A DNA stretch of 38,239 nt from positions 1 through 38,239 of the forward strand of contig JXQG01000012.1 in NCBI GenBank assembly GCA_001007665.1, in the 5' to 3' direction. The position numbers and the translations under genes were made by a program. This stretch comes from Candidatus Synechococcus spongiarum SP3. GTDB lineage: Bacteria; Cyanobacteriota; Cyanobacteriia; PCC-6307; Cyanobiaceae. Under the pieces are notes generated by a model, which made no database searches, had not been told where the DNA came from, and was given only the letters and a program-made list of their open reading frames with translations. Below are positions 1 through 38,239 of this stretch, one piece after another. The stretch's first letter is position 1, and the number at the start of each line of letters is the position of its first letter.

Positions 1-1
1 T

Positions 2-367
2 CGCCTGGGCACCATGGAAATCGAATCCGCCCTGGTGAGCCATCCCGCCGTGGCGGAGGCGGCCGTGGTGGGGAGGCCCGATGAGCTCAAGGGCAGCGCC
101 GTGGCGGCATTTGTCACCCTGGAGGCGGGGCGGCAGGGGGATGCTGCCCTGATTCAGGCCCTGCGGGACCACGTGGCCCATGAAATCGGCCCCATCGCCA
201 AGCCCGACGACCTCTGCTTCACCGACGTGCTGCCCAAAACCCGCAGCGGCAAAATCATGCGCCGCATCCTGCGGGACCTGGCCAGCGGGCAAACCATCAC
301 GGGCGACACCAGCACCCTGGAGGACGCCACCGTGTTGGAGCGGTTGCGGGGGGCTACGTCAGCGTAG
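2..367 (+). CDS. acs: Acetyl-CoA synthetase, C-terminal part (5' end outside window)
   Basis: This is the last ~121 residues of an AMP-forming acetyl-CoA synthetase, which makes acetyl-CoA from acetate, ATP and CoA through acetyl-AMP in the cytosol. The frame is open from base 2, so the gene starts upstream. The visible part is the mobile C-terminal domain. It opens with [11 protein letters not shown], the hinge-side motif, followed by [18 protein letters not shown]. Near the end [11 protein letters not shown] carries the conserved lysine that takes part in adenylation and is the usual acetylation site. The stop is TAG at 365-367. The last codons (DATVLERL) are repeated downstream at 915-939, so the 3' end was part of a rearrangement. 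The assignment is firm at family level; a propionyl-CoA synthetase cannot be excluded from this tail alone. Confidence 0.9.
323..347 (+). repeat. Direct repeat, copy 1 (acs 3' end)
   Basis: This 25-bp stretch encodes DATVLERL of the acetyl-CoA synthetase tail. It recurs at 915-939 with 23 of 25 bases identical. The two copies lie 592 bp apart and bracket the AT-richer membrane gene. Confidence 0.85.
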
Positions 368-415
368 GCCTCGGATTTCCTTCTCTGGCTCTATTCTTTG
401 ATTTCTTTGACTTCC

Positions 416-901
416 ATGGCTTCAAGTCTTTCCAATGGCGCGCCTACTCTTGCCAAGTCCGGGCAACAGTTTAGTGATAACCTGGGTTTATTCCTGTTTT
501 CGTTTTTCTTGGGTTTTCTCTTGTCTCCAGCTTTTCATTATTATCCCATGTCGATAGCGTATGTACATGGTAAATATCCTAGTCCCAAGGGATTCCGGGC
601 ATTGGTGTTTACCAAACATTATATCATGGCATCATTGTGGGGATGGTTACTGGTTTTTATTCTTATCGTAGGGTTAGCCGCAACTCCATTTTATTCTCAC
701 TATGTTTTCACCACTGATGACCAGCCTTTGGATATGATCAGAGATTCATTGAGCAAATTGTTTGAAAACCCACTTTTCATTGGAAAAACCATTTTATATG
801 GTTTGATTGCCTGGATTGGCTGCGGTGTCGGACAAATTATTACAATTCCTTTGTCATACATTCAGTTGTATAACGAAGCTGCGCATGAAAAGTTGTTTTG
901 A
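416..901 (+). CDS. Orphan multi-spanning membrane protein, AT-richer than surroundings
   Basis: I do not recognise this 161-residue protein. The ATG at 416 (MASSLSNGAP) is preferred; a TTG at 398 in the same frame would add six residues. It has about three hydrophobic segments: near residues 24-42 (LGLFLFSFFLGFLLSPAF), 70-92 (MASLWGWLLVFILIVGLAA) and 122-148 (GKTILYGLIAWIGCGVGQIITIPL). A polar loop rich in aromatics (HYYPMSIAYVHGKYPSPKG) lies between the first two. This implies an integral membrane protein with no catalytic motif that I can see. Its base composition is clearly lower in GC than the flanking genes, and it lies between two copies of the acs tail. That points to acquisition or rearrangement. 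No partner gene in the same composition is adjacent. Whether it is expressed cannot be told. Confidence 0.6.
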   Translation: MASSLSNGAPTLAKSGQQFSDNLGLFLFSFFLGFLLSPAFHYYPMSIAYVHGKYPSPKGFRALVFTKHYIMASLWGWLLVFILIVGLAATPFYSHYVFTTDDQPLDMIRDSLSKLFENPLFIGKTILYGLIAWIGCGVGQIITIPLSYIQLYNEAAHEKLF

Positions 902-914
902 AAATCGGAAAGGT

Positions 915-939
915 GACGCCACGGTTTTGGAGCGGTTGC
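915..939 (+). repeat. Direct repeat, copy 2 (acs 3' end fragment)
   Basis: Second copy of the acs tail sequence at 323-347, differing at two of 25 bases. It is in the same frame as the downstream helicase reading frame and again reads DATVLERL. It appears to be a leftover of a duplicated acs 3' end, not part of a functional protein. Confidence 0.85.
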
Positions 940-1005
940 AGGAGTGGGGGGCACTTCTGCAGGGTAGGGTTTGTAGCGGTTTTGTCTCAGGTCAGCGAAC
1001 TATCC

Positions 1006-1303
1006 GTGAACGTTCAAGCGCACACAGAACTCAAGGCCCGGATCTGGGACATCGCCAACCGGCTGAGGGGGCCTTACTGGCCTCACCAGTATCGCTTGGT
1101 GATGCTTCCCATGGTGGTTTGCGGCGGCTTGACTGCGTCCTGGCGCCCACCAAGGCTGCCGTTCTGCAGAAGCACGCTGAACTGGAGGCGCAGCAGACGC
1201 CCAAAACGACATGGGATCGCCTGCTGGGCAAGGCCGCCGATCCCGGGCGCAGACACCCGCTCTACAACACCAGCCCCTACACCTTTGCCCGACTGCTGGG
1301 GGA
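1006..1303 (+). pseudogene. hsdM: HsdM N-terminal fragment (type I restriction methyltransferase), frameshifted
   Basis: From a GTG at 1006 the first frame reads ELKARIWDIANRLRGPY, then QYRLVMLPMVV. The third forward frame continues from about 1119 with LRRLDCVLAPTK, then HAELEAQ and HPLYNTSPYTFARLLGD. Together these form the N-terminal helical domain of type I DNA methyltransferase subunit M (HsdM_N family), which precedes the SAM-binding adenine methylase domain. The frame break falls in a T run at 1118-1120: one more T would give MVVLRRLD in a single frame. After LLGD (about 1303) the similarity to HsdM stops and helicase sequence begins, so the methylase domain, HsdS and HsdR are absent. 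The assignment rests on recalled family motifs. The fragment cannot methylate DNA. Confidence 0.75.
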
Positions 1304-2684
1304 TGTGGAACGGCATTGGAGCGGTCCCGTACGGGTCCTTGGTGGCGCCGGCACCGGAAAAACCGTGGTGGCCATGCATCGGGCCCGCTGGCTGGCGGCG
1401 GGTTTGATCGCTGACGGGAAAGCAGGCCGGGTGCTGTTCACCACCTTTACCCGCAACCTCGCCACGGACATCCGCAACAATCTCACCAAGATCTGCTCCT
1501 CGGAAGAGTTGCAGCGCATTGAAGTGGTGAATCTTGATCGCTGGGTGATGAATTTCCTCAAGACGCAAGGCCTGCAAGTCCGCGTCTTCAACCGGGAATC
1601 GAAAGACGCCGCCTGGAGCCTGGCCATGGATATGGCGGACACCAGCCTCGGACTCAACGAACACTTCTACAGGGAGGAATGGAAAGACGTGGTGCTCGCA
1701 AACGGTTGTCGTTCCCGGGACGACTACCTCAAAGCCAGGCGTGTAGGGCGCGGAACGGGCCTGAACCGCGAACGACGTGCAAAGATCTGGCCGGTTTTCG
1801 ACGCGCTTCGGGCCGAGTTCCGCCAGCAGGGGCTTTGGGAGCCGGAAGAAGCCAAGCAAGCCGCTGCCGATCTCCTGAAAGACTCCAGCTGCTCTCCACG
1901 GTTTGCCTCCGTTGTCGTGGATGAAGCCCAGGATCTGGACGTGGCCTCCTTTGAGCTGATCCGCGCCCTGGCTGGTGAGCCCCACGCCAACGACCTCTTC
2001 ATCGTGGGAGATCCACACCAACGCATTTACGGCAAACCCGTGGTGCTGGGCCGCTGCGGCATCGAGATTCGTGGGCGCTCCCGCAAGCTGCGCATCAACT
2101 ACCGCACGACGGAGGAAACAAGGGTTTGGGCCACAGCCGTGTTGAACGGGCTGGACTTTGACGACCTGGACGGCGGCGCCGATCCCGCAAGCGATTACCG
2201 CTCCTTGCTCCATGGTGATGAGCCTCTGATCCAGCAATGCGAAGACCCGGATGAAGAGGAGCGCCTCCTGGTCGCGCTTCTGCATCAGATCAAAGGAGAG
2301 CAAGGTTCGCTGGCCAGCACCTGCATCACAGCACGAACCAGCCTGGTGATCGACAGGCTTGGACAACTCCTTCAAGCCAAGGGCATCCAAAGCCGAGTCA
2401 TTGAAGCCGACGAAGCCGATAACCCCAGTGACCCCTCAGTCCGCTTGGCAACGATGCACCGCGTCAAAGGTTTGGAATTTGACCAAGTGCTGATCCCAGG
2501 CCTGGACAGTGATCAGATGCCCCTCAAGAACCAGCTCAGTCACAGGCCGGATCAGGTTTCTCGGGAGTTGTTTGAACAGCAGGAGCGGTCACTGCTGCAT
2601 GTGGCGGCAACCCGTGCGAAGAAGCGGGTGGTGCTCAGCTATAGCAATTGCCCCAGTCCACTCATCCAGCCCTTCTCTGTGTAG
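1119..2684 (+). CDS. UvrD/Rep-like superfamily 1 DNA helicase with HsdM-derived N-terminus
   Basis: All core motifs of a UvrD-type ATP-dependent helicase are present in order. They are Walker A GGAGTGKT (about 1341), TTFTRNLA (motif Ia), DEAQD (about 1920), VGDPHQRIYGK (motif III), LRINYRTTEETR (motif IV), TMHRVKGLEFDQV (motif V) and HVAATRAKKRVV (motif VI). The product probably unwinds DNA in repair or defence. What is missing is the N-terminal stretch with the HPEQ-type Q motif that relatives carry before the Walker A strand. Here VERHWSGPVRV is joined directly to HsdM-derived sequence. The start is uncertain: TTG 1119 lies at the HsdM frame break, GTG 1305 lies exactly at the junction (459 residues), and the frame is open further upstream. 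It may be a fusion, a truncated but active helicase, or a remnant. Family assignment is firm; function is open. Confidence 0.75.
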   Translation: MRRLDCVLAPTKAAVLQKHAELEAQQTPKTTWDRLLGKAADPGRRHPLYNTSPYTFARLLGDVERHWSGPVRVLGGAGTGKTVVAMHRARWLAAGLIADGKAGRVLFTTFTRNLATDIRNNLTKICSSEELQRIEVVNLDRWVMNFLKTQGLQVRVFNRESKDAAWSLAMDMADTSLGLNEHFYREEWKDVVLANGCRSRDDYLKARRVGRGTGLNRERRAKIWPVFDALRAEFRQQGLWEPEEAKQAAADLLKDSSCSPRFASVVVDEAQDLDVASFELIRALAGEPHANDLFIVGDPHQRIYGKPVVLGRCGIEIRGRSRKLRINYRTTEETRVWATAVLNGLDFDDLDGGADPASDYRSLLHGDEPLIQQCEDPDEEERLLVALLHQIKGEQGSLASTCITARTSLVIDRLGQLLQAKGIQSRVIEADEADNPSDPSVRLATMHRVKGLEFDQVLIPGLDSDQMPLKNQLSHRPDQVSRELFEQQERSLLHVAATRAKKRVVLSYSNCPSPLIQPFSV

Positions 2685-2722
2685 GGTCAAAGGAGGGCAA
2701 GCCACGTGTGCCTGGTTGAATC

Positions 2723-2751
2723 GTGACAGGGAAGCGGGAATTCCCCGTCAC
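2723..2751 (+). terminator. Hairpin downstream of the helicase gene
   Basis: GTGAC-A-GGGAA, a 7-base loop, then TTCCC-C-GTCAC form a 10-bp stem with one A-C mismatch, 38 bases after the helicase stop. There is no T tract after it. It may be a weak terminator, an RNA-processing site or a dispersed palindrome; the rest of 2685-2850 shows nothing else. Confidence 0.35.
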
Positions 2752-2850
2752 CGCCCTGGCATTGCTCCGAGCCCCCCAAGGGCAGGATTCAGCCTTATCA
2801 TCCATGATCCATGGGGGCTGGAAAGCCTCTTCTCTTGACCCTTTCTCAGC

Positions 2851-3819
2851 ATGGCGCGGAGCGGATACAAGGACTACTGGAAAATCCTCCAGGTATCCAG
2901 GGGTGCTGATCAGGCCACCATCAAGCAGGCTTTTCGCCGCTTGGCGCGGCAGCATCATCCGGACGTGAAGCCCAACGACAAGGCGGCGGAGGCCCGCTTC
3001 AAGGAAATCAACGAAGCCTACGAGGTGCTCAGTGACCCGGAGAAGCGGCGCCGTTACGAGCAGTTTGGCCGCTTCTGGAGTGGTGACCATCGCCAGGCCA
3101 GCGGTGGCGCGGGTGTGGATATGGACTTTCAGAACTACGGCAACTTTGATGAATTCATCAGTGACCTGCTGGGCCGCTTGGGGGAGGGGAACATCCCGGG
3201 CGGCTTCAGCGCCAGTGGGTTTCCCCGTCCGGGACGCTCCCGCTCCCGCCCCCTGGACCTGGATGCGGAAACCGCCCTGGAGATTTCCTTTGCCGAGGCC
3301 TTCCATGGTTGTGAGCGCACACTCGCTGTGCGCACCTTTGGCAAGAATCAGGAATCCGTGCAGGTGCGGATTCCGGCCGGCATCCTTCCCGCCACCCGCC
3401 TGCGCCTCAAAGGCAAGGGCAACCTTCAGCCCGGTACAGGACGCCGTGGAGACCTTTACCTCAGGATTCGACTCAAACCTCATCCCGTGTGGCGCCTGGA
3501 GGGGGACCAATTAAAGGCCGATCTGGGTGTGGGGCTGGATGAAGCCGTGCTGGGGGGCGAGATTGAGGTGCCCACACCCAACGGCACAGCCACGGTCACG
3601 GTTCCGGCCGGCATTCAGCCAGGTCACAGCCTCCGGCTGCGGGGTCAGGGATGGCCGTCATCTGGCGGTCGGAAGGATCTTCTGCTCACGGTTGTGATCG
3701 CTGTGCCCCAATCCCCGTCTCCCGAGGAGTTGGCCCTGTTGCGGCAATGGGCAGCCTGCCGAACCCGCTCACCCCGGGAGGCCATGGCCCAGCAGGCCCT
3801 GCTCCCCAAGCCTTTGTAG
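2851..3819 (+). CDS. DnaJ-type co-chaperone without zinc finger (CbpA-like)
   Basis: A 322-residue Hsp40 protein that would stimulate DnaK ATPase activity and deliver substrates in the cytosol. The J domain is at about residues 6-70 (YKDYWKILQV), with the HPD triad at 36-38 and ending EKRRRYEQFG. A G/S-rich linker follows (about 75-125), then the two beta-barrel C-terminal domains (RIPAGILPATRLRLKGKGN and TVPAGIQPGHSLRLRGQG). There are no CxxCxGxG repeats, so it belongs to the type B/CbpA class and not to canonical DnaJ. ATG 2851 gives the normal N-terminus just before the J domain. It precedes hemB by 68 bp on the same strand. Cyanobacteria have several dnaJ paralogues, so no number is assigned. 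Confidence 0.9.
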   Translation: MARSGYKDYWKILQVSRGADQATIKQAFRRLARQHHPDVKPNDKAAEARFKEINEAYEVLSDPEKRRRYEQFGRFWSGDHRQASGGAGVDMDFQNYGNFDEFISDLLGRLGEGNIPGGFSASGFPRPGRSRSRPLDLDAETALEISFAEAFHGCERTLAVRTFGKNQESVQVRIPAGILPATRLRLKGKGNLQPGTGRRGDLYLRIRLKPHPVWRLEGDQLKADLGVGLDEAVLGGEIEVPTPNGTATVTVPAGIQPGHSLRLRGQGWPSSGGRKDLLLTVVIAVPQSPSPEELALLRQWAACRTRSPREAMAQQALLPKPL

Positions 3820-3887
3820 CAAGGCCCAAGGCGACAGGCTGGGGATTGCAGGGGATTCCGTAGGATCGTCAAAGCTGTTGCCTCCCC

Positions 3888-4892
3888 ATGCTGGACCTGC
3901 CGTACCGTCCCCGCCGTCTGCGGCGCACGCCTGCCCTGCGGGCCATGGTGCGTCAGACATCTCTGCAGGCCACAGATCTGATCTATCCCCTCTTCGTCCA
4001 TGAGGGGGACAGGAACGAGCCCATTGGCTCCATGCCCGGCTGCCAGCGCTGGTGTCTTGACGCCCTGGGGGACGAGGTGGGCCGCGCCCGGGATTTGGGG
4101 ATCCGCTGTGTGGTGCTGTTCCCCAAGGTGGCCGATGGCCTCAAAAGCGAGGACGGCGCCGAATGCTTCAACGAAGGTGGCTTGATCCCCCGCGCCATCC
4201 GCCGTCTCAAGGCGGAACACCCGGACATGGCGGTCATGACCGACGTGGCCCTGGATCCCTACTCCAGTGACGGTCACGACGGCATCGTGAGCCCCCATGG
4301 GGTGGTTCTCAATGACGAGACGGTGGAGATTCTCTGCCAGCAGGCCCTGGCCCAGGCGCGCTCTGGCGCGGATCTCATCGGCCCCAGTGACATGATGGAC
4401 GGCCGGGTGGAAGCCATCCGCACCGCCCTTGACGACCATGGCTTCACGGACGTGGGCATCATCTCCTATACCGCCAAGTACTCCTCGGCCTATTACGGTC
4501 CCTTTCGGGATGCCCTGGATTCCTCCCCTCGCGCCAGCGGCGATAAGCCCATCCCCACCAACAAGGACACCTACCAGATGGATCCGGCCAACAGCAGGGA
4601 GGCCCTCATCGAGGCCGATATGGACGAAGGGGAGGGGGCCGATATTCTCATGGTCAAGCCCGGCCTGGCCTATCTGGACATTGTAGCCAGCCTGCGGAAC
4701 AACAGCACGCTGCCCATTGCCGCCTACAACGTAAGCGGTGAATATGCCATGGTGAAAGCCGCGGCAGAGAGGGGCTGGATTGAGGAGCGCCCTGTGGTGC
4801 TGGAAACCCTGCTCTGCTTCCGTCGTGCCGGGGCGGACTTGATTCTCACCTACCATGCACCTGATGCTGCCCTCTGGCTACAGGAGGGCTGA
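3888..4892 (+). CDS. hemB: Porphobilinogen synthase (5-aminolevulinate dehydratase)
   Basis: This 334-residue enzyme condenses two 5-aminolevulinate molecules to porphobilinogen, the second committed step toward haem, chlorophyll and bilins, in the cytosol. It is a TIM barrel of the usual length. Two Schiff-base lysines are visible, in SYTAKYSSA (about residue 198) and in ILMVKPG (about 254). The metal-site segment reads DVALDPYSSDGHDG. The cysteine triplet of zinc enzymes is replaced here, as in Mg-dependent plant and cyanobacterial forms. ATG 3888 gives the conserved start LPYRPRRLRRTPALR. The neighbour is a Gfo/Idh dehydrogenase on the same strand, separated by 91 bp. Confidence 0.97.
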   Translation: MLDLPYRPRRLRRTPALRAMVRQTSLQATDLIYPLFVHEGDRNEPIGSMPGCQRWCLDALGDEVGRARDLGIRCVVLFPKVADGLKSEDGAECFNEGGLIPRAIRRLKAEHPDMAVMTDVALDPYSSDGHDGIVSPHGVVLNDETVEILCQQALAQARSGADLIGPSDMMDGRVEAIRTALDDHGFTDVGIISYTAKYSSAYYGPFRDALDSSPRASGDKPIPTNKDTYQMDPANSREALIEADMDEGEGADILMVKPGLAYLDIVASLRNNSTLPIAAYNVSGEYAMVKAAAERGWIEERPVVLETLLCFRRAGADLILTYHAPDAALWLQEG

Positions 4893-4983
4893 TGAGGGGG
4901 GCGAAAGATTCACGGACAGCATACAGAGACCCATGGGAAGCTGTGCAGGTCATGGGCGCCAGGGAAGTCAACGCTCCAGCTCC

Positions 4984-6066
4984 ATGACATCTTCCCCACT
5001 CCGCGTTGCTGTCGCCGGCCTTGGCTTTGGCCGCAGCGTGATCCTGCCGGCCCTGCGAGCCACGGAGAGCACAACGCCAACCTGCCTTTGGCACCCTGAT
5101 CCACAGAAGCTGGCTGCTGCTGCCCAAGCAGAGGAGCTCCAGGGGTTCAGCAACTTCTCAGCCTTGCTGGAGGACGACCATGTGGATGCCGTAGTCATTG
5201 CCACCCCACCGATGGTTCGCGCTGGCCTGGCCCAGCAGGCCATGGCGGCAGGCAAGCCTGTCTTTCTGGAAAAGCCGGTGGCGCTCTCAGCAGCCGAGGC
5301 GCGACAACTGCGGATCCAGGCACTGCAGAGCCAACTCACCTGCGGAGTGGATTTTGAATATCGGGCCGTGCCCTTTTTCCAACAACTGGCTGAACGGGTG
5401 CGGCAGGGGGGCATCGGCCAACCCTGGCTGGTGAAGCTGGACTGGCTCATGAGCAGCCGCGCCGATCCCGGTCGCCCGTGGAGCTGGTATGCAAAACGGG
5501 ATCAAGGTGGCGGCGTTGTGGGTGCGCTGGGGGTTCATGCCTTTGATCTGCTGACGTGGCTGTTTGGTCCCGTTGCCTCCGTCCAGGCCAAGCTCTCCAC
5601 CGCCGTCACGGCCCGGCCTGATCCCGCCAGCGGCTGGCTGCGCAGTTGTGACGCTGAAGACGTGGCGCTGATTCAGCTCACCTTTGCCCGCGGTGGGGTG
5701 GCCCAGGTGAACCTCAGCTCCGTCACCCGCAACGGTCGGGGCATGTGGCTGGAGATCTATGGCAGTGACGCTCAGGTGGTGCTGGGAAGCAGCAACCAGA
5801 AGGATTATGTCCATGGCTTCACCATGCAGGTGGCGCGCCATGGGGGGCCTCTGGAACCCCAGGCGGAGGAGAGCGCCTATGGATTTGCCCGCACATGGCC
5901 GGATGGGCGCATTGCACCTGTGGCCCGGCTGCTGGACGGGTGGTCTACAGCCGTACGGGAAGGGCGCCCCATGATTCCCGGCCTGGCGGAGGGGCTGGCC
6001 AGCCAGGTGGTGGCCGATGCGGTGCAGAAGGCATCCTCCACCGCCATGGCGGTGGAGATTATCTGA
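4984..6066 (+). CDS. Gfo/Idh/MocA-family oxidoreductase
   Basis: A 360-residue NAD(P)-dependent dehydrogenase of the glucose-fructose oxidoreductase/inositol dehydrogenase family. The N-terminal Rossmann fold begins [17 protein letters not shown] (residues about 9-25). The family hallmark EKPVAL with the conserved lysine is near residue 98. The C-terminal beta-sheet domain carries [21 protein letters not shown], with the conserved D/H region of the active site. ATG 4984 is chosen because it places the Rossmann strand at the usual distance. The frame is open further back into hemB, but that part shows no family similarity. The substrate cannot be predicted. It converges with the transporter ATPase gene, 39 bp apart. 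Confidence 0.88.
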
Positions 6067-6105
6067 CAGCCGGTTCGCCCTGGATGCCTGTCGGGTTGTG
6101 TTGGA

Positions 6106-6918
6106 TCAGAGGATGCGGCTGAGAAAGAGCTGGCTGCGCTCCTCCTTGGGTTCCGTGAAGAAGGTTTGGGGGCTGGCTTCTTCTACGATCGTTCCCTCAT
6201 CCATGAACACCACCCGATCCGCCACTTCCCGGGCAAAGCCCACCTCGTGGGTCACCACCACCATGGTCATGCCCTCAGCGGCCAGGGCGCGGATGGTCTC
6301 CAGCACCTCCTTCACCTTTTCCGGATCCAGGGCGCTGGTGGGTTCGTCGAAGAGCATCAACTGGGGAGACAGGGCCAGGGCCCGGGCAATGGCCACCCGC
6401 TGCTGTTGGCCGCCACTGAGCTGGGAGGGGTACTTGTGGGCCTGCTCGCGGATGCCCACATGGTCCAGCAGGGCCAGGGCATCCTTCTTCACCGTCTGCC
6501 GGTCCCGCTTCTGCACCCAGACAGGGGCCAGGGTGACGTTCTCCAGGATGGAGAGGTGGGGAAACAGGTTGAACGACTGGAACACCATCCCCACATGGCG
6601 GCGAATTTTACTCACCACCTTCTGGTTGTTGTCGGCGTCCAGGTGATAGCCCAACACCTCCAGGTGGCCACCCTGAATGGTTTCCAGGCCGTTGAAGGTG
6701 CGAATCAGGGTGCTCTTGCCGGAGCCGGAGGGACCCATGATCACCACCACCTCCCCCTTGTCCACAGCCAGGTCCACCTTGGTCAGGGCTTGAAACCCGT
6801 TGGGAAAAATTTTGTCCAGCCCCTGGCTCCGCACCACCAACTCCGGGCCCGCAGATAACGGATCCCCTGGCTGATCGCCTGAAGCTGGTTGGGGCGAGGG
6901 GGCAGTGCTGGAGGCCAT
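6106..6918 (-). CDS. aapP: Polar amino-acid ABC transporter, ATPase subunit
   Basis: A 270-residue ATPase of the polar amino-acid (GlnQ/AapP/HisP) class, which powers import across the inner membrane. Walker A is GPSGSGKST, the Q loop is [11 protein letters not shown], the signature is [16 protein letters not shown], Walker B is [14 protein letters not shown], and the switch histidine is in [10 protein letters not shown]. The first 27 residues are a low-complexity extension ([17 protein letters not shown]) before the domain; a later start is possible, but ATG 6918 is the first in frame. It is the last gene of the aapJ-Q-M-P operon, 33 bp after aapM. The order and subunit types match the general L-amino-acid (Aap/Nat) systems; exact substrate range is inferred. 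Confidence 0.92.
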
Positions 6919-6951
6919 GGCGGGGGAAGGGGTGGGGGAATCGGCAGGAGG

Positions 6952-7995
6952 TCAATGGTGGCCGTTCACCTTGAGGGTGCGCTCCAGACGGCGCGCCAGG
7001 CTGGTCATCAGAATGCAGACAGCCCAATAGAGCAGCGCCAGCCAGATATAAACCTCCAGGTGGCGGCCCAAATAGTCGGGATTGGCCAGGATGCTGCGGC
7101 TGATGCCCAACAGTTCAATCAGGCCCAGATAAGCCAGCAGGCTGGTGTTTTGCATGGACGCTACGCACTGGTTGGCCAGAGCCGGCAGGGCTGTGCGCAG
7201 GGCCTGGGGCAACTCCACCAGGGCGACGGTGAGCAGGGGGGAGAGGCCCAGGGAGCGGGCTGCTTCCAACTGGGTCTTGGGAATGGATTGCAACCCGCCC
7301 CGCACGTCCTCGGCCATGTAGGCCGCCATGAAAAAGCCCAGAGACAACACGGCCCGCAGCACCCGGTTCAAGGTCCAGCCCTCCGGCAGAAAGAGGGGAA
7401 TCATCAACTGACCGAAGAAGAGCACTGCGATCAGGGGCATCCCCCGCATGAGTTCGATATAACCGGTGGTGAGCCAGCGCAGCAGGGGCAGGGAACTGCG
7501 GCGTGCCAGGGCCATGAGAATGCCCAGGGGCAAGGACATGAGAATGGTGCCCAGGGTGAGTAGAAGACTCAGTTGCAGGCCCCCCCAGAAGCGACTCTTG
7601 ACCGGCTCAAGCCCCAGCCCCGAAGCCAGCAGGAGCAAACCGATGGGCAGGATGAGAACCCAAAGCAGGGGCAGGAGACGCACCACCACTGGCGGCAGCA
7701 GCCTGGATGGCATCAGGGTCAGGATGCAGAGCGCCCCCAGCAGGCCCAGCCAACTCCAGCTTCGCCAGATCTGGCTCACCGGGAAGTTGCCGTTGAAATA
7801 GAGGCGGACGTTGGACAACACCACCGCCCAGTCCGCCTGCAGGAAGGCCCAGTGGAACAGGTTCCACAGGCCACCACCACAAACCACCGCCAGCACCACG
7901 GTGATGAGTGTGTCCAGGGGCGAGGCAAACAGGCCGCGGCGGATCCGCAACAGCAGTTGGCGAGACCGGGGGCTGGAGCGTGGAGACTCAGCCAT
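6952..7995 (-). CDS. aapM: Polar amino-acid ABC transporter, permease subunit (AapM-like)
   Basis: A 347-residue inner-membrane permease of the His/Glu/Gln/Arg family. A long N-terminal region with a first hydrophobic segment (LDTLITVVLAVVCGGGLW) and two more (about 65-110) precedes the transmembrane core. The core carries the EAA loop that contacts the ATPase, EAARSLGLSPLLTVALVELPQALR (about residues 248-271). The long N-terminus with additional segments is typical of AapM/NatH-type subunits as opposed to HisM. Its start overlaps the aapQ stop by 8 nt, which suggests coupled translation. The two permeases should form a heterodimer with an AapP dimer. The assignment is confident; substrates are inferred. 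Confidence 0.9.
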   Translation of the reverse strand: MAESPRSSPRSRQLLLRIRRGLFASPLDTLITVVLAVVCGGGLWNLFHWAFLQADWAVVLSNVRLYFNGNFPVSQIWRSWSWLGLLGALCILTLMPSRLLPPVVVRLLPLLWVLILPIGLLLLASGLGLEPVKSRFWGGLQLSLLLTLGTILMSLPLGILMALARRSSLPLLRWLTTGYIELMRGMPLIAVLFFGQLMIPLFLPEGWTLNRVLRAVLSLGFFMAAYMAEDVRGGLQSIPKTQLEAARSLGLSPLLTVALVELPQALRTALPALANQCVASMQNTSLLAYLGLIELLGISRSILANPDYLGRHLEVYIWLALLYWAVCILMTSLARRLERTLKVNGHH

Positions 7996-8896
7996 GGCGC
8001 AGCACCAGGCGGTTGAGAACGTTCATCGCCCCACTGATGAGCAGGTCAACGGCCAGGAAGCCCGCCACCAGCAACGCAAAGGCCTCAATGGAACGTCCCG
8101 TCTGGGTAAAAGTGGTGTTGGCAATGGAGAAGATGTCCGAGTAGCCTACGGCGATGGCCAGGGTGCTGTTTTTGGCCAAATTGATGTATTGGCTGTTCAG
8201 GCCCGGCAGGATGGCCCGCAACGCCTGGGGAAGGATGATCAGGCGCAGGGTGCGACCCTCGCCAAACCCCAGGGAACGGGCCGCTTCCCACTGGCCCCGG
8301 GGCACGGAGTTGATGCCGCCCCGAACCACCTCCGAGATGTAGGCGCCGGTGTACACCGTGAGGCCGATGAGCAAGGCCATGAACTCTACGGAAATGGGCA
8401 ATCTCAGCCAACCCGCCAAGGTCTCCACGCCGTTGCGGGCCGCCGGCATCCCGAGAAAGACCACCACGTACCAGAACAGCAGGTGGAGCAGGGGTGGAAC
8501 ATTGCGGGCCACAGCCACGTAGAGATTGGCCAACTGGCGCAGGAGCCAGTTTTTACTGAAACTAGCGGCTCCACCAATGACCCCCAGGACGGTGGCCAGC
8601 ACCAGGCCCATCACCACCACCTGGAGGCTGTTGACAAACCCCACCACAAAAGCCCAGGCGTAGCTGTCGTCCGTTCTGTAGGACAGCAGGCCTCTGGGCA
8701 AGGGAAACCGGGCCGGTCGGCCAAGCCAGTCAAAACTCAACTCCAGGCCACGGCGGACCAGGTTGACCTGCAGGTTGCTGACCAGCAGAGCAACCACCCC
8801 CAGCACAAGGAGGCCAATGGCCACCTGGAGCAGAATCAGCAGAAGTCGCCGCCGCTGGCCTGGTGGCCGACCCGAAGCAAGGGGTTCCGGGCTCAA
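7988..8896 (-). CDS. aapQ: Polar amino-acid ABC transporter, permease subunit (AapQ-like)
   Basis: A 302-residue permease paired with AapM. The first transmembrane helix (LLLILLQVAIGLLVLGVVALLV) is followed by a periplasmic region with the family motif GLELSFDWL, further helices, and the EAA loop EAARSLGFGEGRTLRLIILPQALRAILPG (in the last third). AapQ of proteobacteria is nearer 400 residues, so this is a short version. The start is a TTG (8896-8894) overlapping the aapJ stop in the arrangement TTGA. That start is supported by the 4-nt overlap and by the N-terminal basic stretch that follows. It is second in the operon. Uptake of neutral, acidic or basic amino acids cannot be distinguished here. 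Confidence 0.9.
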   Translation of the reverse strand: MSPEPLASGRPPGQRRRLLLILLQVAIGLLVLGVVALLVSNLQVNLVRRGLELSFDWLGRPARFPLPRGLLSYRTDDSYAWAFVVGFVNSLQVVVMGLVLATVLGVIGGAASFSKNWLLRQLANLYVAVARNVPPLLHLLFWYVVVFLGMPAARNGVETLAGWLRLPISVEFMALLIGLTVYTGAYISEVVRGGINSVPRGQWEAARSLGFGEGRTLRLIILPQALRAILPGLNSQYINLAKNSTLAIAVGYSDIFSIANTTFTQTGRSIEAFALLVAGFLAVDLLISGAMNVLNRLVLRHG

Positions 8897-9960
8897 TTGA
8901 AGGGAGGTGCGTAGTGGAGGCCGCCCTCGGTGTAGATGGCGTTCAGACCGCGGGGAATGAAGGTTGCCGTGTCAGGACCCAGGTGGCGATTGTAGATCTC
9001 CCCGTAATTGCCCACGGCACGGACGGCCTGCACCACGAAGTCGTTGGGCAAGCCCAGCTTGCCGCCCAGGTCGCCCTCGATGCCCAGGAAACGGCGCAGG
9101 GCTGCATTCTCCTGATCCGCACCGCTGGTGGCGGATGCCACCCGCTCGTCAATGTTGTCCTGGGTGATGCCCTGCTCCTCTGCGGACATGAGGCCATAGA
9201 CAATCCAGCGCACCGCATCGGCCCACTGGTCATCTCCGTCCACCGTGGCGGGGGCCAGAGGCTCCTTGCTCAACCCCTCATCCAGGATCACGTGCTCGTC
9301 GGGGGCCTCGAAGCCGGAGCGGGAGCTGTTGAGAGAGGAGCGGTCGGCGGTAATGGCAGCGCAACGGCCATCCAGGTAGGCCTGTTCGCGCTCCTGGGGC
9401 GTCTCGAATTTGACCGGTTCGAAGGGAATCCCTCGGGCCTGCATCACGTCATTGAGGTTCCGTTCCGTGGTGGTGCCCCCGCCAACGCAGAAGGACTCGC
9501 CCTCCAGACCCTCCAGTGTCGTGACGCCGCTGTCTTTGCGGACCAGCACCCCTTGGCCGTCGTAGAAGACCACAGGGGCAAAGGTGAGGCCGTTACCGCC
9601 GCCGGAATCACGGCTGAGGGTCTGGGTGGTGTTGCGGGAGAGCAGGTCGATCTCGCCACTGCTGAGGGCGGTGAAGCGCTGGGCTGCCGTGAGTTGGGTG
9701 TAGTCAACTTTGTCGGGATTCCCCAGCGTGGCGGCTGCCACAGCACGGCAGATATCAGTGTCCAAACCCGTGTAGGTGCCTTCAGTAGTGAGATAGCTGA
9801 AGCCGGGCAGGCGGCCGCTGATGCCACAGCGCAACTCCCCTCTGGACCTCACCTGCTCCAGGAGGCTCACCTTCTCCTCGGGAGCCGTGGCGCAACCTGC
9901 CAGACCCAAGAGAAGGAGGGGGGAAACGACCGCAAGTTTCTTGAAGAACTGAGCCGGCAT
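8893..9960 (-). CDS. aapJ: Polar amino-acid ABC transporter, substrate-binding lipoprotein
   Basis: A 355-residue solute-binding protein (SBP_bac_3 family) that captures amino acids in the periplasm and hands them to AapQM. The N-terminus is a lipoprotein signal: basic start MPAQFFKK, hydrophobic core VVSPLLLLG, lipobox LAGC with the lipidated Cys at residue 23. The mature domain begins LRCGISGRLPGFSYL and includes DTDICRAVAAATLG, DLLSRNTTQTLSRD and the closing GDDQWADAVRWIVYGLM, all typical of the AapJ subgroup. It is the first gene of the operon and lies 86 bp downstream of an initiator tRNA on the same strand. A palindrome CAGTA-ATG-TACTG (10028-10040) sits in this upstream gap; it is not an NtcA box. 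Confidence 0.93.
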   Translation of the reverse strand: MPAQFFKKLAVVSPLLLLGLAGCATAPEEKVSLLEQVRSRGELRCGISGRLPGFSYLTTEGTYTGLDTDICRAVAAATLGNPDKVDYTQLTAAQRFTALSSGEIDLLSRNTTQTLSRDSGGGNGLTFAPVVFYDGQGVLVRKDSGVTTLEGLEGESFCVGGGTTTERNLNDVMQARGIPFEPVKFETPQEREQAYLDGRCAAITADRSSLNSSRSGFEAPDEHVILDEGLSKEPLAPATVDGDDQWADAVRWIVYGLMSAEEQGITQDNIDERVASATSGADQENAALRRFLGIEGDLGGKLGLPNDFVVQAVRAVGNYGEIYNRHLGPDTATFIPRGLNAIYTEGGLHYAPPFN

Positions 9961-10046
9961 GAATGGTGGAGGGCAAAACTGCCCCAGTCTATACGGCCGA
10001 CACAGAACATCCTCCAGTTTTTAGAATCAGTAATGTACTGAAAAAA

Positions 10047-10120
<74 letters not shown>

Positions 10121-10418
10121 ACGGGATGGATCCGGGCTGAGAAAGGGACAAGAACGGTTGCCCAAACCTGCCCGGACCGCAAAACTCTACACCATTGGCA
10201 AGCTGTGTGCGAGCCCCGATCCCCATGGAGGCGCGCCATCCCCACCACCTCCATGGATTGTGGGGTCCGGAAGGAACGCGGCGGCGAGCCGGATAACAGG
10301 TCGCTTGGGGGCCGACGTCTCGATCCACGATTGTCCGTCTTCGCTTACGGACACTGCGCCTGGACCCGAGCGCCAACCCGGCTGGCTGGGCGGATCCGTA
10401 TAGACGGCCTACACCGCC
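10121..10418. other. Non-coding stretch upstream of the initiator tRNA
   Basis: About 300 bp between the tRNA 5' end and the small peptide gene. Reading frames here are short, low in hydrophobic structure and match no family I know. I see no clear sigma-70 box, repeat or RNA fold. It presumably holds the tRNA promoter. Confidence 0.4.
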
Positions 10419-10535
10419 TCAATCTGGAGCATCGAAGGCAATTTCTCTGGTAGCCGAAGCGGCGCCCGGGATCAGAATGATGATCAGCGTAACCACGACT
10501 CCCACAACAGCCGCCACACAGACCACCTGGTTCAT
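10419..10535 (-). CDS. Possible 38-residue single-span membrane peptide
   Basis: An ATG at 10535 is preceded by GGAG at normal Shine-Dalgarno distance (CGGAGTTGAACATG). It opens a 38-residue frame, MNQVVCVAAVVGVVV followed by TLIIILIPGAASATREIAF. Residues 4-28 form one strong transmembrane segment with a short acidic tail (DAPD). It lies 33 bp after dps on the same strand. I do not recognise it as any of the small photosystem, cytochrome b6f or NDH subunits. The coherent hydrophobic profile and ribosome site argue for a real gene; the short length argues for caution. Confidence 0.4.
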   Translation of the reverse strand: MNQVVCVAAVVGVVVTLIIILIPGAASATREIAFDAPD

Positions 10536-10567
10536 GTTCAACTCCGCGGATTCGCCGGGAAGAGAGG

Positions 10568-11068
10568 TTACATTCTCTCTCCCCCCTGGGCATGAGCCTC
10601 CACCAGCCACAGACTCTTGTCCACCGCTCGGGAGATTTCGACAAACAGGTCTTCGGTGTCGGCATCGCCGGCTGCGCCCGCCGTCGCAATGGCCGTACGG
10701 ATGGCCCTGCCGAAGGCGGCCAGGGCCACGCTCACTGCTTCCACGTGATCGCTGCCCGAGACAATATCCAGCGGATAGGTGGGCAACCCCGACTGGTGCG
10801 CCGCCACTGACGCTGTGCCGAAGGCCACGCCGCCCATGGCGACGATGCGCTCCGCCAGGTTGTCCACGTGGGTGAGGGTCTCGCCATGGATGGCGTCAAA
10901 CAGTTCATGCAATGCAATGAAGGACGTCCCCTTCACGTTCCAGTGGGCTTGTTTCATTTGCGTCGAGAGGTCGACGGCGTCCGCCAGGCGAGCGTTCAAC
11001 AACACGGCCATCTCCTTGCGGGTGGTCTCCGGCAGGTCGATTTTGCTGGCATGTAGTGCTGGGTCCAT
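10568..11068 (-). CDS. dps: Dps-family ferritin-like DNA protection protein
   Basis: A 166-residue four-helix-bundle protein of the Dps family. Such proteins assemble into 12-mers, oxidise and store iron with peroxide, and protect DNA. The inter-subunit ferroxidase signature is complete: QAHWNVKG (about residues 40-47), then the H-x11-D-x3-E-type segment HELFDAIHGETLTHVDNLAERI (about 53-74). The length is normal, with the extra C-terminal helix EDLFVEISRAVDKSLWLVEAH. ATG 11068 is the natural start, 24 bp after the asparaginase stop. Co-transcription with the asparaginase group is therefore likely. I see no Fur or PerR site. Confidence 0.93.
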   Translation of the reverse strand: MDPALHASKIDLPETTRKEMAVLLNARLADAVDLSTQMKQAHWNVKGTSFIALHELFDAIHGETLTHVDNLAERIVAMGGVAFGTASVAAHQSGLPTYPLDIVSGSDHVEAVSVALAAFGRAIRTAIATAGAAGDADTEDLFVEISRAVDKSLWLVEAHAQGGERM

Positions 11069-11092
11069 GGCGGGCGCGCTCTTGACGACTTT

Positions 11093-12079
11093 CTAGCTTG
11101 TCCCATTGAAGCGCAGTTCGCCAGACACCCGGAGACTCAGGTAGGGCGAAAGGTACTGAAAGCGGGGTCGCAGGTCAGCCATGGCCTCGGGGGTGAGCCA
11201 GCCCAACTGGTCCAGGAGGTGCAGGGCCACAGCATGTTTGGCCCGCTTGGCCCCATCCTCCACCTTGATGGCCACACCGATGCCCTCATTCACCCGGCCC
11301 ACACACTGGACGCCTTCCGCGCCCCCCTTGCTGATCAAGGCCCCCAAGCCAAGACGCATCACTTCCGTGTCAAAGCAGCCGTCCCCTGCCACCAGTTCAG
11401 GGTGGGCCTGCATGGCCCGGCAGAGCCGTTCCAGTTCCGGTGCATCGGAACTGCTGAGCACGGCAAACACTCGCGCCAACTGGGCCAACTGCAGTTGCAC
11501 TGTCGGGACGCCGCAATCATCCGTGGCCAGAGGAAACTCCGCCGCAGGCTGGTGCAGCAGTTCGGCAAGGCGCTGCAGGACTTCTCGCTGTAGAGGATGC
11601 TCTGGATCCATGTAGGTGGCCAGGGGCCAGTCCATCCGCTTGCAGATGGCCAGGAACGCCGCATGCTTGCCCGAGCAGTTGTGCTGGAGGGGACTGGCGG
11701 CGCCAACGGGCACGGGACATTGCAACAGTTCTGCACGCAGCCCCGCATTCCACAGGATATGGAAGGCGGCACGGGCGTGGGTGACGGTTCCACAGTGGGA
11801 GGCACAGGCAATGGCCAGTTGCCTCTCCTGGAGCTGGTTCTGCTCTGCTGCGCCGGTGAGAATCAACAGGCTGGCCTGGAGGGGCTTGAGGGCTGAGCGG
11901 CCGAAGCTGGCCCGGAAGGGATCCCCGGCGCCCATGAGCAGTCGTCCCTGCTGATCCGTAACGGCGGCATGGACCCGATGTACCGATTCCACAATCCCGT
12001 CGCGGCACAGCAACACGTCCAGGGGAGATGCAGGAGTGCCTCGGCGGGCCACGGTGAAGGGAGAAGATGGTTGACTCAT
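11093..12079 (-). CDS. L-asparaginase II (Rhizobium-type family)
   Basis: A 328-residue protein of the asparaginase II family (PF06089), which hydrolyses asparagine to aspartate and ammonia and is unrelated to the E. coli-type enzyme. Family landmarks are GIVESVHRVHAAVTDQQGRLLMGAGDP near the N-terminus, RSALKPLQA with the SxK motif, ACASHCGT, HNCSGKHAAFL, DDCGVPT and GDGCFDTEVM. ATG 12079 (MSQPSSPFTVA) is preferred over an in-frame start 17 codons earlier that would run into the CGLD27 gene. It follows the CGLD27 gene by 25 bp and precedes dps by 24 bp. Together with the amino-acid transporter nearby it could supply nitrogen; that link is an inference. Confidence 0.9.
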   Translation of the reverse strand: MSQPSSPFTVARRGTPASPLDVLLCRDGIVESVHRVHAAVTDQQGRLLMGAGDPFRASFGRSALKPLQASLLILTGAAEQNQLQERQLAIACASHCGTVTHARAAFHILWNAGLRAELLQCPVPVGAASPLQHNCSGKHAAFLAICKRMDWPLATYMDPEHPLQREVLQRLAELLHQPAAEFPLATDDCGVPTVQLQLAQLARVFAVLSSSDAPELERLCRAMQAHPELVAGDGCFDTEVMRLGLGALISKGGAEGVQCVGRVNEGIGVAIKVEDGAKRAKHAVALHLLDQLGWLTPEAMADLRPRFQYLSPYLSLRVSGELRFNGTS

Positions 12080-12104
12080 AAAGGGCAGAAGCCGGATGGC
12101 GGCC

Positions 12105-12593
12105 TTAAACGAGGCGACATAACACCGCACCCAGCGCCAGCGCCACAGTGGCCATGGTCATCAGTTGTTGCAACCCCAACAGGAGGGGGCGCACCTGATG
12201 CTGAGCCACCAGCCAGTCTCTCTGGCGCCACTCCAGTGGTTTTTCCCAGATCTGCCCGTCATACCAGCCCGACTCCTCGTACTCAATAGACTCTGCCAGC
12301 AAACGGCGCAGGACAAACGTCCAACCCAGCCATTGGCGGACCAGCAGCAGCAGAGGGAGCACCAGTGCCCCCACCAGCCCGGCAGCCAGCAGTCGGGGCG
12401 GATCCTTCTGCAGAGGAACGCTGCCACTGGCAATGATAGTGGTGAGGGGGATCAACAGCAGCCAGCAGAGGGCAAAAGGCTTGAGACAGGTCAGAACGTC
12501 AGGATCGGCCCAACGAAAAAACCAGGACTGGCGCAGTTCTTCATATTGCTGCAGGGGACGCTGCTCCACGGGAACCGGGCAGGTGCTGTCCAT
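12105..12593 (-). CDS. CGLD27-like membrane protein (DUF1230)
   Basis: A 162-residue protein of the family conserved in cyanobacteria and plastids (Chlamydomonas CGLD27). The diagnostic start is CPVPVEQRPLQQYEELRQSWFF, followed by two transmembrane helices (about 43-62 and 73-92), then YEESGWYDGQIWEKP and a last hydrophobic segment. Its biochemical role is not established; in green lineages it is linked to photosynthetic fitness or iron. ATG 12593 gives the family start; an in-frame start eight codons earlier is less likely. It lies between rsfS and asparaginase on one strand, with 29- and 25-bp gaps. Confidence 0.88.
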   Translation of the reverse strand: MDSTCPVPVEQRPLQQYEELRQSWFFRWADPDVLTCLKPFALCWLLLIPLTTIIASGSVPLQKDPPRLLAAGLVGALVLPLLLLVRQWLGWTFVLRRLLAESIEYEESGWYDGQIWEKPLEWRQRDWLVAQHQVRPLLLGLQQLMTMATVALALGAVLCRLV

Positions 12594-12622
12594 CAAAGTC
12601 ACGACAACGCAGAACACGACAT

Positions 12623-13039
12623 TCAGGAGGTCTTCACCATGGGCCCATGGGTGTGCAGTTCCCCATGACTCCAGAAACCTTCCAGGTCATAAAAGTGACG
12701 TTCCTGGGTTCCCATGACATGGACGATCAGTTCGCCGTAATCCAGGAGCACCCAGCGTCCTTCTGAGACGCCCTCCAGCCGCAGAGGACGGCGCCGGGCC
12801 TTCTCTTCCAGCGTCTCCTCGACGGAACGGGCAACGGCGCGCACCTGAACGGGAGACCCCCCGGAGCAGATGACAAACCAATCCGTGAGATAGGCCACCT
12901 CCTCCACACGGATCAGCACAATATCCATGGCCCTGCGGTCGTCACAAGCCTCTGCCGCCAGTCGGGCCATTGCGGCGGAGTCCAACGGTTGCTTCCGGGA
13001 TGCAGCCAAAGCGCCAGCCACCATTTCAGCCATAGACAT
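12623..13039 (-). CDS. rsfS: Ribosomal silencing factor RsfS
   Basis: A 138-residue member of the RsfS/Iojap/YbeB family, which binds ribosomal protein uL14 and blocks subunit joining when nutrients are low. Conserved stretches are AAEACDDRRAMDIVLIRVEEVAYLTDWFVICSG, ARSVEETLEE, and EGRWVLLDYGELIVHVMGTQERHFYDLEGFWSHG, ending as usual at the tryptophan motif. The start is ATG 13039 or 13033; both overlap the DUF3318 stop (by 14 or 8 nt), implying translational coupling. Length is normal for cyanobacteria. Confidence 0.95.
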   Translation of the reverse strand: MSMAEMVAGALAASRKQPLDSAAMARLAAEACDDRRAMDIVLIRVEEVAYLTDWFVICSGGSPVQVRAVARSVEETLEEKARRRPLRLEGVSEGRWVLLDYGELIVHVMGTQERHFYDLEGFWSHGELHTHGPMVKTS

Positions 13040-13661
13040 TCTCGCTGCTCATGGCTTCCGGGCTTCCCTCGGACTGCGCCATTTCTGCCTGGGCCTTGGC
13101 GGCACTGCGCCGCAGTGCATCCAGACGATTTTCATAGAAGCTGCGCTTGCGCTTCTTGCGGGTTTGGGCAACCAGCGTCTTCAGGGCACTGCCCAGGCTG
13201 CGATAGGCATTGGGGAGGGAATACCCAAAGCGGGTGGCCAGGGCAATGGCTCGCTCATCGGCTGCAACGGCCTCCTGCAGGTGCTTCTCCGGGTTGTTTT
13301 TGAGGTACAGGCGGTAGCCGGCAAAGCCGGAGAGGCCCAGGGCCAGCAGCAGCAGCAGACCGTCCTGCACCCAGAGTTCGCCGATGGCGCCGCCAAGCCC
13401 AATGGCCAGAGCTGCCATTTCCCACCCGTCCCGTGGAACGGCATCGTTCTGGATGCGGCCCACCTCGTGCCAGAAGAGCAGGTTGCGCTGATCCAGGGCC
13501 AAGGCTTCCCAAGCCTCCAGGTCCACCTGAATTTCCACCTCGTCACGGCCAATTTCCTCAATGGTGATCAGAGGGGGGGCGGCGGCAGCGGCGGCCTCCA
13601 CAAACACCCAACTCTGCATTTCCGGTGGAAGAAGACCTTTCAGGCGCTGAAGTTCAGTCAT
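13026..13661 (-). CDS. DUF3318 membrane protein
   Basis: A 211-residue protein of a family (DUF3318) seen in picocyanobacteria. The conserved start is TELQRLKGLLPPEMQSWVFVEAA, then EEIGRDEVEIQVDLE and LDQRNLLFWHEVGRIQ. Two hydrophobic segments follow (about residues 83-94 and 99-117). The C-terminal third is charged and helical (KKRKRSFYENRLDALRRSAAKAQAEMAQ). Function is unknown. An HEVxxI-like string is present but lacks the second histidine of HExxH, so I do not call it a peptidase. It begins the rsfS operon, divergent from carB, with 161 bp between the starts that presumably holds both promoters. Confidence 0.82.
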   Translation of the reverse strand: MTELQRLKGLLPPEMQSWVFVEAAAAAAPPLITIEEIGRDEVEIQVDLEAWEALALDQRNLLFWHEVGRIQNDAVPRDGWEMAALAIGLGGAIGELWVQDGLLLLLALGLSGFAGYRLYLKNNPEKHLQEAVAADERAIALATRFGYSLPNAYRSLGSALKTLVAQTRKKRKRSFYENRLDALRRSAAKAQAEMAQSEGSPEAMSSENVYG

Positions 13662-13822
13662 ACAGTTTCAGAGCGGGCAGTTCAGAGCGGGGCAGCGGGA
13701 ATGGAAAAGCTTTGCCGCAGGATGGTGTGAACGCACTCTAGCGGGCCAGTTGTATCCGCCAGGCACATCATCCGGGAACCGGGGGATGCCATGCTGGTCT
13801 AGTTTGGCCTTTACACTCCCGG

Positions 13823-16800
13823 ATGCCCCGACGCAGTGATCTACAGCGCATTCTCCTGCTGGGTTCCGGGCCGATTGTCATCGGTCAGGCCTGCGAGTTT
13901 GACTACTCCGGAACCCAAGCCTGTAAAGCCTTGCGGGACGAGGGCTTTCAGGTGGTGCTGGTGAATTCCAACCCGGCCACCATCATGACCGATCCGGAAA
14001 CGGCGGATCGCACCTACATCGAGCCTCTTATCCCGGAGGTGGTGGCCCAGGTGATTGCAGCGGAGCGCCCTGACGCCTTGCTGCCCACCATGGGGGGACA
14101 GACAGCGCTCAATCTGGCGGTCAACCTGGCAGAACGTGGCGTGTTGGAACGCTACGGCGTGGAGTTGATTGGCGCCAGCCTGGAGGCCATCCGCAAGGCG
14201 GAAGACCGGCAGTTGTTCAAGGAGGCCATGGGCCGCATCGGAGTCAAGGTTTGCCCCTCCGGGATTGCCGCCAACCTTCTGGAAGCCGAGGCCGTGGCCC
14301 GGCAGATCGGCAGCTATCCCCTCATTATTCGCCCGGCCTTCACCCTGGGGGGCAGCGGCGGGGGCATCGCCTATAACACCGACCACCTGCTCAATATCGT
14401 CCGCAGTGGCCTGGAAGCCAGCCCTGTGCGCCAGATTCTGATCGAACAATCCCTGCTGGGGTGGAAGGAATACGAGCTGGAGGTGATGCGGGATCAGGCG
14501 GATAACGCTGTGGTGGTTTGCAGTATTGAAAACCTGGATCCCATGGGGGTGCATACCGGTGATTCCATCACCGTGGCTCCTGCCCAGACCCTCACCGACC
14601 GGGAGTACCAGCGGCTGCGGGACCAGGCCTTGGCCATCATGCGGGAGGTGGGGGTGGAAACCGGCGGCAGCAACGTGCAGTTTGCGGTCAATCCTGCCGA
14701 TGGAAACCTGGTGGCCATTGAAATGAACCCCCGGGTGAGCCGCAGCTCAGCCCTGGCCAGCAAAGCCACCGGCTTTCCCATTGCCAAGATGGCCGCCCGC
14801 CTGGCCGTGGGCTACACCTTGCCGGAAATTCTCAACGAGATCACCGGCAAAACACCGGCCTGCTTTGAGCCCAGCATTGATTACGTGGTCACCAAGGTGC
14901 CGCGTTTCGCCTTTGAAAAGTTTCCTGGTGCCCAGCCGGTGCTCACCACCTCCATGCGCTCTGTTGGCGAGGTGATGGCCATCGGCCGCTGTTTTGAGGA
15001 GTCTCTGCAAAAGGCGTTGCGGGGCTTGGAGATTGGCCGGGCCGGCTGGGGTTGCGACGGGCCCGAGATCCCCATGGACCCGGACGCCATGGCCGTTCAG
15101 CTCCGCACCCCCACACCGGAGCGGATCTTTCAGTTGCGCCAGGCCATGGAACAGGGCTTTGACCTGGCCCGGCTTCAGGAGTTGACCGGCATTGATCCCT
15201 GGTTCCTGGCCAAACTGGCCCGGTTGCTGCAACTGGAGCATCAACACCTGCGGGGGCGGGGGCTCCGGGAACTGGACGGTCCCGCCATGCTGATGCTCAA
15301 GCAGCATGGCTATAGCGATCGTCAGATTGCCTGGGCCACCGGATCCGAGGAGTTGGCGGTGCGCGGCTGGCGACAACAGTTGGGAATCGATGTGGTGTTC
15401 AAAACCGTGGACACCTGTGCGGCGGAGTTTGCCTCCACAACGCCCTACCACTACAGCACCTACGAAGCCGCCGGTTCCTGGCTCCGGGAGGACGGCGCCA
15501 TGACGCACCAGCCCCCAGCCACGGAGGTGCTGCAAGACACCCGGCGGAAGGTGTTGATCCTGGGGGGCGGCCCCAACCGCATCGGGCAGGGCATTGAGTT
15601 CGACTATTGCTGCTGCCATGCCTCCTTCTCCCTGCGGGAGCAGGGCTGGGTGACGGTGATGCACAACAGCAACCCGGAGACCGTCTCCACGGATTACGAC
15701 ACCAGTGATCGACTCTACTTCGAACCCCTCACATTGGAGGACGTGCTCAACGTGATTGAGGCGGAGCAACCCACCGGAGTCATTGTCCAGTTTGGCGGCC
15801 AGACCCCCCTGAAGCTGGCCATGCCGCTGCTGCGGTGGCTGGAGACCCCCGAGGGACGCCGCACCGGCGCAACCATCTGGGGCACATCACCGGAATCCAT
15901 TGATGCCGCCGAGGATCGGGAAGGATTCGAGCAGCTCCTGCGCCGGTTGGCCATCCGCCAGCCGAACAACGGCCTGGCCCGCAGCGGGGCAGAAGCCCTT
16001 GCTGTGGCGGAGCGGATTGGCTACCCGGTGGTGGTGCGGCCCAGTTACGTGCTGGGGGGGCGGGCCATGGAACTGGTGCATAACCGCTCCGAACTGAGCC
16101 ACTACATCCAGCACGCCGTGCAGGTGGAGCCGGACCACCCCGTGCTCATTGACCAATACCTGGACAACGCCATCGAGGTGGACGTGGACGCCTTGGCGGA
16201 TGGCCAGGGCCGTAGCGTGATTGCCGGCATCCTGGAACACATTGAGCCTGCCGGGATCCATTCGGGAGATTCCGCCTGCTGTTTGCCCAGCATCAACCTC
16301 ACTGCGACAGCCCTCCAAACCATCCGCCAATGGACCCACACCCTGGCCCAATCCCTGGGGGTGGTGGGGCTCATGAATGTGCAGTTCGCCGTACAGGGTG
16401 ATCAGGTGTCCATTCTGGAGGCCAATCCCCGCGCCTCCCGCACCGTTCCCTTTGTGGCCAAAGCCTGTGGGACCCCCCTGGCCAAGCTGGCCGCCCGGCT
16501 CATGGCTGGCGAGACCCTGGATCAGGTGCGCTTGACGGAGGAACCCCTCATTCCCATGCAGGCCATCAAGGAGGCTGTGCTGCCCTTTAAGCGCTTCCCC
16601 GGAAGCGACAGCCTGCTCGGACCGGAAATGCGCTCCACCGGGGAGTCCATGGGCAGCGCCCCCAGCTTTGCCATGGCCTATGCCAAGGCGGAGTTGGGAG
16701 CCGGGGAAGACCTACCCCGCCAGGGCACGGTGTTCCTCTCCACCCATGACCGGGACAAGCCAGATCTGGCGCCCATTGCCCAGCGGCTGGCGGAGTTGGG

Positions 16801-17164
16801 TCTGCAACTGGTGGCCACCCGGGGCACGGCCGCCCACTTGCGGGATGCCGGCCTTGCGGTGACAACCGTCTTGAAGGTTCACGAAGGGCGCCCCAACATT
16901 GAAGACCTGATTCGCTCCGGGGCCATCCAGCTCATCATCAATACCCCCATCGGCCGCCAGGCCACCCACGATGATCGTTACCTGCGCCGCGCCGCCATTG
17001 ACTATGCCGTGCCTGCCGTTACCACCCTGGCGGCTGCCCAGGCGGTAAGCGAAGCCATCGCCGCCCTGCAACAGCGGGAGCTGACCATTGCCGCATTGCA
17101 GGATATTCATGGTCAGAGCTCAAGTGCGATTAATAGAGGAGAACGAATAGGACATAGTGAATAG
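13823..17164 (+). CDS. carB: Carbamoyl-phosphate synthase large subunit
   Basis: A 1113-residue enzyme that makes carbamoyl phosphate from bicarbonate, ammonia (supplied by CarA) and two ATP, for arginine and pyrimidines. The internal duplication is clear. The first ATP-grasp half starts [21 protein letters not shown] and the second starts [21 protein letters not shown] (about residue 575). Each half has its ATP-binding loop ([12 protein letters not shown] and [12 protein letters not shown]) and its NVQFAV/EMNPR-type metal site. The C-terminal MGS-like allosteric domain begins near residue 970 ([19 protein letters not shown]). All landmarks are intact. The last 15 or so residues ([15 protein letters not shown]) look like a poorly conserved tail. 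ATG 13823 fits the family start. Confidence 0.98.
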
Positions 17165-17332
17165 AACATCGGCACGTCGTCGGGCCCAGAGCATGTCTTG
17201 GTGGATTTCCAGGAGTTTAGCGCCAGACAAATCAAAAACAAATCGCAAATGCTTCGTGACGCTGCCGAGAGGCGCGGTTGGCAATACCGTCCCTGACGGG
17301 GGAGGCGTCCACAGCATGGCAGCAGCCTCTGG

Positions 17333-17821
17333 TCAGTGGCGATCGCTGCGGTCACGGGCCTTGGTGGTGTGGTCGTCATGGGCTTTGCGCACCATCCAGT
17401 ACCCTGCCGAGAGAAAGACAATGGCGGCGCCCAGCGCCACAATCAGGGGGGCCGGATCCTCGATGTCGGGCTTGAGGACAATCACCTTGCGGGCCAGGGC
17501 CGTGAGGGCTGTGGCCAGAACCAGTTCCAACTGGATGGTGTGGTGCCGCAGGTAGGCGGTGATGTTTTGCAGCACCTCAAGGGCAATGAGGAGGGTGAGC
17601 AGCTCCCCCAGGAGGTGAACAAGCCCATCTCCCATCAGGTTGGCGTCGGTGCGATAGACGGCCTGGGCCATCTGGCCCAGCAGGTGGACCGTGGCCGCAA
17701 CAATGACCACACCCAGCGCCATGGCCAGAACACGGGCCAGCACCCGTTCAAAGCGGCCCAGAAGCTCAAGGAAGTCGCGGTCATCAAAAATGGACGACAC
17801 AAGGCGACGCATGGCGGTCAC
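17333..17821 (-). CDS. psiE: PsiE-family membrane protein (phosphate-starvation-inducible type)
   Basis: A 162-residue protein with the PsiE domain, named for the E. coli phosphate-starvation gene; molecular function is unknown. It has about four transmembrane helices: RVLAMALGVVIVAATVHLL, LVHLLGELLTLLIALEVL, LVLATALTALARKVIVL and LIVALGAAIVFLSAGYWMV. The core motif LLTLLIALEVLQNITAYLRHH is well conserved. The start GTG 17821 overlaps the recQ stop (GTGA); ATG 17812 is an alternative three codons in. It is last in the topA-recQ chain and converges with carB across 168 bp, where I see no other gene. No Pho box is visible, as expected for an internal operon gene. Confidence 0.88.
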   Translation of the reverse strand: MTAMRRLVSSIFDDRDFLELLGRFERVLARVLAMALGVVIVAATVHLLGQMAQAVYRTDANLMGDGLVHLLGELLTLLIALEVLQNITAYLRHHTIQLELVLATALTALARKVIVLKPDIEDPAPLIVALGAAIVFLSAGYWMVRKAHDDHTTKARDRSDRH

Positions 17822-19677
17822 GGCTGGGGGGTAGGGGAAGGAGGTGCTTTTGCCGCAATTGCAGCCAGGAACGGTTCAGCGAAGTCCCTCAGTTTTACAG
17901 TGCCGACGCCGTTCACCTGGGCGAACTCCTCCACCGTTCGTGGACAGTGGCGGACCATATCAAGGAGGGTGCGATCGGGAAAGATGATGTACGCTGGCAC
18001 GCCACGCTGCCGAGCCAAGTGCAATCGTAACGCCTTGAGAGCGGCGAGGAGGTCGCCTTGCTCGTCGTTCAGGGTCTCGGCATTCAAGGAATCATCGGCT
18101 TCACTGCGCTTCGCTTTGCGGGCATTGGCGGATGGCTCAGGGGGTTGAGGCCGAGCAACGGTATCCGCCCGGTAGAGAAAAGCTCCCTCTCCTGCCTGGA
18201 GTCCGTGACCCTTGGGGGTGATCATCAGGCTGCCATAGCCGGCAATATCCAGCTTGAGGAGGCCGCTGGCCACCATCTGGCGAATGAGGGAACGCCACTG
18301 CTTTTTGGTGTGCTCTTTCCCCACTCCGAAGCTCTCCAGTCGCTCGTGACCAGCCCGGCGCACTTTCTCCGTCAGGGAGCCGTAAACAATGTCAATCACG
18401 TGGGCAGCACCGTAGCGTTGCCCAGATTGGCGGACAACCGCCAGCACCTGCCGCGCCATGTCCGTGCCGTCCACGCAGGACACCGGATTCTGGCAAATGT
18501 CGCAGTTGCCGCAGGGTTCGCTTTCTTCCCCGAAATACGCCAGCAACGGAATCCGGCGGCAGGAGGGGGACTCGCAGTAGCCCAGCAGGGCATCCAGCCG
18601 CTTGTGTTCCTGGCGTTTGCGCTCCGGGCTGGAGGCTTCCTCTTCAATGAACTGGCGCCGCATGCGCAGATCCCCCAGGCCATAGAGCATGTGGGCCTCC
18701 GCGGCGGCGCCATCCCGCCCGGCCCGGCCAATCTCCTGGTAGTAGGCCTCCATGGTGCCGGGCAGGTCCGTATGCACCACAAAGCGCACGTCGGCCTTGT
18801 CGATGCCCATGCCAAAGGCGATGGTGGCCGCCATGATCACCGCCTGATCCGTGATGAAAGTGTTTTGATTGGCCTCGCGGGCCGTTGGATCCATGGCCGC
18901 ATGATAGGGAAGGGCATGGAAGCCTTCCTGCTGCAGCAGCGCAGCCACCGCTTCCGTTTTCTTGCGGGAGAGGCAGTACACAATGCCGCTCTCGTTCTGG
19001 TGGCGGGCCAGGATGTCCAGCAGTTGCCGCTTCCAGTTCCGCTTCATCTGCACCGAGAGGTGGATGTTGGGTCGGTCAAACCCCTGCACCACCCGCTCCA
19101 TCCGCCCCTGCAGCAACTGCCGGGCAATGTCGTCCCGTGTAACGGCATCGGCGGTGGCTGTCAGGGCCAGGATGGGCACCTGGGGGAAGGTGTCGTGGAG
19201 GCGGCAGAGATCAGCATACTCCGGACGAAAACTATGACCCCACTGGGAAATGCAGTGGGCCTCGTCAATGGCCAGCAGCGTGAGGGGCAATTTGGCGAGG
19301 GCCGCCAACATGGGTTCCGTCATGAGCCGTTCCGGCGCCATGTAGAGCAGTCGAGTCTCGCCGGCGACCACGCGACGCCATGTGGCCACGTTCTCTGACC
19401 GCCGCTTGCTGGAGTTGATGGTTTCCGCTGCCACGCCACAGAGGCGCAGGGCCGCCACCTGGTCTTGCATCAGGGCCACCAGTGGGGAGACCACCACCGT
19501 CAGTCCACCCTGCACCAGGGCCGACACTTGAAAGCAGAGGGATTTGCCCGAACCTGTGGGCATCACCGCCAGCACGTGGCGGTTGTCCAGAATGGCCTCA
19601 ATTACCGCCGCCTGGCCAGGGCGGAAGGCTTGGTGGCCAAAAACATCCCGAAGGATGGTCTGTGCACGAGACATCAT
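17818..19677 (-). CDS. recQ: ATP-dependent DNA helicase RecQ
   Basis: A 619-residue 3'-5' helicase acting in recombination and stalled-fork repair. The N-terminal RecQ box (FGHQAFRPGQAAVIEAIL) is followed by Walker A MPTGSGKSLCFQ (about residue 40), the DEAH box IDEAHCISQWGHSFRPEY, motif IV-VI segments (YCLSRKKTE, AFGMGIDKADVRFVVH, QEIGRAGRDG), the zinc-binding Cys cluster CESPSCRR...CGNCDIC, the winged-helix RQC region, and a C-terminal HRDC domain (about 535-600). ATG 19677 is the first of two adjacent ATGs and overlaps the DUF2232 stop (ATGA). All catalytic residues are intact. Confidence 0.96.
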   Translation of the reverse strand: MMSRAQTILRDVFGHQAFRPGQAAVIEAILDNRHVLAVMPTGSGKSLCFQVSALVQGGLTVVVSPLVALMQDQVAALRLCGVAAETINSSKRRSENVATWRRVVAGETRLLYMAPERLMTEPMLAALAKLPLTLLAIDEAHCISQWGHSFRPEYADLCRLHDTFPQVPILALTATADAVTRDDIARQLLQGRMERVVQGFDRPNIHLSVQMKRNWKRQLLDILARHQNESGIVYCLSRKKTEAVAALLQQEGFHALPYHAAMDPTAREANQNTFITDQAVIMAATIAFGMGIDKADVRFVVHTDLPGTMEAYYQEIGRAGRDGAAAEAHMLYGLGDLRMRRQFIEEEASSPERKRQEHKRLDALLGYCESPSCRRIPLLAYFGEESEPCGNCDICQNPVSCVDGTDMARQVLAVVRQSGQRYGAAHVIDIVYGSLTEKVRRAGHERLESFGVGKEHTKKQWRSLIRQMVASGLLKLDIAGYGSLMITPKGHGLQAGEGAFLYRADTVARPQPPEPSANARKAKRSEADDSLNAETLNDEQGDLLAALKALRLHLARQRGVPAYIIFPDRTLLDMVRHCPRTVEEFAQVNGVGTVKLRDFAEPFLAAIAAKAPPSPTPQP

Positions 19678-20354
19678 AACGGATCAAGGGCCACCAGGGG
19701 ACGCAACAGATGAGGAGGGTCGCTGATGGGGCTGCGCAGGCGAGGGAAGATCCAATAGGACACGATGTGCAGGGTGAGGGCATAGACGATGTTCTGAAGC
19801 AGAATCAACACCACGCCCATGACTTGCACCTGGGCAAGGGTGGGCGCCAGAGCGAGCCCCAGCAGGTTCTCCAGGGGGGCCAGGAGCCAGTCCACCATCC
19901 TGGCCGCGGCGTTGGTGATGACCACCCAAAGATTGCTCCCCAGCAACAGGGAGAGCACGGCGATCCGAACCACAAAGCCGAGGCTGCCCACCAGAGCCCC
20001 CACACTCCAGCTCACGCTCCAGCCCAGCCCCCGGTTCCAGCACCAGCCCAGCCAGATTCCCAGCAATCCATAGGGGAACAACACCAGCGGGCCACGGATG
20101 GGCCCCATGAGGGCACTCAGCAGCAGGATGGCCACGCCAGCGCCCATCAAGCCACTACGGCGGCCATGGCGCAACTGGAGCATGGCCAGCGGCAGGGGCA
20201 AGGCCAGGCGAAGCAGGGGACCGCCAACAGGAAGGTAGTAGAGGGCAATAAACAGAAGACCCGTGGCCGCCGCCAGATAGGCGGTATCGGTGATGCGGCG
20301 CGCCTCGGGCCAGTGGAGGCGTTGGCTCCGGGACGACGGGGGGGGGCAGGTCAT
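19674..20354 (-). CDS. DUF2232 multi-spanning membrane protein
   Basis: A 226-residue integral membrane protein of the DUF2232 group found in cyanobacteria and Gram-positives, distantly like ECF-transporter S components. About six hydrophobic segments are visible, from AYLAAATGLLFIALYYLPV through LALPLPLAMLQL, GAGVAILLLSALMG, LVFFP-like LVLFPYGLLGIWLGWCW, LGFVVRIAVLSLLLG and VMGVVLILLQNIVYALTLHIVSYWIF. The substrate or partner is unknown and no ECF ATPase is nearby. It starts at ATG 20354, overlapping the lipoprotein stop by 4 nt, and its own stop overlaps recQ by 4 nt. Confidence 0.85.
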   Translation of the reverse strand: MTCPPPSSRSQRLHWPEARRITDTAYLAAATGLLFIALYYLPVGGPLLRLALPLPLAMLQLRHGRRSGLMGAGVAILLLSALMGPIRGPLVLFPYGLLGIWLGWCWNRGLGWSVSWSVGALVGSLGFVVRIAVLSLLLGSNLWVVITNAAARMVDWLLAPLENLLGLALAPTLAQVQVMGVVLILLQNIVYALTLHIVSYWIFPRLRSPISDPPHLLRPLVALDPL

Positions 20355-20896
20355 GGGGACGGCTTTGGAGGGGTGGGCGGCGCGGTGTTGGCCTCGTTGG
20401 GCAGCCGCTCAACGGTTTCCACCTCAAACAGGATTCCCGCCGCCCGCAGTGCCTGGGTCACGGCTTCAGCCGGGGCAGCCGGATCCGCCGCAGGCAGGCG
20501 CAGGAGCAGCCGGTAGGGGGTTGGATTCAGGAGTTGGGAGGGTTGGGTGGTGGTGGGATCGGGAGGTGAAGCCTCCTGGCGTGCATTGGGCGGTGGAGCA
20601 GGGGCGGCGTCAGGGACGGGGATGTCATCCATTGCTGTGGCAGCGGCTGTCGGGTTCGAGGGGGACGCCTCTCCCACGGGATCGCCAGACTCGGATGGCT
20701 GCTCTGTCAATTGTTCCCCTGTTGGGACGTTGACTGCGGCGGAATTGGGAGCGGCGGTCTCCCCCTCCAGAGCGTCAGGCTCGGACAGACGCTCCGTCAA
20801 TTGCTCTCCGAAGGGGGTGCCGGAGCAGCCGGCACACCAGAATCCCAAAAGCCAGACAACAAGACCAAGACGCACAGCAGGGTTGCGATTGATCAT
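20351..20896 (-). CDS. Low-complexity lipoprotein with internal repeat
   Basis: A 181-residue predicted lipoprotein. The signal is MINRNPAVRLGLVVWLLGF with lipobox CAGC (modified Cys about residue 24). The mature chain is Pro/Ala/Ser/Thr-rich. It contains an imperfect duplication: GEQLTERLSEPDALEGE recurs as GEQLTEQPSESGDPVGE about 30 residues later. The C-terminal part is better structured (NPTPYRLLLRLPAADPAAPAEAV) and resembles a small alpha/beta segment, perhaps the conserved core of the picocyanobacterial orthologue. I cannot assign a function. It overlaps the topA stop and the DUF2232 start by 4 nt each. Confidence 0.75.
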   Translation of the reverse strand: MINRNPAVRLGLVVWLLGFWCAGCSGTPFGEQLTERLSEPDALEGETAAPNSAAVNVPTGEQLTEQPSESGDPVGEASPSNPTAAATAMDDIPVPDAAPAPPPNARQEASPPDPTTTQPSQLLNPTPYRLLLRLPAADPAAPAEAVTQALRAAGILFEVETVERLPNEANTAPPTPPKPSP

Positions 20897-23724
20897 GGGG
20901 CCGACGGGTTAGCGGCACGCCGCGCCCGGGTGGCCTGCCTTGCCTCGCCGGTGGTCGCCACAGTGGTTCTGCCGCTGGTGCTGGACCCCTTCCTGGTCCC
21001 TGTGGCGGCTTTCTTTGTGGTTTTGGCTGCCTGCTTTCCCGTGGTCTTCCTGGCGGCGGCGGTTGCTGCCGTTTTGGTCCCTGCCGTGGTTTTCTTTGTG
21101 GTCCTGGCCGCCGGCTTTCTGGTGGTCTTTCTGGTGGTCTTCCTGGTGGTTGTCCCGGCAGCCTTGCCCATGCCTTTGGCTTCGGCCCTGGCCGCCAGCA
21201 GCCCGATGGCCTCTTCCATGGTCACGTCTTCGGCAGTCTTGCCCTCCGGTAGAGAGCAATTGAGCTTGCCGTGCTTGACGTACTGCCCGTAGGGTCCGGA
21301 AAAGACTGCCACCTGCTCGCCGTCGTCGGGGTGGGCCCCCAACTCCCGCAACGGGGTCCGCTTGCCGCGCCCCAGCTTGGGAATGGCCAGCAACTCCAGG
21401 GCCCGCTCCAGGGTGATGGTCAATAGCTGGTCGTCCCCCTTGATGGAGCGGTACTCCCGTTCCCCCTGCCCCTTGTGCCACACCACGTAGGGACCAAAGC
21501 GTCCCAGACCGGCCTCCACCCGCCCCCCTTGCGGGTGGTCCCCCAAGCGGCGGGGGAGACGCAACAGATCCAGGGCCTCCGCCATGGTGATGCTTGTGGT
21601 CTCAATGCCGGGGGGCAGGGAGGCCCGCTTGGGCTTGGGCTGATCGCTGGTGGCCTCTCCCCGCTGCACGTAGGGGCCGTATTGGCCGTTGAGCAGGTAG
21701 ATGGACTCACCGGTCTCGGGGTCCACACCCAAGGCTTCCGGGCCGGCCAGCTTGTTTTGGCAGAGTTCCTGGATCCGCTCCGGACTCAGATCTGCGGGCG
21801 TCATGTCAGAGGGCAGGTTGGCCTTGACGCTCTGCCCGTCATGGTCGGCCTCCAGATAAGCGCCGAACTTGCTGATGCGGACCACACAGGGCAACTGCTC
21901 CAGCGCCACGGTGCGGAAGGTGATGGGATCAATGGATTGTTCCTGATGGGCTACTTCCGCCTCCAGGCCTTTCTCGCCGCGGTAGAATTGCTTCAGGTAG
22001 GGGAGCCACTGCACTTGGCCCTGGGAGATCTGGTCAAGGGTTCCCTCCATGCGGGCCGTGAAGCCGGTATCCACCAGGTCCGGGAAGTGCTTCTCCAGCA
22101 GGGCCGTCACCGCGAAGGCCGTGAACGTGGGGGTCAGGACGTTGGCCGTCAACTGGGCATAGCCCCGATCACAGATGGTGCCAATGATGGCGGCATAGGT
22201 GCTGGGACGGCCAATGCCTTCGGCCTCCAGCCGTTGCACCAGGGCGGCTTCGGAGAAGCGGGCCGGTGGCTGGGTTTGATGGTCCAGGGCCTCCACGGAC
22301 TGGCAGATGGGCTGATCCCCCTCCTGCAAGGTTGGCAGCAGCACCTCTTTGCTTTCCAGGGCGGCGCCTGGATCGTCACTCCCCTCCACGTAGGCGCGGA
22401 AGAACCCGGCAAAATCAATGCGTTTCCCCGTCGCCCGGAAGCGGGCCTCTCCCGCCTCCAGTTGCACCGTCAGCATGGTGAGCCTGGCGTCCGCCATCTG
22501 GCAAGCCACGGTGCGCATCCAGATCAGTTCATAGAGGGACCGCTCCATGCCGCTGAGGCCTGTTTCCCGGGGTGTGCGGAACTGTTCCCCCGCAGGGCGG
22601 ATGGCCTCGTGGGCTTCCTGGGCATTGCGGCTTTTGGTGGCGTATCGCCGCACCTTGGGGGAAAGGTAGTCGGCGCCGAATTTCTCTTCCACGCAACGAC
22701 GGGCGGCCGCAACGGCCTGCTCCGAGAGATGGACCGAGTCCGTGCGCATGTAGGTGATGAAGCCGTTTTCGTAAAGGCTTTGGGCGGTGCGCATGGTCTG
22801 ACGGGCCGGGAGGCGCAGCTTGCGGTTGGCCTCCTGCTGCAGGGTGCTGGTGGTGAAGGGGGCCACCGGGCGGCGGATCGTGGGCTTGGCCTGCACCTGC
22901 GCCACCCTCCAGGACTGGCGGGCTGTCGCCTCTTTGAGGGCCTGAGCGTCCTGCTCCTCCAGAAGCCGCACCGCCAGCCCCGCTTTGATGCCGCCAGTGT
23001 TCTGGTCAAAGTCCGCCCCCGTGGCGATGCGCGTACCGGCCACGTGGGTGAGTCGCGCTTCAAAACCCTGTTGCTGATGCTCCAGTTGGGCCTTCAAGTC
23101 CCAGTAGGAGCCGGAACAAAAGGCCAGGCGCGAGCGCTCCCGCTGCACCAGGAGGCGCACCGCCACGGACTGCACCCGCCCGGCGGAGAGGCCATAGGCC
23201 ACCTTTTTCCACAACAGGGGCGAGAGGGTATAGCCTACCAGGCGATCCAGCACACGGCGCACTTCCTGGGCCTGCACCAGATTCTGGTCAAGGTCACGGG
23301 GGTGTGCCAGCGCTCGGTCAATGGCCTCCTGGGTGATCTCGTGAAACACCAGGCGCTTCACCGGAATCCTGGGCTTGAGCAACTCCAGCAGGTGCCAACT
23401 GATGGATTCCCCTTCCCGGTCTTCATCCGTGGCCAGGAGAAGCCGGTCGGCAGCCTGGAGGGCGGCCTTCAACTCCTTCACCACTTTCTTTTTCTCTTTG
23501 GGCACCACGTAAAGGCGCTGGAATTGATCTGCGGTATTGACCCCCAGCTTTGCCCAGGACTCCCCCTTATGACTTGTGGGGATTTCACTGGCGTTGGTGG
23601 GCAGGTCACGCACATGGCCCATGGAGGCGTTCACCTGGAAGCCACGGGGAAGAAAGCCTCTGATGGTTCTGGCCTTGGTGGGGCTCTCAACGATGACGAG
23701 GGTGTTGGACACAGAAGGGGTCAA
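20893..23724 (-). CDS. topA: DNA topoisomerase I
   Basis: A 943-residue type IA topoisomerase that relaxes negative supercoils. The Toprim domain begins TLVIVESPTKARTIRGFLP, and its acidic cluster is ATDEDREGES. The catalytic tyrosine is Tyr325 in FITYMRTDSVHLSEQA. The C-terminal third has several cyanobacterial-type repeat domains (FGPYVVWHKGQGEREYRSI, YGPYVQRG, YGQYVKHGKLNCSLPEG) in place of the zinc ribbons of E. coli TopA, and ends in a basic Lys/Thr/Ala tail (KTTRKTTRK and similar). The start is uncertain: TTG 23724 or GTG 23712, the latter giving the usual short lead before TLVIVESP. It heads the five-gene chain and is divergent from ndhB. Confidence 0.97.
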   Translation of the reverse strand: MTPSVSNTLVIVESPTKARTIRGFLPRGFQVNASMGHVRDLPTNASEIPTSHKGESWAKLGVNTADQFQRLYVVPKEKKKVVKELKAALQAADRLLLATDEDREGESISWHLLELLKPRIPVKRLVFHEITQEAIDRALAHPRDLDQNLVQAQEVRRVLDRLVGYTLSPLLWKKVAYGLSAGRVQSVAVRLLVQRERSRLAFCSGSYWDLKAQLEHQQQGFEARLTHVAGTRIATGADFDQNTGGIKAGLAVRLLEEQDAQALKEATARQSWRVAQVQAKPTIRRPVAPFTTSTLQQEANRKLRLPARQTMRTAQSLYENGFITYMRTDSVHLSEQAVAAARRCVEEKFGADYLSPKVRRYATKSRNAQEAHEAIRPAGEQFRTPRETGLSGMERSLYELIWMRTVACQMADARLTMLTVQLEAGEARFRATGKRIDFAGFFRAYVEGSDDPGAALESKEVLLPTLQEGDQPICQSVEALDHQTQPPARFSEAALVQRLEAEGIGRPSTYAAIIGTICDRGYAQLTANVLTPTFTAFAVTALLEKHFPDLVDTGFTARMEGTLDQISQGQVQWLPYLKQFYRGEKGLEAEVAHQEQSIDPITFRTVALEQLPCVVRISKFGAYLEADHDGQSVKANLPSDMTPADLSPERIQELCQNKLAGPEALGVDPETGESIYLLNGQYGPYVQRGEATSDQPKPKRASLPPGIETTSITMAEALDLLRLPRRLGDHPQGGRVEAGLGRFGPYVVWHKGQGEREYRSIKGDDQLLTITLERALELLAIPKLGRGKRTPLRELGAHPDDGEQVAVFSGPYGQYVKHGKLNCSLPEGKTAEDVTMEEAIGLLAARAEAKGMGKAAGTTTRKTTRKTTRKPAARTTKKTTAGTKTAATAAARKTTGKQAAKTTKKAATGTRKGSSTSGRTTVATTGEARQATRARRAANPSAP

Positions 23725-23842
23725 CGGTGAACAGTGAAAAGGGAGCGTTCTTGGATCTAGCGCAAGAATGCCGGAAATGGGAGCCCAGGGAGAGGATGTT
23801 GAGTGGATAGAGTTTGAACATCATCCATTCAGCCGTCACTCC

Positions 23843-25375
23843 ATGCAGGGAATCGCCAGCGGCCTTGATCTTCATGCCGCCGCGGTGTTGCCAGAAGGGG
23901 CAGTGCTGTTGACCATGGTGCTGTGCCTTTTGGTGGATCTGGCCGGTGAGCGCCCGGCCGCACGCTGGGTGCCGCCACTGACCAGTGCAGGCCTCGTCAC
24001 CGCCCTGGCGTTGCTGGCCCGTCAGTGGAACGGCCTCGCGGAACCGGCGTTTCTCGGGTCCTTTGTCGCCGATAACCTCTCCGTTGCCCTCCGCGCCATC
24101 GTGGTGGGCTCCACCATGCTCTCCCTGTGGATGTCCTGGCGCTACGTGGAGCGCAGCGGCACCCCACTGGGGGAGTACGCCACCATCCTCATGGCCGCAA
24201 CCCTGGGAGCCATGCTCCTCTGTGGCGCCACGGACCTGGTGACAGTGTTTGTCGCGCTGGAAACCCTCTCCATCGCCAGCTACGTCCTCTCCGGCTACAT
24301 GAAGCGAGATGCCCGCTCCGGAGAGGCAGCCCTCAAGTACCTGCTGGTGGGCTCGGCGGCGGCGGCGGTATTTCTCTACGGCGCCTCCCTGCTCTATGGC
24401 CTCACCGGTGGAGACACCAGCCTGGAGGCGGTGGGTCTGGCGGTGCAATCCAGCCAGACGCCGGTGGCCACTTTGGCGCTGATCTTTGTGCTGGCAACGG
24501 TGGGGTTCAAAATTGCGGCGGTGCCGTTCCATCAGTGGACGCCAGATGTCTACGAAGGCAGCCCCACCCCCGTGGTGGCCTTCCTCTCGGTGGGCTCCAA
24601 AACCGCCGGTTTTGCCCTGGCGCTACGGTTGCTGGTGAGCTGCTTCAGCAGCCTGAGCGCCCAGTGGGAGCTGCTGTTCACCGTGCTGGCAATCCTGAGC
24701 ATGATCCTGGGCAACGTGGTGGCCCTGGCCCAGACCTCCATGAAGCGGATGCTGGCCTACAGCTCCATTGCCCAGGCCGGCTTCGTGATGATTGGCCTGG
24801 TCTGCGGCACCGCCGAGGGCTACGCGGCGGCGGTGCTCTATCTAGCCACCTATCTCTTCATGAATCTGGGGGCCTTTGCCTGTGTGATCCTCTTCTCCCT
24901 GCGAACGGGCAGCGACCGCATCAGCGATTACGCCGGCCTGTACCAGAAGGATCCCCTCATCACCCTGGGGCTGAGCCTCTGCCTGCTGTCCCTGGGGGGC
25001 ATTCCCCCCATGCTGGGCTTTTTCGGGAAGATCTACCTGTTTGTGGCGGGCTGGGGCAGCGGCCAATACGCCATGGTGATTGTGGGCCTGGTGACATCGG
25101 TGATCTCCATCTACTACTACATCGGGGTCATCAAAAACATGGTGGTGAAGGAGCCCCAGGATGCGTCCGCCGTGGTGAAGAGCTATCCGGCCGTTCGCTG
25201 GGACGTGACTGGTCTTCCTCCCCTGCGCCTTGCCCTGGTGTTCTGTGTGGCCGTGACGGCGGTGGGAGGCATCCTGTCGCGCCCCCTCTTCAGCCTGGCG
25301 GATCAAACCGTGGCCGGCACCCCCATGCTGCAACAGATCCTGGCGGCCGCCCTGCACAACACCCCCATGGCTTGA
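23843..25375 (+). CDS. ndhB: NAD(P)H-quinone oxidoreductase (NDH-1) subunit 2
   Basis: A 510-residue proton-pumping membrane subunit of thylakoid NDH-1, which serves respiration and cyclic electron flow around photosystem I. About 14 hydrophobic helices are visible. The antiporter-like core carries the lysines and the glutamate expected of this family, in [53 protein letters not shown] and [19 protein letters not shown]. Near the end [17 protein letters not shown] contains the helix-12 lysine region. ATG 23843 ([19 protein letters not shown]) fits cyanobacterial NdhB; an earlier in-frame ATG adds 25 polar residues that do not fit. The LolD-type ATPase gene follows after 4 bp. Confidence 0.97.
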
Positions 25376-25379
25376 GGGG

Positions 25380-26153
25380 ATGAAGCCCGACTTTTCCCCC
25401 ATCAGTTCAATCGACGGTCCCCGAGGCCGGGATTCTGCCGTCGTGGCCGAACTGAGGGACGTGAGCAAGTCCTATGGCGCGGGGAACAACCGGGTGCTGG
25501 CCTTGAACCACCTCTCCCTCAAGGTGTTCCAGGGGGATTACCTGGCGGTGATGGGGGCCAGCGGCAGCGGCAAATCCACCGCCATGAACATCCTGGGCTG
25601 CCTGGACCAGCCCAGTGAAGGAGAGTACTGGCTGGACCGTTGCCACACTGCGGACCTCAATGACGACCAGTTGGCTGACCTGCGCAACCGGAAGCTGGGC
25701 TTTGTGTTCCAGCAGTTTTACCTGTTGCGGGAGCTGACTGCTCTGGAGAACGTGATGCTGCCCATGGTGTATGCCGGGGTTTCCCGTGCCCTCCAGCGCC
25801 AGCGGGCTGAAGAAGTCCTGGTGCGGGTGGGCCTCGGGAAGCGGCTCCACAACCGTCCCAACCAGTTGAGTGGCGGCCAGCAGCAGCGGGTGGCCATTGC
25901 CCGGGCCATCATCAACCGCCCTGTCCTGCTCTTGGCGGACGAACCCACCGGCGCCCTGGATTCCACCACCAGCAACGAGGTGATGGACCTGTTCGCTGAC
26001 CTGAACCAGGAGGGGATGACCATCATCCTGGTGACCCATGAGCGGGACGTGGCGGAGCGGGCCAGGAGGATCGTCCACTTTGCTGATGGACGCATTCAAG
26101 AGGCCTCCTCTCCCTCTTCAGCCGTCACCCGCAGTTCCCGCGTTGCGCCATGA
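25380..26153 (+). CDS. ABC transporter ATPase, LolD/MacB/DevA type
   Basis: A 257-residue ATPase of the MacB/LolD/DevA group, which works with FtsX-like permeases in export or lipoprotein handling. Walker A is GASGSGKST, the Q loop VFQQFYLLREL, the signature [15 protein letters not shown], Walker B VLLLADEPTGALDS and the switch His LVTHERDVAE. The TGALDS string is typical of this group. N- and C-terminal extensions of about 20 residues are low-complexity. ATG 25380 lies 4 bp after the ndhB stop, with GAGGGG overlapping the junction as ribosome site. No permease gene is in the window, so its partner must lie elsewhere. The position between two NDH-1 genes suggests co-expression only. Confidence 0.9.
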   Translation: MKPDFSPISSIDGPRGRDSAVVAELRDVSKSYGAGNNRVLALNHLSLKVFQGDYLAVMGASGSGKSTAMNILGCLDQPSEGEYWLDRCHTADLNDDQLADLRNRKLGFVFQQFYLLRELTALENVMLPMVYAGVSRALQRQRAEEVLVRVGLGKRLHNRPNQLSGGQQQRVAIARAIINRPVLLLADEPTGALDSTTSNEVMDLFADLNQEGMTIILVTHERDVAERARRIVHFADGRIQEASSPSSAVTRSSRVAP

Positions 26154-26178
26154 TGGGAGTTCCCCGTCACCCGCGTCC

Positions 26179-26382
26179 GTGTCTTCCCCTTCCCCTGGCC
26201 AAGATCAAGCGGCCCCCATCCTGCCGGGCTCTGCGGTGACGGTCCAGGATCCCCGCTCCATCTACCGTGGCTACACCGGCATTGTGCAGCGCATCAGTGA
26301 TCATCGCGCCGCTGTGCTGTTTGAAGGCGGGAACTGGGACAAGCTGGTGACCCTGGAACTCGGCCAACTGTGGCTCCAGTAA
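26179..26382 (+). CDS. ndhS: NDH-1 subunit S (ferredoxin-side subunit)
   Basis: A 67-residue SH3-like protein of the NdhS family (DUF3252; plant CRR31). It sits at the ferredoxin-binding site of NDH-1 and supports electron transfer from ferredoxin. The conserved core is ILPGSAVTVQDPRSIYRGYTG followed by IVQRISDHRAAVLFEGGNWDKLVTLEL, which is diagnostic. GTG 26179 is the only reasonable start after the preceding ATPase gene (25-bp gap) and gives the normal family length. ndhB two genes upstream supports the assignment. Confidence 0.88.
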   Translation: MSSPSPGQDQAAPILPGSAVTVQDPRSIYRGYTGIVQRISDHRAAVLFEGGNWDKLVTLELGQLWLQ

Positions 26383-26448
26383 GTTTGGTTGCCAGGTGCT
26401 GCTGTGGCCATGGTGGCGGGCTCGGCATCGCTCAGCTATGGATTTAAC

Positions 26449-26583
26449 ATGCCTGAATCCATGATTGCAGTCGAGTATTGGGGAAGCGAAAGAACATCTA
26501 TACCTGTTAAGGATGCGGCGCAAAAAATCGTCGGGTGGAACAGTCAGAGTATCATCAATGCAAGCAAGGAGGTGGCTCAATGA
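26449..26583 (+). pseudogene. C-terminal fragment of a TIR-like (DUF1863/ThsB-type) protein
   Basis: Only about 41 recognisable residues remain: MIAVEYWGSERTSIPVKDAA followed by QKIVGWNSQSIINASKE. This matches, from memory, the C-terminal strand and helix of MTH538/DUF1863 TIR-like domains (pattern xIAVxPWGSERT...A..IVGWN..SI..AI). In Thoeris ThsB and relatives such domains act in NAD-derived signalling. The N-terminal part with the catalytic residues is missing; upstream is GC-rich sequence following ndhS. The frame is open back to 26389, but that part shows no family similarity. The stop (TGA 26581-26583) overlaps the next gene's ATG by 4 nt, the arrangement of an intact operon. The region is AT-richer than its neighbours. 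Homology needs a profile search. Confidence 0.6.
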
Positions 26584-27057
26584 CGAATGTAAGCAAGGAC
26601 CAGCTTTTAGAGATCTACAAGCTTCACGCCGAGCTTGCCGACCGGGTGAGCCAAAGACGTGAAGGGGCTAATCGCCTTTACGTCAGCCTGTTGTCGGGCT
26701 TTTTTGCGTTCCTTGCCGTCCTGCTGCAGTTTGGCTCAGGAGAGACATCCACATCCGCGATTTTACTGTTTTCCGGGATCATTGGCATGGCCATATCTGG
26801 ATCATGGTACATTATCATGGTACATTGTGATTCGTTCTTACCGACAACTCAATACGGGAAAATTTGCCGCTCTTGATGAACTTGAACAAAAACTGGACTA
26901 TCCATTCTTAACACGTGAATGGGAACTGCTAGGGCGGGGCAGGAATCGTAACCGTTACTGGAAGTTGACTGTTGTGGAAACATTTTTGCCGACTATTTTC
27001 TTTCTGCTATTCTTCTCCTTCCTGGTGATTGCTCTGCGCATGTTCTACAATCAGTAA
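26580..27057 (+). pseudogene. RipA-family membrane protein, broken by a 13-bp duplication
   Basis: The first frame from ATG 26580 (MTNVSKDQLLEIYKLHAELA) runs DRVSQRREGANRLYVSLLSG, then two membrane helices (GFFAFLAVLLQF and ILLFSGIIGMAISGSWYI). It then goes out of frame. The next frame continues VIRSYRQLNTGKFAALDELE, then EWELLGRGRNRNRYWKLTVVE and a last helix (FLPTIFFLLFFSFLVIAL) to 27057. RVSQRRExANRL, RSYRQLNTGKF and WELLGxGxxxxxY are hallmarks of the RipA family of octameric membrane proteins. The frames are joined perfectly if one copy of a 13-bp tandem repeat at 26801-26826 is removed, giving GSWYIVIRSYRQLN. The intact protein would have about 154 residues. It follows the TIR-like remnant with a 4-nt overlap, so the two were probably partners. 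Confidence 0.78.
26801..26826 (+). repeat. Perfect 13-bp tandem duplication inside the RipA-like gene
   Basis: The unit ATCATGGTACATT occurs twice back to back (26801-26813 and 26814-26826). Thirteen bases shift the frame by one, and deleting either copy restores a continuous conserved reading frame. This is the direct cause of the gene disruption, either by mutation or by an assembly error. Confidence 0.95.
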
Positions 27058-27152
27058 GTCCAGCCAGCCGCTCTACCGCTCTCCCGAGAGATGAGTTGCG
27101 TCATGGTCAGGCGGCTGTTTTCGGGGGCGGGTCCATCAGCAATCCTTGTCTC

Positions 27153-29846
27153 CTACAGGTAATGTGTCGTTTCCGGATTCAGGGATTCATAGGCCTGGGG
27201 ATCACAGGCGAGCAGAATCACCTGGAGACCTCTGGCTGCAGCAGTGTTCAACATCCTGCTCACCATGGAGATGCGCTCGGGATCGGTGTTGGCGAAGGCG
27301 TCGTCAAAGATCAGCGGCAGACAGTGGTCGTGGCGATCCTTCAAAACATCGGCCATGGACAGACGCAGCGCGGCGCCCAACTGTTCCCTCATGCCGCCGC
27401 TGAGCTGGGCAAAGTCGTACGGGTTCTGGCCGCGCCACAACTGGAGGCCCTGCAAGCCCGCGTCCTGGCTGTAGCGCATCTGGCAGATGGGGCCCTGGTG
27501 GTCAGGGCGCAAGGGCGCCAGATAACTGCTGACGGCCTGGGCCAGGGGCTCGGTGTAGCGGTTGGAGAGGTGGTCCTGAGCCTGGCGGAAGCGCTCCTTG
27601 AGCAGCAACAAGGCTGCCCCCCGCCGGTGCTGATGCTCCCACTGCTCTTGGGCCTCTTCCAAGCCGGCCTGGGCCTTTTCCAAGGTGGTCATGGGGTCTT
27701 CTTTACTGCTGCTCCGGCGCCGCTCCTGGAGTTGCCCTTCCTCGTGAAGCAGCTGTTGTTGGCGGGTCTGCAGCTCTGTCTCCTGGCGTTCCAGCCTGGG
27801 AATGAGCACGTCTGGCGGATCCAGCTCAGGCGCGATCCAATCCTGGAGTTGTCGGCGAAGTTGCTCCAGCGCGATTCGGGCCTTGGCCTGCTGCTCCTTC
27901 TCCTGGGTGGCGCGGGTTTCCAGGGCTTCGATGGTTCCATGGGTGGCCAGAAGTTTCTGCACCTGATCCAGGCAGGACTGTTCCTGACTGGCGAGCACCT
28001 GCAACCGGGTCTGCACTTGAGCCTGTTGAGGCTGGAGGGTGGCTACTGCCTGCTGGGCCCCGTGCAAGGCAGCCTCGGCTTGCCGACACCGATCCCTCAC
28101 CTGCCGGCTGGCGTGTTGGTGCTCCCCAAGTTGGCGTTCCAGCACAGCGGTGGTGGGAGGGCCCTCCCCGGTTGATGTTTCCTCCGCTTTGCCCGGCGCA
28201 TCCTTGCCGGGCGCATCTTGCGCCAACTGCTGCTTCCGGGTTTCCACGTGGGCCAATTCCTCTTGAAGGCGCTGGAGCGTCTTGGGATCCGCCTGTTGAC
28301 GTTGGGCCTTCAACCGCTGTTGGAGCCCTTGCCGCTCACGGAGGAGCTCATCGGCCGCCTCCACACTGGCCACACCCAGGCTCCGCAGCGCCTCCGCCAA
28401 CGCCTGGGTGGCTTCCTGGCAGTCCTTGGCCAAAGCTGCCTGGTCCCCGCCGGGACTGATGCGCACAGCCACGTCGTCTCCCACCCGCAGCTCCGCCGCC
28501 CCGGTCAGTGGAAGCGGCTGGCCAACGGTGAGGATTTTCCTCCCCAGCCGCACCTGCTGACGGACCTGGGCATGGAGCAGTTCCACCGTGGCCGCCATGG
28601 CGTCCCGGCGGGTTCGGCAATCCCGCTGACGGCCTTCCAGCGCACGGAGTTGTTGTACCTGATCGAGGCCAAGGGGAGGCAAGCGTCCCAAGTCGCTGCG
28701 CAACCGCTCTTGAACCTGCTGCTGCTGTTGCAGCGCCTGAAGCTCCTGCTGGAGTCGCCGTTGCTCCTTCCAGCACTGTAGTTGCTCCACCTTATGAGAC
28801 AGGTAGGCGTCCCGTTCTCTCAAGTGGCTGACCTGCTGTTGGTGTTCGTCCTGGGTCTGCCGGGCGCTGGCCAGTTGCTGCGCCAACACCTGCTTCTGCT
28901 GCAGGCACGGTTCCTGGTCCAGCTTGTGGCGCCGTGCTGCGCTGGCCAGTTCCTTGAGGCTGCGTTGAGCCTGGCCCAGCCTCTCCACCCTGACGTTCAG
29001 GTTGTCCAGCTCCTTGTCTTGCAGGAGGCACTGGTTCTGTAGGCGCCGTAATTGGGGCAGGCGCTTTTTGAGGTCATCCAACCGACCACGAACCTGCGCC
29101 AACTGGTCACCCACTTGGGCAAGCTGCTGGCTGACAACCCTGTCCTCCTGCACCAGTTGCTTCGCTCGGACCAGCTCCCGGGTTGCCCGTTCTTTCTGTT
29201 GCTCAGCCGTCCACAGGAGGGAGTGTTTCTTGGGCTTGGGTGTTCTGCTCAAGTTGGTAAAGGTGTCGCCGATTTGCTGATCAATGCAATCCGCCACCTG
29301 TTGATCCAACGGGGATTGCAGCGCCGCGCCACCCCGTTGCTCCAACTGCCGGATCAGTTGCTCCAGGGGATAGGTCTCACGATCCTGGAGAGGATTGTTC
29401 CCCGCCTCTCCCTGCACAACCCAGAGGTGGCCCCAGCATTTGTCAAGGACAGAACTGGCCCGGCGGCCGTCCAGGGGGCCGCCGCTCTCCAGCAGCATGG
29501 CCAGCTTCTCCTCGGCCTCTGGTCCCGTCAGGGGCAGCCCACTGGCAGGGTGCAGCTCCGTCCGCCCGCGGGGACCGCCAAACTCCTTGTGGAGGCGCCA
29601 ACGCCGGCCTCTGGCCGTAAAGACCAACTCCACCGTCGGCACCCCCTGGTGGGTGCGGGAGTGGAGTTGATCCACCACGGCGCCGCTGGCGGTGGATTTC
29701 AGAAACAGTGCCCGGTGCAGGGCTTCAAGAAGGGTGCTCTTGCCCGTTTCATTGGCGCCGCCCACGAGTGTGAGCCCCGGCGCAAAGTCCAGGCTCAGCT
29801 CCCGGTGGATGCGAACATTGCAAATCCGACAGTGCTCCAGTCGCAT
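27153..29846 (-). CDS. SbcC/Rad50/YhaN-like SMC ATPase
   Basis: An 897-residue SMC-type ATPase that should pair with the SbcD-like nuclease upstream to process DNA ends and hairpins. The N-terminal Walker A is GGANETGKSTLLEALHRALF (about residues 30-49). The centre is a very long Gln/Leu-rich coiled coil (about 200-740), broken by a short globular segment. The C-terminal lobe has the signature LSGGMREQLGAALRLSMAD and Walker B LPLIFDDAFANTDPERI. No CxxC zinc hook is found in the middle of the coiled coil, so it is nearer to YhaN-type than to classical Rad50. ATG 29846 places the first strand normally. It is 53 bp downstream of the nuclease gene and converges with the TIR/RipA remnant, 95 bp away. 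Confidence 0.88.
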   Translation of the reverse strand: MRLEHCRICNVRIHRELSLDFAPGLTLVGGANETGKSTLLEALHRALFLKSTASGAVVDQLHSRTHQGVPTVELVFTARGRRWRLHKEFGGPRGRTELHPASGLPLTGPEAEEKLAMLLESGGPLDGRRASSVLDKCWGHLWVVQGEAGNNPLQDRETYPLEQLIRQLEQRGGAALQSPLDQQVADCIDQQIGDTFTNLSRTPKPKKHSLLWTAEQQKERATRELVRAKQLVQEDRVVSQQLAQVGDQLAQVRGRLDDLKKRLPQLRRLQNQCLLQDKELDNLNVRVERLGQAQRSLKELASAARRHKLDQEPCLQQKQVLAQQLASARQTQDEHQQQVSHLRERDAYLSHKVEQLQCWKEQRRLQQELQALQQQQQVQERLRSDLGRLPPLGLDQVQQLRALEGRQRDCRTRRDAMAATVELLHAQVRQQVRLGRKILTVGQPLPLTGAAELRVGDDVAVRISPGGDQAALAKDCQEATQALAEALRSLGVASVEAADELLRERQGLQQRLKAQRQQADPKTLQRLQEELAHVETRKQQLAQDAPGKDAPGKAEETSTGEGPPTTAVLERQLGEHQHASRQVRDRCRQAEAALHGAQQAVATLQPQQAQVQTRLQVLASQEQSCLDQVQKLLATHGTIEALETRATQEKEQQAKARIALEQLRRQLQDWIAPELDPPDVLIPRLERQETELQTRQQQLLHEEGQLQERRRSSSKEDPMTTLEKAQAGLEEAQEQWEHQHRRGAALLLLKERFRQAQDHLSNRYTEPLAQAVSSYLAPLRPDHQGPICQMRYSQDAGLQGLQLWRGQNPYDFAQLSGGMREQLGAALRLSMADVLKDRHDHCLPLIFDDAFANTDPERISMVSRMLNTAAARGLQVILLACDPQAYESLNPETTHYL

Positions 29847-29899
29847 CCTCGTAAAAAGACGTGGGTCGAGGGCTTGCTGTCTTCCGCAAGCTGTGCTCC

Positions 29900-31057
29900 T
29901 CAGGCGCGTCCGGCCTGCTCCTCTCGCCTCACCATGACGAACAGCTCCGCCAGGGCTTTGGAGGCAATCTCGGGGCTGGGGCCTTCCAGCCGCTGCTGTT
30001 GCAGTTGGGTGGCCACGGAGCGAATGAGAGGATCTTCGGGCCGCTCCAGCAGCGCGTCCAGGTGCTCACCCGTGGGCACGGCAGTGCAGGAGCCTTTGCG
30101 CACCATCACCAGCAATTGCTCATCCAGATCCTCGATCCATTCTACATAGCGCTCGTGGCTGGCAAAATCCAGGATGCTGTGGCCAAGATCCAGGCTGAGC
30201 AGATCACGGCGCACTCTGTTCTCAATCCAGCCGTCCACCTGCTGCTGGAGGCGGTGCAGGTCTTCCGCACCGGAGAGTTCGGTCTTCAACTGGTGCCAGT
30301 GGAAGTGGCCCGTGGGATGAGCTGTCACGTGGGGCATCTCGCCGCGCTCGACTTCCACCAGAAGCACCTGGGCCCGTCTGTCGCTGCCCTCTTTGTCGAA
30401 GCAATCCGGTTCCGGTGTGCCGCAATACCAAGCCTTGGGCGCCACCTGCTTGAGACCGTGCCAGTCACCCAGTGCGACGTAGTCCACGGTGGTGGTGGGT
30501 AACTGATTCAGGCCGACGAGATTGTGGTGGATCCGCTCGCCAAAGCTGGTGACGCTTCCATGGGCCAGCACAAGGCGGGGCCGATCCGACGGCAGGGTGT
30601 CCCAAGGGAAAGAGTGCAGCCAGGTCGTAGCGTCCGTGGCGCTGTGGCGGCGCAACAACGGACAGGGCAGCACCACCAGATCGGGTAGCACCACCGGTTC
30701 CGCCTGGGCCAGCAGCCTCAGGTTGGGGGCATGGCGCTGCTGTGACGCCTTAACCTCCGGCCTGCGCCAGATACCGTCAGCACCGCCATGGTCGTGGTTC
30801 CCGGGAATCGCCAGAACAGGCGGCCCCAACCTGCCAATGGCATGAAAACACTCATGCACCGTTTCCATGGGGAGGGTGGGGGAGTCCCAAAGATCCCCAG
30901 CCACCACCACGTAAGCCGCATCCAACGTCCGGGCCACCGCACCCATGCGATCAATGGCGTCCATGCGGGCCTTGCGGAGGAGACAGGCAGCCTCCTCCGC
31001 AACGCTCCCGTAGCCCTTACCGATCTGCCAATCCGCTGTATGGATCAGTCGAACCAT
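29900..31057 (-). CDS. SbcD/Mre11-like DNA repair exonuclease
   Basis: A 385-residue calcineurin-like metallophosphoesterase. The metal-binding motifs are in order: IHTADWQIGK (motif I, residues 5-14), VVAGDLWDSP (II), AIPGNHDHGG (III), LVLAHGSVTSFG (IV) and YVALGDWHGLKQ (V). These are as in Mre11/SbcD/YhaO nucleases, which cleave DNA ends with an SMC ATPase partner. ATG 31057 (MVRLIHTADW) is the correct start; upstream sequence in this frame is antisense to another gene. The C-terminal third is helical and probably binds the partner coiled coil. It forms an operon with the SbcC-like gene and is divergent from the RodZ-like gene, leaving a 68-bp shared promoter region. Confidence 0.9.
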   Translation of the reverse strand: MVRLIHTADWQIGKGYGSVAEEAACLLRKARMDAIDRMGAVARTLDAAYVVVAGDLWDSPTLPMETVHECFHAIGRLGPPVLAIPGNHDHGGADGIWRRPEVKASQQRHAPNLRLLAQAEPVVLPDLVVLPCPLLRRHSATDATTWLHSFPWDTLPSDRPRLVLAHGSVTSFGERIHHNLVGLNQLPTTTVDYVALGDWHGLKQVAPKAWYCGTPEPDCFDKEGSDRRAQVLLVEVERGEMPHVTAHPTGHFHWHQLKTELSGAEDLHRLQQQVDGWIENRVRRDLLSLDLGHSILDFASHERYVEWIEDLDEQLLVMVRKGSCTAVPTGEHLDALLERPEDPLIRSVATQLQQQRLEGPSPEIASKALAELFVMVRREEQAGRA

Positions 31058-31125
31058 GGGATGCCGTCCTCCTGCCTCTAACGTTAGGTGGCGTGATGGG
31101 AGGTGTCCCCTCCCTAGCCCACCCC

Positions 31126-31755
31126 ATGCAGGACACTGATCCCGCCAAGGCGCGTGTCGCGGCTGGCCAGGGAGCCACCACCAGAAAGAGGATTGGACGC
31201 CTCCGCAACGCTTGGGGCGACCTGAAAGGTCAGATCGACCTGGATAGCGGTCAGGGGCTTGTGGTCTATGGGCTGCTGGTTGCCGTCCTGCTCTATGGCT
31301 TGAACCTGCAGCAGCGTCGCCTTGCTGCCGACAATCTGTTGACTCTGGAGCCCATTGCGCCACTGCCCCTGGACATTCACCTCAGCAATACTCCGGTGCG
31401 TCTCACGGAACAGGTGGAAACCCTGAACCCGGCTGTGGAGTTTCAACCCCTTGCCCGCCTTGAAGATCCGGCGATTCGCCGTCAACTGTTGCGGGAGGCC
31501 TTGCAGCCTCCGGATCCGGCAGCCAAGTACGGCCTTCTGGAGGTGACCGTGACCGCACCTGCCCAGGTCACCCTCTCTCGGCAAGGGGAAGTGCATGCGC
31601 AACTCGCGGCAGTGTCCGGGGTTCTGCGCTGGCGCTTACAGCCGGCGTTGGCGGTGACGGTGGTGCCGCCGGACGGCGCCGTTGTCCGCTGGAACCATCA
31701 ACCCCTTGTCCTCCTGGATGAAACCCGGGGGCTCTTCCAGGTGGCGTCCCCTTGA
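31126..31755 (+). CDS. RodZ-like single-span membrane protein lacking an HTH domain
   Basis: A 209-residue protein with a basic N-terminus, one transmembrane helix (GLVVYGLLVAVLLYGLNL, about residues 44-61) and a periplasmic C-terminal domain (LLEVTVTAPAQVTL...RWRLQPALAVTVVPPDGAVV). The QQRRLAADNLLTLEPIAPLPL stretch after the helix resembles picocyanobacterial HTH/DUF4115 (RodZ-type) proteins, as I recall them. Those carry about 90 residues of helix-turn-helix before the helix, and here only about 40 unrelated residues precede it. Start: ATG 31126; ATG 31093 would add 11 residues. RodZ helps place MreB and shape the cell, but without the HTH this one may not bind MreB. It converges with malQ (21-bp gap). 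Confidence 0.6.
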   Translation: MQDTDPAKARVAAGQGATTRKRIGRLRNAWGDLKGQIDLDSGQGLVVYGLLVAVLLYGLNLQQRRLAADNLLTLEPIAPLPLDIHLSNTPVRLTEQVETLNPAVEFQPLARLEDPAIRRQLLREALQPPDPAAKYGLLEVTVTAPAQVTLSRQGEVHAQLAAVSGVLRWRLQPALAVTVVPPDGAVVRWNHQPLVLLDETRGLFQVASP

Positions 31756-31776
31756 TGGCGCTCAGGACGATGACGC

Positions 31777-33330
31777 TCAAGGCGCTGTGGCGCAGGACCC
31801 TCTCCCGTAAAGCGCCGCCATGGCGCCATAGCCGTGCAGGTGGCCGTCCAGTTGCTCCAGGGGAACCGGAATTCGCCAACGCCAGTTGCCCGTGGTGGTG
31901 CCGGGGCGATTCATGCGGGCCTCGTCCCCCAGGCCCATGAGGTCCTGGAGCGGCGTCATCACCAATGCTGCGCGAGACATGAGCGCAAGGCGCAGCAACT
32001 GCCACCCCGGCGCCGTGACCGGATAGCCCAGATAGGTCTCAACCCGCTGCCGGTCTTCAGCCTTCAGACTGGCCCACCACCCCACGCTGGTGGCATTGTC
32101 GTGGGTGCCGGTGAACACCACGTCGTTGTCGGAGGAGTAGGTGTGGGGCAGATAGGGGTTGTTGGGGTGGCCGTCAAACGCAAATTGGAGAATTTTCATG
32201 CCGGGCAGGTGGAAGTCATCCCGCAGGGACTCCACGGCAGGGGTGATCACCCCCAAATCCTCGGCGATGAGGGGCAGATCCTGAAACACCTCCCGCCAGT
32301 GGCGCAGCATGGCGGCGCCTGGAGACTGGCGCCAGCACCCGCCACGGGCGTCCTTGTCCAGGCCAGGAACAGCCCAATAGGACTCGAGGGCACGGAAGTG
32401 GTCAATGCGCAGCACGTGGGCCAGGCGCAACTGGCGGCGGATGCGTTCTCGCCACCAGCGGAAACCCTCCTGCCGATGGCGGCGCCAGGCGAAGGTGGGG
32501 GTGCCCCACAGTTGACCGGTAGCGGAAAAGTAATCCGGAGGGACACCGCTTTGCTCCCGCAGCGACCCATCCCCATACACGCTGAAAAGATGGGTGTGGC
32601 CCCACACGTCGCTGCTGTCATGGGCCACGTAGAAGGGCATGTCCCCAATGATGGTGACGCCCTTGTGTTGGGCCTGGCGCAGGAGGTCTCCCCACTGGCG
32701 ATCCAATTGCCACTGGAGGAGAGCTTCCTGGTCAATGGCGTCAGCAGCCACGCGGCGGATACGGGCCAGAGCGTCGGGGTGGCGTTGCGCCAAGGGACGG
32801 GACCACTGCCACCAGGGCCTCCCCTTCTGAAAGCCCTTGATCACCAGATAGAGACAGTGGTCCTCCAGCCAGGCCCCTTGATCCCGGCGCCATGTGGCGA
32901 AGTCTTCCGCCTGCGTCCCGCGGATGAGGCCTTGCCGATAGCGTTGCAGCAGTGCCCGCCCCAGGTGGGTGGAGCGGGCATCGGCCACGGCAGCGTCGAA
33001 TCGGGGTCCGGCAGACGGATGGGCGCCAGGCAGTTGGTGGAGTGTGTCCTCTGCAATGAGGCCAGCGGTGTGAAGTGTCTCCCCATCCAGAAACCGGGGG
33101 CTGATGGCCGAGGCGCTGGGTGCGTTGTAGGGGGAGCCCAGAGGATCGGGGTGCGCTAGGGGCAGCACCTGCCATGCGCCCAGGCCATGGCGGGCCATGG
33201 CGGAAATCCAGGCCGCGGCGGCCTGGCCAAAGCCGCCACAGCCCGGCGTGCTGCCCAGGCTTGTGGGATGCAGCAAAACACCTGCGCAGCGTCCGTTGAG
33301 ACGCGCCGTCAGGGTTGGGATTTTCGCCAA
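31777..33330 (-). CDS. malQ: 4-alpha-glucanotransferase (amylomaltase)
   Basis: A 517-residue GH77 enzyme that transfers alpha-1,4-glucan segments between chains during glycogen turnover. Family landmarks are AGVLLHPTSLGSTPGCGGFG at the N-terminus, SPYNAPSASAISPRFL, IGDMPFYVAHDSSDVW, the nucleophile Asp in RIDHFRALESYWAVP, the acid/base Glu in LIAEDLGVITP, and the third Asp in FTGTHDNATSVGWW. TTG 33330 is the best start. It overlaps the reductase stop by 22 nt, and the family's first strand begins about 14 residues later. Longer in-frame extensions are antisense to that gene. Together with glgA 2.5 kb away it marks storage-polysaccharide metabolism. Confidence 0.95.
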   Translation of the reverse strand: MAKIPTLTARLNGRCAGVLLHPTSLGSTPGCGGFGQAAAAWISAMARHGLGAWQVLPLAHPDPLGSPYNAPSASAISPRFLDGETLHTAGLIAEDTLHQLPGAHPSAGPRFDAAVADARSTHLGRALLQRYRQGLIRGTQAEDFATWRRDQGAWLEDHCLYLVIKGFQKGRPWWQWSRPLAQRHPDALARIRRVAADAIDQEALLQWQLDRQWGDLLRQAQHKGVTIIGDMPFYVAHDSSDVWGHTHLFSVYGDGSLREQSGVPPDYFSATGQLWGTPTFAWRRHRQEGFRWWRERIRRQLRLAHVLRIDHFRALESYWAVPGLDKDARGGCWRQSPGAAMLRHWREVFQDLPLIAEDLGVITPAVESLRDDFHLPGMKILQFAFDGHPNNPYLPHTYSSDNDVVFTGTHDNATSVGWWASLKAEDRQRVETYLGYPVTAPGWQLLRLALMSRAALVMTPLQDLMGLGDEARMNRPGTTTGNWRWRIPVPLEQLDGHLHGYGAMAALYGRGSCATAP

Positions 33331-34307
33331 CGGTTCCAGAGCAACTGGTCGCCAAGGTCCTGTCCGTGAGAGCCCTCCCGCAGGATTCGCTTGTAGAAAT
33401 CCTCCAAGGTGTCCGTTCCGGTGGATGGCGTGGCATCTGCACAATAGGCGTTGGTTTGCGGGTCCCACACCAGCATGGATTCCGTGGCGTAGTAGCGGCC
33501 GATGCGGGCATATTCCAGGGTGTCCTCCAGGCCGGGAATCAGCCGATTGAGGGCAGTGAAGACCCGGATGCCCCCGTCAAACAAAGCCACGGGAACGCTG
33601 AGAAAGCGGGGGGGGCGTTGCAGGAGGGAAAACAACAACTCCCCCTGCTGCTTGGCGGTCAGGGCCGGGCCGGGTCCGCCAATGGGCAACACACGGTTTT
33701 GCAGCGCGGGCCGTTCCAGACAATCCGCCATGTACTCCGCAAGATCGCCCTCGCTGATGGGGGTGCAGGCCGCCTGCTGGCCATCGCCAAACATCACGTA
33801 GGGGAACCCCCGTCGGACGGGCTCCACCTGGGCGGCCAGAGATTTGAAAAACGCCGTGGGCCGCACAATGGACCAGATCAGGCCTGAGGCCTTGAGTTCT
33901 TCTTCCGCCTTGCGTTTGGCCCTCTGAAAGGCCAACCATGGCTTCTGCACACAGATGGCCGACAACAACACAAACTGGCGGGCCCCCAGGCGGCGGGCCA
34001 CTTCGATGGCGTTGACCGTAGCTTGATGGTCAATGCGCCAGCTATCTGCCACACCTCCGGTGCGGGAGGCCAGGCAGCAGATGACGGCATGGAAAGACTC
34101 TCCCCGACCGCCGTCCACCAGCAGGGAATCCAACCGGGTCACCTGACCAAAGCGTACGTCGGCCCCCGCCAGGGACCGACGCGTTGCCTCTTCATCTTCT
34201 GTGCCGCCAACACCCGAGCGGGGCCGGGCAAAGGCCACCACCCCATGGCCCCGGTTGACCAATGCCCGCACCACCGCCTTGCCGATGTAGCCGGTGCTTC
34301 CCACCAC
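33309..34307 (-). CDS. bciA: Divinyl (proto)chlorophyllide 8-vinyl reductase, BciA/DVR type
   Basis: An atypical short-chain dehydrogenase that reduces the C8 vinyl group of chlorophyll precursors with NADPH. Diagnostic strings are GSTGYIGKAVVRAL (nucleotide loop), SAICVQKPWLAFQRAKRKAE (shared with plant DVR), IVRPTAFFKSLAAQVEPV, PYVMFGDG and PISEGDLAEYMADC. The first in-frame start is GTG 34307, which cuts into the first Rossmann strand (codons for QRLL lie just upstream without a start). A better N-terminus would begin at ATG 34413. That frame stops at a TGA after a C6 run (34354-34359 region), and with one C fewer it reads straight into the gene. So the 5' end may be frameshifted, misassembled, or use a non-standard start. 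It overlaps malQ by 22 nt. Confidence 0.85.
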   Translation of the reverse strand: MVGSTGYIGKAVVRALVNRGHGVVAFARPRSGVGGTEDEEATRRSLAGADVRFGQVTRLDSLLVDGGRGESFHAVICCLASRTGGVADSWRIDHQATVNAIEVARRLGARQFVLLSAICVQKPWLAFQRAKRKAEEELKASGLIWSIVRPTAFFKSLAAQVEPVRRGFPYVMFGDGQQAACTPISEGDLAEYMADCLERPALQNRVLPIGGPGPALTAKQQGELLFSLLQRPPRFLSVPVALFDGGIRVFTALNRLIPGLEDTLEYARIGRYYATESMLVWDPQTNAYCADATPSTGTDTLEDFYKRILREGSHGQDLGDQLLWNRWRKSQP

Positions 34308-34476
34308 AAGAAGCCGTTGCGGCGGCTGGTTGCCGGACGTGACTCCCCCGTCAGGGGGGTGAGACTGTCGTGTGTTCAGAGGAGTTGCCGTGCAAGGGAT
34401 CGAGACGAATCATTGATGTTGAACCCATCTTGCCTGAGGCTGGAGCCATCGGGGACTCCATTGATCCCGCAACGCC

Positions 34477-35778
34477 ATGAAAAACCTGTGGTGCCGGAGA
34501 CTAGCGTCACTGGGAAGCAACAGAAGGTTGTCAATGTTTCTCCGCGTGGTCCTGCGGCTGAGCACGTTCCTTGTTGCTCTGCTGGTTTGCTCGGTGGCCT
34601 TGAACCGCCTCTGGCCGAGACAGGCGGATCTCCTGAGTCGCTCCGGACAGGGGAGCCGGCAGGAGGTCGCTGACCCAATGCTGAAGGACCCCCTTGTGCT
34701 GCTCCTCATGAGTCTTGCCCCGAAAGAAGATGAACAGCAACTTCCCGAAATCAGTGGCGTCCTGCTGGCGCATCTGGTCCCGGGCCAGCCTGTGCGCCTG
34801 CTCCAGGTGCCGGCCACAACTCCTGTGGTGGTGCCAGGGAGCGGCGCAGTTTATCTAGGTCGTGCCTACAACATTGGCGGCATCAGGCTCGTGGCGGAAT
34901 TGCTGGAAAAGCACCTGAACCGCCCCGAGAACCTGGTTGATCGTTATATTCTGAGCAACAGCCCGGCCCTGACGGCGTTTGTGGATGCCATTGGCGGCGT
35001 GCCCATGACGCTGGATCCGCCCCCGCCTCAACCTGCGCAACCCTGGCCACCCGCTCTCGTCGCTCCTCCCCAGGACGAAGCTGGAACCGTCGTGGAAGCC
35101 GCCGTGGAAGCCACGGATCGCCAGGCATCCAGCACCGGTGCCGGCCCATGGGCTGAATTGGGTTCCGGCGACAAGCGGCTCAGTGGTGCTCAGGTGGAGA
35201 CCTATTTGCACACGTCCGGGCCTGCGCCGGCGCCAGCGTGGCAACTGGAGCGTCAGCGGCGCTTGCTGGGGGCCATGGCCCACCATCTGGACAGTGGGGC
35301 CCTGCGTCAGCGCTGGCCCCGACTGGCCCAGGATCTGCTGGATGCCAGCCGCACCAATTTGAGTCGGGAGGAACTGTTCAGTGTGCTGGCCATGCTCCAG
35401 GCGCAACCCTTGCGGCTGGTGGTTGAGCCCCTGCCCCGGGGTACCGGTGCTCAGCCCCACTTCTGGCCCCGGTCTCGTTCAATCCCTGGGGAGACCGTTC
35501 TGGTGGAAGGCCCCCTTCAGGCCGCCATGGCTTTCCAACAGCAGTTGGAAGCCCGTGGCACAAAGGCCGCGGTGGCCCCCACGTCACCCGATGGCGTCAC
35601 CCTGGCTCGAACCCGCCTCCTGGCCTGGGGCGCTGAGCCGCCCGCCAGCGTCGGGACCCTTCTGGGAGCCCATGTGCGCCGCCGCCAGGACGCCCCCAGC
35701 ACAAACGCCGCGATTACCATCCGGCTGGGCGCCGACTGGTATGGGAGGCTTTTGGTATGGGAGGCTTTGACGCCGTGA
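34477..35778 (+). CDS. Divergent LytR-CpsA-Psr (LCP) family protein
   Basis: A 433-residue membrane-anchored protein. One N-terminal helix (FLRVVLRLSTFLVALLVCSVAL) is followed by an extracytoplasmic LCP-like domain. VLLAHLVPGQPVRLLQVPATTPV, GRAYNIGGIRLVAELLEKHL, VDRYILSNSPALTAFVDAIGGVPM and KRLSGAQVETYL follow the family order, and SREELFSVLAMLQ closes it. LCP enzymes attach polyprenyl-linked glycans to the wall. The usual PRDT is PATT here, and the YxRxR arginines are replaced (YLHTSG), with a Pro-rich insert of about 60 residues between. Catalysis is therefore doubtful. ATG 34477 or 34534 may be the start. The last residues come from a 16-bp duplication; without it the protein would end at DWYGRL. 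Confidence 0.7.
   Translation: MKNLWCRRLASLGSNRRLSMFLRVVLRLSTFLVALLVCSVALNRLWPRQADLLSRSGQGSRQEVADPMLKDPLVLLLMSLAPKEDEQQLPEISGVLLAHLVPGQPVRLLQVPATTPVVVPGSGAVYLGRAYNIGGIRLVAELLEKHLNRPENLVDRYILSNSPALTAFVDAIGGVPMTLDPPPPQPAQPWPPALVAPPQDEAGTVVEAAVEATDRQASSTGAGPWAELGSGDKRLSGAQVETYLHTSGPAPAPAWQLERQRRLLGAMAHHLDSGALRQRWPRLAQDLLDASRTNLSREELFSVLAMLQAQPLRLVVEPLPRGTGAQPHFWPRSRSIPGETVLVEGPLQAAMAFQQQLEARGTKAAVAPTSPDGVTLARTRLLAWGAEPPASVGTLLGAHVRRRQDAPSTNAAITIRLGADWYGRLLVWEALTP
35737..35768 (+). repeat. Perfect 16-bp tandem duplication at the LCP 3' end
   Basis: The unit TGGTATGGGAGGCTTT occurs twice in direct succession. With one copy the LCP frame would stop at TGA right after CTT; with two it extends through LVWEALTP. 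Confidence 0.95.
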
Positions 35779-35802
35779 TTTTATCGTTGTGATCTTATCG
35801 TT
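35775..35802 (+). repeat. Imperfect 14-bp tandem repeat at the LCP/glgA junction
   Basis: GTGATTTTATCGTT is followed directly by GTGATCTTATCGTT (13 of 14 bases identical). It contains the LCP stop (TGA 35776-35778) and, on the other strand, the glgA stop codon (TTA at 35795-35797). Confidence 0.9.
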
Positions 35803-37189
35803 CTGTCGTGGCAGAGGTTCCCGCCACCTCCTGATAGACTTGGTCATAGTGTCCAGCGGAGCGATCCCAGCCGTAGTGCTGACCCATGGCGCGCCGCTGC
35901 AATTCCTTCCAGGAGTCGGGATGACGATAGGCTTCCCAGGCCCGCACCAACGAGGTGTAGAAGTCGATGGGCTCATAACGATCAAAGCAGAAGCCTGTTC
36001 CTGCGTTGCGGGCGGGGTCATGGGGATGGACGGTATCCACCAATCCCCCCACCTTGCGCGCAACGGGAATGGAGCCATATCGCATGGCGTACATCTGGCT
36101 GATGCCACAGGGCTCAAAGCGGCTCGGCATCAGGAAGGCGTCGCTGCCTCCATACACCAGCCGGGCCAGTTCGTCGCTGTGGACCAGGTACACGGCAAAA
36201 CGCCCCGGAAACCGGCTGGCTGCCTCCCATAGACGGGATTCAAAGTAGCGATCACCCGTGCCCAGCACCACCACCTGGCTATCGGTGTAGGTGAGGGTGC
36301 GCTCACAGACCTGCAGGAGCAGGTCAACTCCCTTTTGCTCCACCAGCCGGGCCACCATTCCCAGCAAAAAGGCCTGAGGTCGCTTCTCCAGGCCCACCTG
36401 CTGTTGAAGGGCGGCCTTGTTGTGCGCCCGTGGGGCCAGGTCGTCCCGAGAAAACCGGGCCGGCAGCTTGTAATCCGTGGAGGGATCCCAAAGCCGCAGG
36501 TCAATGCCGTTGAGAATGCCCACCAGCTTGTCACTGATAAAGCTGAGGAGGCCCTCCATCTGTTCGCCGTATTCCGCAGTGCGGATCTCCCGGGCATAGG
36601 TGGGCGACACCGACGTGACCCGATCGGCATAGAGGATGGCGGCAGCCATGGTGTGGTTGCCCTGCATATACCAGGGGCACCAGGTGATGCGCTCCAGCTT
36701 CCAGCGCCAGGGCCCCTGGTACTTGAGATTATGAATCGTAAAGACCGTGCTCACCTGAGCATCCTGGTGCATCCAGACCGGAATCATGCCGGTATGCCAG
36801 TCATGGCAATGGACAATCTGGGGTTTCCAGGGGCCGTTCCACACGAACTCTGCCGCTGCGTTGGCGAAAAAGGTGAAGCGCCAGTCCTCATCCTCCCCAC
36901 CGTACACATGCACCGTGTCGAAGCTGGGGTGCCCCACCAGGTACAGGGGAAAGCCGTGGATGGGGTGGCGGGTTTCATAGACGGAAAAGTCCGCCCCCAT
37001 GGCTCTGCCACGAAACAGGGGCTCCCCGGAAATGGTGAGACGCCGCCAGAGCCTGCCATAGCCCGGCATGATCAGACGCACGTCATGTCCCAGGAGCGTC
37101 AGCGCTGCGGGCAGGGAGCCCACCACATCCCCCATGCCGCCTACCTTGATCATCGGAGCGCACTCGGCAGCAGCAAAGAGCACGCGCAT
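35795..37189 (-). CDS. glgA: Glycogen synthase (ADP-glucose type)
   Basis: A 464-residue GT5 glycosyltransferase that adds glucose from ADP-glucose to glycogen. The substrate-binding [13 protein letters not shown] (residues 16-28) is the bacterial/plant KxGG motif. [21 protein letters not shown] and the C-terminal [29 protein letters not shown], with the catalytic Glu and the second KxGG, are intact. ATG 37189 ([13 protein letters not shown]) is the classic start. Cyanobacterial GlgA1-type proteins are nearer 480-520 residues, so this is a compact version ending soon after the last helix. It converges with the LCP gene. Confidence 0.97.
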
Positions 37190-37253
37190 GTCGAATCCTT
37201 CCCGTCATGTGGCGCGATTACTCTAGGGGCACGGAGTTGCCGCCGCTGAGGCC

Positions 37254-37457
37254 ATGGACAGTCCTTTTCCCGTTGAAGACCTCAAAGTGCTTTGGGAACG
37301 CTTCGAGGGGTCGCCTTTTGCCTTTTGGGACCTGATCTACACCCAAGGCAAAGACACAGCCACTGTGTCCCAGGCCTTGGAACCCCTGCTGGGCCAAGGT
37401 TCCGATGAGTCTTTTGTGCAGCGCATCCTGACGGCGGCCAAGCGTTCCTCCGGCTAG
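37254..37457 (+). CDS. Small hypothetical protein
   Basis: A 67-residue soluble, slightly acidic protein starting at ATG 37254: MDSPFPVEDLKVLWERFEGS, then PFAFWDLIYTQGKDTATVSQ and a predicted C-terminal helix (DESFVQRILTAAKRS). No family recognised. It is divergent from glgA with 64 bp between the starts. The protein-like composition, with aromatic clusters and an amphipathic helix, supports a real gene over the minus-strand frame opposite, which looks like its shadow. Confidence 0.5.
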   Translation: MDSPFPVEDLKVLWERFEGSPFAFWDLIYTQGKDTATVSQALEPLLGQGSDESFVQRILTAAKRSSG

Positions 37458-37475
37458 CACCGCCCCGCAGCCGCC

Positions 37476-37694
37476 CTAGGGCGACTTCTGCGATCCAGGA
37501 TACCCGCGCAGCAGGCCGGAGTCGATCATCAAGCCAAGGCCTGTGTTGATGACGATCAAACTGGCGGTGCCCAGCCAGAACCAGGGCTGATCCGAGCCCT
37601 TGTTAATGACGGCCTGGCCAAAGAGGCAAAGGCCCGCGGGGAGGGCCAACACGCCTGCTTGCGCCTTCAGGTACCAGATGAGCTTGGCGTTCAT
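37476..37694 (-). CDS. Small two-span membrane protein, hypothetical
   Basis: A 72-residue protein from ATG 37694: MNAKLIWYLKAQAGVLALPA. Two hydrophobic segments (AGVLALPAGLCLFGQAVI and WFWLGTASLIVINTGLGLMI) are joined by a short loop, NKGSDQPW. An in-frame start six codons earlier is possible. I do not recognise the family, although two-helix proteins of this shape are common in picocyanobacteria. It converges with the previous small gene (18-bp gap). Confidence 0.55.
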   Translation of the reverse strand: MNAKLIWYLKAQAGVLALPAGLCLFGQAVINKGSDQPWFWLGTASLIVINTGLGLMIDSGLLRGYPGSQKSP

Positions 37695-38175
37695 CGTGCC
37701 GATGCGACTCAACAGGATTGTAGGAAGGGTGGCTCCCGCTCCCCAACCGACTTTTCATGGCGCGAGGGCATCCCGTGGGAAAGAGTGGGCCTCCCTCGCC
37801 TCCCCTTATCCAGGATTTGGGTAGAAGAGAAAGTTGAAGAACTAGCAAAGAGGTTGGCAGGGTGGACAGGAGCGGCTAGGATGTATGGAAAGTTGTCCCG
37901 GGGCCTTGATCAGCTCATCAGAAACGAGAAACACGTCGCTCTCCGTGCTCGCGGATCGTGAGCTGATCCTTACCATGAATCGGTTTCCTGGCTTCGAAGC
38001 AATGCATCATCAGGTTGGACAGCCCCCGGGACCAGGACAACGTCCTGGAGCTTCGGAGCCTGACGCAAGAGCTGTTGGCAGCCTGGCGGCCTCGCAGGAG
38101 AGAGATTTTAAACTTTTGTGTCTTGACGACGGGATAGCGCCGATGAATGGGAACAGATATCATCAAATGGTGCTA
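37695..38175. other. Region without a supported gene
   Basis: About 480 bp holding only overlapping short frames with no recognisable domain. The minus-strand frame 37918-38166 has an irregular, basic composition (SSCVRLRSSRTLSWSRG) and no ribosome site that I can see. It could be a decayed gene. No terminator, tRNA or insertion-sequence end was found. Confidence 0.4.
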
Positions 38176-38239
38176 GAATCGCGGAATCGCGGAATCGCGG
38201 AATCGCGGAATCGCGGAATCGCGGAATCGCGGAATCGCG
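38176..38239 (+). repeat. Octamer tandem repeat (GAATCGCG), eight copies, reaching the window end
   Basis: Eight perfect head-to-tail copies of GAATCGCG fill 38176-38239 and are cut off by the end of the window. The unit is 8 bp, so copy-number changes shift any reading frame. It differs from the cyanobacterial HIP1 octamer (GCGATCGC). It is a simple microsatellite-like array, not a CRISPR. Confidence 0.97.

What the first reader, a model, noticed from the sequence alone, without database searches (positions are those of the whole stretch)
26449..27057. Remnant of a two-gene TIR-like plus RipA-like membrane module
The sequence shows a 41-residue C-terminal end of a DUF1863/ThsB-type TIR-like domain (IAVEYWGSERT and IVGWNSQSI) overlapping by 4 nt a RipA-family membrane protein (RSYRQLNTGKF). 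DUF1863 TIR-like proteins are known from Thoeris-type immunity. A tightly coupled membrane partner would suggest a TIR signal acting on a membrane effector, or a membrane sensor driving a TIR enzyme. The pairing as a defence module is my inference. The AT-richer composition and position between the NDH cluster and a SbcCD pair fit an acquired, decaying island.
Basis: partly seen in the sequence, partly recalled or inferred. Interest (0 to 1): 0.75.

Follow-up and report, generated by a model that had tools for sequence, protein, structure and literature searches.

The report
Dead TIR–8xMP immune operon remnant
The stretch is the broken remains of a two-gene operon, a TIR signalling enzyme tightly coupled to a small membrane protein, whose intact relatives recur in many bacteria, archaea, plasmids and prophages, often inside defence islands, and which probably disables infected cells through the membrane.

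Summary
Window 26453-26583 encodes the last ~43 residues of a ThsB/DUF1863-type TIR. A TIR profile from other genomes matches it at E 3e-13, the only hit in 787 open segments. It overlaps by 4 nt an 8xMP-family (PF24838) membrane gene split by an exact 13-bp duplication. Four same-genus genomes carry the intact pair beside a type IIG restriction/DISARM-methylase-like gene, near other defence genes. The window copy is dead: its TIR lost the N-terminal two-thirds at a rearrangement junction with ndhO.

The pairing recurs. In 79 8xMP loci from many phyla, TIR is directly upstream in 40 and downstream in 8, usually abutting. It also occurs on plasmids (including haloarchaeal) and viral contigs; one partner is a TIR-NB-ARC-WD40 protein. 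A melainabacterial 8xMP clade has no TIR. 8xMP is conserved while its TIR is often swapped (for example 88% versus 30% identity). My reading: the TIR senses infection and makes a nucleotide signal; 8xMP is the conserved membrane effector, as in Thoeris II but without a macro domain. Mechanism and anti-phage activity are untested. I found no description of this pair in the papers held; TIR-SLATT pairs are the closest published idea.

The parts
26423..26452 (.). Junction: ndhO-side homology ends at 26422, module homology starts at 26453; TIR N-terminal two-thirds missing
   Evidence: no TIR elsewhere in the genome
26453..26583 (+). 3' remnant of a ThsB/DUF1863-type TIR gene (last ~43 codons and stop); lacks the conserved WIxxE glutamate
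26580..26876 (+). N-terminal half of 8xMP (PF24838) membrane gene, start overlapping the TIR stop by 4 nt; two TM-like peaks; frame lost after the duplication
26801..26826 (+). Exact 13-bp tandem duplication (2 x ATCATGGTACATT) that shifts the 8xMP frame
26812..27057 (+). C-terminal half of 8xMP in the other frame (motif RSYRQLNTGKF, cytosolic segment and third TM-like peak)
   Evidence: purifying selection against relatives
27058..27140 (.). Spacer to the convergent sbcC gene; the same sbcC / 8xMP-tail adjacency occurs in G002:C60

Best explanation
The window holds a dead remnant of a TIR-8xMP operon. In intact copies a ThsB-type TIR protein, alone or fused to sensor domains, detects infection and uses NAD+ to make a nucleotide-type signal (inferred). 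8xMP is the conserved membrane effector: three TM-like helices, with its most conserved residues mainly in the predicted cytosolic or interface segments. It receives that signal, or the activated TIR itself, and permeabilises or otherwise disables the membrane, giving abortive infection (inferred). TIR modules are exchanged on a conserved 8xMP, as expected if TIR is the variable sensing side. Here a rearrangement removed the TIR catalytic part and a 13-bp duplication broke 8xMP, so the copy is non-functional. Shown: pairing, coupling, phylogenetic spread, defence-island context in relatives, TIR swapping, decay. Inferred: sensing, signal, membrane killing.
For: Full-length ThsB_TIR upstream of 8xMP in four same-genus genomes. 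These are divergent from a 1356-aa type IIG RM/DrmMI-like gene, with AbiLi-, PDC-M11A/B-, AbiJ_NTD4- and YhaV-type genes nearby in some copies. TIR directly up- or downstream of 8xMP in 48 of 79 genome loci of many phyla; an in-frame 8xMP start lies within -14 to +10 nt of the TIR stop in 37 of 40. Also on plasmids and viral contigs. Rhizobium: a TIR protein with NB-ARC annotation and WD40 repeats followed 1 nt later by 8xMP, which suits TIR as sensor/output upstream of 8xMP. TIR model matches ThsB structures 8wcf, 8fz9, 6lhy; invariant Glu in WIxxE. 8xMP conserved while TIR varies: G002 vs G003 nucleotide identity RM 90%, TIR 67%, 8xMP 94%; TIR the less conserved partner in 61 of 75 locus pairs. 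Published precedents: TM-macro ThsA of Thoeris II oligomerises on a TIR-made signal and perturbs membranes (PMC11204291; PMC12847820); TIR next to 2TM SLATT genes in phages, SLATT predicted as an ADPr-regulated membrane effector (PMC9503650).
Against: No anti-phage or NADase assay is known to me for this pair. 8xMP has no recognised nucleotide-binding domain, and its model has no significant structural match. 31 of 79 8xMP genes have no TIR neighbour by my profile, nor has the whole melainabacterial clade, so 8xMP is not exclusively a TIR partner. The survey query was built mainly from TIR-linked members, which inflates the fraction. Faster TIR divergence could also reflect relaxed selection. 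In Cyanobacteria only one of the ~30 ThsB_TIR loci fetched had an 8xMP neighbour.
Confidence: 0.6

Rival explanations
1. The membrane protein is the sensor or anchor and the TIR is the effector: 8xMP detects membrane damage or phage entry and clusters the TIR, which destroys NAD+.
For: Tight coupling and fixed adjacency; conserved cytosolic segments of 8xMP could bind TIR; TIR domains act on clustering (PMC12847820).
Against: 8xMP is the conserved partner and TIR the swapped one, the reverse of what a sensor under phage pressure would show; one TIR partner already carries its own receptor-like NB-ARC/WD40 part.
Confidence: 0.22
2. The two genes are a toxin-antitoxin-like pair: one protein is toxic and the other holds it in check.
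For: Two small overlapping genes, plasmid and prophage carriage; at one site a YhaV toxin gene stands where the pair is in relatives.
Against: Order is not fixed (upstream in 40, downstream in 8); partners include a large receptor-like TIR protein; TIRs of different types sit on near-identical 8xMPs, odd for a specific antidote.
Confidence: 0.08
3. A housekeeping membrane or nucleotide-metabolism pair: the TIR-like protein is a nucleoside hydrolase or transferase of the same fold and 8xMP a transport or stress protein.
For: The TIR model also matches DNPH1 and nucleoside deoxyribosyltransferases; melainabacterial 8xMPs sit in conserved, non-defence positions.
Against: Patchy presence, defence neighbours and mobile-element carriage of the TIR-linked members; sequence family is ThsB_TIR.
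Confidence: 0.07
4. The ndhO/TIR junction or the 13-bp duplication is an assembly error, and the cell has an intact pair.
For: Fragmented draft genome of 117 contigs; ndhO and sbcC are on different contigs in the relatives.
Against: No TIR N-terminal part anywhere else in the genome; the sbcC / 8xMP-tail adjacency also occurs in G002; the two breaks would be separate errors.
Confidence: 0.1

Closest known systems
Thoeris type II (ThsB TIR + TM-macro ThsA)
   Same: Adjacent genes for a ThsB-type TIR and a membrane protein; TIR signal perturbs the membrane (PMC11204291, PMC12847820).
   Different: The membrane partner here is 8xMP, with no macro domain found; no signal or defence shown.
Thoeris type I (ThsB + SIR2-SLOG ThsA)
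   Same: ThsB_TIR component, PF08937 and PADLOC ThsB matches.
   Different: No SIR2 or SLOG partner; the partner is a small membrane protein.
TIR + SLATT pairs predicted in phages and other conflict systems (PMC9503650, PMC7159879)
   Same: TIR gene next to a short membrane protein proposed as an ADPr-responsive effector.
   Different: 8xMP is a separate Pfam family; no SLATT family among the Pfam hits listed for 60 members, profile comparison found nothing (small SLATT set), three TM-like peaks in most members.
   Same: All 60 surveyed proteins match PF24838, as do both halves of the window gene.
   Different: TIR-linked members have their own conserved residues compared with the melainabacterial clade; Francisella RipA was not compared.

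Membership tests
Thoeris | TIR-domain ThsB protein | tested here: met
   Intact relatives over the PF08937 cut-off, PADLOC ThsB hits, fold match to ThsB structures. The window copy itself keeps only the C-terminal third.
Thoeris | ThsA effector with SIR2-SLOG or TM-macro | tested here: not met
   Partner matches only PF24838 above cut-off; no SIR2, SLOG or macro hit. Not filed as Thoeris type I or II.
Thoeris | TIR-made NAD-derived signal activates the partner; anti-phage activity | not testable with these tools
   Needs biochemistry and phage assays.
8xMP (PF24838) | Match above the curated cut-off of 30 bits | tested here: met
   Window halves 44.8 and 68 bits; relatives 110.8 and 112.4 bits.
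8xMP (PF24838) | Octameric membrane assembly | not testable with these tools
   Only a monomer model was made; no solved relative found by sequence.
SLATT | Match to SLATT profiles | tested here: inconclusive
   No SLATT family among the Pfam hits listed for 60 members at E 0.1; one 8xMP hits NCBIfam SLATT_1 at 9e-4, below its cut-off; hhalign against three SLATT_1 proteins gives nothing, but that set is small.
SLATT | Two transmembrane helices | tested here: inconclusive
   Hydropathy: three peaks in 40 of 60, two in 10, four in 10; crude method.
TIR NADase | Conserved catalytic glutamate | tested here: met
   Glu of WIxxE invariant in the 12-member alignment and at least 90% conserved across both TIR types; its catalytic role is inferred from family knowledge. 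In the window copy it is missing.

The most novel reading that the evidence does not exclude
TIR-8xMP is an undescribed, widespread class of TIR immunity, found in many bacterial phyla and in archaea, in which interchangeable TIR sensors of several subtypes drive one conserved octameric membrane effector family that itself recognises the TIR signal without a known nucleotide-binding domain.
Probability: 0.4. Interest if true: 0.8.

Novelty: new variant of a known kind. Interest (0 to 1): 0.62.

Why it matters
If intact pairs defend against phage, this adds a Thoeris-like class with a new membrane effector family and a natural set of TIR swaps on a constant effector. Two open questions become testable: which TIR products exist beyond the known ones, and how a small membrane protein with no macro, SLOG or SAVED domain can read a TIR signal. 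It would also give a role to part of the PF24838 family.

Tried and rejected
Pfam and NCBIfam on the 41-64-residue TIR piece gave no TIR hit; resolved with relatives and custom profiles. Papers: no hit linking TIR to 8xMP, RipA or PF24838; the library lacks most subscription journals and the E. coli TIR survey (PMC11350192) was not held, so absence is weak. Viral-contig search with the window's own C half found nothing. The full 8xMP alignment was too diverse for a collection scan. Foldseek and VIA-align on the 8xMP model gave only generic helical bundles. 8xMP versus SLATT was not resolved. Phage-record searches with 8xMP found nothing. Considered and rejected: chance similarity; programmed frameshifting at the duplication, since the relatives read through without it; whole-family TIR preference, since melainabacterial 8xMPs have none. 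I did not build a repaired window gene; the two halves were searched apart.

Full report
WHAT IS IN THE WINDOW. The sequence at 26449-27057 is as described. An open frame ending at 26583 carries MIAVEYWGSERTSIPVKDAAQKIVGWNSQSIINASKEVAQ; its TGA overlaps by 4 nt the ATG at 26580 of a second gene. The second gene is split between two frames by an exact 13-bp tandem duplication, 26801-26826. Its halves match Pfam 8xMP (PF24838) at 1.4e-11 and 9.6e-19, covering profile positions 1-70 and 64-135. GC drops to 42-53% against 61-67% in the flanking genes.

IS THE TIR PIECE REAL? Pfam alone gives no TIR hit for it, as expected for a C-terminal third. Three tests say it is real. A full-length TIR of a same-genus genome matches it at 66% identity, E 1.5e-14, the only match in the genome. 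A profile built from 12 TIR proteins of other genomes (A7) hits it at 3.1e-13, aligned to profile positions 93-138 of 139, and hits nothing else among 787 open segments. The full-length relatives score 52-66 bits against PF08937, cut-off 21.2.

INTACT RELATIVES IN THE GENUS. Of ten genomes of the genus searched, five (the window's own and four others) match the 669-base stretch. In G002, G003, G005 and G006 a complete TIR gene precedes the 8xMP gene, overlapping or abutting it. In all four the pair is divergent from a conserved gene of about 1360 codons that PADLOC scores as DrmMI (8.5e-107) or type IIG restriction enzyme (4.9e-69). Around it in some copies are AbiLi-, PDC-M11A/B- and AbiJ_NTD4-type genes. 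At a further copy of the methylase region (G003:C5, L036) a YhaV-type toxin gene stands in the pair's place and only ~70 bp of 8xMP remain. I read this as a defence island.

HOW THE WINDOW COPY DIED. ndhO homology in other genomes runs to 26422 at most and module homology starts at 26453; sbcC-side homology starts at 27141-27153. In the other genomes the ndhO side and the sbcC side are on different contigs, while an 8xMP tail next to sbcC also exists in G002:C60. So, most simply, a copy already beside sbcC was joined to the ndh cluster by a rearrangement that removed the TIR N-terminal part, including the conserved WIxxE glutamate. No other TIR of this type was found in this genome. The two 8xMP halves still show purifying selection against relatives (dN/dS 0.07-0.19), so the frameshift looks recent. 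An assembly error cannot be excluded for either break.

DOES THE PAIRING RECUR? A scan of one genome per species with an 8xMP profile kept 80 loci; 79 had a clear 8xMP gene. TIR lies directly upstream in 40 and directly downstream in 8; 31 have none by my profile. Of those 31, L098, L137, L147 and L157 have a Pfam TIR_2 protein nearby. Hosts include Pseudomonadota, Bacillota, Planctomycetota, Chloroflexota, Acidobacteriota, Ignavibacteriota, Gemmatimonadota, Patescibacteria-type lineages and an archaeon. In 37 of 40 upstream cases an in-frame 8xMP start lies within -14 to +10 nt of the TIR stop, 8 of them the -4 overlap seen in the window (the start closest to the stop was taken, so this is a mechanical count). 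On plasmids a TIR gene is directly upstream in 9 of 14 loci examined, among them four haloarchaeal ones, often amid defence-type genes; on viral contigs in 5 of 7. The scan query was built mostly from TIR-linked members, which biases the fraction upward. A tree of 131 8xMPs puts 23 melainabacterial ones, which sit in recurring chromosomal places, in one clade with no TIR; TIR linkage needs 20 changes on the tree against about 44 for shuffled labels. In Cyanobacteria most ThsB_TIR genes have other settings; only one of the ~30 loci fetched has an 8xMP neighbour.

WHICH PARTNER DOES WHAT. Three observations favour TIR upstream of 8xMP in the pathway. First, in Rhizobium the partner is a 1215-aa protein with an N-terminal TIR (PADLOC), annotated NB-ARC and WD40 repeats, followed 1 nt later by 8xMP: a receptor-like protein with TIR output. 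Second, TIRs are exchanged while 8xMP stays: in G002 versus G003 the nucleotide identity is 90% in the methylase gene, 67% in TIR and 94% in 8xMP, with dS about 1.2 versus 0.14. Among locus pairs with 8xMP at least 60% identical, TIR is the less conserved in 61 of 75 and the more conserved in 3, with extremes such as 88% versus 30% and 92% versus 49% (pairs are not independent). Third, TIR enzymes that make signals for membrane effectors are established in Thoeris II (PMC11204291, PMC12847820). The TIR model matches ThsB structures 8wcf, 8fz9 and 6lhy (Z about 12-13), and as closely DNPH1 and deoxyribosyltransferases of the same fold. The 8xMP model is confident (pLDDT 89.6), made of three long helices, without a significant structural match. 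Residues invariant in the TIR-linked set lie mainly in segments I predict to be cytosolic or at the membrane surface; nine are conserved in TIR-linked but not in melainabacterial members. That is where I would look for a signal or TIR binding site. All of this is inference about mechanism.

COMPARISON WITH THE KNOWN. It would work most like Thoeris II, but the membrane partner lacks the macro domain that defines that type, so I do not file it as Thoeris. TIR next to the 2TM SLATT domain has been noted in phages, with SLATT predicted to be an ADPr-regulated membrane effector (PMC9503650). Whether 8xMP and SLATT are related is unresolved. I found no paper in the library on the TIR-8xMP pair (ten searches, last); many subscription papers are not held.

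VERDICT. The window feature is a dead remnant, ordinary in itself. What it points to is a recurrent TIR-8xMP operon, a new variant of TIR-based immunity with good genomic support and no functional test.

Noticed in passing
L030, L031, L032, L033 (G002:C76, G003:C28, G005:C81, G006:C32): The TIR gene is a divergent cassette between a conserved methylase gene and a conserved 8xMP gene (60-84% versus 83-90% and 86-94% nucleotide identity), suggesting exchange of the TIR alone.
   Followed up: yes
L036 5250-6660 (G003:C5): A YhaV-type toxin gene occupies the place of TIR-8xMP beside the same methylase region; ~70 bp of the 8xMP 3' end remain.
   Followed up: partly
L035 (G002:C133) and L031 (G003:C28): 7766 bases are 100% identical between two genomes that otherwise differ by about 10% in this region: likely bin contamination or very recent transfer.
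   Followed up: no
L079 328-4435 (Rhizobium leguminosarum pRL22b6): TIR-NB-ARC-WD40 protein of 1215 aa directly followed by an 8xMP gene: an NLR-like receptor with a membrane partner.
   Followed up: partly
L149 5917-7528 and L147 5758-7927 (Mycobacterium spp.): In L149 an 8xMP gene is followed by a caspase-domain (Peptidase_C14) gene instead of a TIR; in L147 by a 466-aa TIR_2 protein.
   Followed up: no
L042-L066 (melainabacterial 8xMPs): An 8xMP clade without TIR neighbours in recurring chromosomal places, by eye downstream of FtsH-like or beside KBL-like genes; function unknown.
   Followed up: partly
L125, L137 (Comamonadaceae): 8xMPs close to those of L135/L145/L160 but with a different upstream arrangement: a 271-aa TIR_2 protein (confirmed by Pfam in L137) plus a second gene directly before 8xMP.
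   Followed up: no
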